The position numbers and the translations under genes were made by a program. Shown here piece after piece: positions 1 to 58,091 of a stretch of DNA of 58,091 bases. A model generated the notes under the pieces. It was not told where the DNA came from and searched no databases. It saw only the letters and a list, made by a program, of their open reading frames with translations. The DNA comes from Hyphococcus sp. (lineage in GTDB: Bacteria; Pseudomonadota; Alphaproteobacteria; Caulobacterales; Parvularculaceae). Numbering within the stretch: position 1 is the first letter of the stretch; every line of letters begins with the position of its first letter. The stretch is taken from positions 1 through 58,091 of the forward strand of contig JANQON010000015.1 of the NCBI GenBank assembly GCA_028289605.1. The letters are read 5' to 3'.

Positions 1-32
1 GGTCGCAAGTTCGAATCTTGCCGCCCCGACCA
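1..32 (+). tRNA. tRNA-Pro, 3' part only
   Basis: The window opens inside a tRNA gene. The T arm (GCAAG, TTCGAAT loop, CTTGC), the 3' acceptor strand CGCCCCG, discriminator A and an encoded CCA are present. The 5' strand would have to be CGGGGCG, which is typical of bacterial tRNA-Pro. The anticodon lies outside the window, so the Pro identity is inferred from the acceptor and T arm. Confidence 0.75.
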
Positions 33-79
33 ATTTCTCCTATGCGGATGCGAGGACCGAACGGAAACGGAAAAGCCCC

Positions 80-388
80 ATGTTTGCGCGTATTTTCAGG
101 CCGGCCAAAACGGCCATGCAATCCGGCAAGGCCAACACCCGCGACTGGGTGCTGGAATTTGAGGCCGAAGCCGCCAGACGGATCGACCCGGTGATGGGCT
201 GGACCAGCGTTGACGAAACCGCGCCCGGCCAGGTGCGCCTGAGTTTTGAAACCCAGGACGAAGCGGTCGCCTATGCGGAAAAGCACGCCATCCCCTATCG
301 CGTCGAAGAAGAGCACGCGCCCTCTATTCGCCCGAAGGCTTACGCCGACAATTTTGCATTTCACCGCCGCAAGCCTTGGACGCATTAA
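80..388 (+). CDS. NADH dehydrogenase (complex I) accessory subunit, NDUFS4-like (ETC complex I subunit)
   Basis: This 102-residue soluble protein matches the alphaproteobacterial ETC complex I subunit family, the bacterial counterpart of mitochondrial NDUFS4 (18 kDa). The N-terminal MFARIFRPAKTAMQSG, the central DPVMGWTS and the C-terminal PKAYADNFAF...RKPW are the family's conserved stretches, and the length is normal for the family. It is an accessory subunit at the peripheral arm of NADH:ubiquinone oxidoreductase and has no catalytic role of its own. The gene stands alone between tRNA genes, away from any nuo operon, as is common in this class. Start ATG at 80; no strong Shine-Dalgarno sequence is seen. 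The family is a useful taxonomic marker for Alphaproteobacteria. Confidence 0.9.
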   Translation: MFARIFRPAKTAMQSGKANTRDWVLEFEAEAARRIDPVMGWTSVDETAPGQVRLSFETQDEAVAYAEKHAIPYRVEEEHAPSIRPKAYADNFAFHRRKPWTH

Positions 389-498
389 TTGTGCGTTGCG
401 CTGACGAAAAAAGCATCAAGGGCGGATAGGGAATTTCGACTATTGGCCGACTAGAATGCGGAAACTCAGATCGTCAGCGCAACGGCGTTCGTAAAACC

Positions 499-575
499 GG
501 CCCCGTAGCTCAACCGGATAGAGCACCGGCCTTCTAAGCCGATGGTTGCAGGTTCGAGTCCTGCCGGGGTCGCCA
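499..575 (+). tRNA. tRNA-Arg(UCU)
   Basis: A 77-nt cloverleaf with acceptor GGCCCCG/CGGGGTC (one G-U pair), D stem GCTC/GAGC, anticodon loop CTTCTAA (anticodon TCT, reads AGA), T arm GCAGG/CCTGC, discriminator G and encoded CCA. The top pair of the anticodon stem (27-43) is a C-A mismatch. It shares almost its whole body with the tRNA-Arg at 698. Confidence 0.95.
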
Positions 576-697
576 TCTCGTCACTCGTGAAGACCGTCTC
601 GGGATTGTTCTGTCGCAGGAGTAACTCGGCCGCCGGCGTTGGCCGGACGGGATTTTGTCCTCGATCAGACAACTGAAAATCGCTATTGAGAGGGGAC

Positions 698-774
698 GGC
701 TCCGTAGCTCAACTGGATAGAGCATCGGCCTTCGAAGCCGAGGGTTGCAGGTTCGAGTCCTGCCGGGGTCGCCA
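698..774 (+). tRNA. tRNA-Arg(UCG)
   Basis: A 77-nt cloverleaf with acceptor GGCTCCG/CGGGGTC, anticodon loop CTTCGAA (anticodon TCG, reads CGA), T arm identical to the tRNA at 499, and encoded CCA. It differs from the upstream tRNA-Arg(UCU) at only a handful of positions, one of them the third anticodon base. Here pair 27-43 is a proper T-A. In most bacteria CGA is read by inosine-bearing ACG tRNA, so a dedicated UCG species is less usual. Confidence 0.93.
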
Positions 775-849
775 TCATTTATTACTTGGAGTTCGTGGAG
801 GCCGCGGGAGGCTTACGCCTCAGGTCCTGCGGCAATGGTCTGTCGAAGC

Positions 850-1161
850 CTAATTCAGCTCCGGCAACGCCTCCGTCGCAACATCCGATGTGGGCGCGGC
901 AAGCTCTAGAACGACGTTCACGTCGCCGCCTCCGGGCGCAATCCGAAACCGTTGCGCCTTGAATCCGGCCTTTGCGACGGTGATTTCGCGCATTCCGTCG
1001 AGTTTCACCGTGCAGGGCGTGTCGCAGTCGCCGTAGCCCTCGACTTGCACCTGCGCGCCGGTCGGGGTCGACTTTATGGTGCGCGTCTCCCCGCCGGTCG
1101 CCAGGCACCCTGAGCCTGCTAGCGCCAAAACGCCGATTGTTGTTGCCGATAACCGCCCCAT
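850..1161 (-). CDS. small PEGA-like lipoprotein
   Basis: A short secreted protein of about 103 residues. The N-terminus is a lipoprotein signal peptide ending in the lipobox LAGSGC. The rest resembles a single PEGA-type beta domain: the pattern STPTGAQVQVEGYGDCDTPCTVKL followed in part by REITVAKAGFKAQRF is the usual surface or periplasmic PEGA layout. Two cysteines in the loop could form a disulfide. ATG at 1161 has a GAGG about ten bases upstream and is preferred over the TTG at 1167. The gene begins 13 bp after the stop of the cystathionine lyase gene, so the two are probably cotranscribed. Its substrate or partner is unknown. Confidence 0.7.
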   Translation of the reverse strand: MGRLSATTIGVLALAGSGCLATGGETRTIKSTPTGAQVQVEGYGDCDTPCTVKLDGMREITVAKAGFKAQRFRIAPGGGDVNVVLELAAPTSDVATEALPELN

Positions 1162-1174
1162 TGGCAAAACCTCA

Positions 1175-2335
1175 CTATTGCGCCTGCATCATCGCCGCAA
1201 AGGCATTGTCGATATCCGCTTTCATGTCGTCAATATCTTCAAGACCCGCGTGGAAGCGGATAACGGGGCCGTCCTCGGTCCATGGCGACGCGGTGCGATG
1301 GCGTTCCGGGTGGACGTGCACCGCGAGGCTTTCAAAGCCGCCCCATGAAAATCCGATTCCGAACAGCCTCAGCGCATTGAAAAACGCCTTCAGCGCATTC
1401 AACTCAATCGGTTTCAAGACCGCGCTGAAAAGGCCCGATGAGCCGGAAAAATCCCGTTTCCAAATCGGATGGCCCGGACAGCCCTTGATCGCCGGATGAA
1501 TCACTCGCGCCACTTCGCTGCGTTTCGCGAGCCACTTCGCCAGGTCGAGCGCGTTTTCCTGATGGCGTTCGAGCCGAGCAGACAAGGTGCGCATGCCGCG
1601 CAGCGCCAGGAAAGCGTCATCGGCCGATACGTTCGACCCGAGCTGCAATAACGCCATATATATTTTCCGCGACGCTTCTTCATGTGCGGAAGTGATCGTT
1701 CCCACAAGGCAGTCGGCATGCCCGACAATGTATTTCGTCGCGGCCTGAACGCTGACATCGGCGCCGAGCGCGATCGGTTTTGAAAAATAGCCGGCGGCCC
1801 ATGTATTGTCTGCGATGAGAACAGCATCTCCGCCATGCGCGATTTCAGCGAGCGCCGGCAAATCCTGAACGTCAAAGGTCAATGACCCAGGCGATTCTGC
1901 AAAAATCACTGTCGTTTCGGGACGCATCAGCGCCGCGATGTCTTCTTTGTCCGCAGTCGGATTATAAAACGTGGTCTCAACGCCGAAGCGTTTGAGGAAT
2001 CGCTCGCAGAATTTTCGCGTGGGATCATAAACGGTGTCCGCGACAAGGATATGATCGCCGGTCTCGACAAAGGCCAGGATTGACATGTTGCAGGCGGCGA
2101 GACCGGATGGGGCGAGACGCGTATCGAATCCGCCTTCGAGCACCGTGACAGCTTCTTCAAGCGCCCGGTGACTCGACGTGCCGAGCCGGCCGTAATTGAT
2201 AGACCGTGCGCCTTCGAGATAATCGTCATACGTGGGAAAGAGAATGGTGGAGGCGCGCTCCACCGGGGTATTCACAGGGTGAGCGCTGCGTTTGTGCGGG
2301 CGTCCGGCTGCGATTAGTTTTGTATTGTCTTTCAT
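1175..2335 (-). CDS. metC: cystathionine beta-lyase (PLP-dependent, Cys/Met metabolism family)
   Basis: A 386-residue cytoplasmic enzyme of the Cys/Met-metabolism PLP family (fold type I). It should cleave cystathionine to homocysteine, pyruvate and ammonia. The PLP-binding lysine is Lys201 in the motif SVQAATKYIVGHAD. The phosphate-binding SGLAACN (about 77-83) and the N-terminal INYGRLGTSSHRALEEAV, which contributes the active-site Tyr/Arg to the partner subunit, are present. Start ATG at 2335 (MKDNTK) is preferred, because the sequence upstream of it does not look like family sequence. Neighbouring sulfurtransferase and cysteine synthase genes on the same strand support a sulfur amino-acid role. 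Related family members (gamma-lyase, gamma-synthase) cannot be fully excluded. Confidence 0.88.
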   Translation of the reverse strand: MKDNTKLIAAGRPHKRSAHPVNTPVERASTILFPTYDDYLEGARSINYGRLGTSSHRALEEAVTVLEGGFDTRLAPSGLAACNMSILAFVETGDHILVADTVYDPTRKFCERFLKRFGVETTFYNPTADKEDIAALMRPETTVIFAESPGSLTFDVQDLPALAEIAHGGDAVLIADNTWAAGYFSKPIALGADVSVQAATKYIVGHADCLVGTITSAHEEASRKIYMALLQLGSNVSADDAFLALRGMRTLSARLERHQENALDLAKWLAKRSEVARVIHPAIKGCPGHPIWKRDFSGSSGLFSAVLKPIELNALKAFFNALRLFGIGFSWGGFESLAVHVHPERHRTASPWTEDGPVIRFHAGLEDIDDMKADIDNAFAAMMQAQ

Positions 2336-2419
2336 GGTTCTAGCTCGCGGTCCACAGCGACCATGACAATCACGGCTCGCCAGCTTTTGCAACTGTGCGG
2401 CCCCACGGGTCTCTGTGTG

Positions 2420-2977
2420 TTAATCCATCAGCTCCACAACGCCGTCTTTTCGGTCGTAAACGCGAAAGCCCATTTTCTGATACAGCGGAAGCGCGCCGGG
2501 GTGATCCAGCGAACACGTTTCAAGCCGCAACGCCTGGGGAGAGAGCGTCCAGGCGAGATCGATTATGTTGGTCAAAAAGAAGCGGCCAAGCCCTCGGCCG
2601 ATGAAATCAGGGGACAGGCCGAAAAACTTCAATTCGGCGTAGTCAGGGTCGCGATTGTCCAGTTCTGCGAATCCTGCGGGCGCGCCGTCAGCGTAAAGCA
2701 CATAGACGTATACGGACGGGTCCTGAATGATCGCCATGAGGTCTGCATCATTCAGGCGGCGGCGGCTCACCCATTTCCATTGATCTCCGACCAGCCGGTA
2801 GAGGTAGCGATAAAAATGCACTGGCGGATTTTCCGCCCTCATGATGGCTGTTTTTCCCGCGGGCCGAAGCGGCGTCGGCAGGACCGGGCGGGCAGTCTGT
2901 TCCAGATAGGTGATCGTAACGGAGACGCGCTCGCCGCTATTGTGATTTGACGACGACTGGATACGCGACTCGGTCAT
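2420..2977 (-). CDS. GNAT-family N-acetyltransferase
   Basis: A 185-residue GCN5-related acetyltransferase that would transfer an acetyl group from acetyl-CoA to an unidentified amine. The acetyl-CoA loop is FIGRGLGRFFL (R/Q-x-x-G-x-G/A class), preceded by the beta-4 strand YAELKFFGLSP. The C-terminal GALPLYQKMGFRVY is the usual closing motif. Start ATG at 2977 overlaps the end of the sulfurtransferase gene by 41 bp, which suggests translational coupling. No other ATG fits before the domain. The first 30 residues look unconserved, so the true start is uncertain. The substrate cannot be read from sequence. Confidence 0.8.
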   Translation of the reverse strand: MTESRIQSSSNHNSGERVSVTITYLEQTARPVLPTPLRPAGKTAIMRAENPPVHFYRYLYRLVGDQWKWVSRRRLNDADLMAIIQDPSVYVYVLYADGAPAGFAELDNRDPDYAELKFFGLSPDFIGRGLGRFFLTNIIDLAWTLSPQALRLETCSLDHPGALPLYQKMGFRVYDRKDGVVELMD

Positions 2978-3791
2978 GTGTCTCCTTGCCCCATTCGGCC
3001 CAGGACCCGTCATAAACGCTCCAACGCTGGCGGCCAAGCGCTTCCGCGGCGAGGGCAATGGACGCGGCCGTGACCCCTGAACCGCAGGTCGCTATGAGGG
3101 GCTGGTCCGGATCCACGCCGGCGGCGATGAACAATGCGCGCAACGCCTCCGCCGTCTTCATGGCGCCGTCTGCAGTCACCAAACTCGCCTGAGGCAGGTT
3201 TTTGGCCCCCGGCATGGCGCCGGCGACAAGCCCGGGCCGCGGCTCCGCGGCGGCGCCGGAAAACCGGTCAGGCGGTCGCGCATCCACAATCGCTGGTCCT
3301 GATCGTGTGGCGGCCGCCCGAATGTCCTCATGGGTTGATACCGCATCCGGATCCGGCGCAGCGCGGTAATCCGTAGGGAGAACATCCGGCGGGACATCTG
3401 TTACGTCGCCGCCGGCGTCGATCCAGCCCTTCAGGCCGCCGTCGAGAACGGCTACGTTTCGGTGCCCCATGGCGCGAAACGTCCACCAGACGCGCGGCGC
3501 GGAGAATATGCCGGCGTCGTCATAAACGACGACCGGATCAGCGTTGCTGATCCCCATCTCACCGACCGCTTTTTCGAAGTCCGCCGCAGAAGGCAACATA
3601 TGCGGAAGATCGGTTTCGCGATCCGCAATCTCATCAATATCGAAAAAAACGGCGCCTTCAATGTGTCGTTGTGCGTAATCCAGTTTCGCCGGCGGTTGGC
3701 CGGGCATGCGCCAAGACGCATCGATGATCTTGACGCAGCCGAAACTACTGCGAAGCCATTCGGGCGAGACGAGGGGGCGTTCTTCAAGCAT
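2937..3791 (-). CDS. sseA: 3-mercaptopyruvate sulfurtransferase (tandem rhodanese)
   Basis: A 284-residue protein with two rhodanese domains (about 8-130 and 150-280). The N-terminal domain is structural. The catalytic C-terminal domain carries the active-site loop CGSGVTA with Cys236, and this loop type marks mercaptopyruvate rather than thiosulfate sulfurtransferases. The family motifs YAQRHIEGAVFFDID, VVVYDDAGIFSAPR and VLDGGLKGW are all present. It moves sulfur from 3-mercaptopyruvate to thiol acceptors or cyanide in cysteine catabolism. It lies 28 bp after the cysteine synthase gene on the same strand and overlaps the following GNAT gene, so cysK-sseA-GNAT is probably one transcript. Confidence 0.92.
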   Translation of the reverse strand: MLEERPLVSPEWLRSSFGCVKIIDASWRMPGQPPAKLDYAQRHIEGAVFFDIDEIADRETDLPHMLPSAADFEKAVGEMGISNADPVVVYDDAGIFSAPRVWWTFRAMGHRNVAVLDGGLKGWIDAGGDVTDVPPDVLPTDYRAAPDPDAVSTHEDIRAAATRSGPAIVDARPPDRFSGAAAEPRPGLVAGAMPGAKNLPQASLVTADGAMKTAEALRALFIAAGVDPDQPLIATCGSGVTAASIALAAEALGRQRWSVYDGSWAEWGKETHDRVAYPVVVKSQ

Positions 3792-3819
3792 AGGCGCAGG
3801 CTGGCAGCACTCCTGCCGG

Positions 3820-4821
3820 TTACTCCATCCAGGGCGGCGTCGGCAAGTCTTTGGAGCGCAGGAACGCGGGATTGAATAGTTTTGATGCGTATCGATTGCC
3901 GTAGTCGCAAAGGATCGTCACAATCGTATGTCCCGGGCCCAGCTGTTTCGCAAGACGCATGGCCCCTGCGACATTAACGCCCGACGACCCGCCCAGACAC
4001 AGTCCTTCCTCGACCGTCAGGCGGAAAACAATATCCAGCATTTCCGTGTCCGGAATGCGAAATGCGTCGTCAATGTCGGCGCCTTCCAAATTGGCGGTGA
4101 CGCGCCCCTGTCCGATCCCTTCGGTGATGGAGTCGCCGACCGTTTCGAGTTCGCCGGTCTTGATCCATTGAAATATTTTCGAGCCGCCAGGATCGGCGAC
4201 AGCGCTCACGATCGATTTGTTGCGCTCTTTCAGCGCCGCAGTGACGCCGGCGATGGTGCCGCCCGTGCCGACGGCGCAGATAAACCCGTCGACCGCTCCG
4301 TCGGTTTGTTTCCAGATTTCCGGACCGGTCGTTTGGATATGAAAGTCGCGGTTCGCGGTATTGTCGAATTGATTGGCCCAAACAGCGCTGCCGGGGTTTT
4401 TCTCGTTGAGGTCTTCAGCGAGCCGCCGCGAAAAGTGGATGTAATTTCCGGGGTCGGCGTAAGGGACAGCGTCGACTTCTACGAGTTCGGCGCCCAACAT
4501 TCGAATCGCTGTCTTTTTCTCCTCGCTTTGAGTGCGTGGAATGACGATTTTGACGTCGTAGCCAAGCATCTTTCCGACCATGGCGAGGCCGATTCCAGTG
4601 TTTCCCGCCGTGCCTTCGACGATCGTGCCGCCAGGCTGAAGGACGCCTTTTTTCTCTGCGTCGCGAATAATGCCGAGAGCGGCCCGGTCTTTCACCGATT
4701 GCCCGGGATTGAGGAATTCCGCTTTGCCGAGGATCGTGCAGCCGGTCTCTTCGGATGCGCGCTTCAGACGGATCAGAGGCGTGCCGCCAATGAGATCTAT
4801 GGCGCTGTCGGAATAGGTCAC
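3820..4821 (-). CDS. cysK: cysteine synthase A family (O-acetylserine sulfhydrylase)
   Basis: A 333-residue PLP enzyme of fold type II that makes cysteine from O-acetylserine and sulfide. PLP Lys44 lies in PGQSVKDRAA, the substrate loop is EGTAGNTGIG (about 69-78), and the PLP-phosphate loop is AVGTGGTIAG. The late motif GGSSGVNVAGAM is also present. The loop sequence TAGNTG (rather than TSGNTG) is found in some CysK-like paralogues and cystathionine beta-synthase-like members, so the sulfide specificity is inferred. The start is a GTG at 4821 with a strong AGGAGG upstream. It is the first gene of the probable operon with sseA and the GNAT gene. Confidence 0.88.
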   Translation of the reverse strand: MTYSDSAIDLIGGTPLIRLKRASEETGCTILGKAEFLNPGQSVKDRAALGIIRDAEKKGVLQPGGTIVEGTAGNTGIGLAMVGKMLGYDVKIVIPRTQSEEKKTAIRMLGAELVEVDAVPYADPGNYIHFSRRLAEDLNEKNPGSAVWANQFDNTANRDFHIQTTGPEIWKQTDGAVDGFICAVGTGGTIAGVTAALKERNKSIVSAVADPGGSKIFQWIKTGELETVGDSITEGIGQGRVTANLEGADIDDAFRIPDTEMLDIVFRLTVEEGLCLGGSSGVNVAGAMRLAKQLGPGHTIVTILCDYGNRYASKLFNPAFLRSKDLPTPPWME

Positions 4822-5021
4822 CTGGTCTGTCCTCCTGCGGGCGAAAGAATCGGCGTCGCCGCTTCCCGCATCGACGCCCGGCGTCGGTTGCGGAAAGCAG
4901 ACGCCTACCTAGCGCGATCAGAAGGACTTTTCAGGTCAAAAACATGCGATCACGGCCCATAATTTCTAATCGATCATGCAGGCAAATTGCCCGCGCAGTC
5001 GACGGCGTTCCCCAACAACAT

Positions 5022-5052
5022 GGCCCCGGCAAGCGCAACGCTCGCCGGGGCC
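5022..5052 (-). terminator. strong hairpin downstream of amtB
   Basis: GGCCCCGGC pairs with GCCGGGGCC, and the stem continues inside as AGCG/CGCT around a short loop. It lies 26 bp past the ammonium transporter stop. No clear T run follows on either strand, so it is terminator-like rather than a textbook intrinsic terminator. Confidence 0.5.
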
Positions 5053-5078
5053 AGGCTCTTACCCGTGTTGCAGCGCCC

Positions 5079-6419
5079 TTACTCGGCCGGACGCAGTGCG
5101 CCGCCGCCGTTGAAATCCGGCCAGGCAGGCGCGCCGACCTCAGAGTCGTCCAAGCCTTTTTCCTCATCGTCGGCGCTGGCGCGTATGCCGATAACGATCT
5201 TGAGGAAGAACCAGATGACTAGGCTGGCGGAGAATACGAACACGCCGTTCGCCGCAATCCCGATCGCTTGACCCAGGAAGCTGGCGTCGGAATTGGTCAC
5301 CGGTACGACGATCGTTCCCCAGATGCCGCAAAAGAGGTGCGCAGGGATTGCGCCGACGACATCGTCTATCCGCAGCGCCTCAAGCATCGGCATGGTGACG
5401 AAGATGATGACGCCGCCGACGGAGCCGATCAACGCCGCCTGCCAGACGGCGGGGGTGAGGGGCTCAGCGGTGATCGCCACAAGGCCGCCGATGGCGCCGT
5501 TGAGCGCCATTGAAAGATCGATCTTGCGTTTGAGCAGCGTGCACAGAACAACAACGGTTATGACGCCCATGGCGGCGGCCATGTTGGTATTGACGAAAAT
5601 GTTCGACACCGAGATTGCGTCGTCGAGCGAACCGAGCGCCAGCTGTGAACCGCCGTTGAAACCGAACCAGCCAAGCCAGAGAATGAATACGCCAAGCGTC
5701 GCCAGCGGAAGGCTGGAGCCGCGAAGTTGATTGATTTTGCCGTCGGGACCGTACTTGCCGCGGCGCGGCCCGAGCGCAATGGCGCCGGCGAGCGCTGCCC
5801 ATCCGCCGGTTGCGTGGACCAGCGTTGAACCGGCGAAATCAGAAAACCCGTATCGCGCGTCGAGCCAGCCGCCGCCCCATTCCCAGGACGCCTGAATGGG
5901 ATAGATCAGGCCGGTCAGGAGTGCGGTGAAGATAAAGAACGGCCACAACCGAACGCGTTCGGCGACCGTTCCCGACACGATGGACGCAGCCGTCGCTACA
6001 AACACCATCTGAAAAAACCAGTCCGAAGCAGCCGAATACCCTGTCTCAAGCGCGGTGGAATCGTCCGCCGACCACATTTTCAACGTGCCGATCCAGCCGC
6101 CTTCCTCAACGCCATAGATGATGTTGTAGCCAATAAGCCAAACCATCACGGTGGCAATTGAGAAGAGGGTAATATTCTTCAGGCAAATCGTGGCGGCGTT
6201 TTTGGAACGCACAAGACCGGCTTCCAGCATGCAAAAGCCGGCGGCCATGAACATGACAACCATGCCCATAATCAGGAAAAGCATGGTGTTAAACACAAAC
6301 GTCGTATCGGGCGCCGGGCTCGTTGTCGCCGCCGCCGCGTCCTGGGCGAAAGCCGTTCCCGCCACCGCCGCGCCCGCCGTCAACAAAGCTAGAAAGCCGT
6401 TTGTTATTCTTTGTCTCAT
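5079..6419 (-). CDS. amtB: ammonium transporter
   Basis: A 446-residue Amt/Rh-family channel with a cleavable signal peptide (cut near GTAFA-Q) and about eleven membrane helices. The family signature DFAGSTLVHATGG includes the first pore histidine, and AHLFCGIWGT contains the second, so the twin-His pore is intact. The N-terminal region ends FMAAGFCMLEAGLVRSKN, which is highly conserved. The cytoplasmic tail is short and acidic (ADDEEKGLDDSEVG). ATG at 6419 has a GAGGGG upstream and is preferred over the ATG at 6440. No glnK gene adjoins it, although amtB is usually paired with a PII gene. A 299-bp AT-rich region upstream probably holds its promoter. Confidence 0.95.
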   Translation of the reverse strand: MRQRITNGFLALLTAGAAVAGTAFAQDAAAATTSPAPDTTFVFNTMLFLIMGMVVMFMAAGFCMLEAGLVRSKNAATICLKNITLFSIATVMVWLIGYNIIYGVEEGGWIGTLKMWSADDSTALETGYSAASDWFFQMVFVATAASIVSGTVAERVRLWPFFIFTALLTGLIYPIQASWEWGGGWLDARYGFSDFAGSTLVHATGGWAALAGAIALGPRRGKYGPDGKINQLRGSSLPLATLGVFILWLGWFGFNGGSQLALGSLDDAISVSNIFVNTNMAAAMGVITVVVLCTLLKRKIDLSMALNGAIGGLVAITAEPLTPAVWQAALIGSVGGVIIFVTMPMLEALRIDDVVGAIPAHLFCGIWGTIVVPVTNSDASFLGQAIGIAANGVFVFSASLVIWFFLKIVIGIRASADDEEKGLDDSEVGAPAWPDFNGGGALRPAE

Positions 6420-6519
6420 AGACCCCTCGTTCAGCTGCAACCGCGGCGCTCAATGTCCGCGGCTCATTTATTTTTGTCCGTCGCCGGATGAAGTCAGCGG
6501 AACGATGACAAGTTTTTTC

Positions 6520-6553
6520 TTGCAACGCAACATAGAAATAATTTTTGTTGCAA
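6520..6553. promoter_or_regulatory. inverted repeat in the amtB upstream region
   Basis: TTGCAAC (6520-6526) and GTTGCAA (6547-6553) form a perfect 7-bp inverted repeat in the AT-rich 299-bp gap between amtB (minus) and the divergent small membrane protein gene (plus). It could be an operator for either gene. No sigma-54 site was found by eye. Confidence 0.3.
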
Positions 6554-6718
6554 TATCCCGCTACAGAAGTAATTATGTACAGCGGAAACGGCATACATAT
6601 TCCACAAAGACGCGATATTATGTCAATTTTGGGGTAAGGAGATGCTGCGCTTGCGCTGTTTCGGCGCCCGGCGACCGCCGGCTGAGAGCGCGGCTCCAGG
6701 CAATGGCTGAGGGGGCCA

Positions 6719-7012
6719 ATGGACGAACAACAAGTCGCTGCGCTGCTGGTGAACGACGTGCAGACGCATTTCGCATGGTTTCAGTTCGCCGTCATCTTCA
6801 TCGCGCTTGCGTTGATACTGGTGTCGGTCGCGCTCGCCAGCCGCGCCTATGCGGCGCTCAGCGAGGCGCGCATTCTGTTCTATCGCGCAAGCGAGCGCGA
6901 CGATGGGGCTGTCGGCGCACGGCTGTCAGGGCGGGTCGCCACCTCTGAAACCATTAACGCCGCATCCCGGGCGCGAAAAGTCCGTACACGTCGGGGACGA
7001 ACGATTCCGTGA
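6719..7012 (+). CDS. small single-pass membrane protein, unknown function
   Basis: A 97-residue protein that is not recognised as a named family. A single hydrophobic helix spans about residues 19-45 (FQFAVIFIALALILVSVALA). A basic C-terminal tail ends in RARKVRTRRGR, which by the positive-inside rule puts the C-terminus in the cytoplasm. The stop TGA overlaps the GTG start of the next gene (GTGA), so the two genes are translationally coupled and the products may interact. The region just upstream of the ATG is GAGGGGGCC, a good ribosome-binding site. Confidence 0.65.
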   Translation: MDEQQVAALLVNDVQTHFAWFQFAVIFIALALILVSVALASRAYAALSEARILFYRASERDDGAVGARLSGRVATSETINAASRARKVRTRRGRTIP

Positions 7013-8253
7013 ATGAGTCTCCGCATCCGCCGCGCATATCTTACTGCGGCGATCAGCGATCGGGCGGGGCGCTGGCGTTTGACGCTTTGAAAATACTTAT
7101 GGCCGCTGACAGCAGTTCGCGCGGAACGGCATTCGACTGGGCTGAAGCCGCGCCAGCGCCATGCGACACCGACGCTATGGCGATGCTCGCGCTGTCCGAA
7201 AAGAAAAGCGATTTCGCATTGCTTCCCTTCATCCAGGACAATGGCGCCTATGATGAATTGGCGTTGCATGATCTCAACAGTTTGTTCGACATCGTCGCGA
7301 CAGGCATTATCAACATCACAGAAGACTATTGCCTCGTGGCGCGAAAAGACGACGTCGCCGCGGTGCGCTATCAAAGAGCAGGGGCCACGCCTCCGATCCG
7401 CGCCGTATTTACAACGCAGCGCGGCGAAAAAGCTTGCCGGTCCGCCCTCGAGGGCCTGGCGGCGAACGGCGCTTCGGTGTCGTTGGTGACATCCTCCCAT
7501 GCAGCCGGTGCTGCGACTGTCGCGATTGACCGGTCTCGTTCCCCAAATAATGCGATCGGCGACCTTCATGCGGCCATCATGCCCAAGCACCTGGTTGCCC
7601 AGAATTCTCGCTATGAGATCCTGCGCGATAACCTAACCGAGCGACGTTGCCGACGTTTCCTGCTGGTTCTGCAACGCGCCGCGGACAAGTCAGTCTATTT
7701 CGATAAATACAGAACCACTGACGCGCGAACGCGATACTTTTATCGACGTATGAAGCGTCTGCGCGCGGAGAGCCATCATCCACAGGGACTGGGCGTTATC
7801 CTTCGGTTTAAACGCAGCGCCGCCGCCGCCGCAACGAGCGACGTGGAAGCGTTCTTGCGCCGCTATGGCGTTCGCTATGCGGTGTTTGACTTGCCGAACC
7901 GCGACAACACCGGCGCCCCGGCGCCGCGAATTCTTGATATTGAATTTGACGCGCGGGACTTCTCCTATAATCCCGCCCGCCGGCTTCGCGGATCCGTCGC
8001 CAACGGCGCATTGAAGCGCGCTTTCGCCAGATGGAAAGACCGCGGCGTACAGGTTGTCGGCGCTATGCCGCTCGACCAATTCCGAATGCGTAGACCCCGG
8101 CAGCGACGATGGTGGTGGGAAGGCGCAGCTTCGGTCGCCGGCGACGCGGTCGACACGTTGTTCATCCGGCTATCACGATTGTTGTTCGGCGCGCTTGCGA
8201 TCACGCTTTTCGCGGCGCTTGTCGTCGGCGGCGTTTGGTTCTTCGCAGTCTAG
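7009..8253 (+). CDS. membrane-anchored, degenerate prephenate-dehydratase-like (PDT + ACT) protein
   Basis: A 414-residue protein. By its pattern of secondary structure and motifs it reads as a diverged PheA. An N-terminal SYCGDQRSGGALAFDA replaces the usual GPxGTFSxxA. DFALLPFIQDNGAYDE matches the G-V-V-P-I-E-N-S strand-loop. NITEDYCLVAR matches the I-x-x-E-x-x-L-x-I region. A second lobe ends DNLTERRCRRFLLV, where the family has D-x-x-x-N-x-TRF. The catalytic Thr of TRF is Arg here, so dehydratase activity is unlikely. Residues about 260-360 resemble the ACT regulatory domain and end VQVVGAMPLDQF, like VKVLGSYP. A C-terminal helix (about 392-412) then anchors it in the membrane. It starts at GTG 7009, coupled to the preceding small membrane protein. 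The fold assignment is inference from pattern matching. Confidence 0.6.
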   Translation: MNESPHPPRISYCGDQRSGGALAFDALKILMAADSSSRGTAFDWAEAAPAPCDTDAMAMLALSEKKSDFALLPFIQDNGAYDELALHDLNSLFDIVATGIINITEDYCLVARKDDVAAVRYQRAGATPPIRAVFTTQRGEKACRSALEGLAANGASVSLVTSSHAAGAATVAIDRSRSPNNAIGDLHAAIMPKHLVAQNSRYEILRDNLTERRCRRFLLVLQRAADKSVYFDKYRTTDARTRYFYRRMKRLRAESHHPQGLGVILRFKRSAAAAATSDVEAFLRRYGVRYAVFDLPNRDNTGAPAPRILDIEFDARDFSYNPARRLRGSVANGALKRAFARWKDRGVQVVGAMPLDQFRMRRPRQRRWWWEGAASVAGDAVDTLFIRLSRLLFGALAITLFAALVVGGVWFFAV

Positions 8254-8264
8254 GTGAGGGCGCG

Positions 8265-9068
8265 CTACTCCGATGACGGCGGCGAAGATTTTGCTTCGGT
8301 CCAAAGCTGCTCCATTTCATCAAGGCTCGCATCGGCAATGCGATCGCCGAGCTTGCGTTCGATATAGCGAAATCGCCGGATAAATTTTTCATTCGCCCGG
8401 CGCAGCGCAGCGTCCGGATCGACATTGAGATGACGAGACAGGTTGGCGAGCACGAACATGAGATCGCCAAACTCCTCCTCAATGTGCTCGGAATTCGTCG
8501 TATTCGCCGCTTCGGTGAGTTCGGCGGCCTCTTCTGAAATCTTTGACAGGACGTCTGTTGCATCGGCCCAATCAAATCCGACGCGGGCCGCTCGTTTTTG
8601 CAGTTTCACCGCTCGCGCCATGCCGGGCAGGCCGGTCGGAACGTCATCGAGCAGCGACTGATGCCCTTTGGCCGCACGTTCTTGTGCTTTTTGCTCTTCC
8701 CAGGCCGCGGTCTGTTCTCCCGCATCGCGCATCTCTGCATCGCCGAAGACGTGGGGGTGGCGGCGAACCATTTTGTCGGCAATGGCCTGCGCCACGTCCG
8801 CAAAATCGAATAGGCCCTCCTCTTCCGCCATCCGCGCATGAAATACGGCCTGGAACAAGAGATCGCCCAACTCGTCTTTCAGAGCGGCCATATCGTCACG
8901 CTCGATGGCGTCTGCGACTTCATAGGCCTCTTCAATTGTGTACGGCGCGATAGTCCTGAAATCCTGTTCCAGATCCCAAGGACATCCGCCGTCGGGGCTG
9001 CGCAGGCGCGCCATTACGTCCACCAACGCCACAATCGCGCGCGCCGCTTTGTCTTTTTCGCCGGTCAT
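8265..9068 (-). CDS. mazG: nucleoside triphosphate pyrophosphohydrolase MazG
   Basis: A 267-residue all-alpha NTP pyrophosphatase that hydrolyses (d)NTPs to NMP and PPi. It has the normal tandem layout. The N-terminal MazG domain has GGCPWDLEQDFRTIAPYTIEEAYEV and ALKDELGDLLFQAVFHA. The C-terminal domain has SEEAAELTEA and EEEFGDLMFVLANLSRHL, giving the metal-binding E-E-x-x-E and E-x-x-D helices in both halves. Length is close to E. coli MazG. It is convergent with the PheA-like gene and divergent from ilvE. Likely house-cleaning of non-canonical nucleotides; no mazE/mazF gene is next to it. Confidence 0.93.
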   Translation of the reverse strand: MTGEKDKAARAIVALVDVMARLRSPDGGCPWDLEQDFRTIAPYTIEEAYEVADAIERDDMAALKDELGDLLFQAVFHARMAEEEGLFDFADVAQAIADKMVRRHPHVFGDAEMRDAGEQTAAWEEQKAQERAAKGHQSLLDDVPTGLPGMARAVKLQKRAARVGFDWADATDVLSKISEEAAELTEAANTTNSEHIEEEFGDLMFVLANLSRHLNVDPDAALRRANEKFIRRFRYIERKLGDRIADASLDEMEQLWTEAKSSPPSSE

Positions 9069-9172
9069 GCCACTCCTTCGCCTTGGAAGCTCCGCTAATT
9101 TTGCTATCTTTGCCCGCCGCCGCAGCCGCCGCCAAGACTTTCCAGCCGGCGGCGCCCGTGCAAGGAGACACC

Positions 9173-10096
9173 ATGCCGATCCAAGACGTAGACCTCATTT
9201 GGCGTAATGGCGAGATGGTCCCGTGGGCGAGCGCGACGACCCATGTGCTGACCCATGCGATTCACTACGGCACGTCGGTATTCGAAGGCATGCGCGCCTA
9301 TCAGACCAAGCACAAGGGCGTGTGCGTCTTTCGCAACCGGGAACATATCGAGCGTCTATTCTATTCCGCCCGTGTGTATCGCATCAATCTCGACTATTCA
9401 GTCGACGAGATTATGCAGGCCTGCCGCGACGTAGTCCGCGAAAACAACCTGACATCGGCGTATATCCGGCCGGTCGCCTTTCTGGGCTACGGCGAAATGG
9501 GCCCAAGCTCGACCGCGGCCAAGACAGACCTCGCCATCGCCGCCTTTCCGTGGGGCGCTTATCTTGGCGAGGACGGCATGAAAAACGGCGTCGACGTCGC
9601 CGTATCAAGCTGGCGGCGCATGGCGCCGGGAACGGTGCCGGCGGGCGTAAAAGCAGGCGGCAACTATCTTTCCTCCCGTCTTGTTTCCATGGAAGCCAAA
9701 GACAACGGCTATGCGGAGGGGCTGGGGCTTTCCCATGACGGCACGGTGTCTGAAGGCGCCGGGGAAAACCTGTTTGTCATCACCAAGGGACGGATCGTCA
9801 CGCCGCCGGCGGCGGCGTCGATTCTGAATGGGATTACGCGCGACACGGTGGTGAGGCTGGCGAACAAACTCGGGTTTGAAGTGGTCGAACAGAATATTCC
9901 GCGCGAAGCGCTTTATGCGGCCGACGAAATCTTCATGACCGGCACCGCGGCGGAAGTCACGCCGGTGCGCTCTGTCGACAAATTGACGGTAAACCAACCC
10001 GATTTTCCAATTACGCGGCAAATCCAGAACGCGTTTTTCGGCCTCTTTTCCGGCGAAACGGAAGATGAATGGGGCTGGCTCGATCCCATCGCCTGA
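9173..10096 (+). CDS. ilvE: branched-chain amino acid aminotransferase
   Basis: A 307-residue fold-type-IV PLP aminotransferase that interconverts Leu, Ile and Val with their 2-oxo acids using glutamate/2-oxoglutarate. The PLP lysine is Lys160 in GVKAGGNYLSS. HYGTSVFEGMRAY, SAYIRPVAFLGYGEMG, EGAGENLFV and the late EIFMTGTAAEVTPV are the family's conserved blocks. ATG at 9173 (MPIQDVDLIWRNG) is preceded by AAGGAG at good spacing, whereas the longer frame from 9083 adds only an unconserved stretch. Length is normal. It is divergent from mazG. Confidence 0.94.
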   Translation: MPIQDVDLIWRNGEMVPWASATTHVLTHAIHYGTSVFEGMRAYQTKHKGVCVFRNREHIERLFYSARVYRINLDYSVDEIMQACRDVVRENNLTSAYIRPVAFLGYGEMGPSSTAAKTDLAIAAFPWGAYLGEDGMKNGVDVAVSSWRRMAPGTVPAGVKAGGNYLSSRLVSMEAKDNGYAEGLGLSHDGTVSEGAGENLFVITKGRIVTPPAAASILNGITRDTVVRLANKLGFEVVEQNIPREALYAADEIFMTGTAAEVTPVRSVDKLTVNQPDFPITRQIQNAFFGLFSGETEDEWGWLDPIA

Positions 10097-10121
10097 TGCG
10101 GCTGCTGGGCGTTCGCGTCTG

Positions 10122-10268
10122 ACAGGCGATTGCCGGGTGGAAACGTCTTTTACGCCCGGAAAGTCCTATTTGCTGTTTTTGGGGGAGCCGCATGTCAAAG
10201 CCTACGAACACATAAAGAGCGATAATGATCGCTGGCTTGTTCATGTGAAAAGCCATCAAGCGCAGTAG
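10122..10268 (+). pseudogene. fragment of an NTR-like secreted protein (C-terminal part)
   Basis: An open stretch right after ilvE encodes about 48 residues with the pattern DCRVETSFTPGKSYLLFL...AYEHIKS. This resembles the last strands of NTR/TIMP-like domains, which have Cys, then G-x-x-Y-L-V-F. No start codon, signal peptide or N-terminal half is visible, since the frame runs back into the ilvE coding end. It is therefore best read as a 5'-truncated remnant. The protein at 32940-33530 has the same closing pattern. Confidence 0.35.
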
Positions 10269-10284
10269 GCGAGCGGCGGCGCCG

Positions 10285-11814
10285 TTACAGGTCGAGAGCG
10301 TCGGCCATAATGTGATAGATGACGTTTTGTTCCATCACGCCGCTGACGAGGTGCGCTCCGGGACCGGACGCGTAAACCGGCACGTCCTGTCCGCCATGGG
10401 TCTCGCTGCCTGTCGGAATGAGCGCCTGTTGCCGATAGTTCTTGTCAAGAACATCGGTGGGCGTCGGGCGGCCTGCCGACAAGTCAACATCATCGGCGAA
10501 AATCGACCCCGGACCATTAGCGTAACTCAGCGTCGTGTAGGGCTTGCCGTCGCCCGCTGCGGGTAGGGGACCTTCGCCTTCCTCATCATCAACGACCACA
10601 AGGCCGAGAATATCGGCGCCGCGTTTGGGGTATCCCTGAATGGTCATGGTGTGGCCGTGATCAGCCGTGACAATGATGAGCGTGTCGTCAATGTCCGTTG
10701 CCTCGCGTGCGACACGGACAGCGTCGGCATAGGCTTGCGTGTCCTTGAGGGAGCGATAGGCGTTGCCTTCGTGATGCGCGTGATCAATGCGTCCGGCTTC
10801 TACGACAAGGAAGTATCCGCTTTCGTTCTGGGACAACGCCTCGATCGCTTTGGCCGTCATGGCGGCGAGAGAGGGCTCGCCTGCGCCGTCATCGGGACGA
10901 TCCGCTTCATACTGCATATGACTGGGCTCGAACAGACCGAGCAATTTCTGACCGGCTGGAGCTGCATTGAAATCTGCATTGTTCCAGATATAGGCGTGTG
11001 TCTCGGACTTGGCCGCCCATTCAGCGGCGAGATTTCTGCCGTCGGTACGCGCGCCTTGCATCTCCGGATATTCAGGATCAGCTACGTCCGTGGGCAGAAA
11101 ATTCTGTCGGCCGCCGCCTAGGGCGATGTCAATGCCGTCGCCATGATCGAATTCAACGAGCTGTCGTGCGATATCTATGCAGCCAGCCTCTTTCGCTTCC
11201 GACGGCAGTTCCTGGTCGTTTTCCCAGTGCCGGTCCGCGCTGTGCGCGTACGCCGCTGCAGGCGTCGCGTGAGTGATGCGCGCCGTTGAGACGACGCCGG
11301 TGGAGAGACCGGCGTCCTCTGCTTTTTCCGCCAAGGTTGTCGCGGCGGACCCGAGCGCCGCATTGCAATCGCCCCGGCGCACAGACTCGAATATTGAAAT
11401 CACGCCCGAACGGGTTTTGACGCCGGTAAGCATGGCGGACGCCGTGCCCGCGGAATCCGACACCTGATAGTTCGTCGTGTAGGTTTTAGACAAAGCAACG
11501 TATGGGAACGTATCAAACGACAGGTTGTTTTCTTCGCCGCCGACGCCCCTTGATTGCCCGTCATAGATTCGCGCCGCCGTCACGGTGTTGATGTCCATGC
11601 CGTCGCCGATGAAAAGAATGACGTTTTTCGCTTTTCCGGAGTGGGCGGTCTGCATCTTGCGCGCGAAGAGCGCATTCTGACCGGCGTCAAACCAGGCGTC
11701 GCCGGTCGCTTGCGGCGGCGCGACGGGCTCGGCGGCGCGCGGCGCGAGCACGCTGATCGACTCGCAACCCGCGAGACCACAGCAAAGGAGGACGAATAGG
11801 GCTTTCTGAATCAC
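10285..11814 (-). CDS. phoA: alkaline phosphatase (PhoA family), lipoprotein
   Basis: A 509-residue phosphomonoesterase of the PhoA superfamily, exported and probably lipid-anchored: the signal peptide ends in LAGC with Cys17. The metal-site motif NVILFIGDGMD has Asp71. The catalytic serine is Ser121 in VSDSAGTASAM. AGRIDHAHHEGN and VTADHGHT supply the remaining Zn ligands, and TGSETHGGQDVPVYASGPGA is the conserved C-terminal block with His. The start is GTG 11814 with GAGGA upstream. It liberates phosphate from organic esters in the periplasm and is usually PhoB-controlled. No clear Pho box was identified. It is divergent from the acylase gene at 11944. Confidence 0.92.
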   Translation of the reverse strand: MIQKALFVLLCCGLAGCESISVLAPRAAEPVAPPQATGDAWFDAGQNALFARKMQTAHSGKAKNVILFIGDGMDINTVTAARIYDGQSRGVGGEENNLSFDTFPYVALSKTYTTNYQVSDSAGTASAMLTGVKTRSGVISIFESVRRGDCNAALGSAATTLAEKAEDAGLSTGVVSTARITHATPAAAYAHSADRHWENDQELPSEAKEAGCIDIARQLVEFDHGDGIDIALGGGRQNFLPTDVADPEYPEMQGARTDGRNLAAEWAAKSETHAYIWNNADFNAAPAGQKLLGLFEPSHMQYEADRPDDGAGEPSLAAMTAKAIEALSQNESGYFLVVEAGRIDHAHHEGNAYRSLKDTQAYADAVRVAREATDIDDTLIIVTADHGHTMTIQGYPKRGADILGLVVVDDEEGEGPLPAAGDGKPYTTLSYANGPGSIFADDVDLSAGRPTPTDVLDKNYRQQALIPTGSETHGGQDVPVYASGPGAHLVSGVMEQNVIYHIMADALDL

Positions 11815-11943
11815 GGGTCGGCGGTCCTCTGATGGCGTCGCGAATAGGGTGGGGCTGTTCTACAAGGTAGCGCTGTTCGCGCAAACTGTCGCAAAATGCT
11901 ACAATCGGGCGTGTCATACCGGTGTCACGGAAGGGGACGGAAC

Positions 11944-14109
11944 GTGAAGAGAATCGTTATTGCAATCGTCGCGATTGCCGCGCTGGCCGGAATCGCCGGC
12001 GCGGCCTGGCTGTGGACCCCTTCGCCCGCGCCCTTTGACCGTAAGGCGGCGATGGCGGCGGCTGAAGCCTATGACGCCCGAATCATCCGGGACGGCTTCG
12101 GCGTCCCGCATGTCTACGGTGTGCGAGACGCCGACGTCGCCTTCGGGCTCGCTTACGCGCATGCGGAAGACGACTGGCCTACGATCGAAGAAGTCATTTT
12201 GTTCTCGCGCGGCGCCCTGGCCTCTCGCAACGGCAAAAACGGCGCAATCACCGATTACCTGATCGGCGCCCTGGGCGTATGGGACGACATTGACGCCAGG
12301 TATCAATCCGACCTCTCCGCGGAGACCCGAGCCGTCGCGGAGGCGTACGCGGCGGGCGTCAATCTCTATTGCGCCGAGAGCGCAGGTCGGTGCGCCGCCG
12401 GCGTCGCGCCCGTGTCCGGTTATGACGTGATTGCGGGGTTCGTGTCGCGCACGCCGTTTTTCTATGGCCTTGAGGATCATCTCACGTCGCTTTTCGAAGG
12501 CGACCCGGAGCGTCAGGCGGCCATTGATGCGGCGCGTTACGCCTTGATGCGCACGTCTCCGCACGCCGATATCGGTTCCAACGCCATGGCTGTCGCCGGC
12601 GCGCGGTCCGAAGACGGTCATACGCGCCTTATGGTCAATTCTCATCAGCCCTACGAAGGACCGGTTGCGTGGTATGAAGCGCGGCTCAAATCGGAGGAGG
12701 GGTGGGATATGATCGGGGGCGTTTTTCCGGGCTCGCCGGTGATCCTCCACGGCGCCGGCCCCAATCTCGGCTGGGCGCATACAGTCAACAAACCGGATCT
12801 TTTCGACGCATACGCCCTTAATGTCGATGACGAGAAAAATCCGTCGAAATATATGTTTGACGGTGAGTGGCGCGATCTGGAAATCCGCGATGTCAGGTTT
12901 CGCGTGAAACTCTTTGGACCGCTCAGCCTGCCGGTATCTCGCAAAGCGTATCGCTCCGTTCACGGACCGGTGTTCGTCACCGAAAACGGCGTCTACGCCG
13001 TTTCCTATGGCGGCATGGGAGAAATCCGCGTCGCGGAGCAATGGCAGCGCATGAACAAGGCGACCAATTTCAAGGAATGGCGCGACGCGATGGCCATGCT
13101 GGCGATTCCGAGCTTCAACACCGTCTATGCTGATCGCGACGGGAACATCGCGTTCTATTATAACGCTGCGATTCCCGTTCGCTCTCCGGAGTACGACTGG
13201 TCGAAGGTGTTACCGGGCGAGTCGCCTGACGCCTTGTGGAAAGGGACGAGGCCGTTTGGGTCGGCGCCGAGCGTCGTCAATCCGGAAAGCGGATATGTCG
13301 TCAATGCCAACCATACGCCCTTCCGAGCCTCAGGCGCGCAGGACAATCCGGACCCGGATTCGTTTCCGGCCTATTATGGCGTTGTCGAGCGCGAAACCAA
13401 TCGTGGCTGGCGCATTCAAGCGCTGTACGGCGCCGATCCGTCCATCACCGAGGGTGAGTTCCTCAACTACAAGATGGATGCGAGCTATGCGGATGAATCG
13501 CGCGTGGTGCAAACAGCGCGCGCGCTGATCGCCAACGCGCCAGGCAATGATTCGGAATTTTCCGAAGCCATCGACGTTCTAAAGGCGTGGGACCAGACGG
13601 CCAAACCGGAAAGCCGCGGCGCGGCGCTGGCGATTTTGACGGCGCAAAAGGCGCGCGGCTATCTCCTCGATGACCAGGGTGAGCGCGTCAGCTCTTATGA
13701 AGATGCGCTTAAAGAAGTCGCGCAACATTTGCAGATGCATTTTGGCCGGCTTGATCCGGAGTGGCGCGAAGTCATGCGCTTTCGCCGCGGCGATATCGAC
13801 GCCGACGTTGAGGGCGGCCCGGACGCTTTGCGCGCCGTTTGGCCCACAGGCGACATCGCCGACGGTCCGTTAACGGCTGCAGGCGGCGACACCTATATTC
13901 TGTATGCAGACTGGCCGAAGGAGGGCGGCGATCCGGAAATTCGCACCATCCATCAGTTCGGGTCGGCGACGCTTGATGAAACCTCGCCGCATTACGCCGA
14001 CCAGGCGCCGATCTTTCTCGACGGCGGCTGGAAACGCCCGCCCATGAGCCTTGAAGCGGTGCTGGCCGAGGCCACCCGCGATTATCGCGTGGGGGCGGGG
14101 GCTGAGTAG
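11944..14109 (+). CDS. penicillin-acylase-family (S45) Ntn-hydrolase
   Basis: A 721-residue N-terminal-nucleophile amidohydrolase. An N-terminal helix (about 4-24) acts as signal or anchor. The alpha-chain motif IIRDGFGVPHVYG and LAYAHAEDDW open the protein. The self-cleavage site is before Ser212 in DIGSNAMAVAG, which becomes the nucleophile of the beta chain. VNSHQPYEGP and GHTRLMVNSH follow the usual order. The start is GTG 11944, with GGAAGGGGA upstream. Family members cleave acyl side chains from beta-lactams, acyl-homoserine lactones or acylated peptides, and the substrate cannot be predicted here. Quorum quenching is one possibility. It is convergent with the S9 peptidase gene. Confidence 0.9.
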   Translation: MKRIVIAIVAIAALAGIAGAAWLWTPSPAPFDRKAAMAAAEAYDARIIRDGFGVPHVYGVRDADVAFGLAYAHAEDDWPTIEEVILFSRGALASRNGKNGAITDYLIGALGVWDDIDARYQSDLSAETRAVAEAYAAGVNLYCAESAGRCAAGVAPVSGYDVIAGFVSRTPFFYGLEDHLTSLFEGDPERQAAIDAARYALMRTSPHADIGSNAMAVAGARSEDGHTRLMVNSHQPYEGPVAWYEARLKSEEGWDMIGGVFPGSPVILHGAGPNLGWAHTVNKPDLFDAYALNVDDEKNPSKYMFDGEWRDLEIRDVRFRVKLFGPLSLPVSRKAYRSVHGPVFVTENGVYAVSYGGMGEIRVAEQWQRMNKATNFKEWRDAMAMLAIPSFNTVYADRDGNIAFYYNAAIPVRSPEYDWSKVLPGESPDALWKGTRPFGSAPSVVNPESGYVVNANHTPFRASGAQDNPDPDSFPAYYGVVERETNRGWRIQALYGADPSITEGEFLNYKMDASYADESRVVQTARALIANAPGNDSEFSEAIDVLKAWDQTAKPESRGAALAILTAQKARGYLLDDQGERVSSYEDALKEVAQHLQMHFGRLDPEWREVMRFRRGDIDADVEGGPDALRAVWPTGDIADGPLTAAGGDTYILYADWPKEGGDPEIRTIHQFGSATLDETSPHYADQAPIFLDGGWKRPPMSLEAVLAEATRDYRVGAGAE

Positions 14110-14129
14110 TCGCGGCGACCGCTCAGCCC
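14099..14129. terminator. hairpin between convergent genes
   Basis: GGGCTGAG (14099-14106) pairs with CTCAGCCC (14122-14129), overlapping the acylase stop codon and ending 7 bp before the convergent S9 peptidase stop. The position suggests a shared bidirectional terminator. No long T run is present. Confidence 0.4.
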
Positions 14130-14135
14130 GTTTGA

Positions 14136-16169
14136 TTAGCTGTCATCCGCGCTTGATCGATAGCGTTCAAACCAGGCCAGAATATTGTCGACTTTGGCGA
14201 TGAGGTTGGACGGCCGCGCGGCAATGCCGTGGGGCGCGTCGGGAATGCGCACCATGGCGGTGTCAATATCGCGCAGTTGCAGCGCTTGGTAGTACTGTTC
14301 GGTTTCCGACATCGGCGTCCTGTAGTCCGCCTCGCCGGTGAGCAGCATGGTGGGCGTCGCGACATTACCGACCAGGGAAAGGGGAGAGCGTTCCCAATAA
14401 GCCATCGGATCCTCCCAGGGCGACTTTTCGAACCAGTATTTCTGGAAGAACGGATAGAAGTCTGAGGTCAACACAAAACTCGTCCAGTTGATGACGGGCT
14501 TAGCGACCACCGCCGCGGCGAAACGGTCGGTCTTGCCGACGATCCACGCGGTCAGAACGCCTCCGCCGGAACCGCCGGTGACGAAGAGCTGGCTTTCGTC
14601 GATAAACCCTCGCGCAATAACCGCGTCCACCCCGGACATCAGATCATCATAGTCCTGACCCGGATAATTATGATGGATAAGGTTGGCGAACTCATCGCCG
14701 TAGCTCGTCGATCCGCGCGGATTGGCGTAGAGAACGACGTAGCCGGCGGCGGCGAAGAGCTGCGCTTCTGCTGAAAAGTGGGGGCCGTAGGCGGCGAACG
14801 GGCCGCCGTGGATCTCAAGAACAAGCGGATATTGCTGCGTTTCGTCGAAGTCTGGCGGAGTGACGATCCAGCCTTCAATTTCTCTTGCGTCGGCGGAGGA
14901 GGACCAGGTGATGCGTTCGACTGCGCCAAGGTCGACTTCGGCGAGAAGGTCGTCGTTGAGCCGCGTCAGTCTTGTTGCAGGATTGTCGCCGGACTTCACG
15001 GCGATATCGGCCGGACGGTCGGCGCGGCCGGAGGTATAGGCAATGACGCCGGATGCATTGGTGTCAAAGGTTCCGCTGGTGTAAGGCCGGCCCAGAGTCG
15101 TGCCGGAGATATCGCGCATCAAGGCGTCGCGCGATCCGTCAAGGGCTAAGCGCGCCAGATAGGTTCGCCCTCGATCATCATACTGAATAATAAGCGAGTC
15201 GTCAGAGTCCCACGCGACGGCGTCGATCGATCGATCAAAATCGTCGGTCAGCACCTGCTTGTCGGCGCCGGCGGCGGTCATGATCGAAACGCGCGTCGTC
15301 TGATAGCCCATCAAGGTGTCTTCGTTACCGAGATAGGCGATCTTGGTTCCATCCGGCGAGACCGTCGGCGCAAAATCCGGCCCGTCGCGGGTGGTGAGCT
15401 GGCTCATTGCCTTGTCGGACACGCTAACGCGCCAGATATCGCTTTCAACAAGGTCGCGTTCCCAATCCTCGTTTCGATTGGCGGAAAAGAAGATCGCCGA
15501 GCCGTCCGTCGCCCAGTTCAGCGGGCCGGCGTGATTGAAATCGCCTTCAGTAAGCTGCCGCGGCGTGCCGCCGTCGGCCGGGACAACAAAAATATGTGTC
15601 GCGCCGGAACGTGAAAACCCGGCGCCGTCCGCCCGGTAAAGCACATCGTCGATAACATTGGCGGGCGCGGCCCATTCAGCGCCTTCCGGCGCGGCCGGCG
15701 GCGGCGCCAGGGGTTCCGGCTTGTCTTCCACGAACATGGAAAAAGCGATGGACCGTCCGTCCGGGGCCCATGCAATAGATCGCGGCGCTTCGGCGAGGTT
15801 GGTGATGAGCGCCGTCTGCCCGGTGTCCATCCAGCGCACATAGATTTGCGGCTTGCCGGTTTCAGCGCCGGTCACATAGGCGAGACGATCGCCCGACGGC
15901 GACCATCGCGGCGAGGAATAGCTGTCGGCGCCGGACAAGAGCGGTCGATGACCGGCGTCTCCGGACACGGCCGTTGTCCAGATCGAACCGCGGGCTCTGT
16001 CCGACATGATGTCGTTTGACTGGCGAACATATGCGATCACGGCGCCGTCCGGCGACACCTGCGGATCGGTTGCGTATTCGAGTTGGAAAATATCGGTGTT
16101 TTTCATGGGCCGCGCGTCGGCGGTAGAAACCATGCAGGCAGCGGCGGCGATGCAGAAAGCAATTCTCAT
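14136..16169 (-). CDS. S9-family prolyl oligopeptidase-like serine peptidase (acylaminoacyl-peptidase type)
   Basis: A 677-residue exported peptidase: signal peptide (cut near STADA-R), a WD40-like beta-propeller with repeated SPDG blocks (about 30-400), then an alpha/beta-hydrolase domain. The catalytic serine is in VTGGSGGG (near residue 530), Asp in GEADYRTP (near 615) and His in DAPHGIA (near 647). EIHGGPFAAYGPHFSAEAQ is the oxyanion region. ATG 16169 is chosen because the signal peptide starts there. It is closely similar along its length to the protein at 52051-54096, sharing the start DIFQLEYA/DVFELEWA and the RSPLSLVGN block, so the two are paralogues. It hydrolyses short peptides in the periplasm. 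Confidence 0.92.
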   Translation of the reverse strand: MRIAFCIAAAACMVSTADARPMKNTDIFQLEYATDPQVSPDGAVIAYVRQSNDIMSDRARGSIWTTAVSGDAGHRPLLSGADSYSSPRWSPSGDRLAYVTGAETGKPQIYVRWMDTGQTALITNLAEAPRSIAWAPDGRSIAFSMFVEDKPEPLAPPPAAPEGAEWAAPANVIDDVLYRADGAGFSRSGATHIFVVPADGGTPRQLTEGDFNHAGPLNWATDGSAIFFSANRNEDWERDLVESDIWRVSVSDKAMSQLTTRDGPDFAPTVSPDGTKIAYLGNEDTLMGYQTTRVSIMTAAGADKQVLTDDFDRSIDAVAWDSDDSLIIQYDDRGRTYLARLALDGSRDALMRDISGTTLGRPYTSGTFDTNASGVIAYTSGRADRPADIAVKSGDNPATRLTRLNDDLLAEVDLGAVERITWSSSADAREIEGWIVTPPDFDETQQYPLVLEIHGGPFAAYGPHFSAEAQLFAAAGYVVLYANPRGSTSYGDEFANLIHHNYPGQDYDDLMSGVDAVIARGFIDESQLFVTGGSGGGVLTAWIVGKTDRFAAAVVAKPVINWTSFVLTSDFYPFFQKYWFEKSPWEDPMAYWERSPLSLVGNVATPTMLLTGEADYRTPMSETEQYYQALQLRDIDTAMVRIPDAPHGIAARPSNLIAKVDNILAWFERYRSSADDS

Positions 16170-16267
16170 AACGGATCCCTGACAAGTGACGCTGCGGGCG
16201 TTCTCACAGACAGGCGCCGCCAAGGCAAGACGCATGCGACAGGGCGTTGGTTTGCTGTGTCATTATG

Positions 16268-16289
16268 TCCGATATTTATCAATATCGGA
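16268..16289. promoter_or_regulatory. perfect palindrome upstream of the tyrosine recombinase gene
   Basis: TCCGATATT and AATATCGGA (9-bp arms) flank TATC, in the intergenic space between the divergent S9 peptidase and the recombinase genes. It lies 67 bp before the recombinase start. It could be an operator, or a recombinase core-type site with inverted half-sites. Confidence 0.45.
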
Positions 16290-16356
16290 ATAATTGTGAT
16301 ATCCGGCAAATCATGTCAGAACCGCTGAGATTAAAGCATTCCAACCCGTTGCCCAC

Positions 16357-17616
16357 ATGTCTTCATCTGCTGAGAAAACACCGCCGACGCCCATCCTTGA
16401 CGCGCTCAAGGGCATGGATAACCCGCATCGGCGCAAGGCGTTTGATGCTTCCGCGTTCTTCGATGGCGCGGTCGTTGACGGCGCGGGCGTCGACTATGAA
16501 CACGCGCTCAAGTTTCTCTTTGGCTACAATGGGTCGACGGCGACGTTCAACGCGTATCGGCGTGAGCTGGAGCGTCTGCTGCAATGGTCCTGGCGGATCG
16601 AACGGCGCTGTGCGCACAAGCTGAAACGCGAAGACATTGAAGACTTCGTCCGCTTCGGGCTGAGCCCGCCGCCGGCATGGATCGGCGACGTTCATGCGCC
16701 GCGATTTCTTATCGTTGACGGCGAGCCGGCGCCCAACCCGAAATGGCGCCCTTATGTGGCCGCTTTGCCCAAGACGGAGCTGAAAAACGGGCGCAAGCCG
16801 AATGCGAAGCAGTATAACCCGAGCCAGTCGGCCGTTCGCGCCACCTTTACGGCGCTGTCGTCGTTCTACGACTATCTCACAGAGGAAAGCGTCATCGACG
16901 CCAATCCGGTCGCATTGATCCGTCAAAAGAGCAAGTTTCTGAAACGCGACCAGAACGCGGCCGTGGTGCGTCGTATTTCCAATCTGCAATGGGACTATGT
17001 GATCGAAACCGCTGAACTCATGGCGGATCAGGCGCCGGACGCCCATGAGCGTACGTTGTTTATCATGAACTGTCTGTTCGCGCTTTACTTGCGCATCTCC
17101 GAATTGGTCGCCGACGAACGGTCGGCGCCGGCGATGGGCGATTTTCGAAAGGACCAGGACGGAAACTGGTGGTTTCACGTCACCGGCAAAGGCAACAAGG
17201 ACCGTACCGTGACGGTTTCTGACGCCATGCTTGACGCGCTCAAGCGATATCGTTCAGCGCAAGGCATGTCGCCGCTGCCCACGGTCAATGAGCAGAAGCC
17301 GCTGATCGCCAAGTCCCGCGGCTACGGTCCGGTGACGTCGACGCGCCAGATCCGGCGCATCGTTCAGGACTGCTTCGACGCCGCGTTCGAACGCATGAAA
17401 GACGACGGGCTCGCCGACGATGCGATGGAGTTGCGCGCCGCCACCGTGCACTGGCTGCGCCATACGGGCATCTCTGAAGACGTCAAGATTCGACCGCGCG
17501 AGCATGTGCGCGACGACGCCGGCCACGCCTCCATGGCGACAACGGACCGCTATATCGAAAGCGATCGCCGCGAGCGGCACGCCTCCGCACGTAAGAAGCC
17601 GTTGCGAGATTTGTGA
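16357..17616 (+). CDS. tyrosine recombinase / integrase, stand-alone
   Basis: A 419-residue site-specific recombinase. An N-terminal SAM-like DNA-binding domain (about 50-190, with AFNAYRRELERLLQW and SALSSFYDYL) precedes the catalytic domain. The catalytic residues are visible in order: Arg in LYLRISELV, Lys in TGKGNKDRTV, HWLRHTG (His and Arg), GHASM (His) and the nucleophile Tyr in TTDRYIE. It is longer than XerC/XerD owing to insertions in the N-terminal half. No phage or island genes flank it, and there is no tRNA nearby. It therefore resembles chromosomal orphan recombinases more than a prophage integrase. The Shine-Dalgarno sequence is weak. Its target is unknown; a palindrome lies just upstream. 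Confidence 0.85.
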   Translation: MSSSAEKTPPTPILDALKGMDNPHRRKAFDASAFFDGAVVDGAGVDYEHALKFLFGYNGSTATFNAYRRELERLLQWSWRIERRCAHKLKREDIEDFVRFGLSPPPAWIGDVHAPRFLIVDGEPAPNPKWRPYVAALPKTELKNGRKPNAKQYNPSQSAVRATFTALSSFYDYLTEESVIDANPVALIRQKSKFLKRDQNAAVVRRISNLQWDYVIETAELMADQAPDAHERTLFIMNCLFALYLRISELVADERSAPAMGDFRKDQDGNWWFHVTGKGNKDRTVTVSDAMLDALKRYRSAQGMSPLPTVNEQKPLIAKSRGYGPVTSTRQIRRIVQDCFDAAFERMKDDGLADDAMELRAATVHWLRHTGISEDVKIRPREHVRDDAGHASMATTDRYIESDRRERHASARKKPLRDL

Positions 17617-17635
17617 GACTGAAGCGCGCGTCGCC

Positions 17636-18484
17636 CTAGGCGTCGACGGTCACCGTCATGCCGTCAAACGCCGGACGCACATGGGCAGGCAGCATGTCGC
17701 ACAGGGTTTGATAGTCCATATGCACATGGAGGTTTGTTAGGATCGCTTTGCGCGGCCGCACCCGTTCAATCCATTCAAGCGCCAGGTCCAGATGCGCATG
17801 GGTTTTGTGCGGCGTCATCTGCAAGGCGTCTAGGATCCAGGTGTCGACGCCCTCCAGCGCGGCGAAGCTCTCCTCCGGCAGGCCGACAACGTCGCTGGAA
17901 TACGCAACGCCGCCGAAACGAAACCCGAGTGAATCAACGCCGCCGTGATGCTGCAGAAAGGCAAGCGCCGGCAATGCGCCGCCCGGCCCCTCGATCGCGA
18001 ATTCTGCGCCGTATGGCGGCATCTCCCGCTTATCGAGGATCGCCGGATAGAGCGAGCCTGGCGGGGATTCAAAACAGTATCGAAAACGGTCCGTCAGCAC
18101 CCCGGCGGTGTGATCGTCGATAAAGACCGGAACGCGCGCGCGCTGCGCAATGGCGAACACGCGCAAATCGTCAATGCCGTGGGTCTGGTCGGCGTGGGCG
18201 TGCGTGAACAGAACAGCGTCAAGGCGTGAGCAACATGCGGCAAGCAATTGCGCGCGCATGTCCGGCGACGTGTCGACAAGCACGCTGGTGGCGTGCGCGT
18301 GGTCAAACCCGTGTTCGGCGTGCGCCCGCTGCACAAGGATCGAGCATCTGAGGCGGCGGTTTTTCGGCTCATTGGGATCACATGAGCCCCAGTCCCCGGT
18401 TCCGTCCGCGCCGCCGAACCGCGGGACGCCGCCGGAAGAGCCGCTGCCGAGAATGGTGACCTTGACGACGCCGTCCCTGCTCAT
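17636..18484 (-). CDS. MBL-fold metallo-hydrolase (PhnP-like phosphodiesterase family)
   Basis: A 282-residue metallo-beta-lactamase-fold hydrolase. The N-terminal TILGSGSSGGVPRFGG is typical of the PhnP/lipoate-associated branch. The zinc motif is THAHADQTHG (H-x-H-x-D-H-type). Further ligands are probably in YSSDVVG and in the C-terminal LTNLHVHMDY. Family members cleave cyclic phosphates or act as phosphodiesterases, and the substrate is not readable here. It overlaps tatD by ATGA and ends the rlpA-dac-tmk-holB-tatD series. This tatD-MBL pairing is common in Alphaproteobacteria. It is convergent with the recombinase gene, 19 bp away. Confidence 0.85.
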   Translation of the reverse strand: MSRDGVVKVTILGSGSSGGVPRFGGADGTGDWGSCDPNEPKNRRLRCSILVQRAHAEHGFDHAHATSVLVDTSPDMRAQLLAACCSRLDAVLFTHAHADQTHGIDDLRVFAIAQRARVPVFIDDHTAGVLTDRFRYCFESPPGSLYPAILDKREMPPYGAEFAIEGPGGALPALAFLQHHGGVDSLGFRFGGVAYSSDVVGLPEESFAALEGVDTWILDALQMTPHKTHAHLDLALEWIERVRPRKAILTNLHVHMDYQTLCDMLPAHVRPAFDGMTVTVDA

Positions 18485-19269
18485 GCGCGGCTTCCCGGCT
18501 TGGCGCGAGAAAAGAGGCGAAAGAAGTTCTCGGTTGTCGCGGCCGCGATTTCATCGACCGTTCGTTCTTTGATCGCTGCAAGTCTTTCTGCAACATGCAC
18601 CAGGTAGGCCGGTTCGTTGCGTCGTCCGCGTTTCGGAACCGGCGCAAGATACGGGCAATCAGTTTCGATAATGATACGGTCGAGCGGCGCGGCTTTGGCG
18701 ATGGCGCGAATGTCGTCGGCGTTCTTGAAGGTGATGATGCCCGAAAAAGAGATATAGCCGCCAAGGGAGAGGGCGGTTTCGGCGAGAGCAGGCCCGCCGG
18801 TGTAGCAATGGAGCAGCGGCGTGAAGGCCCCTTCCCTGTGCGCCGTCTCAAGCGTTTCGCGCATTTCCTCGTCAGCTTCGCGCGTATGAATGATGAGCGG
18901 CAGTCCTGTTTCGCGCGCGGCGTCGATATGGGCGCGAAACACCGGACGCTGCATGTCGCGGCCTGAATACTCGTAATGAAAATCAAGACCGCATTCGCCG
19001 ACGCCGATGACCTTCTCGTCGGCGGCCATCTCGACAAGCGTTTCGGCTGAAAGCGCCTTGTAGTCGGCGGCGTAGTGAGGATGCACGCCGACGCTGCGCC
19101 ATATGAAATCGTGGCTATCGGCAATCTTCCGGATGGCTTCGGTCGAAGCCAGCTTGTCCGAGATGGTCAGCATATGCGTGACGCCGGCGTCGCGCGCCGC
19201 GGCGATCACGGCATCGCAGTCTTCGGCATATTGATCCGAGTGAAGATTAACATGGCTATCGACCAGCAT
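18481..19269 (-). CDS. tatD: TatD-family metal-dependent hydrolase
   Basis: A 262-residue TIM-barrel hydrolase of the TatD DNase family. Start ATG 19269 (MLVDSH) is where the family begins; the longer frame is an extension into holB. Metal-ligand motifs include GECGLDFHY, IIHTREA, LLHCYTGG and ETDCPYLAPVPKRGRRNEP. The N-terminal motif is DSHVNLH where most members have D-S-H-C-H, so the second histidine of the first metal motif is Asn. TatD enzymes act as 3'-5' exonucleases or on small substrates. It lies 7 bp after holB and overlaps the MBL gene by ATGA, so all are cotranscribed. Confidence 0.9.
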   Translation of the reverse strand: MLVDSHVNLHSDQYAEDCDAVIAAARDAGVTHMLTISDKLASTEAIRKIADSHDFIWRSVGVHPHYAADYKALSAETLVEMAADEKVIGVGECGLDFHYEYSGRDMQRPVFRAHIDAARETGLPLIIHTREADEEMRETLETAHREGAFTPLLHCYTGGPALAETALSLGGYISFSGIITFKNADDIRAIAKAAPLDRIIIETDCPYLAPVPKRGRRNEPAYLVHVAERLAAIKERTVDEIAAATTENFFRLFSRAKPGSRA

Positions 19270-19276
19270 GACGGGT

Positions 19277-20296
19277 TTAGCGGCTCCCGAAGACGCGCCG
19301 GAGATCGTACGCCATGGCCGAAACGAGATGGCTGCGATCAAGATTGAGAGCATCGCCGCGCGCGGCAAGCGACGTCACCTGCTCCCATCCGTCGGCGAGC
19401 GCGTCCGGGGCCAGTCCGGACAGCGGACCGGATAAAGACCGCCCGCGACCGGCCATGCGCGCGGCCCCGGACAATTGGGCGGTCACGGACTCGATAAAGA
19501 ACGCCCACTCTTCCGACGTCGTGCGAGCTGAGAACGCAGCGGCGACTTTTCCTGTGTCGCCCTTCCCTGTCGCCGCGCGCAAAAACGCGTCCGCCAAAGA
19601 CAGCGCGTTCGCGCCGCCCGCCGCCGCGAGGCGTAATGCATAGCCCGGCCTGCCCTCAGCGTGATCGGCGATCCGCGACGCCTCCTCGCCTTTCGCCAGG
19701 CCTTCGGCGGCCAGCAGCGCTTCGATGTCTACTTTGGGCGCAGGCGGCAAATGAATGCGCCGGCATCGCGACCGTATCGTGGGCAGCAGCCGGCCCGGTG
19801 CTGCGCTTAGCAACAACAGCAGCGTATTGGCCGGCGGCTCTTCCAGCGCCTTCAACAGCGCATTGGCGGCGTTGCGATTAAGATCGTCTGCCGTATCGAT
19901 GATGGCGACGCGTGCGCCGCCGAATGCGGCCGTGCGGCCTAGAAACTGCGTTAGGAGCCTTACTGTTTCTACCGTGATTTCAGATTGATATTTGGATGTT
20001 TTCTCATTCCACAGGCGTTCGGCGACGAACAGGTCGGGATGGGCTTTTTGTGCGATCAGCTTGAAGACCTGGGTGTCATTGGCAACGTCAAACGTCGTAT
20101 CAGTGTCAAGCGCATTCGGCGCCAGAACCCCGCGAGCGATGCGGTAAGCCAGCGTCGCTTTTCCCGCGCCGGACGGACCGGCGATGATCCAACCATGAGA
20201 CAGCGCGCCCGCGGACATGGTTCGCCGCAGAGACGCCTCAACGTCGTCGCGACCGATCTGCGCGTCGCGTTCGTGGGGTTGAGTAAGGTCGGTCAT
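19277..20296 (-). CDS. holB: DNA polymerase III delta' subunit
   Basis: A 339-residue clamp-loader subunit. The AAA+ P-loop GPSGAGKATLAYRIARG (about 40-56) carries the alphaproteobacterial GKAT variant. The sensor-1 region TADDLNRNAANALLKALEEPP is the best-conserved clamp-loader block, followed by SAAPGRLLPTIRSRCRRIHL with the SRC motif. The C-terminal third is less conserved, as usual. It loads the beta clamp on DNA with tau/gamma and delta. It sits between tmk (42 bp upstream) and tatD (7 bp downstream), which is the conserved order. metG, often found between holB and tatD in related genomes, is absent. Confidence 0.92.
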   Translation of the reverse strand: MTDLTQPHERDAQIGRDDVEASLRRTMSAGALSHGWIIAGPSGAGKATLAYRIARGVLAPNALDTDTTFDVANDTQVFKLIAQKAHPDLFVAERLWNEKTSKYQSEITVETVRLLTQFLGRTAAFGGARVAIIDTADDLNRNAANALLKALEEPPANTLLLLLSAAPGRLLPTIRSRCRRIHLPPAPKVDIEALLAAEGLAKGEEASRIADHAEGRPGYALRLAAAGGANALSLADAFLRAATGKGDTGKVAAAFSARTTSEEWAFFIESVTAQLSGAARMAGRGRSLSGPLSGLAPDALADGWEQVTSLAARGDALNLDRSHLVSAMAYDLRRVFGSR

Positions 20297-20338
20297 GCGC
20301 CTTTGTTACCGCATTCAGCGGATCGGACAACCGCGGCG

Positions 20339-20992
20339 TCAGCCGGGCGCGGATATCGCGGGCAGCCGCGATTCGACGGCGCGCCACACCGCCCGTTCCG
20401 TCTCTTCGACAGCGCCGCCCGCGTCGATAACGACGCATCGTCCCGGATCGCTGCGCGCGATGGTCAAAAATGCTTCCCGCACGGCCTGTTGGAACTGCTC
20501 GCCCTTGGACTCAAACCTTGTTTCCGCGCCAGCGCGATCGCTCGCCCGGCGCAGCCCTTCCTCAATGGGCAAGTCAAGAATGATCGTCAAATCGGGATTG
20601 TTGTCGCCGACCACCAACGCGTGAAGCGTCGCCGCGGCGTGGGTTCCCAACGCGCCGGCCATGCCCTGATAGGCCATCGTTGAGTCAGAAAACCGATCGG
20701 TGATGACAACAGCGCCTCGTTCAAGGGCCGGCGCGATCACACGCTCCAGATGATCGCGCCGGGCGGCGACCATCAACAGCGCCTCGGTCATGGGCGACCA
20801 CTTGTCCTTGTCGCCTTCGACAAGCAGTTTGCGGATGGCTTCGGCCCCGGGCGAACCGCCCGGCTCGCGCGTGGTGACAACGTCCCATCCGACGGTGCTC
20901 AGCCTTTCGGCGAGACGCTTGATCTGGGTGGATTTGCCGACGCCGTCGCCGCCCTCGAAACTGATGAATACCCCGGACTTTGGTTCGGTCAC
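20339..20992 (-). CDS. tmk: thymidylate kinase
   Basis: A 217-residue dTMP kinase (dTMP + ATP to dTDP + ADP). The P-loop is FEGGDGVGKST (about 12-22). TREPGGSPGAEAIRKLL is the dTMP-binding DR-x/TREPGG motif. VITDRFSDSTMAYQG holds the DR(Y/F) motif, and the LID region is about 148-160. It overlaps the D,D-carboxypeptidase gene by ATGA, so translation is probably coupled. The rlpA-dac-tmk-holB order is a recurrent alphaproteobacterial operon linking cell-wall and replication genes. Confidence 0.95.
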   Translation of the reverse strand: MTEPKSGVFISFEGGDGVGKSTQIKRLAERLSTVGWDVVTTREPGGSPGAEAIRKLLVEGDKDKWSPMTEALLMVAARRDHLERVIAPALERGAVVITDRFSDSTMAYQGMAGALGTHAAATLHALVVGDNNPDLTIILDLPIEEGLRRASDRAGAETRFESKGEQFQQAVREAFLTIARSDPGRCVVIDAGGAVEETERAVWRAVESRLPAISAPG

Positions 20993-22176
20993 GGCTGCAA
21001 CGCGCTTGCCGTTTCCGCCGACGACTTGTCCGGCTTCGCCAGAAGGGTCTTTGCGCCCAGCCCGATTTTTCCGAATACGCCCATTTCCCGAACGCCGCGC
21101 GCCGCGTAGAGCGGATACTCCTTCGTAGCGCCGCCGTCGATCTCCACGCGCAGATAACCGATCTGCTGATTGGCGGCGATCGGGGCTGCAACCGGGCCGT
21201 TGTAGACAACTGTTGCTTTGGTGTTGTCCTTAAGTTGGCGATGGACAATCGCGTTCACGGGCTCGGCGACCATGAGCGGCGCCGTTTTCTGTTTGCCTTT
21301 AAACACCATGGCTTCGCCGACGAGATCGCCCGGCTCGTATAGCGTCACGCGAGAATAATCATTAAACGCGATGCGCATCATTCTGGCGGCTTCTTCGGTC
21401 CGGGCGCGGTTTGATTCCAGACCGTTTAAGACGACAATCCGTCTTTCGTCGTCTTTGACGGCTGAGCCCACAAGACCATAGCCTGACTCTTCCGTATGAC
21501 CCGTTTTCAGACCGTCGGCGCCGCTAAATGTGTCCAGCAGCGCGTTCCTGTTTTCCTGGCGGATTTTTTCCCAGGTGAATTCGCGTTCGGCGAAGAGGCC
21601 GTAATATTCTGGAAAGTCGCGAATGATCTTGCGCGTCAGAAGCGCCAGATCCCGCATCGACATTTTCTGGTTTTCATCGGGCCAGCCGGACGCGTTGGAA
21701 AAGGTCGAATCTAGGAGCTTCCATTCGCGCGCCTTTTGATTCATGAGCGCCGCGAAAGCCTCTTCTGAGCCGGCGATATTCTCGGCCACGACGATGCAAG
21801 CGTCGTTGCCCGATTGAACGATGATGCCGCGCAACAGATTTTCAACCGAAATCTCGGTGTCGACGCGCACCCACATTTTGGAGCCGCGCATGCGCCAGGC
21901 TTTTTCGGAAACGTCAAACATATCCGTTAGCTTGAGGTCGCCGGTCTTCAGCTTCTCAAAAACGATGGCCGCGGTCATGAGCTTTGACATTGACGCCGGC
22001 GCCGTCGGAACCCGCGCATTCTTTTCGTAAAGGATCTCGCCGGTCCTGTAATCCATGATGACGGCGTACTCAGCCGGCGTCTCAACCGTTTGCGCGACGG
22101 CCGTCGCCATGGCGGCGCCAAAGACGGCGAAAACAACACTCAAAATGCGCACGACTCGGTAACTCCTCATTTCCAT
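20989..22176 (-). CDS. dacC: serine-type D-Ala-D-Ala carboxypeptidase (penicillin-binding protein 5/6 type)
   Basis: A 395-residue periplasmic low-mass PBP that trims the terminal D-Ala of peptidoglycan pentapeptides. The signal peptide ends near AVAQT. The three active-site motifs are present: SMSK (S-x-x-K, in PASMSKLMTA), SGND (S-x-N) and KTGHTEESGYG (K-T-G). The C-terminal all-beta domain (about 270-380) is the PBP5-like stalk. No obvious C-terminal amphipathic membrane anchor is seen. ATG 22176 with AAGGAT upstream is chosen over the TTG at 22215, which overlaps rlpA by TTGA. The precise dac letter is not certain. Confidence 0.92.
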   Translation of the reverse strand: MEMRSYRVVRILSVVFAVFGAAMATAVAQTVETPAEYAVIMDYRTGEILYEKNARVPTAPASMSKLMTAAIVFEKLKTGDLKLTDMFDVSEKAWRMRGSKMWVRVDTEISVENLLRGIIVQSGNDACIVVAENIAGSEEAFAALMNQKAREWKLLDSTFSNASGWPDENQKMSMRDLALLTRKIIRDFPEYYGLFAEREFTWEKIRQENRNALLDTFSGADGLKTGHTEESGYGLVGSAVKDDERRIVVLNGLESNRARTEEAARMMRIAFNDYSRVTLYEPGDLVGEAMVFKGKQKTAPLMVAEPVNAIVHRQLKDNTKATVVYNGPVAAPIAANQQIGYLRVEIDGGATKEYPLYAARGVREMGVFGKIGLGAKTLLAKPDKSSAETASALQP

Positions 22177-22211
22177 CAGCGCCGATCCTTCAGCGCCGGC
22201 GGTTTTCGGCC

Positions 22212-23189
22212 TCAAGAGGGCCTTTGCGCGATAATGACCGCGGAACCATAACCTGCTTCGCGAACCCGCTCCAACCCGTCTGAAGCCGCGTCAATTGATG
22301 CGAACGGCCCTAAATTGATCCGATATCGGGCGGTTTCCGCTCCTTCGTCGAAGCGGGCGATGGTCAGCGGCCCCTCCCCGTCAAGGCGCGCGCGGATGCC
22401 GGGCAGCGTTGCAATGTCGTCGATGACCGCAACCTGGATGACGTATTCGCGCAACTCAAGCGGCGGGGCCGGCACCAGGCTGGGCGCCTTCGGCGGCGCG
22501 TCCGGGTTCGGATCGGACTCTACAATCAGTGCGGCAATATCGATCTGATTGGTCTCCCCGTCGACCGGATCTGGGTTCGCCGGCGCGGCGGCGTCCTCAG
22601 CGACAGGGGCCTGCGCGACGATCGGCGCAGCAGGCTGCGCCGGCGCAGCGTCGACGCTGTCGTCATTCGCCGCGTAGAGCGCAGGCGGCGCCTGCCCGGG
22701 TAAGGGCGCCAGCCCCAAAAACTTCACCCGTACGCGGGCGAGCCCGGCATGTTCAAAACCAAGCTTGCGCGCTGCGGCGCGGGAAAGATCGATAATGCGG
22801 TTATGGGCGAACGGTCCGCGGTCATTAACGCGAACGACGGCGCGGCGGCCATTGTCGAGATTGGTGACCTCCACCATGGAAGGCAGCGGCAGCGTCGTAT
22901 GGGCGGCGGTCATCTGGCGCATGTCGAAAATCTCGCCGTTGGCCGTCGGGCGTCCATGAAAATCTGCGCCGTACCACGACGCCACGCCCTTGCGGTCATA
23001 GTCGGGATCCGCAGCCGGCCGGTACCATTCGCCGTTGATTTTGTAGGGTTTGCCGATCTTGTAGTGGGGCGACGGATCTCCCGCTGAACGCGACGGCCCG
23101 CCGGTCGCGCACCCTGCGGCGGCGACAAGCGCCGATGCGGCGATCGCCATTGAAATCGGACGAAATTTCAAGCGCGCCGGCATAAGCAA
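22212..23189 (-). CDS. rlpA: septal ring lytic transglycosylase RlpA with SPOR domain
   Basis: A 325-residue lipoprotein with lipobox VAAAGC. The double-psi beta-barrel RlpA domain covers about 65-165: KGVASWYGADFHGRPTANGE, AAHTTLPLPSMVEVTNL and VNDRGPFAHNRIIDLS, with the catalytic-type His and Asp. A Pro/Ala-rich linker (about 170-240) leads to a C-terminal SPOR domain (YVIQVAVIDDIATLPGIRARL...RINLGPF) that binds denuded glycan strands at the septum. It cleaves glycan strands lacking stem peptides during division. It heads the cell-wall/replication series. 212 bp separate it from tRNA-Ser. Confidence 0.93.
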   Translation of the reverse strand: MLMPARLKFRPISMAIAASALVAAAGCATGGPSRSAGDPSPHYKIGKPYKINGEWYRPAADPDYDRKGVASWYGADFHGRPTANGEIFDMRQMTAAHTTLPLPSMVEVTNLDNGRRAVVRVNDRGPFAHNRIIDLSRAAARKLGFEHAGLARVRVKFLGLAPLPGQAPPALYAANDDSVDAAPAQPAAPIVAQAPVAEDAAAPANPDPVDGETNQIDIAALIVESDPNPDAPPKAPSLVPAPPLELREYVIQVAVIDDIATLPGIRARLDGEGPLTIARFDEGAETARYRINLGPFASIDAASDGLERVREAGYGSAVIIAQRPS

Positions 23190-23401
23190 GATCTCAACTA
23201 AGGGTGACAGAAGCCGCCATTAAACCGCTGCTGAGAAAGCCGGTCAAAGCTTAATCTTGTGTTAACCCTGGGTGAGAAGCCCCGCCAGGGCCTCGCGAAT
23301 ACGGCCGATTTCGCCGGGCCGCGGGGGATTGCGGATTCGCTCTTCCGTTTTTCGGCGATTTCGCTACATAGCGTCACCTTCGGATCACGCCGGTCCCGAG
23401 C

Positions 23402-23491
23402 GGAGGGGTGGCAGAGTGGTCGAATGCGGCGGTCTTGAAAACCGTTGGGCCTTTGCGGGTCCCGTGGGTTCGAATCCCACCCCCTCCGCCA
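23402..23491 (+). tRNA. tRNA-Ser(UGA)
   Basis: A 90-nt class II tRNA. Acceptor GGAGGGG pairs with CCCCTCC, the anticodon loop CTTGAAA gives TGA, the long variable arm is present, the T arm is GTGGG/CCCAC, and CCA is encoded. Its last 14 bases are repeated at 44444-44457 and mark the left end of the genomic island. Confidence 0.96.
23478..23491. repeat. attL direct repeat (tRNA-Ser 3' end)
   Basis: CACCCCCTCCGCCA, the last 14 bases of tRNA-Ser(UGA), is identical to 44444-44457. The insertion leaves the tRNA gene intact. Confidence 0.85.
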
Positions 23492-24260
23492 GCTCATTGC
23501 CGTAACATATTGTTTTCTTTTGATAATGGCGGAAAGGCGTTTTGCGCATCCCACTTACCAGACCACTTAAGATGCGCAGTTCATTTGCGGGTTGTGGAAG
23601 CCGTTCAAGAAGACAGAATGCGCGAGATTCCGATTCCCAAGGCGTCTATTTGCGCATCGGAAACTTCGCGATCGGAATCCAAACGCTCCTCCCTTTCGGT
23701 AACCATATGGTCTGAAAGAGCGCGATTTCGGCGACAGGTGCGCTGATGATGACGTGGTTGTTGTCGGCGGAAAGATCTCTGATTATTCAGCCCACCAATC
23801 AAACGGCTTCATTCGCGGGAGAATGTGAGCCCCTGCCCGCCCTGATGGGTGCAATTCTAATTCGAACAAGACAGGCGAGCGGACTAGCCCAACTAGAAAA
23901 GCGCGCGGTGAATCTCGATTGCAGTTGTAGTCTTGTCTAGTATCTGAGCCGATACCCTGAACTCTGAACCGGAATTGAATTCCTGCTGCTGAAAAGCGCT
24001 CGGGGACGGAATTACCCGCGTAACAGCGCCGCGGAAGGACCCATCACAAGAGTCCAGCAGCGTTAGTCTATTGGGCGCCTTTCGCCGAAAGCGAACGTTT
24101 GTACGTCGCCTTTGCGATGTCTGGTTTGCGCGCATAGAGTGTCGATAGTCACAGGCTATTCCCCCTAGGCTCGCCAAGAGGTGAACGGAAGTGTACCTAT
24201 CGAAGTTGGAACAAGCGTGCGTCAGAATGTTTTCGGTCGGGACAAGGCTGTTCGAAGCGT
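23492..24260. other. gene-free left end of the island
   Basis: No convincing gene is seen. Short open frames on both strands lack ribosome-binding sites and family features. The stretch holds one copy (23963-24020) of a 58-bp imperfect direct repeat whose partner is at 41044-41101. It separates tRNA-Ser from the 3' end of hsdR and may hold integrase arm sites or decayed cargo. Confidence 0.6.
23963..24020 (+). repeat. 58-bp diverged direct repeat, left copy
   Basis: An ungapped alignment with 41044-41101 gives 42 of 58 identical positions by eye. Shared blocks include AACCG, AATTG, CCTGC and TACCCGC. Both copies lie on the same strand within the island, one near each end. Confidence 0.5.
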
Positions 24261-27200
24261 CTAAATTTTTCCGCCAACACCCTTAAATTTTTCAACGAAC
24301 GCGGAGATGCGCTGGAAAACGTCCCGCTTTTTAGTCAAATATTGCGGATTGAGTGGACTCATCTTTGGCAAGATGGAATTCAGCTCCGTACCGTTCTCGC
24401 TCGCATACTCGCGCTTAATTGATGCCGCGATATAGCGCTTAGCCTCATTCGCATTCAGTTTTTCGCCGACAATGAGCTCTTCCGCTTCTCGGCGTTTTTC
24501 CGCTTGTGCGAATGCAAAGAAGGCTTCAATCACCCCAGCTTTGTCTACGAGTTCGTCGAGGTTTGTCTGATTTATGAAATCGACGATAAGGCTTTCTTTC
24601 GCACGGTTGGAGATACTCGCGCGGATGACGCGGCAAATTTCGCCAACGAGCTCCGACTTGCTTTTCGTTTTCTTGTTATGCTCGAAGATCAGCTCAAGGA
24701 TGTAATCCAGATTGATTTCCTGGGACTTCAGCAGATCGACCTCAAATACGACATCATCCCAGTCGATCGTTGACTCCACCTGCTCTGCGCTCGCCTTTTC
24801 ACGCCGAAGCCAATCCCGGATGTCGTTGTAGGTCGAACGGTAGTCTTGGATCTTCCGGTCTGCGGGCATCTGAACAGATTTGAGCTCCGCAATTTCATCA
24901 TTGCTCATATTATGCCGCTCTTTGAACGCTGTCAGAGCTTCGTTATCACTCTCGTCGATCTCCTGGAGCTCTCTGAGGCTGGAAAACTCATCGTAGTTCT
25001 GAAGGATGTTCTCAACACGGAGGTACTCACCGAACAGCTTCGCAAAGGCCTTTTTGTCCACCTCCTTTTCGATCGCAGCGGGGTCAGGGAAGCGTTCTTC
25101 AAGCTCCTGAACCACATCGACAAAGCCGCGTCGTGCTTCACCAGTCGTCTGGTCTGTGAAGCCCTCCATATATTCGGAGTAGCTTTTTTCCAGAACGACG
25201 TTCTTGGTGTTGGCGTTGCCAAATAGCGTTATCGCTTTGACCGTAGCCTCTTCCAAGTCGCGGAAGGTGACGATATTCCCGAACGATTTGGTCGCATCAT
25301 AAATGCGATTGGTGCGGGAATAGGCTTGGATGAGACCGTGAAAACGCAGATTCTTGTCCACGAAAAGCGTGTTCAGCGTCGGTGCATCAAAGCCAGTGAG
25401 GAACATCCCGACAACAATGAGCAGATCGACTTCCTTGGCCTTTACCCGCTTGGCCAAGTCTCGATAGTAGTTCTGAAAACCTTTGCTATCGACGCTGAAA
25501 TTCGTTCGGAAATAGGCATTGTAGTCGGCGATCGCCGTGCTCAGGAATTCCTTGGCGCTACTGTTGAGCGCAGAGACTTCAAAGCTCTCGTCGGGAATGT
25601 CACCAATTGCGTCCTGCTCTTCATTCGCCGCGAACGAAAAGATCGTCGCGATCTTCAATGGTTTGTCGCTGCCTGCCTGCAGCTTGTTCAGGCTTTCATA
25701 ATAGAGCTTTGCCGCTTCGACACTGCTCACGGCGAACATGGCATTGAAGCCCTTATTGTCCCCATACAATCGATGAGTTTTGCGGCGAAAGTTTTCCAGG
25801 ACGTACTGAGAAATCTCGGAAATGCGTTCAGGGTGCTGAAGGGCCTGTCTGTTCTCGGCGGCAGTCAGCTTTTTCTCGTTCTGTTCGGTCTCGATGGCCT
25901 TAAACTGCGGACGCACATCGTTGTAATCGACCTTGAACTTCAGCACTTTTTCATCGCGGATGGCGTCCGTGATGACGTAGGAGTGAAGCTCGCTCCCGAA
26001 CACGCTGGCCGTCGTCTCCGCCCCCGAAGCATTTTCCGGGAAGATCGGAGTGCCGGTGAAGCCAAACTGGCAGAAGTGCTTGAATTTGCGTTTAAGATTC
26101 TTCTGCGCCTCACCAAATTGACTGCGGTGGCATTCATCGAAAATGAAGACGACGCGCTGAGTATAGACCGGCAGGTCGCCTTCGCTTTTCATCAGGTTGT
26201 TGAGCTTTTGGATTGTCGTGACGATGATCTTGTTATCGTCTCTTGACAGATTGCGCTTCAAGGCGGCGGTGCTGTCGGATCCATTGACGCTATCCTGTTG
26301 GAACCTCTGATATTCCTTCATCGTCTGATAATCGAGGTCCTTGCGGTCGACCACGAAAAAGACTTTGTCGATGAAATCAAGTCCGGTGGCGAGGCGGGCC
26401 GCCTTAAAGCTGGTCAACGTTTTGCCCGAGCCCGTCGTGTGCCAGATATATCCGCCGCTTTCCGGCTTGCCCAAAACCTTGCCTTGAGATGTCTTGCCTT
26501 CGAATGAGCTTCTGATCTTCCTCAGGATGCGTTCGGTTGCCGCAATCTGATAGGGGCGCATCACCAGAAGCGTATCGCTGACATCAAAGACGGAGTAATC
26601 CAGCAAAACCTTCAGCAGTGTCCGCTTCTCGAAGAAGGTCGCCGTAAAGTCCTTCAGGTCTCTGATCAGGCTGTTATCCGCCTGCGCCCAGTTCATCGTG
26701 AAATCGAAGCTGTTCTTGTCGCGCTTGGTCGTGTTGGCGAAGTAGCGCGTGTCCGTACCATTCGAAATCACAAACACCTGCAGATATTTGTAAAGCGAAC
26801 TGTCCGAATTGAAACTTTCTTTGCTATAGCGGTGAATCTGATTGAAGGCTTCACGGATGGCGACGCCGCGCTTTTTCAGTTCGACCTGCACTAGGGGCAG
26901 GCCGTTCACCAGGATCGTCACATCGTAGCGGTTGGCATGGGTGCCTGCCTGCTCGAACTGCTTGATGACTTGGACCTTGTTACGGCAGACATTTGTCTTA
27001 TCCACCAGCGCAATGTTCTGGATGCGGCCATCGTCGAAAACGAAGTCTTTGATATGGTTTCGGTGAATTTTGTCGGCCTTGTCTGTGATGCTGTCACTCA
27101 CAGGGTCCATATAGTCCTCAACGAACCGCGCCCACTCTTTATCTGTAAATTGAACATCATTAAGCGCTTCCAGCTGGACACGCACATTCGCCAGCATCGC

Positions 27201-27377
27201 GTCGGTTGATTTCAGATTAGGCAGATACTCATAGCCCTGATTGCGCAAGTCATCGATCAGCTCGCGTTCAAGATCCGCCTCGGACTGATAGCTGTCCGCC
27301 GCCTCCCAGGCGCGTACATATTTGTCGAGCACGACGAAGCGGTTGGTCTCGGCGATGGGTGTTGTCTGCTCAGCCAT
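24261..27377 (-). CDS. hsdR: type I restriction enzyme, R (endonuclease/translocase) subunit
   Basis: A 1038-residue motor subunit. The N-terminal PD-(D/E)xK nuclease region includes [20 protein letters not shown] (near 155-175, giving the E-x-K). Two RecA-like helicase domains follow: Walker [12 protein letters not shown] (near 315), DEAD-type DECHRSQFG (near 415), motif [11 protein letters not shown], and motif VI-like [10 protein letters not shown]. The C-terminal helical part binds the methylase core. It cuts unmethylated DNA far from the recognition site after ATP-driven translocation. Its start overlaps the ATPase gene by 8 bp. It is the last gene of the five-gene operon. Sequence style is closest to the EcoR124-type (IC) group. 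Confidence 0.94.
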
Positions 27378-28530
27378 TCGGCGCCGCCTCCTGCCAATAA
27401 CTGTAATTATTGCGCAGATGCTCCAGCAGCAGCTTCACCGTCTGCTTCTCTTGCGCAGACGGCTCAGCGACCGCTTCATTGGAAAGCGTGCTATGGCTCG
27501 TGAACTGAATGATGCGATTGAAATAGAGTTGCTGGTCGCCCGGCAGTAGCTCAGACCATCGCGGATAGCCCAAAAAGTTGGATGTTTTCTCATAGAGATT
27601 GCGCAACAGGGTGAAGTGATAACGCTCAATCTTGTCTGCGGCGATCGCCTGCTCCAGCGTCTGCTTCAGGTAAAGGTGGTAAGAAAAGTTCTGATTTGAA
27701 TCGCCGCTCTTCGCCTCCAACTCACAAGTTCCATCCTCTAGCCGTTTCAGCATATAGCAGGTCTTGTTCTTGAGTTCATTGAAGAGCACATTGAAGAAAA
27801 GCGGGCTGTGCGTTGTGATGATGAACTTCAGGCCATTCTCATTGTCGCTTCTCTTGATCAGATCGGCGACATCGACGGCAAGCTGAATGAGATGGTTCTC
27901 ATCAAGCGAGCTGACCGGATCATCGATAAAGACATAATCGAGATCATTGAATTGATCCGTTTCACGCTCTTCGACCTCAGTAACGTTGCGGGTACTGATG
28001 ACCTGATCCAGCAGGCAGTAGAAAACGCTCCAGATGAAGTTGCTCTCCTCGCCCTTCGAGATTTTGAGACGCTCTGGGTTGGTCTCCGGGTCCTGCCCCA
28101 GTGTGAAGATCACTTCGGAAAACGCTGGCACGGTGATCTCTTTGTCGTCCTTGTCTTTAGTTCTGTATTCTTGGTTGAAGCGGGGCGTCAGGTTCGGCTG
28201 GGTATAGCGCTGAAACACCGTGATGACATTGATGTCGAGCCCGAGATCTTCAAAGGCGGATTTGGTGAAAGCGTTCGGCTGGATACGGAGCTTCCGCTCG
28301 ATATCCCCGTCCAGATCATTGTCCCAATAGAACAAGTCTTCAGTGAAGGCGTTGTAGTATAGCACCTTTGGTCGGTGATTGTCGTCCCGTTCCTCGGTCT
28401 TCGGGTCGATCAGTTCCCTGAATTTGCGTGAAAGGCGCGTCTTACCGGAGGCATTGAACGCATAGATCAGCTGCACCTTCTTGTTGGCGTCTCGCAGCGT
28501 CTCCGCGATTTGTGTCAGCGTCTCTCCCAT
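27370..28530 (-). CDS. AAA/ABC-type ATPase in the hsd operon, PrrC-like position
   Basis: A 386-residue protein with an ABC/SMC-type ATPase core. The P-loop is [15 protein letters not shown] (Ala in place of the first Gly of G-x-x-x-x-G-K-T). Walker B is [15 protein letters not shown], and the His switch is [11 protein letters not shown]. The signature region is near [10 protein letters not shown] (S-x-G-E). The C-terminal about 110 residues contain [20 protein letters not shown]. It lies between hsdS and hsdR with its start abutting the hsdS stop and its end overlapping hsdR. This is the same slot and strand order as prrC, the anticodon nuclease kept silent by its type I restriction partner. 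The toxin activity is an inference from location and ATPase type. A restriction accessory ATPase is the alternative. Confidence 0.75.
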
Positions 28531-29760
28531 CTAAGCCGCCCCTGCGTCAGGCTTGGGAAAATTCAGCAGCTGATCGCGGTAATAGGCATATTGCTTTTCG
28601 CGCAGTTCGATTTCGCGCGGGAGGCCTTCAGTGAGGGAGGTCGTCAGTGTGTCGAACTTGTCGAGAATGGCGGCGATTCTGTCTTGCTCTTCGATGGAGC
28701 GTTGAGGATCGTTTGGGTGAGGTATGGGGAACGGGACATCTTGGATCATAGGTTTTGTTAGTTGAGGTATTCCAGAGTCCGGGACTTTGTAACTCGTCTC
28801 AACTGTTTTCATGTAGTGGTAAGCGTATCGGAGATTGAGTTCGCTTTTTGGTGTCAGAACCAACAAGCGTATTATTGGAAAAATGGGGCGATCCCGGTAG
28901 CTCGTCCAACCGATTGTTCCTCTTGCCGACACTGTCAGGCTGGGCTCTATGATTTTCGCCTCATTTGTCCAGCCATAAAGTGATTTTTCACCTATTCCGT
29001 TGGATAGAACTGGAACATTGAATTCTTCTGTCTCGAAGTCGGAAAATGCATCTTTGGGCTTATCACCGCCCGCGAAGAGGTTGAAGACTTCACCTAATGC
29101 CTTCCACTCGACTTCATCCTCATCAAAGGTCAGGAGCTGGTCTCGGTAGTGGTTATATTGCTTTTTGCGCTGCGTAAGCTCGGCGGTAAGCTCAGCGGTA
29201 AGCTCGGTGAATTTGTCCAGTATCCGGACAATCTCTCCTTGTATGGCCAGCGACTTCTCCGAATCATCCGGGCATGGGATGGGGACGATGATTTTCGCAA
29301 GGTCGCCACTGGATACCCTGCGGACCTTAGCGCCGGTTATGTATTTGCGCTTCTGTTTCTGGAAAGCATCCGTAAGGATAAAGTGCGCGAGGTACTTAGC
29401 ATCTTGCTTATGCCGGAAAAGCATCATATCGCCTGAGATCGCCGCAGTGCCCCCCAGCCAGGCCACTGGCTTCACAACGTCTTCATCGTTTTCCGACGTT
29501 GTCGCTAGAAGGAGATCGTTCGTATGGGCCTTTTTTAGCTTGCTACCAAACTTCTCGGAAACATACGAAAAGGTCGTATGAGCTTCCAACCCGTACCGGG
29601 TATAAATCTGACCGTAGTGAATTGCTGGCAAGCCGCTATCAACGAGGTCTTTTTTTTGCAAACCGTTACCACGTATAAATTCACCGATATCCCCCAACGG
29701 CACCCACTCAACATCCGCTCCTCCCAGCAACCGTTTCAAAAACGTAGTTACGTCGCTCAC
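28531..29760 (-). CDS. hsdS: type I restriction enzyme, S (specificity) subunit
   Basis: A 409-residue subunit with two target-recognition domains (about 14-150 and 215-350), each preceded by a W-x-x-L-G-D/E start ([10 protein letters not shown] and [11 protein letters not shown]). Each is followed by a conserved helical spacer ending in YRDQLLTF or YRDQLLNF. The central spacer carries [17 protein letters not shown], a TAEL repeat like that of EcoR124I. The two TRDs set the two halves of a bipartite DNA site and the helices set the gap. It overlaps hsdM by ATGA and abuts the ATPase gene. The recognition sequence cannot be predicted. Confidence 0.93.
29176..29208 (-). repeat. 12-bp tandem repeat in hsdS coding TAEL units
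   Basis: On the coding strand the unit ACCGCTGAGCTT recurs as ACCGCCGAGCTT, after a partial ACCGAGCTT, giving [11 protein letters not shown]. Unit number could change by slipped pairing without breaking the frame, which would lengthen or shorten the spacer helix. Confidence 0.8.
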
Positions 29761-31304
29761 GCCTCAATCTCCGCGACGATGGTGTTGATGTCCGCGCGCA
29801 AGAGGTCAATCTTCGCGACGGTGGTATTTATCTTAGCATTCAGCGCGTCGATATCGATGACCTCACGATCATCCTTCGGCTCCACATAGGTGTTGACGGA
29901 GAGATTATAGCCCGCCTCCACGATCGTTTCATAAGGCACAGACGCCGCAACGTGATCGACGTCTTCCTTGCTGTCGAAGATCTCCATCACGTGAGCGATG
30001 TGATCGTCCGTCATCAGATTGGTGTTGGTGGCTTTCTTGAAGAATTCTTCGCCGGTTGCGTCGATGAACTGCGTGGCCGTGTCGGTCTTGTTCTTGGCCA
30101 GCACCAGAATCGTCACCGCGATGGTGGTGCCATAGAAGAGGTTGGAGGCGAGCGCGATGACGGTCTCAACATAGTTGTTATCGACAAGATATTGCCTGAT
30201 CTTCTTTTCAGCCCCGTCTCGATAGAAAATCCCTGGAAAGCAGACGATTGCTGCCCGCCCCTTCGATGACAGATAGCTGAGCGCATGGAGCACAAAGGCA
30301 AAGTCGGCTTTGGATTTCGGCGCCAACACACCGGCAGGGGCAAAGCGGTCATCATTGATCAGCGTCGGGTCATCCGCGCCGATCCACTTCACCGAATAGG
30401 GCGGGTTGGAGACGATTGCGTCGAACGGCTTATCGTTCTGAAAATGGGGTTGCCTGAGCGTATCGCCGCGCTGGATGTTGAACTTGTCGTAATTGATGTT
30501 GTGCAGGAACATGTTCATGCGGGCGAGATTGTAAGTCGTGTGATTGATTTCCTGCCCGAAGAAGCCCTCTTCGATGACGTGTTCGTCAAAGTGCTTCTTC
30601 GCCTGCAGGAGAAGCGAGCCAGAACCGCAGGCCGGGTCATAAATCTTGTTGACGTGTCCCTGCCCATGCATGGCGAGCTGCGCGATGAGCTTCGAGACAT
30701 GCTGCGGCGTGAAGAACTCCCCGCCGGACTTGCCCGCATTGGCCGCGTAATTTGAGATCAGGAACTCGTAGGCGTCGCCGAACAGATCAATTTGACTGTT
30801 ATGGAAGTCCCCGAAATTGAGTTCCGCAACACGATTCAGCACCTTGGCGAGGCGGCTGTTCTTCTCCGTCACCGTATTGCCGAGGCGCGTGCTGGTCGTG
30901 TCGAAGTCGGCGAAGAGCCCCCTGATATCCTGCTCTGAGGGGTAGCCATTGGCCGCGGATTCAATCGCCGCGAAAATCTGGGCCAGGTCGGTGTTCAGGC
31001 TGTCATTCGTGTTGGCATCCCTCGCCACATTGGCGAACAGTTGGCTAGGATAGATGAAATAGCCCTTGGTTTTGATGGCGTCATCCTTGATCTCATCAGT
31101 AACGACATCGTCAGAAAGTTCAGCATACGTAATGCTCTCGTCATCCGCCTCGATATAGGCGGTGAAATTCTCGCTGATAAAGCGGTAGAAGAGCGTGCCG
31201 AGGACATACTGTTTGAAGTCCCAGCCATCGACCGAGCCGCGTACATCATTGGCGATGTCCCAGATTTTCCGTTGAAGCGCAGCGCGTTGTTCCTCGCCCG
31301 TCAT
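29757..31304 (-). CDS. hsdM: type I restriction enzyme, M (N6-adenine methylase) subunit
   Basis: A 515-residue methylase. The N-terminal HsdM_N helical domain covers about 5-150. The SAM-binding motif I is DPACGSGS (223-230) and the catalytic motif IV is NPPYSVKW (300-307, N-P-P-Y for adenine). [16 protein letters not shown] before motif I is characteristic of HsdM. The C-terminal helices (about 440-515) contact HsdS. Together with HsdS it methylates adenine at the bipartite site and protects the host. It follows the small HTH gene with an ATGA overlap, so the restriction genes are cotranscribed in the order HTH, M, S, ATPase, R. Confidence 0.95.
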
Positions 31305-31492
31305 TTGTTCTCGTCCTTCTTCGGAGTGGCCTCGCGTTCGATCCAGTCCTCAATATCAACGCGTCGAAATCGCCACGTCCCGCCGACCTTGAAGCCGGGA
31401 AGCTTCCCGTCGGCGGCAAGGCGGTAAGCGGTTTTCTTGTTGATCCTGAGATAGTCGGCGACCTCATCAACGGTCATGATGTCAGCTGCCAT
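31301..31492 (-). CDS. excisionase-type (MerR-like) helix-turn-helix protein heading the hsd operon
   Basis: A 63-residue DNA-binding protein. [37 protein letters not shown] in part is the standard layout of the excisionase/helix-turn-helix_17 family: a helix-turn-helix followed by the G-x-x-W-R-F wing. DIEDWI closes the domain. It overlaps hsdM by ATGA and is the first gene of the operon. It may regulate the restriction genes, in the manner of a controller protein, or it may be the island's excisionase. The sequence alone does not decide between these. Confidence 0.85.
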
Positions 31493-31993
31493 GCGACCCG
31501 CTTCCCCAAATCATGTTTTTTGAGATTTCTATGGAAATTTGTGGATTCTCTCAAGCTGAATCGTAGTGAATTTGTGCCTGTTTGCCGCGCGTATAGAGCG
31601 CATGGCACCGCAGTGGGCCAAAGTCTGACTCGTCTGAGTGTCATATGCGCTGCCTTTGCTCGGCGCCGATTCGGAAACGTGGCTTCTGGTCATCACGTTA
31701 TGACCGCTACTGCGCCATAACAGAAATCGGAATCGCTACTCGTTACGTCTGCTTTGAGGATCAAGCGGTCGTTTCAAGCTGACTTCTGCTCACAAGTCAT
31801 ACACTACGTACAAATGTTTGGATAGAAATACGCTATTGATAAAAGCGTTTGTCTACTCGGCTCTCATCGACTCATCATTATCGCACTTATTTGGTATACT
31901 ATCAGCATCGAAATCGAGATCTGTTCGAGGATAACATGATTTCTAGGAATAGAGATTTTTTGACGTGACACCCACGAGGAAGGAAATCCACAA
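31493..31993. other. AT-rich intergenic region upstream of the hsd operon
   Basis: A gap of about 500 bp with no gene recognised. It must hold the promoter of the minus-strand restriction operon and probably that of the short plus-strand frame at 31994. No clear palindromic operator stands out by eye. Confidence 0.5.
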
Positions 31994-32263
31994 TTGCAAC
32001 TAGCCTTAGCTTCTACAAAGACAAATCAATTCACGTCAGCGACAATAAATGGAGGCGAAGACTTCGTCATCGTGAGTGGGTCCGGATCCCTTGAGTTTTT
32101 GGTGACGATTTGTGTTGCGACGGATCCGGGCGTCGATATTAAAACAGACAAATACGTAAATAAGACGTGCTTGCCCGTAAATGGGGGGCAGTGCACAGCA
32201 ATTTCGGGTCAAACTGTCGCTGTGAAAAACAATGGGGCGCAGGCAGCGAATTTTCGCTACTGA
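31994..32263 (+). CDS. small hypothetical protein
   Basis: An 89-residue frame starting at TTG with GAGGAAGGAAAT just upstream, which is a good ribosome-binding site. It is rich in Thr, Val, Gly and Asn with beta-strand spacing (EDFVIVSGSGSLEFLVTICV), and has three cysteines. It ends GAQAANFRY. No family is recognised. It has no signal peptide from this start. It lies alone on the plus strand between the restriction operon and the RHS cassette region. It could be a decayed secreted protein fragment. Confidence 0.35.
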   Translation: MQLALASTKTNQFTSATINGGEDFVIVSGSGSLEFLVTICVATDPGVDIKTDKYVNKTCLPVNGGQCTAISGQTVAVKNNGAQAANFRY

Positions 32264-32351
32264 ATCGACGGCGCCTACATTTGTTAGGATTGACTCCGTC
32301 GCTCCTAAAGCCTCAGCCGTCGCCTCATCAGCCGGCACCGTTGCCCGTTAC

Positions 32352-32543
32352 TCAACCGATTTTTCTACGTTTCAGGGGTCGTTTTCCGTCGGCCTGCAAA
32401 GCGTCGACGTCCTCCAGGATGCGGTCAATCATCTTACACTCCTCCGCTGCTTTTTCCAGCAACGCAGTCACGACAATTCTCTTTATGCGGGCCAATTGAC
32501 GTAGCGACCGAATGTCGTCGGCCACATCCCTTTTTTCCGCCAT
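32352..32543 (-). CDS. small helical hypothetical protein
   Basis: A 63-residue protein from ATG 32543 (MAEKRDVADD), rich in Glu, Asp, Lys, Arg and Leu with a heptad-like spacing (SLRQLARIKRIVVTALLEKAAEE), consistent with a short helical hairpin or coiled coil. The tail GKRPLKRRKIG is basic. No family is recognised. It lies at the far end of the minus-strand cassette run below the RHS gene. Confidence 0.4.
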   Translation of the reverse strand: MAEKRDVADDIRSLRQLARIKRIVVTALLEKAAEECKMIDRILEDVDALQADGKRPLKRRKIG

Positions 32544-32939
32544 CGATTCAACCCTGCAACTAACACACAATACTGTTCTGCATCATGCGGAGTTTCTATT
32601 ACCACTGGTTATCAATCGACACGTCCTCGCGGTGCACGCCCGCAGTCGACGTGCAGTTTATCTGCACTTGTTCCCGAACGAGTGATTTGGAGGCTACTCT
32701 GGGCCGTCCTGCTCAACTGCGTAATTCCTTACGGGCGGCATGTTGTGGAGTATCCGCGCTGGCGGCGAATTCCGGGTTGATTGACGGCAGATGCAAAGCA
32801 TTTTCCAAAGGTCACCAAAGTCCTGTCGCAATTAGATCCGACATTTCGGCATTGGAGCCACGAAGAGGTGCCGCCGGAATTATGGACACGCGGCCGATGA
32901 ATTTCTTTTCGAGGAAGTGACTAGTGTCATAGACCACAG

Positions 32940-33530
32940 TCACTTGCGGAACTTTACTCTCGATACAACCGCTTGATAAAACGGATCGTAACGTGTCGAC
33001 AGAATCGGCTCGTAAGCTGCGCTGCTATTGGCTCCGCCGAAGACCAAGTAGCTATAGCCTATCAATAAATCGGGTACGTACTCGCACACTCCTTCGGCGG
33101 TTTCGATCGAATAGGACAATCCTAATAACGGTGAGTCGCGATCTACAAGCTCCTGATGGCGGTCCCTAAGAAAGAAGTAGCTTTCCGGAATAATCTGGGC
33201 CGGCTTCGCACCTTTAAGTGTAATTGCCTTCGGCGTATTTCCGTAAATCGACGTTGAACGTGATAGTTTAAAACTGACAACCGGAACTTTTAGGGGAGAA
33301 CCCGGCTTGACCGCGAAATTATCCCCCGATGCTTCGGTGACGGTGTAAAGTCCGATATACTCAGCTTGTGCTATCAGATCGTCGATTGAATCGGCCTCCG
33401 GTCGCTTCGACAACTGACCGCAGTATGAGGCAAATTCAGCGCTAGCATCAGACGCTGGAGCCATCAGCGACGTCAAGCAAAGAATTGCAGCAACCACTGT
33501 TTTGTGGAATTCGGTGAGCGTGTTTTTCAT
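32940..33530 (-). CDS. secreted protein with an NTR-like C-terminus
   Basis: A 196-residue exported protein. The signal peptide (VVAAILCLTSLMAPASDASA) is followed by EFASYCGQLSKRP. The C-terminal part VCEYVPDLLIGYSYLVFGG...AYEPILS has the Cys plus G-x-x-Y-L-V-F pattern of NTR/TIMP-like domains. The truncated stretch at 10122-10268 shows the same ending. ATG 33530 has TGGAG upstream and starts at the signal peptide. It is a minus-strand gene in the run downstream of the RHS protein. A role as a periplasmic inhibitor or immunity protein is possible but not shown. Confidence 0.6.
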   Translation of the reverse strand: MKNTLTEFHKTVVAAILCLTSLMAPASDASAEFASYCGQLSKRPEADSIDDLIAQAEYIGLYTVTEASGDNFAVKPGSPLKVPVVSFKLSRSTSIYGNTPKAITLKGAKPAQIIPESYFFLRDRHQELVDRDSPLLGLSYSIETAEGVCEYVPDLLIGYSYLVFGGANSSAAYEPILSTRYDPFYQAVVSRVKFRK

Positions 33531-33551
33531 CGAATACTCCAGATCAATCAT

Positions 33552-33749
33552 CCTTGTCGCGCTCTTCTAAAGCTTTCTTTGCGGCGGCGACTGAACAGCC
33601 ATGACATAGGCATCAATTGCTCCGGACAGCCAGGCGACCCATTTCCATAAAAAGGGCGGTTGGTATTAATATGAAGGCAGTCGTTTCACCATTGATGCGA
33701 AAGCTCCATATGAGGAGAACAGTATTTAGCGACTTGTTCCTTCGTCCAT
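33552..33749. other. short intergenic gap in the cassette region
   Basis: AT-rich, about 200 bp, with no gene, tRNA or strong hairpin seen. It separates two minus-strand cassette genes. Confidence 0.4.
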
Positions 33750-34058
33750 TTATTCGTGACGTCGAAATATCCACCCTTGCTCAACAACATTTTCGAAAGG
33801 AATATCATCCTGACTTATTTTGATGTCTTCCGATATATTGCAACCCGGAAAATCAGCGATAACCTCCGTGCTCGCATCCTGTATTGATTCAAGTTGCTCT
33901 TGGCTTGGCGAATCTTCCAAAACAACCGTGATTAATATTTTTGCTTCAACAGCCGTGATTTTAATGAGCCGGACGTTGGCCTGCACGCGGCTAATGAATG
34001 CGTGCACGCACGACAAACGCAGGGTGGCAGAAGTGGGAACCTTATCTTCTTGCTTCAT
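33750..34058 (-). CDS. small acidic protein, candidate immunity protein
   Basis: A 102-residue cytoplasmic protein with pI-lowering composition. The core ISRVQANVRLIKI...KILITVVLEDSPSQEQLESIQDASTEVIADFP matches a family of short proteins I associate with RHS/polymorphic toxin loci, and it ends IPFENVVEQGWIFRRHE. The name and structure of that family cannot be checked here. It is on the same strand as the RHS gene, about 1.2 kb downstream. If a toxin partner existed, the 230 bp just upstream no longer encode it. Confidence 0.55.
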   Translation of the reverse strand: MKQEDKVPTSATLRLSCVHAFISRVQANVRLIKITAVEAKILITVVLEDSPSQEQLESIQDASTEVIADFPGCNISEDIKISQDDIPFENVVEQGWIFRRHE

Positions 34059-34291
34059 TTAGAAGGAATCCTCGATCGGATCGTCATCTTTAGGGGGCCG
34101 CGGCCGCGCAAGAACAATACGAACCCCTTTCTTGCTGTGATGGACAATTCCTACTGTAGTCTCGGATTCCTCGCCGGTTTTGCAAGAAAACTCGGTACTG
34201 CAAGAAAAGTCAGTGTCCCGAGTGGTGATTACGCGTTTGGCGCTGGCGCCTTCAGTTTCCAGTGATCGGTACGATCCCTAGCGCTGGGCGT

Positions 34292-34684
34292 TTAATAGGG
34301 ATTGGGCCGATTAAACTGAGCTTCAAGATGCACGATCATGCGGTCCTTCTCATAGGCGAAATACTGCCGCTGTACTTTTTCCTCCGGGTCATAGTCAGTG
34401 CTAACTTTGTAAACTTGATCAGCACTTAGTCCCTCAACTGAAGGCGCAGTAGAAACCGTCCGATAGTTAGCGCCTTTCCGTTTTACCCCGTCCAAGAACT
34501 CTTGTGTTGGCATTGGCAATTCCACGGAAAACGTCGAACCATCCGGGAAACCTATTTCACTTGTTGGCGATGACGTTCCCATATCGTCCTCCTGCGGCGC
34601 GGCACATGAAACCGGGGTGCCGAGCAAAAAGAACAGCGCTGCAAAACAAAAAACCGGGGGAAAAAATGCACGTTTTTTAGTCAC
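34292..34684 (-). CDS. small secreted or lipid-anchored hypothetical protein
   Basis: A 130-residue exported protein starting at GTG 34684 with AGGAG upstream. The signal sequence FCFAALFFLLGTPVSC-AA is followed by a cysteine that could be a lipobox. The mature part contains DGSTFSVELPMPTQEFLDG, KVSTDYDPEEKVQRQYFAY and a terminal IVHLEAQFNRPNPY. No family is recognised. It overlaps the end of the preceding frame (34677-34937) by 8 bp and is probably cotranscribed with it. A periplasmic partner of the RHS cassette is a guess from location only. Confidence 0.55.
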   Translation of the reverse strand: MTKKRAFFPPVFCFAALFFLLGTPVSCAAPQEDDMGTSSPTSEIGFPDGSTFSVELPMPTQEFLDGVKRKGANYRTVSTAPSVEGLSADQVYKVSTDYDPEEKVQRQYFAYEKDRMIVHLEAQFNRPNPY

Positions 34685-34937
34685 ATTCCACTCCTGATGA
34701 ACATAAGTCTCTATCATATCCGGGCAGGAAACCCTCATCCTGCGGTGCTTCGTCACCGGTCAGTTGCTCATATTGTGTCGACGCATAAGAATTCGAGTTT
34801 TGAGATGTGAGCCGGTACGGGATCTCTGCCTCATTCACGCTGTCTGCGAATTGCTCAGCCATTTCGACCGCCGCCCATCGGCGATTGGTTTGCGCCAGGG
34901 CAGTGTTTGCGAAACCAAGTGTTACATGCGCTGCCAA
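34677..34937 (-). CDS. short protein with an RHS-tip NSNS motif
   Basis: An 86-residue frame starting at TTG 34937, inside the end of the previous gene, so it would need coupled translation. It contains WAAVEMAEQFADSVN and then TSQNSNSYASTQYEQLTG...FLPGYDRDL. N-S-N-S followed about 30 residues later by P-G-x-D/G is a pattern seen at the C-termini of some RHS/YD toxin tips (cysteine-peptidase-like). No signal peptide or complete fold is present, so it looks like a detached or truncated toxin tip. Confidence 0.45.
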   Translation of the reverse strand: MAAHVTLGFANTALAQTNRRWAAVEMAEQFADSVNEAEIPYRLTSQNSNSYASTQYEQLTGDEAPQDEGFLPGYDRDLCSSGVECD

Positions 34938-35227
34938 TTCAATGTTTCGCCGCTTTCCGCGCGCTGATACCAGTCTTCCCCGAAAAGATCATCGAACTTT
35001 AGGAAATCAGCGAATTCTTGGAAATTGGGGATCGCATCCGTGAAGAAGAACAATTCCTCGGCATCTAAAAACACCCCAATCTCGTCGACTAATGATCGCA
35101 CACGCTCCAGTCTGATTGTGGTAATTTCGTTTGGTCTTAGCTTCCATGACCGAAAAAGCTTCTGTAGGTGAATTTCACCATTCGCCACCTTAATTTGTGT
35201 TATTTTTCTGAGTTTCTCTTTTCTCAA
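34922..35227 (-). CDS. PH-like small protein, candidate immunity protein for the RHS tip
   Basis: A 101-residue cytoplasmic protein starting 12 bp after the RHS stop. The pattern of an N-terminal KIANGEIHL-like strand pair and then EIGVFLDAEELFFFTDAIPNFQEFADFLKF...DWYQRAES...LNW resembles a family of small PH-like proteins with a G/F-x-x-F aromatic core. Its position immediately behind the RHS gene is the standard immunity slot. Function is inferred from context. It overlaps the next frame (34677-34937) by 16 bp. Confidence 0.55.
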   Translation of the reverse strand: MRKEKLRKITQIKVANGEIHLQKLFRSWKLRPNEITTIRLERVRSLVDEIGVFLDAEELFFFTDAIPNFQEFADFLKFDDLFGEDWYQRAESGETLNWQRM

Positions 35228-35239
35228 TTTAGTTCACTT

Positions 35240-38200
35240 TCACCTGTGTGACCCACCGCCTGAACTATTTCTATGTGCACCACAAGAGTCCGGCGGACAA
35301 CCCGGGCCGGAGGATAGCACGCCCTTGACGGCTCCCTCGCCGGCAAAGCCTCCGACTATTCCGCCGAAGATGCCGCCAGCGGCAGCCCCATAAGGACCGC
35401 CGGCGCTTCCAGCCGCGGCCCCGAAGCCGGCGCCGCCTAGAGCACCTGCAACACCGCCGCCGACCTCGGCAGTAGTTTGTACCGGTGTATCGGATGTCGC
35501 GACGCGCGCCGCTCCAATCACAGCTCCGGTTACTGCACTCGCTTTACCGACCTTGCCGAGGTTCTTCGCGAGCTTGTTGGCTCCAGCATTGGTCCTATTG
35601 GCTGTTCCTCCCGTTCCCTCTTTAGGGCCGAGATCTGGTCGCGTTGCCTCGATAGCTGCGCGAGTGATAGGGGGTGTTCTGCCCCGAGCTTCGGCTTTTG
35701 CTGCCGACCTTCCTTCCGAATCATTAGGATCAAGATTCGAAACACTTTGATTGTAGAAATTCCGCGCGGACTCAGCCCCGATTCCTTCATTTGCAACTAA
35801 TGTCGTTGCAGATTGCAACGCAGTAATTCCTGGATTTGCACCTGACCCGCATGTTGTCGTGTCCGCCGTAACGCATTCACGTCCGTCAGGGTCTATTCCG
35901 TTGACGGGATCGTTGTGGACATACGCATAGAGGTTAAATTGATCCTGATACCCAATCGGGTCGGTCGACAAAAACCGCCCGATCACAGGATCATAGAACC
36001 GAGCCTGCATGTAGGTGAGGCCCGTAGACTTATCTTCGAGATGCCCCGTGAACCCCTGTTCGTTGTCGTTCGCAGCCGGGTTCAACCGCTTCTCCCCAAA
36101 CGGCGTGTAGCTCTCCCGCCAGGAGACGGCGCCGGCGGCGTCGAGGCCCACGCTGGCTGAGCCCAGATGATCGCCGATCGTGTACGAGATCACCCCGTCG
36201 ACGCGGCGCACTCTGACCGGGCCGATCCCGAAATACTCGGACGCCTTGCTGGTCGTGACGTTCTTTGTACTGCGCAATTCGCCGAGCAGCGAATAGATCG
36301 AGTGCACGGTTTCGCTGTCTTCCACTCGTTTGACGCGCTTGAAACGCCCGTCATAGGCGTAGGTCGCCGAGGCGACCGTTCCGCCCCCGGAACCTGACGT
36401 GTCGGCGCAGCCGCCGATCTCTGTTTCTATAATGCTGTTCTGGGTACCGCCGTCCTGGCGCCCGTTCGCCACAATTCGGATGTAGCGGGCGCTTGTGGCG
36501 GGAACGTCGTGCGTTTCAAATTCAGTACGCTTGTTATTGGCGGACTGCCCGCCGAAAAGGATTTTCTGGTAGTTTACTCCGTCCTGCGACGCCTCTATGT
36601 CAAAGAAATAAGATCTACGAAGACTCATCCCCCAGGCGACTCGCACTTCCTCCACGGTCTTCGCAGCGCCAAGGTCGTACGTGATCCACTTGCCGACACC
36701 GTCTGATATCCAACGACTCTTAACGAGGGTAGAACCGTCGATGGTCAACTCCGGGCTGTAGTCATTGTAGCCCCTAACGTACGTACCATCATCTGTCGCG
36801 CTAGCAATGGTAAGCGTCTCAGTGCTGGTGCAGGCGGATGCGCCGCTCCCCGACCCGCTCCCGTCGCTCGCCGAGGTCGGCTGGTTGGCGAAGTCGTAGA
36901 CGAAGTCGAAGCGGCCGTCGTCGACCGTGTTGCCCCTTGCGTCATAGGTGAAGACGCGGGTCGCGGCGTTCGTGTCGGTGACCTGGCTGACCAGATTGTC
37001 GGCGTTATAGGTGAGCGCGACCGTCCGGGATCCGAGAGTTTTCTGCCGGATATTATCGAGCGCATCATAAGCGAACGACCCGCTTCCCCATGGCCCGCTC
37101 GCGGTTTTCAGCCGGCCCTTGGCGTCATAGGTGAAGGCCCGGTTCTCGCCCGTCACGGCGAGGTTCGTCATCGACGTCACCTTGGCGCGCGCGTCGTAAA
37201 CATAAGAGAGATCCGCGCCCTTGGTCGTCCCCTTCACCGACTTGATCGCGCTGACGAGCTGGCGCGTATTAAGGCTCTGAGTGACGTTGTGGCCGTTGGC
37301 GAGCGTAGCCGAAGCAAGCTGGCCGTTCGGGTGATAGGTGGCGCTGTCGATATAGGCGGCCCCATCGATCTTGGTTTCCGTCGGCCGTCCGAACCCGTCA
37401 GGGGCGTAATTGACCGTCTTCCCGCTCGGCATCAGCATCGAGGACATGAAGCCCTCGGCCGTATAGCCGTAGTCATAGAGATAGCTCGTGCTGTCGAGAG
37501 AGAGCTTTTCCGTTTCGAGCAGATCGAGCGCGTTCCACGTGTAATCCCAGACAATGCCGCCGCGGGTGATTTTCGTCGTGTTGCCTTTCGCATCATAGGT
37601 CGTGGCGACGTCATTCGTGCCCGTTGGAAAGTTAATCAATGCCTGCCGGCCCATCTCGTCATAGGAATAGGCGGTGCGGATCGCGGCCGTCGGCGTGGCG
37701 CAGGTTGTGCCCGACGTCTCCCCGCGCGACGCGTATTGAATCCGGTCGAGGGCGTCATAGGTGAAGAGCTCGTCCCCCATTTCCGGCGTCGCATGCCGGC
37801 ACAGGAGCAGCCGGGAATTGTACTTGAAGTCGCGCACGATGCTGGCGGTGTAGCCATTCTGGGTTCCCGACTGCTTGAACCGCGTAACATTGCCGTAGAT
37901 GTCGCGCGTGAAGGTCGTCACCGCGTTCATGGGGTCGACAATCTGAACGACGGCCCCGTCGTCGGGCGATCCGTAGCCCGACGACGTTGTGGTCGTAGCC
38001 GAATTCGACGGATCGGTGACGCGGGTCTTGTTTCCGGTCAAATAGGCGTAGCTGGTGGTCGCATTGGGTGAGACCGTCTCGCGGGTCTGCGTCACGCGGC
38101 CCAGCGCATCGTAGGTCGTCGTCACGCCGGCGGTCGGTGCGGATGACGTCGACGGCCAGGACGTGAATGTCTCGCGGCCAAGACCGTCATATGTCGTTTT

Positions 38201-40555
38201 GACATAAATGTTCCCGCCGCCGCCGGACAGCGCCTGACGGCGGACTAGAGTGGGACGGTTCATACCGTCATGGGTCGTAATCACGCGCTCCGAGCCCCGC
38301 GTCGCAGTCTGCGTGATGCCGCTGCTGAGCCAGCTATAGGAGATGGAGGTATCGGACCAAGTCGACGGCCGATTGATCTTCGTCAACCAGCCGACAGTGT
38401 TGTAACTATAGCCCGTCGTATTGCCATTCGGATCGGTCTCGCTGGTCACCCAGCCATTGTTGTCGACGACGCGCGTGATGGTCGGCGTCGTCGGCGATGC
38501 ATCGTCAGGCAGCGTGACGTTTTGAGGTATCCCCCTTTTGTAGCTGGCGTATGAGATTCGATTCGAAAGCGCATCCTGCTCCCAGGCGAGCACGCCGGCC
38601 TGGGTTCCACTGTTGTGATGGCCATAAGTTCGCCATGTGGACCCGAAGCGTTTCCATTCGGTGAGGTTACCGGCATCTGAAAAGGCGTATCGATGGAACT
38701 CCTTATTGTTCCGCTTCACCACAGAAGGCAGAAAAAGGATCCACTTCCCGGTCTTGTTCTGGTATGTCCGTTCGGTCGTGCGCGTTCCATGGCCCAGATT
38801 GGAAGTTTTCGTGACCGTGCGCGGATTATCATGCGCAAAATCACTGCCGTCGAGATCATACGTATAGCTGGTGGTATAGGTGTCTGAGCCGCGCGCGATT
38901 TCCTTGCTTTTCAACAGACGAAGAAGCCACTGTCTTTGGAAGGAAGAGCCGAAGCGCACCGCGAGCGTGGGGGCGCCGCCAAAGCTCGAGGGCATCGGCG
39001 CCGCGCCGGGAACAAATGAAGTCGTGTTGTCAAAAACTGTCCGCGTTCTCTGCAAGACAGTGGTTGAAGTCGCGTTTGCGTAACGCCGCTCTTCTTCAAT
39101 GTCGCCTTCGCCAATAAAATCGTAGCGGCGATTGACGTCGTATTCCGTGCGCGCGCCGGTGGGGTCGACAACCGTTCGTGTCTTTGTGTCGGCGAGACTG
39201 CTTGACTGGTTGATGTATGCGCCCGCGTCCTCTTCGTAAGTATATTTCCACGAGTGCACCGGACCATTCGCGAGTTCATGCCGCTTTTCTTGTACCGCCA
39301 GCGAAGCGACCCAGTTGTCCATACTCACCGAAGACTGTCGGCATCGATTTGCAAACCAGTATTGATTTGCAACTCTGATAGGCCCCTTGGTTCTGCCATT
39401 TTTGATGGTCTTGAATTTGAGAACGAGGCGCGATCCGTTTGGATGGGTGACGGCAAGGTCGCCTAACGCATGCAACGGCGCAGGATAGCTGCCCAAACCG
39501 CTCGAAAGCTCCGCGCAATCGAGATAGTCCCGATCCGGTTTGTTCATCCAATCGAGATTTCTGAAACCGGATAACAGCCATTCGCGATTGTCCGGACGCT
39601 TCACTTTCGTCAAGAGCGTCCGCGACGTCAGCGGTGAATAAACGAAGCTCTCGCTGGCATAGCTATAAGTCCATGATCGCCCATTTGCCTGAATCTGGCT
39701 GATTTGACCCGACGTATTGTAGGATATTGTTATTACGCGCCCATCATTCGATTCAATGCGTGTCGGGCCATGTGCATTGTAGGTGTATGTTACGGTATTG
39801 CCATGCGCGTCGGTCACAACGCTCGGGTAGATTGAAACCTTGTGATCCTCAATCAAACCTACAACCTTCACTGGCCGTCGATGGATTTCGCGATCAAACC
39901 GATATGTCGTGCCGTCCGGCGCCGTGGCTAGAAAGCCGTCTCGTCCGCTTGCGGCGCTGGCCAGACACGAGATTTTCCAAAGCGATCTGGTGGTGAGAGC
40001 CGGCGCCGCCCCCAACGCCGCCGTGGGCCACCGACTGTCCGGTTGAAGAATGGCGTGACCTTCCTGGTCATATCCATAAATGGTCATGCCAAAGAAGAAT
40101 GCCGCGGGTGTTATGCCATTGGTATTCGACCCATACCTAATAGCGGGCTTGGGCGCTCGGCATCGCGTCGGCTCAAAAGAACTCGACCAGCCCTTACGCC
40201 ACGTATATTCCACCCGAGGAAGCGCCAGCTCCCAGTCGCCGAACATGCCGCTGGAAAACAGTGCGATCGGATTTCTCGACCGCGTCCTCGTCACCGCCAC
40301 AGGCAACGCGTTGTTACCTGGGATACTGACATCTATCTGCTTGAATGACGCCTCGCCGGTGTCATGATTCCAACTGTCGCCGAACTCTACGGACGGAAGG
40401 CTCGCCGTCCTTTCGGCCGTCATCCGGTACAGCTCAGTACCTTCGTACTGGTTTGGCTCATCATCAGGGGTGCCGGATTGCGCAAGTGCTTTAAAATTCG
40501 GGAAAAACGAAATCGCCAGAGCGTAAAGCGCTCCCGCCAATACTACTCTCACCAC
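35240..40555 (-). CDS. secreted RHS/YD-repeat protein with an inserted F5/8-type-C domain
   Basis: A 1771-residue protein. GTG 40555 with GGAAGGG upstream begins a signal peptide (cut near KALAQ-S). About residues 200-1235 are YD repeats (YxYDxxGRxxxxxxPxG). Residues about 1239-1385 (coding 36403-36838) are a discoidin/F5-8C-like domain (ESIDGSTL-type start, WITYDLGAAKTVEEVRVAWG, FDIEASQDGVNYQKI, RYIRIVANG). YD repeats then resume and reach the RHS core GLTYMQARFYDPVIGRFL with YVHNDPVNGIDPDGRE (about 1510-1555). The variable tip (1556-1771) has a Gly/Ala-rich zipper likely to enter membranes and ends CPPDSCGAHRNSSGGGSHR. RHS shells encapsulate and deliver C-terminal toxins, and the small genes behind it fit that model. 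No VgrG or T6SS gene is nearby, so delivery is unknown. Confidence 0.93.
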   Translation of the reverse strand: MVRVVLAGALYALAISFFPNFKALAQSGTPDDEPNQYEGTELYRMTAERTASLPSVEFGDSWNHDTGEASFKQIDVSIPGNNALPVAVTRTRSRNPIALFSSGMFGDWELALPRVEYTWRKGWSSSFEPTRCRAPKPAIRYGSNTNGITPAAFFFGMTIYGYDQEGHAILQPDSRWPTAALGAAPALTTRSLWKISCLASAASGRDGFLATAPDGTTYRFDREIHRRPVKVVGLIEDHKVSIYPSVVTDAHGNTVTYTYNAHGPTRIESNDGRVITISYNTSGQISQIQANGRSWTYSYASESFVYSPLTSRTLLTKVKRPDNREWLLSGFRNLDWMNKPDRDYLDCAELSSGLGSYPAPLHALGDLAVTHPNGSRLVLKFKTIKNGRTKGPIRVANQYWFANRCRQSSVSMDNWVASLAVQEKRHELANGPVHSWKYTYEEDAGAYINQSSSLADTKTRTVVDPTGARTEYDVNRRYDFIGEGDIEEERRYANATSTTVLQRTRTVFDNTTSFVPGAAPMPSSFGGAPTLAVRFGSSFQRQWLLRLLKSKEIARGSDTYTTSYTYDLDGSDFAHDNPRTVTKTSNLGHGTRTTERTYQNKTGKWILFLPSVVKRNNKEFHRYAFSDAGNLTEWKRFGSTWRTYGHHNSGTQAGVLAWEQDALSNRISYASYKRGIPQNVTLPDDASPTTPTITRVVDNNGWVTSETDPNGNTTGYSYNTVGWLTKINRPSTWSDTSISYSWLSSGITQTATRGSERVITTHDGMNRPTLVRRQALSGGGGNIYVKTTYDGLGRETFTSWPSTSSAPTAGVTTTYDALGRVTQTRETVSPNATTSYAYLTGNKTRVTDPSNSATTTTSSGYGSPDDGAVVQIVDPMNAVTTFTRDIYGNVTRFKQSGTQNGYTASIVRDFKYNSRLLLCRHATPEMGDELFTYDALDRIQYASRGETSGTTCATPTAAIRTAYSYDEMGRQALINFPTGTNDVATTYDAKGNTTKITRGGIVWDYTWNALDLLETEKLSLDSTSYLYDYGYTAEGFMSSMLMPSGKTVNYAPDGFGRPTETKIDGAAYIDSATYHPNGQLASATLANGHNVTQSLNTRQLVSAIKSVKGTTKGADLSYVYDARAKVTSMTNLAVTGENRAFTYDAKGRLKTASGPWGSGSFAYDALDNIRQKTLGSRTVALTYNADNLVSQVTDTNAATRVFTYDARGNTVDDGRFDFVYDFANQPTSASDGSGSGSGASACTSTETLTIASATDDGTYVRGYNDYSPELTIDGSTLVKSRWISDGVGKWITYDLGAAKTVEEVRVAWGMSLRRSYFFDIEASQDGVNYQKILFGGQSANNKRTEFETHDVPATSARYIRIVANGRQDGGTQNSIIETEIGGCADTSGSGGGTVASATYAYDGRFKRVKRVEDSETVHSIYSLLGELRSTKNVTTSKASEYFGIGPVRVRRVDGVISYTIGDHLGSASVGLDAAGAVSWRESYTPFGEKRLNPAANDNEQGFTGHLEDKSTGLTYMQARFYDPVIGRFLSTDPIGYQDQFNLYAYVHNDPVNGIDPDGRECVTADTTTCGSGANPGITALQSATTLVANEGIGAESARNFYNQSVSNLDPNDSEGRSAAKAEARGRTPPITRAAIEATRPDLGPKEGTGGTANRTNAGANKLAKNLGKVGKASAVTGAVIGAARVATSDTPVQTTAEVGGGVAGALGGAGFGAAAGSAGGPYGAAAGGIFGGIVGGFAGEGAVKGVLSSGPGCPPDSCGAHRNSSGGGSHR

Positions 40556-41099
40556 TAATACCCTTCCGATTCCGATGTAACAAACGCAACCTTTCGGTCA
40601 ATTGCACCGGCCGTCCTAGAAGTGTCCGCCCCCGCAAGCGGGCAGTAGATCGCCGGAAACAGGCGGATGACTAGTATAAATACTAAATAGACTTCAATAC
40701 CTACTTCTCGCGTAGGTAGTTTATTTATATAAAATACAGGTATTTATGATCGGTATGATTTCTTTGGATTTTGAATACCAAGCTATTAGTGAGAAAGAGC
40801 AAGTTTTCGCCGGCGCAGAAAATAAAGCGAAACCGCCAAACAAACGAGTATTCATCATCCCTTTAGACAAGAGTTCGCTACGCGCGAGACATACAGCTCT
40901 GGCGAACGAGTGGGATTGGCGGCACGCCCGTTCGTTTATCTCCCGGCGGTAACATTGAACTAGATCTGTTGGTAGAACGTGGAGGGTGGGGCGTGACGAC
41001 ATAACGTAATCTCGAATTTGCAGACTTAACCAGTTGACTTAACCCTTAACCGAAATTGCAAACCTGCACCTGGAAAACCGTCGCGGATGGAACTACCCG
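40556..41099. other. AT-rich gap between the RHS gene and the replication-type gene
   Basis: About 540 bp with no convincing gene on either strand. It contains the RHS promoter region and, at its right end, the second copy of the 58-bp direct repeat. The core near 40670-40750 is very AT-rich. Candidate roles are a promoter or an origin for the element. Confidence 0.5.
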
Positions 41100-41101
41100 C
41101 T
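41044..41101 (+). repeat. 58-bp diverged direct repeat, right copy
   Basis: This copy aligns without gaps to 23963-24020 (42 of 58 identical by eye). It ends at the stop codon of the replication-type gene. Confidence 0.5.
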
Positions 41102-42032
41102 ATTCGGCGCGTTCAGAAGGACCCGTTAAGGGCTCGCCGCCTCCACATCCTTTCCGGGCGGATGTCCGCGGCTCGGACATGAGTTGACGAATCTCGTCGA
41201 TAGAGACGTCGCCCTTGATCCACTTCTTCGCAAGCGCCTCCGCTTCCGTAAGTGACCCAAGCCCCATACAGATTTGCCGTGTCTTCATTCCAAGCTTATC
41301 TGAAAGCCTGTCTACATATGCCAGCGCAGAGTAAGCAGCCTCAATGCCTGGTCGCATACGTTCATCAGTCTCTCGCACGGGAACGCAATGTTTCTCGTTC
41401 TGCGACGGTTGGACTAAGGGTTTATAAGTAGATTCTATTACTGGTTCCGGTGACGTGGCGTCAGGGCTTCCCGGACTAGCTGTCCGCGCATCGGGACAGG
41501 CTGTCGAGGCTGCCGCGGCAACCGAGGCGTCGCGAGCTACGAGCCCTGCGTCTAGTTCTGACTCTGGGTCCCCCCTCTCCCCTGGCCCAGCGTCACCGGC
41601 GCCCAAACTCACTTCTTCATTGTCCCAGGCGGCGTTTTGGTGCTCGGCAACTTCATCAAGTTTGCGACGACACTCCAAGGCAGCGACAGCCATTCTTTCA
41701 TATCTATCTGCGCCGTCTATGCGTGCAGCAGCTTTGACCTCTTGCAGCCTTTCAGCAGTAAATTGCAGCCAATCAAAATTTAGAAAGTACTCGTTTGAGC
41801 GCCGACCGCCTCCTCGGAGAATTGTGGCTATTCCACAGGTCTCGAGCCGGTTTAACACACGATGCACTGTTCTTTCAGACAATCCGGTACACCAGGCTAT
41901 CTCGCGTATCGACGGATAGCACTTTCCGGTTTCACCGTTGGCGTAGTTTGCGAGAGCGAGAAGGACTAGTTTGTCTGTGGCCTTAAAAGTGGGCCCACAC
42001 TGGAAAACATGCCCAAGAGCACGAATGCTCAC
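41100..42032 (-). CDS. winged-helix protein, replication/plasmid-type (HTH_36)
   Basis: A 310-residue protein. An N-terminal helix-turn-helix (about 15-80) reads FKATDKLVLLALANYAN...CYPSIREIAWCTGLSERTVHRVLNRLE, followed by a wing GGGRRSNEYFLNF, typical of HTH_36 proteins and RepA-like replication initiators. The middle (about 130-215) is low-complexity, rich in Ala, Ser, Pro and Asp. The C-terminal about 90 residues are helical (LTEAEALAKKWIKGDVSIDEIRQLM). In P4-type islands this gene position is commonly the element's replication or regulatory gene. No primase or helicase motif is present. Start ATG 42032. Confidence 0.7.
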   Translation of the reverse strand: MSIRALGHVFQCGPTFKATDKLVLLALANYANGETGKCYPSIREIAWCTGLSERTVHRVLNRLETCGIATILRGGGRRSNEYFLNFDWLQFTAERLQEVKAAARIDGADRYERMAVAALECRRKLDEVAEHQNAAWDNEEVSLGAGDAGPGERGDPESELDAGLVARDASVAAAASTACPDARTASPGSPDATSPEPVIESTYKPLVQPSQNEKHCVPVRETDERMRPGIEAAYSALAYVDRLSDKLGMKTRQICMGLGSLTEAEALAKKWIKGDVSIDEIRQLMSEPRTSARKGCGGGEPLTGPSERAE

Positions 42033-42101
42033 AACAAGATACCACTCATAAACGAAACGCTCACGAATCGGACGGCAGCATTGGATTCTAAGGGAAAACG
42101 A

Positions 42102-42311
42102 CTACGCACAGTTATCGAGACGCGTGATCAACGCCATGATGTCCGACTCTCGCCATGCCACGATATTGGTTGATAGCTTCACCGCCTGAGGAAATTCGCC
42201 GGATTTGACTCCGGCGTACCATCGGGACCGGCTCACGGGAAAAATCGCAAGCACCTGTGGAAGGCGAAGAAGCTTTGTTTGATTTCCAGATTCGGCGTTT
42301 TGGTTGTCCAT
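42102..42311 (-). CDS. AlpA-family regulator / excisionase
   Basis: A 69-residue phage-type DNA-binding protein. KLLRLPQVLAIFPVSRSRWYAGVKSGEFPQAVKL is the canonical AlpA layout, with the helix-turn-helix and the FP-x-x-V-x-L wing, and AWRESDIMALI closes the domain. AlpA proteins activate integrase expression or help excision of P4-like elements. It is encoded between the replication-type gene and a hypothetical gene next to the integrase, the usual arrangement. Confidence 0.88.
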   Translation of the reverse strand: MDNQNAESGNQTKLLRLPQVLAIFPVSRSRWYAGVKSGEFPQAVKLSTNIVAWRESDIMALITRLDNCA

Positions 42312-42411
42312 CCATGCACATCCTTGTTCTCTTCCGGTCCTCGCGGACCCGTTTGGATGGCAACAACTTGGACGGTGTTCCTGCGCCTAAAAACCCGAAT
42401 AAAAAATCAAT

Positions 42412-43128
42412 TTACGGACACGGTGGATTTCGCCCTTGCGAAATCTCATCGAGCCAATAAGTGAACTTGGAGATGTCCACGTCTGGATCCTCAACCAGTG
42501 TATCGATCGCGCGAATCAACTCCGCAACCTGCTCCTGAGCGCGATTCCTGAGCTTGTCTTTTTGTTGCTTGCCTATCGCGGAGTTATAGAATGTTTTGAG
42601 CCCTGCCGCCTTCACATGATCCCCGCCACACTGAAGAGTCTTGGAAGCGATTTCAAAGACTTGTTGCATAGTGACGCGACGCTTGTCTGTCTTGGAACGA
42701 TGCTTGAGTATGTATTCAGTGTATTTTATCGCTTTAATCCGTGTCATTGCTCGATTGAGCTCAACGGGCGGTCGCCCGGGAGATGAGTGTCTCGGGAGAA
42801 ACTCAGTCATTGGCTGCGACGCTCGGCCGTCGATAAATTCTTCATGTGCAAAGATATACCGCTCCAGGACGGACTGGACATTTCGTTTGAGCCCATCTTC
42901 GTTGGGCAACAATCGGTCGAGTTCTCGGGCTGAGAATTGAGTGAGGATGTACTGTATCACTTCAAATGTCGCTCTGCTGACCGCTTCTTGAGCCATTGTA
43001 TCTTGGTGGTGAAGCTTGCGTTCATCGTCGACCAAGCCGCTGAGGCGTCTAAGAAGGCAGATCGTCTTTTGATCCTCCCGCGACAATTCGGCGGTTTGCT
43101 CTTCATCCTTGTGTTGTCGTCGGTTCAT
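42412..43128 (-). CDS. hypothetical protein adjoining the island integrase
   Basis: A 238-residue soluble protein starting at ATG 43128 with GGAGGTGG upstream. It is mainly helical and charged. Recognisable segments are ATFEVIQYILTQFSARELDRLLP, RPPVELNRAMTRIKAIKYTEYIL and DISKFTYWLDEISQGRNPP. No family is recognised. Its start overlaps the 3' end of the integrase gene by 26 bp, so the two are expressed together. A DNA-binding or element-maintenance role would fit its place, but nothing in the sequence shows it. Confidence 0.6.
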   Translation of the reverse strand: MNRRQHKDEEQTAELSREDQKTICLLRRLSGLVDDERKLHHQDTMAQEAVSRATFEVIQYILTQFSARELDRLLPNEDGLKRNVQSVLERYIFAHEEFIDGRASQPMTEFLPRHSSPGRPPVELNRAMTRIKAIKYTEYILKHRSKTDKRRVTMQQVFEIASKTLQCGGDHVKAAGLKTFYNSAIGKQQKDKLRNRAQEQVAELIRAIDTLVEDPDVDISKFTYWLDEISQGRNPPCP

Positions 43129-44293
43129 TTCGACCACCTCCACAAAATAGGCACCAATCGTCCATTAGTGTGCGCCGTTGCTCCACAAGCGTGCTGCGCC
43201 TATACGCGGCCTCCACCTTGCTTTTGGTGGTGTGGGCGAGCGCGGCCTCTTTAACAGCGTGCGAATAGGACGTTTGCTCTTCGGCCCAATCCCGAAACGA
43301 GGACCGAAATCCGTGAGCGGTAAAGGGCTCGCCGAAACGCTTCAACGCCTGAATAAACACCATGTTCGATAATGGGGCCGATTCACTCTTGCCTGGAAAC
43401 ACGTACCGCGAGCCACGCGCCTGTATCTGAGCCTCATCGAGCACCTCAAGCATTTGCGGCGTGAGAGGAACCGTGTGGGGTTGATTCGTCTTCATCCGCT
43501 CCGCCGGAATAGTCCAAACGTCGTTATCCCGGTCCAATTCAGTCCAGCGGGCGTTCAACACTTCGCTGGTCCGGGTAGCCGTGAGAATTAGAAATTCAAA
43601 TCCGAGCCGTGACGAGGCGCCCATGTCAGAGCGCCTGAGCCGCCGAATAAATCCAGGGACCTCCACATAGGGCATGGCCGCAAAGTGCTTGGGCTTCGGC
43701 TTCGCAGAACCGAGGCCCGCGGTCGCATCCAGCGCGGGATTGGGGCCGTCCCGCAGCCCCTCAGCGATAGCCGCGCTAATGACACGCGCAATGCGCTGTT
43801 TGACCCTCCGCGCAGTCTCAGGCTTGACCGACCAAATTGGCTGCAGCGCTTCTTTGATGACAAGAGCGTTGACGTCCGCCAAGCGGAGCTTTCCTAGCCG
43901 TGGGAAGGCGTAAGTTTGTAACGTCCTAATCCACTGTTCGGCATGCTTTTTGTTTTTCCAGTGGACCTTGAGATTTCCATGCAATTCAATGGCAAAAGAC
44001 TCAAAGGTCTTCCCTACTCCGAGACCCGCGCCAGCTTCGGGAAAGTGTTGGGCCCGGCGTATCCGCTGACGGATCGCATCGCGGTATTCGCGAGCCTCTT
44101 TTAAGGAGACTTCTTTTGCCGAACCGAGACCGTAGTCGCGCCGTCGGCCACGCTCCGTGACGCGCAAGATCCATCGGCGATTTCCCTTCTTGTCAATTAC
44201 CAGCATGAGGCCCAAGCCGTCGGTGTAACGCCCAGGCGCCGTCAAACTGGCAATGCGCCGCGTAGAAAGCTGATTGTAAACCGCTCGCGTCAT
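43103..44293 (-). CDS. int: P4-type tyrosine integrase of the island
   Basis: A 396-residue integrase. The N-terminal DUF4102-like domain has LTAPGRYTDGLGLMLVIDKKGNRRWILRV and RRDYGLGSAKEVSLKEAREYRD. A core-binding helical domain follows at about 95-190. Catalytic residues are Arg in TRTSEVLNARW, Lys in the following strand region, HGFRSSFRDWA (H-x-x-R), and Tyr in AHTTKSKVEAAYRRS. This family targets tRNA 3' ends, which fits the tRNA-Ser duplication at 44444-44457. The gene is 150 bp inside the right end and reads inward. Confidence 0.93.
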   Translation of the reverse strand: MTRAVYNQLSTRRIASLTAPGRYTDGLGLMLVIDKKGNRRWILRVTERGRRRDYGLGSAKEVSLKEAREYRDAIRQRIRRAQHFPEAGAGLGVGKTFESFAIELHGNLKVHWKNKKHAEQWIRTLQTYAFPRLGKLRLADVNALVIKEALQPIWSVKPETARRVKQRIARVISAAIAEGLRDGPNPALDATAGLGSAKPKPKHFAAMPYVEVPGFIRRLRRSDMGASSRLGFEFLILTATRTSEVLNARWTELDRDNDVWTIPAERMKTNQPHTVPLTPQMLEVLDEAQIQARGSRYVFPGKSESAPLSNMVFIQALKRFGEPFTAHGFRSSFRDWAEEQTSYSHAVKEAALAHTTKSKVEAAYRRSTLVEQRRTLMDDWCLFCGGGRNEPTTTQG

Positions 44294-44443
44294 CCAAACT
44301 CAGAACCCACTTTGAGCTCCACTTTCAAATAGTGGATTGGCTTGGAATCCTATAAACCTGATTGCACGGTGATGTGAAGTAACCGACTGTAATTACTTGC
44401 GTTTCTGGATCTGACGGGACCGGACTGGATGCCAAAAAAAGGT

Positions 44444-44457
44444 CACCCCCTCCGCCA
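44444..44457. repeat. attR direct repeat (tRNA-Ser 3' end copy)
   Basis: CACCCCCTCCGCCA is identical to the last 14 bases of tRNA-Ser(UGA) at 23478-23491. It lies 150 bp outside the integrase start and marks the right boundary of the island. Confidence 0.85.
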
Positions 44458-44532
44458 CATTAAGTGTCTCGCGACAGATCGCTTTGCGATCGTCTCCGAT
44501 GGGGCGCCCTGACCGGGCGGCGCACGGTTGTG

Positions 44533-44577
44533 CTTGCGAACCCTTCGGGTTCGAAGCTTCTCCCCGGCTCTCCGCCA
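44533..44577. other. hairpin and second tRNA-Ser-like tail
   Basis: CGAACCC and GGGTTCG (44537-44543 and 44547-44553) form a stem with a TTC loop. This could be a terminator for the minus-strand ABC transporter operon, which ends at 44595. Read the other way, 44547-44577 begins GGGTTCGAA and ends CTCCGCCA like the 3' part of a tRNA-Ser. This may be an older integration scar just outside attR. Confidence 0.35.
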
Positions 44578-44594
44578 ATTCAGCGAGCCTGCAC

Positions 44595-46016
44595 CTAAAG
44601 CAGCTTTTCCAGGGGCGCACGCAGTCTTTGCCGAGCAGCAAACAGCAAAGCTGCGCTTATCAGGATTAAAAATCCGAGCGGCGCAACGCACGACGCCGTT
44701 TTTTGGCTGAGCGACCGGTCTTGAAACGCAAAGTCGGGGATTGCGTCGAACTCAGCGACGGATATCCGTTGTTTGGCGACGACAGCCGGCCCGATGCGCT
44801 CAAACAAATCGTTTAATGCTACGCGGGCTTGATCCTGATACGCCATATTGCGCGTGACGTCGCCGCCAGCGATGGTGACGAGCGCATTGTTTGCAATCAT
44901 CGACGGCGACAGAAATTGCAGCTTCGATATGAGCTGCGTGCGTTGCCGGCGCGCCTGGTGGAATTCTTCGAGCACCGGCGTGGTGCGTTTGGCCGCTTCT
45001 CGGTTGGCTAGAAAGTTCGACCTGTAAAACCCCGGAACCGCTTCGTCGCTTTCGATCATCTCGGGATGGTCCGCAAGGAAGCCAGCGGTCAGTTCAGCCG
45101 TTTCACGGATGGCCTTCACCTCGCCTTCGCGCATTTCCGACAAAAATACCAACTTTGACGGCGGCGGATACGCTGTCTCGGCGAGCGCGCCGCCGATGGC
45201 GGGAACCGCAAAGACGAACACCGCCCAGATCGCGAATAACGACGCCGCAACTGTTTCGCTGTGTTTGATATAGGCTGCTGCAAACGCGATCAGCGCAAAC
45301 CAAAAGAACCCGTAGATTGCGGCGACGGCGAACCAAGCCAAAAAATGGGCAAGTCGATCGGGCATTGATACGCCCGCCGGCGCTATTATCGCGGCTGTCG
45401 CCGCAGTCACGCCGAAGCAGATCCAGATTGTCAGATTTCGCAACGCAAGCCGCTTCCAAACCGACGGCGCCACATGTCCCGCCTGTGCGGCAATCAACCG
45501 GGCGCGTCCGCGCTCCCGATCTCCGGCCAAAACATCGAAGCAAGCGCCGATCATCAACAGGGGCGCTAAGATCACAATCAGAAAGGTAAAATCCAGCCCG
45601 CCAATGGTGGAGAGTGTTGGATTGGAAAATTCGTATTCGATAAAGAGATCCGCCGGATTCGCCCACCCCATAAGCGTTGTGGTCGTCGGGTGTATCTCGT
45701 TTCCGCTCACGGCAAAGTCGGCAAGCGGCGCCGGCGGTAAGACCGCAGGCATTCGGATGTTCATCGGCCTCGCATCGAATGGGGATGTTGCAGCGCCAGT
45801 CTTCTCGATTTCAACCAATGCGTCACGCCATTCCTTAACGCCTTGTTCGCCGGCGTCGACAAACTGTGTTTGGGCATTGATAGATGCGGTAACGATAGAC
45901 TGTCCGTTAACGGCGGCAACGACGCCTAGCACAATTACAGTTACAGCAATCGCGAGTCCGGGAATCGAAAAAACGAAAAGCTTTCTTTCAAGAGAGAAGG
46001 TTGGCGCACTGATCAT
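44595..46016 (-). CDS. ABC-2 type permease (DUF3526 family), second subunit
   Basis: A 473-residue integral membrane protein with an N-terminal helix (about 15-45), a large extracytoplasmic loop (about 45-165), five further helices around 170-290, another large loop, and a last helix near the C-terminus. Segments such as LDFTFLIVILAPLLMIGACFDVLAGDRERGRARL are typical of DUF3526 permeases, where the E/D-x-G cytoplasmic turn couples to the ATPase. ATG 46016 overlaps the preceding permease by ATGA. It pairs with the permease at 46013-47428 and the ATPase at 47425-48162 to form an exporter of unknown substrate. Confidence 0.85.
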   Translation of the reverse strand: MISAPTFSLERKLFVFSIPGLAIAVTVIVLGVVAAVNGQSIVTASINAQTQFVDAGEQGVKEWRDALVEIEKTGAATSPFDARPMNIRMPAVLPPAPLADFAVSGNEIHPTTTTLMGWANPADLFIEYEFSNPTLSTIGGLDFTFLIVILAPLLMIGACFDVLAGDRERGRARLIAAQAGHVAPSVWKRLALRNLTIWICFGVTAATAAIIAPAGVSMPDRLAHFLAWFAVAAIYGFFWFALIAFAAAYIKHSETVAASLFAIWAVFVFAVPAIGGALAETAYPPPSKLVFLSEMREGEVKAIRETAELTAGFLADHPEMIESDEAVPGFYRSNFLANREAAKRTTPVLEEFHQARRQRTQLISKLQFLSPSMIANNALVTIAGGDVTRNMAYQDQARVALNDLFERIGPAVVAKQRISVAEFDAIPDFAFQDRSLSQKTASCVAPLGFLILISAALLFAARQRLRAPLEKLL

Positions 46017-47428
46017 AACGCGATCCTCCGTTGTGCGCGTCTTACGGACCAACCGGCAAAGACGAAGCTGCCAACGAGATAGATAGCAAACACGCCGGCG
46101 CTAAATGCATAGTTGGACGCTATGGCGGCGTACCGCGGGGGCGCATAGGAAAAATCCTCTATCTGACGCCACAGGGTTTCGTCCGCGGCGTAGCGCTGCT
46201 GGCCGCCGCCGCGCAGTTTTAGATCATCATTGAGTATCTTGACGGTTTCACGTCGATGGACCTCCGCGGCTCTCGTGAAGGCTTGCTGATGAATGCGATC
46301 AACGCCTGCAAGACCAGCAGAGAGGCTCTGCACAGCCATCGCCGGAGACACCAATGAGGCCACTTTCAAAACTGCTTCCTGGCTGTCATGCAGCGCGTCA
46401 AGGCGCGCATACATCGCTTCAAAAAGCGGATGGGCGTACTCTTCGCTTTTTTGCAGCGTATAGCCGCCATAGTTGATGGGCAGTTCCCCGACTGTCGCAA
46501 CGCCGTATTCGGTTAGGATCGCCTGGCGTATTTGATCCTGATAGTCCTCATCGCCTCTAGCGGCGGAAGCGGCCTCGGCGAGTTCCTTGGACAAAAGACT
46601 TGCGTCTGGTTGCGGGTATGCGGCCGCAGCGATACTGGCGGCAATGCGCGGAACCATCATGAAGCTCACCGCCCAAACACCCACCAGAGCGATCAGCGCA
46701 CTGCGCCTTTCTTTAAAGAAAGCAGACACGCCAACGGCGAAAGCGCCAACGGCTGCGGCGAAAGCCAAATAGACAAACGCTAAAACAGCGACCCGAAAAC
46801 CCGCATCCGGCAAGACCGGTTCCGCCTGAGCGTTGCTGACCAACAGCATGGACAATGCGAGCGCGGGAACCAGAATGATCGCCAATCCTGCAATAGCGCC
46901 GAGTAGTTTTCCGGTGAAAACAGCCTCTGGTCGCAGGCCGGTCGTCGCCATTTGGCGTAACGTTCCCGCCTCTCGTTCACCGGCAATCGCCGCAAATAGA
47001 ATAAGAAAAATAAAAAGGGGCGCTGCGTATTGGAGTATCCAGGCTGGAGATAATGCCGCAATACGGCCCGCATCTCCAAGCTCCTCGGCGCGCCTGAACA
47101 CCGCAGGGTTTTGATAATGCGCCTCCATCCAAAGCGCCATGCCGGCATGATCAGTCACGCCTGGATCAAAGGCGGCAAGCCGCGGAACCGGCCTGAAAGC
47201 GTAACGCGCAAAATGCGCGGCTGCGTGCGGATTACGCTCGCCCTGACTATCCCAGACGCTGCGATCAACGGCCTCCGCGGCGCTTCGCTCGCGTTCAAAT
47301 GCCGCTATTCGTTGTGCGGACAATGCAGCGGCGGCGGCGGCGAGCGCAACCAGCGCGACTGCAAGGCAGATAAAAACGCCGCTGCGCAGATAAGTCTTCA
47401 GTTCTTTTCCAACGACAGCGCCGATCAT
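46013..47428 (-). CDS. ABC-2 type permease (DUF3526 family), first subunit
   Basis: A 471-residue paralogue of the next permease: one helix near the N-terminus (GVFICLAVALVALAAAAAALS), a long periplasmic loop (about 40-150), a bundle of helices at about 155-300 with ILFAAIAGEREAGTLRQMATTGLRPEAV, a second loop and a C-terminal helix. The GEREAGTLRQM segment is the coupling helix region of ABC-2 exporters. ATGA overlaps link it to the ATPase upstream and the second permease downstream. The cargo is unknown; related sets export small molecules or peptides or act in copper/NosY-like processes. Confidence 0.87.
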   Translation of the reverse strand: MIGAVVGKELKTYLRSGVFICLAVALVALAAAAAALSAQRIAAFERERSAAEAVDRSVWDSQGERNPHAAAHFARYAFRPVPRLAAFDPGVTDHAGMALWMEAHYQNPAVFRRAEELGDAGRIAALSPAWILQYAAPLFIFLILFAAIAGEREAGTLRQMATTGLRPEAVFTGKLLGAIAGLAIILVPALALSMLLVSNAQAEPVLPDAGFRVAVLAFVYLAFAAAVGAFAVGVSAFFKERRSALIALVGVWAVSFMMVPRIAASIAAAAYPQPDASLLSKELAEAASAARGDEDYQDQIRQAILTEYGVATVGELPINYGGYTLQKSEEYAHPLFEAMYARLDALHDSQEAVLKVASLVSPAMAVQSLSAGLAGVDRIHQQAFTRAAEVHRRETVKILNDDLKLRGGGQQRYAADETLWRQIEDFSYAPPRYAAIASNYAFSAGVFAIYLVGSFVFAGWSVRRAQRRIAL

Positions 47429-48162
47429 GCGGCTGCTCCGGTCGCCGCAACGTCAGGCTCGTCGTCATGCATATGCGCCAAATAAATGCGTTCGATCTCA
47501 CGCGCGTCCAGCGACGCAGCATCAAGCATCGCGACCAGTTTTCCTGCTTTCATAATCCCAATGCGGGTGCCGATTTCTTTTGCGCGAAAGACATCATGGG
47601 TGGCCATAAGGATCGCACGTCCTTCATCGCGCAGACGGCGCAAGGAATGGCTCAACGCGTTGGCGGCGGAAGGGTCGAGACCGGAAAGCGGCTCGTCGAG
47701 CAAGAGCGCTTTCGCGTCTTTCGCCAACGCAATGGCGATGCCGACCTTCTGCCGCATGCCTTTCGAATATGAGGACGCCCGCCGGCCCGCCGCACCTTCG
47801 TCAAGGCCGGCGTCTTTCAGAATTGAGATCAATTGCGCGCGCGATTTGCGCACGCCGGACAAACGCAGAAAATAATCCAGGTTTTCTGCGCCGGAAAGCT
47901 GCGGATACAACGCGACTTGCTCTGGGATGTAAGCAAGGTGCTTTTTGGATTCAAAAGGGGCCTCGGCGACGTTCAACCCGTTCACGAAGGCGTCGCCTGA
48001 TGACGGTTCCAGAAAGCCGAGAAACAAATTAATCGTGGTCGTCTTTCCAGCGCCGTTGGCGCCGAGAAGGCAGACCGCCTCACCCGCCGGGGCTTTGAGG
48101 TCGAGTTGGTCAAGTGCGGTCAACGAGCCAAATTTTTTCGTAAGTTGTTTTGCTTCAATCAT
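47425..48162 (-). CDS. ABC transporter ATP-binding protein (ABC-2 exporter)
   Basis: A 245-residue nucleotide-binding subunit. Walker A is LLGANGAGKTTT, the Q-loop is in AYIPEQVALYP, the signature is YSKGMRQKVGIA (the variant common in drug and NosF-type exporters), Walker B is LLLDEPLSGLDPSA, and the switch His is MATHDVF. Start ATG 48162 (MIEAKQLTKKFG) has GATGAGG upstream; the longer frame is not coding-like. It energises the two downstream DUF3526 permeases. It overlaps the first permease gene by ATGA. Confidence 0.93.
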   Translation of the reverse strand: MIEAKQLTKKFGSLTALDQLDLKAPAGEAVCLLGANGAGKTTTINLFLGFLEPSSGDAFVNGLNVAEAPFESKKHLAYIPEQVALYPQLSGAENLDYFLRLSGVRKSRAQLISILKDAGLDEGAAGRRASSYSKGMRQKVGIAIALAKDAKALLLDEPLSGLDPSAANALSHSLRRLRDEGRAILMATHDVFRAKEIGTRIGIMKAGKLVAMLDAASLDAREIERIYLAHMHDDEPDVAATGAAA

Positions 48163-48505
48163 AAAAACCTCATCCTTCAATGACGCGCACGCCACCGCGC
48201 CGCGATGTCGTTGATCGCGTTTAAGAACGCCGCCATATGATTGCTGGAAATGAAAGCATCTGGCCCGGTCGCTTTCTCGCCTATTGCTTGGTGATGGCGC
48301 GAACAGCGCAAACCTCGACGGCGCAATAACAACAAAGACCAAGTTGTGATACTATCACAGCTTTTTTTTGGCGCAGATCATCCTCGACTAAGCGAGAACC
48401 GCCGAACGCAAAGGCTGATCGAATGATTTGGTCATGCGGCGCTTTTGATGAAACCGCAGCTGTCTGTCCGGCCGGTTGGCAAAAAACGACGGCCGGCGCG
48501 GAGCG
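48163..48505. other. intergenic region upstream of the ABC exporter operon
   Basis: A gap of about 340 bp without a gene. The only notable element is the palindrome at 48345-48359. It holds the promoter of the exporter operon and the 3' flank of the dipeptidase gene. Confidence 0.5.
48345..48359. promoter_or_regulatory. 15-bp palindrome, operator-like
   Basis: TGTGATA-C-TATCACA is a perfect inverted repeat followed on the plus strand by GC and a run of eight T. It resembles a CRP/GntR-type operator but with five rather than six central bases for CRP. It lies about 180 bp upstream of the ABC ATPase start. A plus-strand terminator is the other reading. Confidence 0.4.
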
Positions 48506-49747
48506 CTATTTGAGGATATCGGGCGATTCGAGAGCGGCTGTTTTGGCTGCTTCGACCTCGCGCATCAATCGCAGCAGGTTGCCGCCCCAGATCTTTGCGA
48601 TGTCGTCTTCACTATATCCAGCCTCAACCAAGGCCTGCGTGATTTTCGGCGCGGCGGTTACGTCTTCCATGCCGTCGACGCCGCCGCCGCCGTCCCAATC
48701 CGCGCCGATGCCGACGTGATCAACGCCGACAAGATCGAGCACGTAGAAAAGATGTTCGAGGTATTTATCAAATGTTGAGCGCGATGGCGGGAATTGCCGA
48801 TCAAGTTCGATCCGCGCTTTGCGGTAAGCGCGGAACTCTTCATACGACAAAGACGCTATGTCATCGCCATAATCGGTGTTTAACGCCTTGAGCGCAGCAT
48901 CCCGGTCTGGATTGGCGGGCAGCGCTTCAAGATACCCGCCGAAGGCGTTCACATGGATCACGCCGCCGCTCGCGGCGAGCTCCACCAGGAGCTCATCCGG
49001 CACGTTCCGCGCATGCTCGAAGACGCCGTCCGGCCCGCTATGGGAGAGAATAACCGGGGTCGTAGACACCGCCATCATGTCGCGCAACGCGTCATCTGAG
49101 GCATGCGAGGCGTCGACAATGAGACCCAGGCGATTGGCTTCGCGCACCAGCTTTTCGCCAAGCGGGCTGAGCCCGCCATGCAATACTCCATCACCTGTAG
49201 AACTGTCTGCAAACTGATTATTTTTGAAGTGGACGAGCCCGAGCATGCGCAAGCCGCCCACATAGAACGCTTCTAAGAGCGAGATATCGTCGCCGAGGGG
49301 ATAGGCGTTTTCCATGCTCTGGAAGACAACAATTTTGCCAGCGTCATGAATGCGTTCAGCGTCGTCCGCCGCGAAGGCGAGTTCCACGGAGTCTTCGTAT
49401 TTCGCCGCCAGTTCCCGAATGGACATTTGCCGCAATACCGCAGAGTTGCGCGCGGCGATGTAGGACGCCTCATCCAGCGGCCCCGGCGCTGTGTAGATGA
49501 CCCAAAAACCGCCATCCAAACGCCCTGCTCTCAACCTGGGCAGATCGACGTTGGTCCCGTCTTCCGCAAAGGATCCTGATGCGGAAAAATCATAATAGTC
49601 CCGATGGAACAGCACCGGCGTATCGAGATGGGCGTCGAGGGTCAAAAGGGAACCATGCAGCGCCGCGCCGCTTCCCGCCCCTGTTACCGGTTGCGCGCAC
49701 GCTACCGCCAACAGCGCCAGCATTCCTGCCAAACTCAATCGGATCAT
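48506..49747 (-). CDS. membrane dipeptidase (peptidase family M19), lipoprotein
   Basis: A 413-residue zinc dipeptidase of the renal dipeptidase family. A lipoprotein signal ends LLAVAC. The first zinc motif is LDAHLDTP (H-x-D). VFQSMENAYP holds the bridging Glu. GLIVDASHASDDALRDMM and TTPVILSHSGPDG carry the other His ligands, and HVGIGADWDGGGG is the closing active-site loop. It hydrolyses dipeptides, including L,D and D-amino-acid-containing ones, in the periplasm or outer membrane. ATG 49747 with GGAG upstream is chosen; 49768 is also possible. It is probably cotranscribed with the S9 peptidase gene, which ends 34 bp upstream. Confidence 0.92.
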   Translation of the reverse strand: MIRLSLAGMLALLAVACAQPVTGAGSGAALHGSLLTLDAHLDTPVLFHRDYYDFSASGSFAEDGTNVDLPRLRAGRLDGGFWVIYTAPGPLDEASYIAARNSAVLRQMSIRELAAKYEDSVELAFAADDAERIHDAGKIVVFQSMENAYPLGDDISLLEAFYVGGLRMLGLVHFKNNQFADSSTGDGVLHGGLSPLGEKLVREANRLGLIVDASHASDDALRDMMAVSTTPVILSHSGPDGVFEHARNVPDELLVELAASGGVIHVNAFGGYLEALPANPDRDAALKALNTDYGDDIASLSYEEFRAYRKARIELDRQFPPSRSTFDKYLEHLFYVLDLVGVDHVGIGADWDGGGGVDGMEDVTAAPKITQALVEAGYSEDDIAKIWGGNLLRLMREVEAAKTAALESPDILK

Positions 49748-49781
49748 GCCTTTCTCCGTCATGCTCATGTTGCGGCGGTCC

Positions 49782-51851
49782 TTATTCGCCGGCGCCGATA
49801 TAGCGATCCATCCAGCCGAGCACCTCGCGGTGCCACTGGACCGAGTTTTGCGGCTTCAGGACCCAGTGATTCTCGTCCGGGAAGATGAGAAGCTGACTTT
49901 CGATGCCCTGGCGCTGGAGCGCCGTGAAGGTCGAAAGGCTCTGTTCCGGCGGTACGCGGTAGTCTTTGAGGCCCTGGATCACCATCATGGGCGTTTGCCA
50001 TTTGTCGACATGAGCGACCGGGTTCCAGCGCTCATAACTCTCCGGGTTCTGATAGTATGGACCGGAAAAATCCCACTCAGGGAACCAGAGTTCCTCGGTC
50101 GAGTAGTAAAACGACCGCAGATCGAAGAGCCCGTCGTGATTGACGAGACAGTCGAAGCGGTCCGGCCAGTTGCCCGCGATCCAGTTGATCATATAGCCGC
50201 CATAGGACGCGCCGAGCGCGCAGACTTTGTCGCCATTGAGCCAGTCATATTGTTCGAGCGAAGCAGCCAGACCCAATTGGAGATCGATGAGGGGTTTGCC
50301 GCCCCAATCGTTGTTGATTGAGTCTGTGAACGCCTGCCCGTAACTGGTCGATCCGTGAAAGTCGATGAAGACAACGCCATAGCCGGCGCCGGCATAGACC
50401 TGCGGATTCCAGCGATAGGACCACCCTTCAGAGAAGCTGCCTTGCGGCCCGCCATGGATGATGAAGGCGACAGGGTATTGCTCGCCCTCTTCATAGCCGG
50501 CCGGTTTCATAACGTAACCGTATACGGTCGCGCCCTCCGCGCCCTCGAAAGAAAATTGTTCGTAGGCGCCCATATCGACACTTGCGAGCGCATCGGCGTT
50601 CGCCGCCGTCAGTTGGCGCTTCTCACCGCCGCCAAGAGGAATTGCGTAAAGATCCGCAGGCCGATCCAGCGTCCTCTCCACGAAGACCAGGTCGTCCCCC
50701 GCGATCGTCGGCGCGTTTGCGTTGAATCCCTCAGTGACGCGAGAGACCTCGCCGTCTGCGACCGACACGCTGAAGATCGGGTGGGTTCCCACATCGCCCG
50801 CCGAAAAGATCACGCGCTCCCCGTCCGGCGTGAAGACCGGCTCGCCGACAGAGCGGTCGAAGCCTTCGGTCAGATTGCGCATCTCGCCGCTCGCAAGATT
50901 CATCAGCATAAGGTTGGTTTGGTCGGATTCGTATCCGGCCCGCGCCATGGACGTAAAGACCATCATCTTGCCGTCGGGCGACAGCGCCGGTGCGCGGTCC
51001 TTGCCGTCCATGTTCTCGGTTAGCAGGATCGGTTCGTCGCCGCCCGTCGCCGAAACGCTATAGATGTCGAAATCGACGGAACGGGGCTCTTCCGGTCCCG
51101 CCTTGCGCATGGAGAAATAAACGCTCTCGCCGTCCGGAGAGATGACGAACGATTCCCGTCCGCCAAAAGGAACGCTCGGCACGTCGCCAACCACGCTGCC
51201 CATGATGGGCGCAGGCATCCCCGCCCTCATGCGGCGTCCCTCAATCGGCGCTGAAAAAAGCGTCGAACGGCGCCCATCCTTAAAGCGGTCCCAATGCCGG
51301 ACGAACAGGCTGTCATAAAGCATGCCGGTTTCGGGACTCGCTTCCGTCTCCTCAAGGCGATCGGCGGTGCATTGAAGGGCGTTGCAATCCGGAAAGACGG
51401 CGGCGGCGAAAACGATCCGTTCGCCGTCGGGCGCGAGCCTGAAGGCCGCAACGTCCACCGGATAGTCTGTCACCTGCCGCGCCCGGCCGCCCGCAGCCGG
51501 CTGGCGCCAGACCTGACTCGAGCCCGAGCGGGAAGAGAGAAAGAAAACAGTCTCGCCGTCCGGGCTCCATTGCGGCGCGCCGTCGCTTTCCGGCGCATCG
51601 GTCAGCCGCAGCGGCTCTGCTCCGTCGGCAAGGTCGAGAACGTAGATGTTGGCGTCTCCGCGATTCGCCTCAAGGTCGGCCTCGCGCACCACATAGGCGA
51701 TCTTGTCGCCGCTGGGGCTCGCCACGGGGCTGCTGACGCGATCGAGGCTGTGAAGCGTTTCAATAGTCAGGCCCTGTGCGGCGGCGACGCCGAATCCGCT
51801 GAGGGCGCTCGCCGACAGGAGCGCGGCGAACGGCTTGAATCTGCGAAACAT
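49782..51851 (-). CDS. S9-family prolyl oligopeptidase-like serine peptidase (DPP-type)
   Basis: A 689-residue exported peptidase. Signal peptide (cut near VAAAQG), beta-propeller with SPDG repeats (about 35-420), and a hydrolase domain. The serine is in CALGASYGGYMINW (near 547), Asp in GLKDYRVPPEQS (near 634) and His in DENHWVLKP (near 660). FIIHGGPQGSFSEGWSYRWNPQ is the oxyanion-side loop. It releases di- or oligopeptides and is less like the two other S9 proteins here (14136-16169 and 52051-54096) than those two are like each other. It is divergent from the S9 gene at 52051. Confidence 0.94.
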   Translation of the reverse strand: MFRRFKPFAALLSASALSGFGVAAAQGLTIETLHSLDRVSSPVASPSGDKIAYVVREADLEANRGDANIYVLDLADGAEPLRLTDAPESDGAPQWSPDGETVFFLSSRSGSSQVWRQPAAGGRARQVTDYPVDVAAFRLAPDGERIVFAAAVFPDCNALQCTADRLEETEASPETGMLYDSLFVRHWDRFKDGRRSTLFSAPIEGRRMRAGMPAPIMGSVVGDVPSVPFGGRESFVISPDGESVYFSMRKAGPEEPRSVDFDIYSVSATGGDEPILLTENMDGKDRAPALSPDGKMMVFTSMARAGYESDQTNLMLMNLASGEMRNLTEGFDRSVGEPVFTPDGERVIFSAGDVGTHPIFSVSVADGEVSRVTEGFNANAPTIAGDDLVFVERTLDRPADLYAIPLGGGEKRQLTAANADALASVDMGAYEQFSFEGAEGATVYGYVMKPAGYEEGEQYPVAFIIHGGPQGSFSEGWSYRWNPQVYAGAGYGVVFIDFHGSTSYGQAFTDSINNDWGGKPLIDLQLGLAASLEQYDWLNGDKVCALGASYGGYMINWIAGNWPDRFDCLVNHDGLFDLRSFYYSTEELWFPEWDFSGPYYQNPESYERWNPVAHVDKWQTPMMVIQGLKDYRVPPEQSLSTFTALQRQGIESQLLIFPDENHWVLKPQNSVQWHREVLGWMDRYIGAGE

Positions 51852-52050
51852 CGGTGAAATTCCTCCTCGTTGTCAGACCGGCTTTGAGACCATGCGCCGA
51901 CGGTTTCGAAGCAGTCTTTTTCGTGCACCTCTTCAATTCGCCCGACCTATGCGGGCGGTTGGCCGGAATTGACCGTTTTTTGGCTTGCCAAGCAATCCCC
52001 TATCTCGCAACCCTGCTCATATGGTGTTCGGTGATTTTTGGAGAGGCGCT

Positions 52051-54096
52051 ATGAAACGCGTAACAGCACTGGCCGTCTTGGCCGCAGGCATCAGCTTCGG
52101 GGCGTTGGCGAATGACGATCTTCGGCTGTTTTCTACGGACGATGTGTTTGAACTGGAGTGGGCGGATGAACCTCAGATCTCGCCTGATGGACGACAAGCC
52201 GTTTATGTACGCCGCTTCAACGACGTGATGACTGACCGGACAGGGTCGCATGTTTGGCTCACGGCTCTGGACGGCAGCCTGCACGAGCCGCTGTTGGCGG
52301 ACGCCGGATCTTACAGCTCTCCGCGCTGGTCTCCCGACGGAACGCGCATCGCCTATATGAAAAGCGCATCAGAGCGTACGGCGCTGTATGTTCACTACCT
52401 GGAGTCAGGCCGAGAAGCTCTTCTTGGTTCGTTCGAAGAGGAGCCAAGCGAGATTACCTGGTCTCCCGACGGCGATGCGATCGCCTTTTCCATGGCGGTG
52501 AAAGGAGAAGGCGAAGACCTCGTCAGTAAGCCGACAAAACCCGAAGGCGCCGAGTGGGCCGAGCCGCCTATGGTTATTGATCGGGCGCGCTATCGAACGA
52601 ACAGCGACGGTTTCCTGGACCTGGCCTATAATCACATCTTCATCATTCCTGCCGACGGCGGCTCCGAACGTCAGCTGACGTCAGGGGATTTTCATCATAC
52701 CGGTCCCCTCTCCTTCACCCCCGACGGGCGAGAGATCCTGTTCTCCGCCAACCGTAGCGACGACTGGGAACTTCAGGTTCGCGAAGCCGATATTTTCTCC
52801 GTAAGCGTCAATTCTGGCGAACTCACTCAGCTTACGGACATTTCCGGCGTTGAAGCGAGCCCTAAAGTTTCTCCGAATGGGCGCTATGTTGCTTATCTGC
52901 GGACCCGTAATGAGCCGGAGCCATTTGTCGCCACAACGGTCTTTGTCATGGACCGTGATGGGAGCAACGCCAAAAGCCTCACTGACAGCCTGGATCGCCG
53001 CGCCGGCAATCTCCAGTGGTTGTCCAATAGCGAAGTCGCCTTCACCTACCAGAACCGCGGCGAGAACATGATCGGCGCGGTAACCGTGAACGGAAGGCGG
53101 CGCGTCGCTGTTGAAGGCATTGGCGGCACCACCATCGGCAGGCCTTACGTGAGCGGGACTTACGATGCCGGGCGCGGCGGCGCGTTGGTCTATACAAAGG
53201 GAAACGCCCAGCGTCCGGCGGACCTTTACGCACTTAGCAACGGCCGAATCAGAAGGCTCACCACCCTCAATGAAGACCTTCTCGCGCACCGCGATCTGGG
53301 CGACATCCGCACGTTCACCTTTGACTCGTCCCTTGACGGTCTTGAGATCCAGGGATGGATGATCACGCCGCCGGGGTTTGAAGACGGCGAAACCTATCCA
53401 TTGATCATTGAAATCCATGGCGGTCCGCACCTCGCCTACGGCCCTCACTTTTCCGCAGAACTCCAACTCATGGCGGCGGCGGGGTATGTTGTGATTTACG
53501 ACAACCATCGCGGCTCCATCGGCTACGGCAGCGAATTCGCTAATCTCCTAAAGTACAAATATTCGAGCCCGGATGACTTTGCCGATCATATGTCGGCGGT
53601 GGACTGGGCCATCGACAACGGTTTTGCCGACGCTGACAACCTGTTCATCGCTGGCGGTTCGGCCGGCGGCATCGCTACGGCCTACGCCATCGGTTTGACG
53701 AATCGTTTCAATGCTGCAGTTGCGGCGAAGCCTGTGATCAACTGGGTGTCAAAGGTCCTGACAGCGGACAGCTACATCGATCAGATCGCCACGCAATTTC
53801 CGGGACCGCCCTGGGAGGAGCTTGAGCACTACTGGGAACGTTCGCCGCTCTCGCTTGTGGGCAATGTCGAGACGCCCACGATGCTGATCACCGGCGAAGT
53901 CGACTATCGCACGCCGATTTCGGAGACCGAGCAATTCTACCAGGCGTTGCAGCTGCGACGCGTCCCAAGCGTCATGGTTCGGATTCCTGGGACCCATCAC
54001 GGCATCGCCGGCCGGCCGTCGCGCCTCAACGCCAAAACGGAATACACGTTGGCCTGGTTTGAGAAATACCGGGTGACGGACGGCGACGAAGAATAG
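52051..54096 (+). CDS. S9-family prolyl oligopeptidase-like serine peptidase (paralogue of 14136-16169)
   Basis: A 681-residue exported peptidase. Start ATG 52051 with GGAGAGG upstream begins the signal peptide (cut near GALAN). The propeller (about 30-400) carries DEPQISPDG, TWSPDGDAIAF and PKVSPNGRYVAY repeats. In the catalytic domain the serine is in AGGSAGGIATAY (near 536), Asp in GEVDYRTP (near 616) and His in GTHHGIAG (near 649). EIHGGPHLAYGPHFSAELQ and RSPLSLVGNVETPTML match the protein at 14136-16169 nearly block for block, so these are paralogues from a duplication. It is divergent from the S9 gene at 49782. Confidence 0.94.
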   Translation: MKRVTALAVLAAGISFGALANDDLRLFSTDDVFELEWADEPQISPDGRQAVYVRRFNDVMTDRTGSHVWLTALDGSLHEPLLADAGSYSSPRWSPDGTRIAYMKSASERTALYVHYLESGREALLGSFEEEPSEITWSPDGDAIAFSMAVKGEGEDLVSKPTKPEGAEWAEPPMVIDRARYRTNSDGFLDLAYNHIFIIPADGGSERQLTSGDFHHTGPLSFTPDGREILFSANRSDDWELQVREADIFSVSVNSGELTQLTDISGVEASPKVSPNGRYVAYLRTRNEPEPFVATTVFVMDRDGSNAKSLTDSLDRRAGNLQWLSNSEVAFTYQNRGENMIGAVTVNGRRRVAVEGIGGTTIGRPYVSGTYDAGRGGALVYTKGNAQRPADLYALSNGRIRRLTTLNEDLLAHRDLGDIRTFTFDSSLDGLEIQGWMITPPGFEDGETYPLIIEIHGGPHLAYGPHFSAELQLMAAAGYVVIYDNHRGSIGYGSEFANLLKYKYSSPDDFADHMSAVDWAIDNGFADADNLFIAGGSAGGIATAYAIGLTNRFNAAVAAKPVINWVSKVLTADSYIDQIATQFPGPPWEELEHYWERSPLSLVGNVETPTMLITGEVDYRTPISETEQFYQALQLRRVPSVMVRIPGTHHGIAGRPSRLNAKTEYTLAWFEKYRVTDGDEE

Positions 54097-54253
54097 GCCC
54101 TTTGGCGCGAGCGGCGGGGTGACGCCCGCGCGGGGCGAAAACGCGTCTTTCCGGCAACGGTTTATCGCCGCTGCGGGGCTGGACGCCGCACGACATTTCC
54201 ACCCGGTCGTCGGAGATGATAGGGTTCGGACGGGGTATCTGAGGGGATTCGCG

Positions 54254-56413
54254 ATGCGTTCCGTATTCAATAAGGCTGTCGCCTCGGCGATTGTCGCCGC
54301 CTGGCTTGCTCATTCCGGCGCCGCTGCGCTGGCGCAACCGGCGCCGGACGACGACCAAACCGCCGAAACGCCGGTTGAGGCCGCCGACGACAACGGAACT
54401 GCGAGCGATGCTGACGCGATCGTCTCGATGAGCGCCGATCTGTTCGCACAGGACACGTACCAGATCACGCCGATGGTCTGTCCGTTTAAGGGCGCGGTCG
54501 ACTACGATGACGAGCACACAAGTTGTTTCCGCATTGGCGTGCCTGAAAACCGCGAACGCGAATTGTCTCGCACCATTCAGCTGAACGTCGTGAAGCTCGC
54601 CGCGCGTGAGCCGGAAGATTGGGATGTGGAAGAAGACGGCGACTGGAGCCGGCGCGACGACCCGATCATCTATCTGTCCGGCGGGCCGGGCGCCGTCGCC
54701 TCAGGCTATGTAGAACGGTTGAAAGATCACGGCGCGCGCGACCATCGCGATCTCTACATTCTGGAGCAACGCGGCATCGGATTCTCTGACGACTTTTGCC
54801 CGGAATATTCGAACGTTGATCCGGCGGGCCAGAATGTCACGACATACGATGACGCCGTGCGCGCGGGTCTTGAAGTGCTCGAAACGTGTTTCCAACGGGC
54901 GCAGGACGCCGGGGTCGACCTCGCCGGCTACAGCACCATCGAAAACGCGCGCGACGTGAAAGCCCTGAGGCGCGCGCTTGGCTACGACGAGTGGAACATT
55001 TGGGGCATCTCCTATGGCTCCGTGCTCGGACAAGCCTATTTGCACGAAGACCCGCAGGGTATTCGCGCCGCTGTCATTGACGCCATTGTGCCGATCGACC
55101 CGGCCATCAATTTTCAGGGCATCGCCCGCTACTATCAACGTGTCCTGACGATTTTGTCCGACTTATGCGCGGAAGATGCGTCCTGCGCTGCGAATTTCCC
55201 GGATTTTGAAGGCCGGCTGAAACAGGCGATTACGACAGTCGAGGCCGACCCGATCCGCGTCGCGAACGCGCTTGACCAGGAATTGTTTCCCAGCGGGGAA
55301 GCGACAATCTTCCTCGACATTATCGCCGGGCTGCCGTTCATCCAGTTCTACGAGCAGGACAACTACGCCACGTTGCCCGCCCTTATCGATGGGCTTGCCA
55401 GCATTGTGGAGGAGCGCGACCATGAGCGGTTCCGTCTCCTGACCAGCGCCGAGTCCACCGGCGGTTTTGTCGGCATCAGTCTTGGCATGTACAATGCGAT
55501 CGCCTGCAACGACGGCTGGGTGACCACCTATCGCGACAGCTTTGAACGGGACGCGGCCGATCACCCGGTGCTCTCATTGATAAACGGGCCGATCTGGTCG
55601 GCCGATGAAACCGTCGCCTTGTGTGAAAAATACGGCATGGCGCCGCGCGACGCGGCTGATTATGCGCCGAGACGGATCGACACTCGAACCATCATCGCCG
55701 AAGGCGCCATGGATCCGATCACGCCGCCGCCATTCGCCGAGGCGATCCTGCCCAACTTCTCGAATGCAACTTATGTGGAGTGGCCCTATGCCGGGCATGG
55801 ACCAACCCGGTCGATGGACTGCGCCGGCGATTTCCTCACCGCATTTTTCGACGACCCGAACGGCGACCTCGATACTTCCTGCGCCGATGACATGGAACGG
55901 CCGAACTTCGCGGGTCCGCTTTACCGCGATGACGCCCTGCTGCGGATACTGGCGCAGTTAGAAGACGATCCGAAACCGCTAGCCGCGACTCTTTCCTTGC
56001 TTGGGTTTGCGGCATTCGCGCTGCCCTTCGCCTTTTTGATCTACACCGTCGCGCCGCTAGCGCGCCTCATCAATCGCAATGGCGGCGACCCCAGCGGCGG
56101 CGCTCGCTTCATGGCGTGGTTGACGGCGCTCCTCGGCGCGGGATCGATCGCCGGTCTCGGATACGCCGCCTATGCAACAATAGAAGCCAGCGAGCTTTTG
56201 GTCTTCGTCGGGCTCCTGGGTTGGGCGCAATGGGCTGTCATCGCCGGATACGCCTCAGGCCTCACAGGCTTGATCGCGTTGCTCCTGACGGTGCGGACGC
56301 GCATGTCCCGGTATCTGCCGATCGGCGCCCTTCTCGGTCTTGCGTTGACCGGGTTGGCCGGCGCCGCACTCGCAGCAGGCCTGGGCCTCGCCGGTTTCGG
56401 CTTCAGCGTTTGA
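54254..56413 (+). CDS. TAP-like alpha/beta hydrolase with C-terminal membrane helices
   Basis: A 719-residue protein. The signal peptide (AALAQ) is followed by an acidic linker. The alpha/beta-hydrolase domain has PIIYLSGGPGAVASGYV (oxyanion loop), WGISYGSVLGQAY (G-x-S-x-G with Ser near 254), EGAMDPITPPPFAEAI (Asp) and PYAGHGPTRSMDCAGDF (His), the last two forming the TAP-like C-terminal domain of tripeptidyl aminopeptidases. Unusually, four hydrophobic helices (about 570-715) follow. ATG 54254 with GAGGGG upstream is preferred. It probably acts as a membrane-anchored exo-peptidase or esterase facing the periplasm. It follows the S9 gene at 158 bp. Confidence 0.88.
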   Translation: MRSVFNKAVASAIVAAWLAHSGAAALAQPAPDDDQTAETPVEAADDNGTASDADAIVSMSADLFAQDTYQITPMVCPFKGAVDYDDEHTSCFRIGVPENRERELSRTIQLNVVKLAAREPEDWDVEEDGDWSRRDDPIIYLSGGPGAVASGYVERLKDHGARDHRDLYILEQRGIGFSDDFCPEYSNVDPAGQNVTTYDDAVRAGLEVLETCFQRAQDAGVDLAGYSTIENARDVKALRRALGYDEWNIWGISYGSVLGQAYLHEDPQGIRAAVIDAIVPIDPAINFQGIARYYQRVLTILSDLCAEDASCAANFPDFEGRLKQAITTVEADPIRVANALDQELFPSGEATIFLDIIAGLPFIQFYEQDNYATLPALIDGLASIVEERDHERFRLLTSAESTGGFVGISLGMYNAIACNDGWVTTYRDSFERDAADHPVLSLINGPIWSADETVALCEKYGMAPRDAADYAPRRIDTRTIIAEGAMDPITPPPFAEAILPNFSNATYVEWPYAGHGPTRSMDCAGDFLTAFFDDPNGDLDTSCADDMERPNFAGPLYRDDALLRILAQLEDDPKPLAATLSLLGFAAFALPFAFLIYTVAPLARLINRNGGDPSGGARFMAWLTALLGAGSIAGLGYAAYATIEASELLVFVGLLGWAQWAVIAGYASGLTGLIALLLTVRTRMSRYLPIGALLGLALTGLAGAALAAGLGLAGFGFSV

Positions 56414-56459
56414 GCGAGATACCATTCAGCATTCGCCGGTTCGCCGTGTGACGAACCGG

Positions 56460-57160
56460 AATACGAGGGATGCTGTCATCCCGTCGTTATAGCCGATGGG
56501 ATCGGTCTGCATGAACCGTCCGAGCGCCGGGTAGAGCCGGGCCTTGTCGTAATAGAGCTCAACCTCTTCGATCCAGGCCTGTCCCGTATACTGGAAGCGT
56601 CCGACATTGGCGTCGCCGGTTAAATGGGGCCCCAACCCCATTTAACTCCGTCGGCGTCGTAGGTGTTGACGTTGGTGACGTTCCCGAGGAGTTGGCGACG
56701 GCGATGATGGAGCCGCGTTCGTCGGCGGTGAGCCAGCGGCGGTCGGTGGTGTCGTCGCCCTCATACCAGACGACGGGTTCGTCGACGCCGGGCCCGTGGA
56801 CATAGCGGCGCAGGACGTCGCCGGCGAAGTCGTATTCCGCGATCAGCGATGCGCCGGCGTGGAGATAGCGGGTCGACGTAAAGCCCGTCTTCGTTGTCTG
56901 GCGCAGCCGTCCGACCGCGTCATAGACGACGGTCGCCCCATTGCCGGACGTCATGAAGTTCTCCGCGTCATAGCCGTAGGAAACGCCGTCGTAAGAGGTC
57001 AAATTGCCGTTGTCGTCGTAGGAGACCGACGCCCCGTCGACGCTGGTCGCCTGGTTCAATCCGTTCATGATCGCCGACGCGTCGATGTTGTAATGATCGA
57101 GATAAGCGAACAGATCGTTTGACCGCATGGCCTGGGTGATCTGGCCAGCGCGGTTCGCCC
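56460..57160 (-). pseudogene. broken RHS core fragment
   Basis: Reading on the minus strand from 57160, the frame gives GANRAGQITQAM...LDHYNIDASAIMNGLNQATSVDG and YD-type repeats up to RYVHGPGVDEPVVWYEG and ADERGSIIAVANSSG. The frame then shifts at the NVTNVNTY block (near 56660), and an inverted repeat (56619-56646) interrupts it. The second part reads GRFQYTGQAWIEEVELYYDKARLYPALGRFMQTDPIGYNDG, the RHS core end, and then decays. A TGA precedes the first part. It has no start and is not expected to be made as a full protein. Confidence 0.85.
56619..56646. repeat. perfect inverted repeat inside the RHS remnant
   Basis: GTTAAATGGGG and CCCCATTTAAC (11 bp each) are separated by CCCCAA. It interrupts the RHS reading frame near a conserved junction and could be a transposition or recombination scar or a terminator-like hairpin. 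Confidence 0.65.
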
Positions 57161-57176
57161 CTCAGCGTGAAGCGCT

Positions 57177-57707
57177 CTATTGATTTGCGCTCCAGGCGCC
57201 TTCAGGCAATGGGACGTAATACTCCGCACACATTGCATGTTCATCTGCTGGCTTAAGGGCGATCTTTTCCCAGGACACACACAATGCGCTTATTAGGTCT
57301 TTTGATCTTGCAATCCCTGGAAATGGACGTTGATTTACGCGCTCGACGGCGCTTTGTATTTCCTTTTCCAACTTCGGCAACACCGGCCGAGCTAGAGAAC
57401 CAAATTTCCCAATTTCAGTCGCGGCGAAATAGGCGTGATCTAGACTCGACAGCAAATCGGCCAACTCGTTGACGACCTCTTCACCGCCTTCAAGCTCTTC
57501 CGTTCCCGACAAAAAAGCATCAATTTTGCCTGAGAGATCTCGCTCCATCTGAGACATGCGTAACAGATCGGAGGTTCTTTTGTACTGCCTCAGGTCGTAA
57601 ACAATTTCTGCGCCTTTTCCTTGTTTGCTAGTTTCGTAGGACGAGCACGCCAATAGCAATATTGACGGCAGGATCGCAAACGCGGCGAGGAGAATTTTGT
57701 TTTTCAT
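57177..57707 (-). CDS. small lipoprotein in the RHS remnant array
   Basis: A 176-residue lipoprotein. MKNKILLAAFAILPSILLLACSS in part gives lipobox LLAC. The mature part is helical and charged (RTSDLLRMSQMERDLSGKIDAFLSG, GGEEVVNELADLLSSLDHAYF, PKLEKEIQSAVERVNQRPF) and has two late cysteines. AAGGAT precedes the ATG. It is open in frame with the RHS stub upstream, which has no start of its own and ends NVNTYTPVR directly before INHM. A lipoprotein behind an RHS tip is often the periplasmic immunity partner, but this is an inference. Confidence 0.65.
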   Translation of the reverse strand: MKNKILLAAFAILPSILLLACSSYETSKQGKGAEIVYDLRQYKRTSDLLRMSQMERDLSGKIDAFLSGTEELEGGEEVVNELADLLSSLDHAYFAATEIGKFGSLARPVLPKLEKEIQSAVERVNQRPFPGIARSKDLISALCVSWEKIALKPADEHAMCAEYYVPLPEGAWSANQ

Positions 57708-57720
57708 GTGATTAATCCTT

Positions 57721-57848
57721 ACCGGTGTGTAGGTGTTAACGTTGGCAACGGCGCCGGAGGTAATCGCGGCGATGAACTCGTCGAAGGCGTAGTCGGTGAC
57801 GACGCCGATGTCGCGAGTGAGTTTGGTTCGGCGGCCGTAGGGCGAAAT
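57721..57848 (-). pseudogene. RHS stub in frame with the lipoprotein gene
   Basis: On the minus strand the frame directly after the upstream stop reads ISPYGRRTKLTRDIGVVTDYAFDEF and then AITSGAVANVNTYTPVR. These are RHS/YD-style segments (YGRRTKLTRD is a typical repeat, NVNTY a typical core join). The stub has no start and continues in frame into the lipoprotein start codon. It is a fragment left by recombination between RHS units. Confidence 0.65.
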
Positions 57849-58091
57849 TCAAATCACTCGTACAACAGTAATTTCGTCTGTTCGCTTATCGATCGAAAAC
57901 TCAATATCACAGCCCGTCAACAGCACGGCGCCCGGTGTCGGATCATACTCATAAGTCACATATCCGGGCGCCGGCGGCGGCAATGGCGGCAGCTCGCCCG
58001 GCACAAGGCGCGGCGTAAAATCGATAGTTATTCGATTATCAAGTTCTTTCACGAGCACTAGATAGTCGCTTATATCCGTTTGGCGGCAAAC
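57849..58091 (-). CDS. C-terminal part of a hypothetical protein, cut by the window edge
   Basis: The frame is open to the edge of the window, so only the last 80 residues are visible: ...RQTDISDYLVLVKELDNRITIDF, a proline-rich turn (PGELPPLPPPAPGYV), then YEYDPTPGAVLLTGCDIEF and a terminal DEITVVRVI. Predicted strands suggest a small beta-rich protein. It lies between RHS pieces and could be an immunity protein or toxin tip. No family is recognised. The TGA stop is directly followed, in the same frame, by the RHS stub. Confidence 0.5.
   Translation of the reverse strand, partial: VCRQTDISDYLVLVKELDNRITIDFTPRLVPGELPPLPPPAPGYVTYEYDPTPGAVLLTGCDIEFSIDKRTDEITVVRVI

Follow-up and report, generated by a model that had tools for sequence, protein, structure and literature searches.

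The closest described relatives of the protein discussed here are the prephenate dehydratases (PDTs) of the PheA type (PF00800; PDB 3mwb, 2qmx and 2qmw). It shares with them the predicted PDT + ACT fold, the order of the elements and a residual profile similarity in the PDT part, and differs from them by a hydrophobic tail, the loss of the catalytic Thr and other motifs, the linker motif DKYRTTDARTRYF and the absence of the LESY and PAALYKA motifs. A PDT relative with a second use is GqqA of Komagataeibacter europaeus (PDB 7am0), which is known for acyl-homoserine-lactone (AHL) acylase activity and is said to retain PDT activity and to bind L-Phe at the ACT interface (PMC8192741). Going by this paper, the PDT scaffold can gain another use, since that of GqqA did. 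The likeness to our protein is confined to the PDT-ACT fold: the protein studied here lacks the catalytic motifs and has a probable membrane tail. By gene position, an analogy can be drawn with PII/GlnK, which regulates Amt: in both cases the product of a gene next to an ammonium transporter may be a regulator in the cytoplasm, yet the folds are unrelated. Finally, long PDT-like paralogues encoded near hslU, hypothetical proteins of Parvularculaceae, share with our protein the family, the linker, the ACT-like half and the tail, and differ from it in their length (622-648 aa in the intact genus rows, with fragment L015 and open-ended L022 left out), a two-helix insert, a retained TRF and conserved motifs of their own. 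In open-licence PMC literature, searched by titles and abstract starts, neither this family nor any tethered PDT-like protein was found described, in line with the earlier note, which knew of no such system. The fold is known; the architecture, a probably tethered PDT-ACT protein devoid of the motifs, is new to us.

The window, i.e., the whole stretch of 58,091 nucleotides that was analysed, is contig C7 of the Hyphococcus sp. genome G000 (4.29 Mb in 19 contigs). The features of the locus are as follows.

5079..6440, minus strand: divergent marine-subtype ammonium transporter gene (amt), the second copy over the cut-off in the genome (TIGR03644, 578.9 bits, cut-off 514)
6441..6718, no strand: common upstream region of amt and the small gene, with GCAACA/TGTTGC elements at 6527-6532 and 6546-6551
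6719..7012, plus strand: 97-aa single-pass membrane protein, GTGA overlap (7009-7012) with the PDT-like gene (ORF, hydrophobicity, homologues)
7009..8253, plus strand: probably tail-anchored, PDT-ACT-like putative pseudoenzyme, short paralogue, 414 aa, GTG start (ORF, predicted fold, profile comparison)
7030..7683, plus strand: PDT-like (PBP-II-type) region, residues 8-225, catalytic motifs eroded (hhalign, clade identity, TRF site)
7684..7782, plus strand: linker with motif DKYRTTDARTRYF, residues 226-258, common to the long paralogues (60.0% mean identity in the short clade)
7783..8082, plus strand: ACT-like beta-alpha-beta-beta-alpha-beta region, residues 259-358 (predicted secondary structure, structural alignments)
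8155..8250, plus strand: C-terminal hydrophobic helix, residues 383-414, probable tail anchor (Kyte-Doolittle, predicted helix)

Taken alone, the 414-aa protein gave no matches in Pfam, NCBIfam and PDB sequence searches, and it stays below the curated cut-off of PF00800, with no family assigned by the Pfam search. Its orthologue in the related genome G001 (192 of 403 aligned residues identical) comes closer to PF00800 (E 0.0015, 18.8 bits, under the cut-off of 25.2, profile positions 23-164), and the long paralogue of its own genome (631 aa, contig C16) passes that cut-off with 26.3 bits; the same paralogue matches NCBIfam PRK11898 at 9.4e-5, far under that model's cut-off. For the profile comparison, 29 genuine PDTs of the bacterial family were used (31 found, two too short left out). 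Against these, hhalign gave the six short members by themselves 41.4, the 24-row alignment A2 71.0, and alignment A1, in which the short six are joined by a near-duplicate and by P0126 of the long type, 58.5. The maxima of column shuffles (60 per alignment) were 27.3, 26.4 and 27.8, respectively, and reversed-alignment controls gave 14.4-14.9. When the A2 profile, which holds no genuine PDT, was run against 288 other genomes of the class, full-length matches were absent and 12 weak partial ones appeared (E 2.1e-6 to 9.6e-4); all five of these that were inspected are PheA-type PDT-ACT proteins by motif. The predicted structure of the 414-aa protein has a PDT + ACT fold: the best 12 PDB chains in Foldseek are PDTs or PDT relatives, and the structural alignments extend to residue 359. 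The predicted fold of the long paralogue is also PDT-ACT. The 414-aa protein is homologous to PDT, as becomes visible through its relatives, profile-profile comparison and predicted fold; this bears out the PDT kinship and, at the level of the predicted fold, the ACT domain that the earlier note read from motif order. PADLOC returned no match for the 414-aa protein, the 97-aa protein or the long paralogue. Besides the PDT-like genes, G000 has a genuine PDT gene (PF00800, 187.5 bits), so the 414-aa protein would be dispensable for the PDT step.

In regard to the active site, motifs of the GEPGAFS, PIENS, RSHAMALGQ, GDTAGAA and NTTRF types are preserved in the bacterial family's genuine PDTs, the last reading NTTRF in 28 of the 29 and NVTRF in the remaining one; we take its Thr to be catalytic. 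In the 414-aa protein the GxxGxFS and PxENS cleft motifs are missing, with GDQRSGGALA and LPFIQDNGAYD in their places, and Thr is absent from the TRF site in all six distinct short members, which read RRF, RWM, RWF, KWV, YYF and similar. The alignment at this site is ambiguous by one position within the short clade, and of the CRRF reading proposed earlier the loss of Thr stands while the exact residue is not alignable. The loss holds for the short members and not for the long paralogues, where TRF is retained in 127 of 134 distinct rows; it is also present in two of six remote rows, which come from other genera and were treated separately. The PDT part of the long paralogues carries motifs of its own that hardly vary (GEExGFGYQA, PFYxPYxGYD and FAGPEAARRCKSK), and in the short clade both these and the old PDT motifs are lost or eroded.

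These observations bear on whether the 414-aa protein could still be an enzyme with a changed reaction, as in GqqA. The GqqA structures (7am0) are among its top structural matches, and new, nearly invariant motifs in the long paralogues are what a repurposed active or binding site would leave; since the short clade has lost or eroded those motifs as well as TRF, we regard this as decidedly unlikely for the window protein. Along the protein, mean identity within the short clade (six rows) rises from 34.5% for the PDT part to 60.0% for the linker and 65.5% for the ACT part and falls to 42.6% for the tail; within the long rows the values are, in the same order, 78.7%, 70.9%, 78.4% and 63.2%, computed from pairs among the first 60 of 132 long rows, near-copies included. 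Such ACT-biased conservation alone does not prove that enzymatic use was lost, because the 29 genuine PheA proteins of the bacterial family show the same bias (ACT 83.6%, PDT 67.3%). Nor does the motif loss prove inactivity, because GqqA, according to the same paper, keeps only two of four catalytic positions and yet complementation implies PDT activity (PMC8192741). Judging from the motifs, we infer that the 414-aa protein would be without enzymatic activity.

A paralogue decaying without function would also show a weakly conserved PDT half, and the short form is rare: it was found in two of 62 genomes of the bacterial family (G000 and G001) with the long protein as query, and in two of the 36 family genomes among 60 relatives with the window protein as query. 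Against decay, the differences between G000 and G001 are distributed over codon positions as 151/140/258 across 403 codons of the 414-aa gene and as 36/24/59 across 93 codons of the 97-aa gene. Such a bias suggests that the protein sequences encoded by the two genes are under constraint. In addition, the GTGA overlap is kept, the reading frame is full-length in six divergent members, and the linker and the ACT-like part are conserved. A decaying gene, set aside on the codon-position bias, is thus very improbable.

The ACT-like half can be called ACT by its predicted fold only. The model has modest confidence there (pLDDT mostly 60-70), and comparison of this part with genuine PheA ACT domains revealed no profile similarity, with hhalign at 10.4 and shuffles reaching 17.6. 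The 414-aa protein also lacks LESY and PAALYKA, motifs found in genuine PheA proteins of the family and presumably the Phe-binding ones of the ACT domain. Phenylalanine sensing, which the earlier note had put forward, is unsupported at the sequence level, and the missing profile match to genuine ACT domains led us to lower that reading.

At the C-terminus, residues 383-414 are hydrophobic (Kyte-Doolittle peak 2.47 in a 19-residue window), within a region modelled as a helix from residue 368 to 413. A C-terminal stretch above 1.6 is present in 21 of the 24 A2 rows, the exceptions being L041, L042 and L043, and all four long members of the genus in A2 have two further hydrophobic stretches between the PDT and ACT parts, which form the two-helix insert mentioned above. 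The helix noticed earlier probably anchors the 414-aa protein in the membrane, in which case its folded part would lie on the cytoplasmic face of the inner membrane.

The open reading frames of the two window genes, with 97 and 414 codons, are exactly those given in the earlier note, and their GTGA overlap recurs in G001 (L102 3400-3687 and 3684-4898), the one relative with readable DNA. The 97-aa protein is hydrophobic at residues 14-48 (Kyte-Doolittle peak 2.86); it reached no Pfam family over the cut-off (best Clc-like, E 0.048, 13.6 bits vs 24.9) and had no NCBIfam match. A search for its homologues gave four clusters, itself included, with members in eight of 62 genomes, all of the same genus. 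In all eight, the small gene adjoins a marine-type amt over the TIGR03644 cut-off and diverges from it, and only in G000 and G001 does the PDT-like gene follow. In G001 an etfA-like gene comes next after the PDT-like gene, and in G018 the amt-small-etfA order of G001 is found on one contig with the PDT-like gene missing. Because the small gene stands beside amt in eight of eight genomes and the PDT-like gene in only two, the small protein belongs with the second ammonium transporter, and the PDT-like gene is an optional addition. The fixed two-gene unit supposed earlier is contradicted by the six genomes with the small gene alone. As for the proposed neighbours, amt is common to G000 and G001, and the mazG linkage was dropped, as G001 carries the etfA-like gene there.

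The shared upstream regions offer a separate observation. In the eight amt-small intergenic regions there are 14 GCAACA/TGTTGC elements against about 1.2 expected from simple base shuffles, in related genomes and with a motif chosen after the sequences had been inspected; a shared operator is only a lead suggested by these sequences. Sigma-54- and NtrC-type patterns had no match in the same eight regions. Elsewhere in the genome, the other marine-type amt over the cut-off (G000:C17:141785-142969) has a P-II match about 150 bases away.

The gene order suggests that the 414-aa protein, together with the 97-aa protein, might bind Amt and tune it to amino-acid status in place of PII/GlnK. In favour of such a partnership, the small gene lies next to, and divergent from, a marine-type amt in every one of its eight genomes, amt is the neighbour at both loci where the DNA around a short form can be read, and of the four P-II (PF00543) matches in G000 one is close to the other marine-type amt and none is on the window contig. 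The 414-aa protein itself, having no Pfam family, carries no P-II domain match. On the other side, the PDT-like gene is present at only two of eight amt-small loci, G018 has the same gene order without it, and the much commoner long paralogue is near hslU and not amt. An Amt link resting on two loci is possible but weak, and we consider binding and tuning of Amt by the 414-aa protein unlikely. The more specific proposal, that a second amt without an adjacent PII gene is controlled by a tethered pseudoenzyme and a single-pass partner, is improbable; if true, amino-acid status and ammonium uptake would be coupled in a new way.

The long form is far more widespread. A search with the long protein gives a match at E <= 0.001 in 56 of the bacterial family's 62 genomes, matches in several other genera being partial and weak. 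In a profile search across the order, which scored only the best candidates per genome, 29 of 150 genomes match, all of them among the 31 genomes listed for this family; the other 119 genomes of the order (18 listed from other families, 101 not listed) gave no match. The context was inspected in 18 loci, i.e., that of the own genome and 17 chosen among matching genomes, with neighbours such as hslU, hslV, Smr, Tim44-like, SecB and etfA recognised by eye and so taken to be what their labels say. All 18 contain the PDT-like gene; in 17 of them hslU precedes it on the same strand, and in 15 the PDT-like gene is followed by a convergent Smr-type gene. The gap to hslU is within 0.4 kb in 13 loci, and a single gene lies between in two more.

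This arrangement could mean that the long and short proteins alike are connected with HslUV proteolysis, acting perhaps as an adaptor or a regulator bound to the membrane. The same-strand position directly downstream of hslU in most loci agrees with it. However, of the three loci of genus g2, two have hslU 1.5 or 3.4 kb away and one has none in the stretch, the copy in the window lies away from hslVU, and adjacency alone is weak evidence. The HslUV link concerns the long form, and as an account of the whole family it has little probability.

A family of PDT-ACT-like proteins of about 450-650 aa, mostly with a hydrophobic C-terminal tail, can be recognised in L032 10149-12044 (G000:C16) and L035-L051. 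Among the 120 homologues listed, most are without a source name, and the named ones are mostly "hypothetical protein"; two are called prephenate dehydratase though several known motifs are replaced in the family. The source names include Hyphococcus, Marinicaulis, Amphiplicatus and Parvularculaceae, and four named records from the contig scan belong to Parvularculaceae MAGs and Amphiplicatus metriothermophilus; of the four loci from that scan, L092, the G001 record, is the one with a short member. Further short-type proteins form clusters P0122-P0125 and P0127, of which P0124 is nearly identical to the G001 protein; DNA context is readable for the G000 and G001 members, and P0122, P0123, P0125 and P0127 are known as proteins. 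In a midpoint-rooted tree of 49 rows, the six short rows group together apart from the long ones with a support of 100/100, although the tool warned of long branches meeting, that of the short clade among them. As such branches may produce an artefact, the single origin of the short clade and the age of the short/long split are unsure. The 414-aa protein is the rarer, more eroded paralogue within this mostly tail-anchored PDT-like family.

Taking the above together, we give about an even chance to the 414-aa protein being a non-catalytic, membrane-tethered PDT-ACT descendant that acts as a regulatory or scaffold subunit. Its C-terminal helix would hold it on the inner membrane, facing the cytoplasm; its PDT half would be free of catalytic residues and diverging, and its job would most likely lie in the linker and the ACT-like half, because these stay more conserved; that job could be pairing, and possibly a ligand-gated contact with a membrane partner. 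Pairing is made plausible by GqqA, whose ACT domains are described as pairing across the dimer (PMC8192741), and we infer both the pairing and the regulatory or scaffold role. The likeliest partners would be the full-length paralogue encoded behind hslU, which has the linker and the ACT-like half in common with it, and the co-translated 97-aa membrane protein.

The proteins described here point to an undescribed family of mostly tail-anchored PDT-ACT proteins, so far from one bacterial family, in which a scaffold of phenylalanine synthesis appears to have been repurposed. They also include a second paralogue, encoded next to an ammonium transporter gene, that has lost the active-site motifs entirely. 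Members occur in marine bacteria, including some named species, which makes these proposals testable, and if the sensor reading holds, the family would tie a membrane process to amino-acid pools in a new manner.
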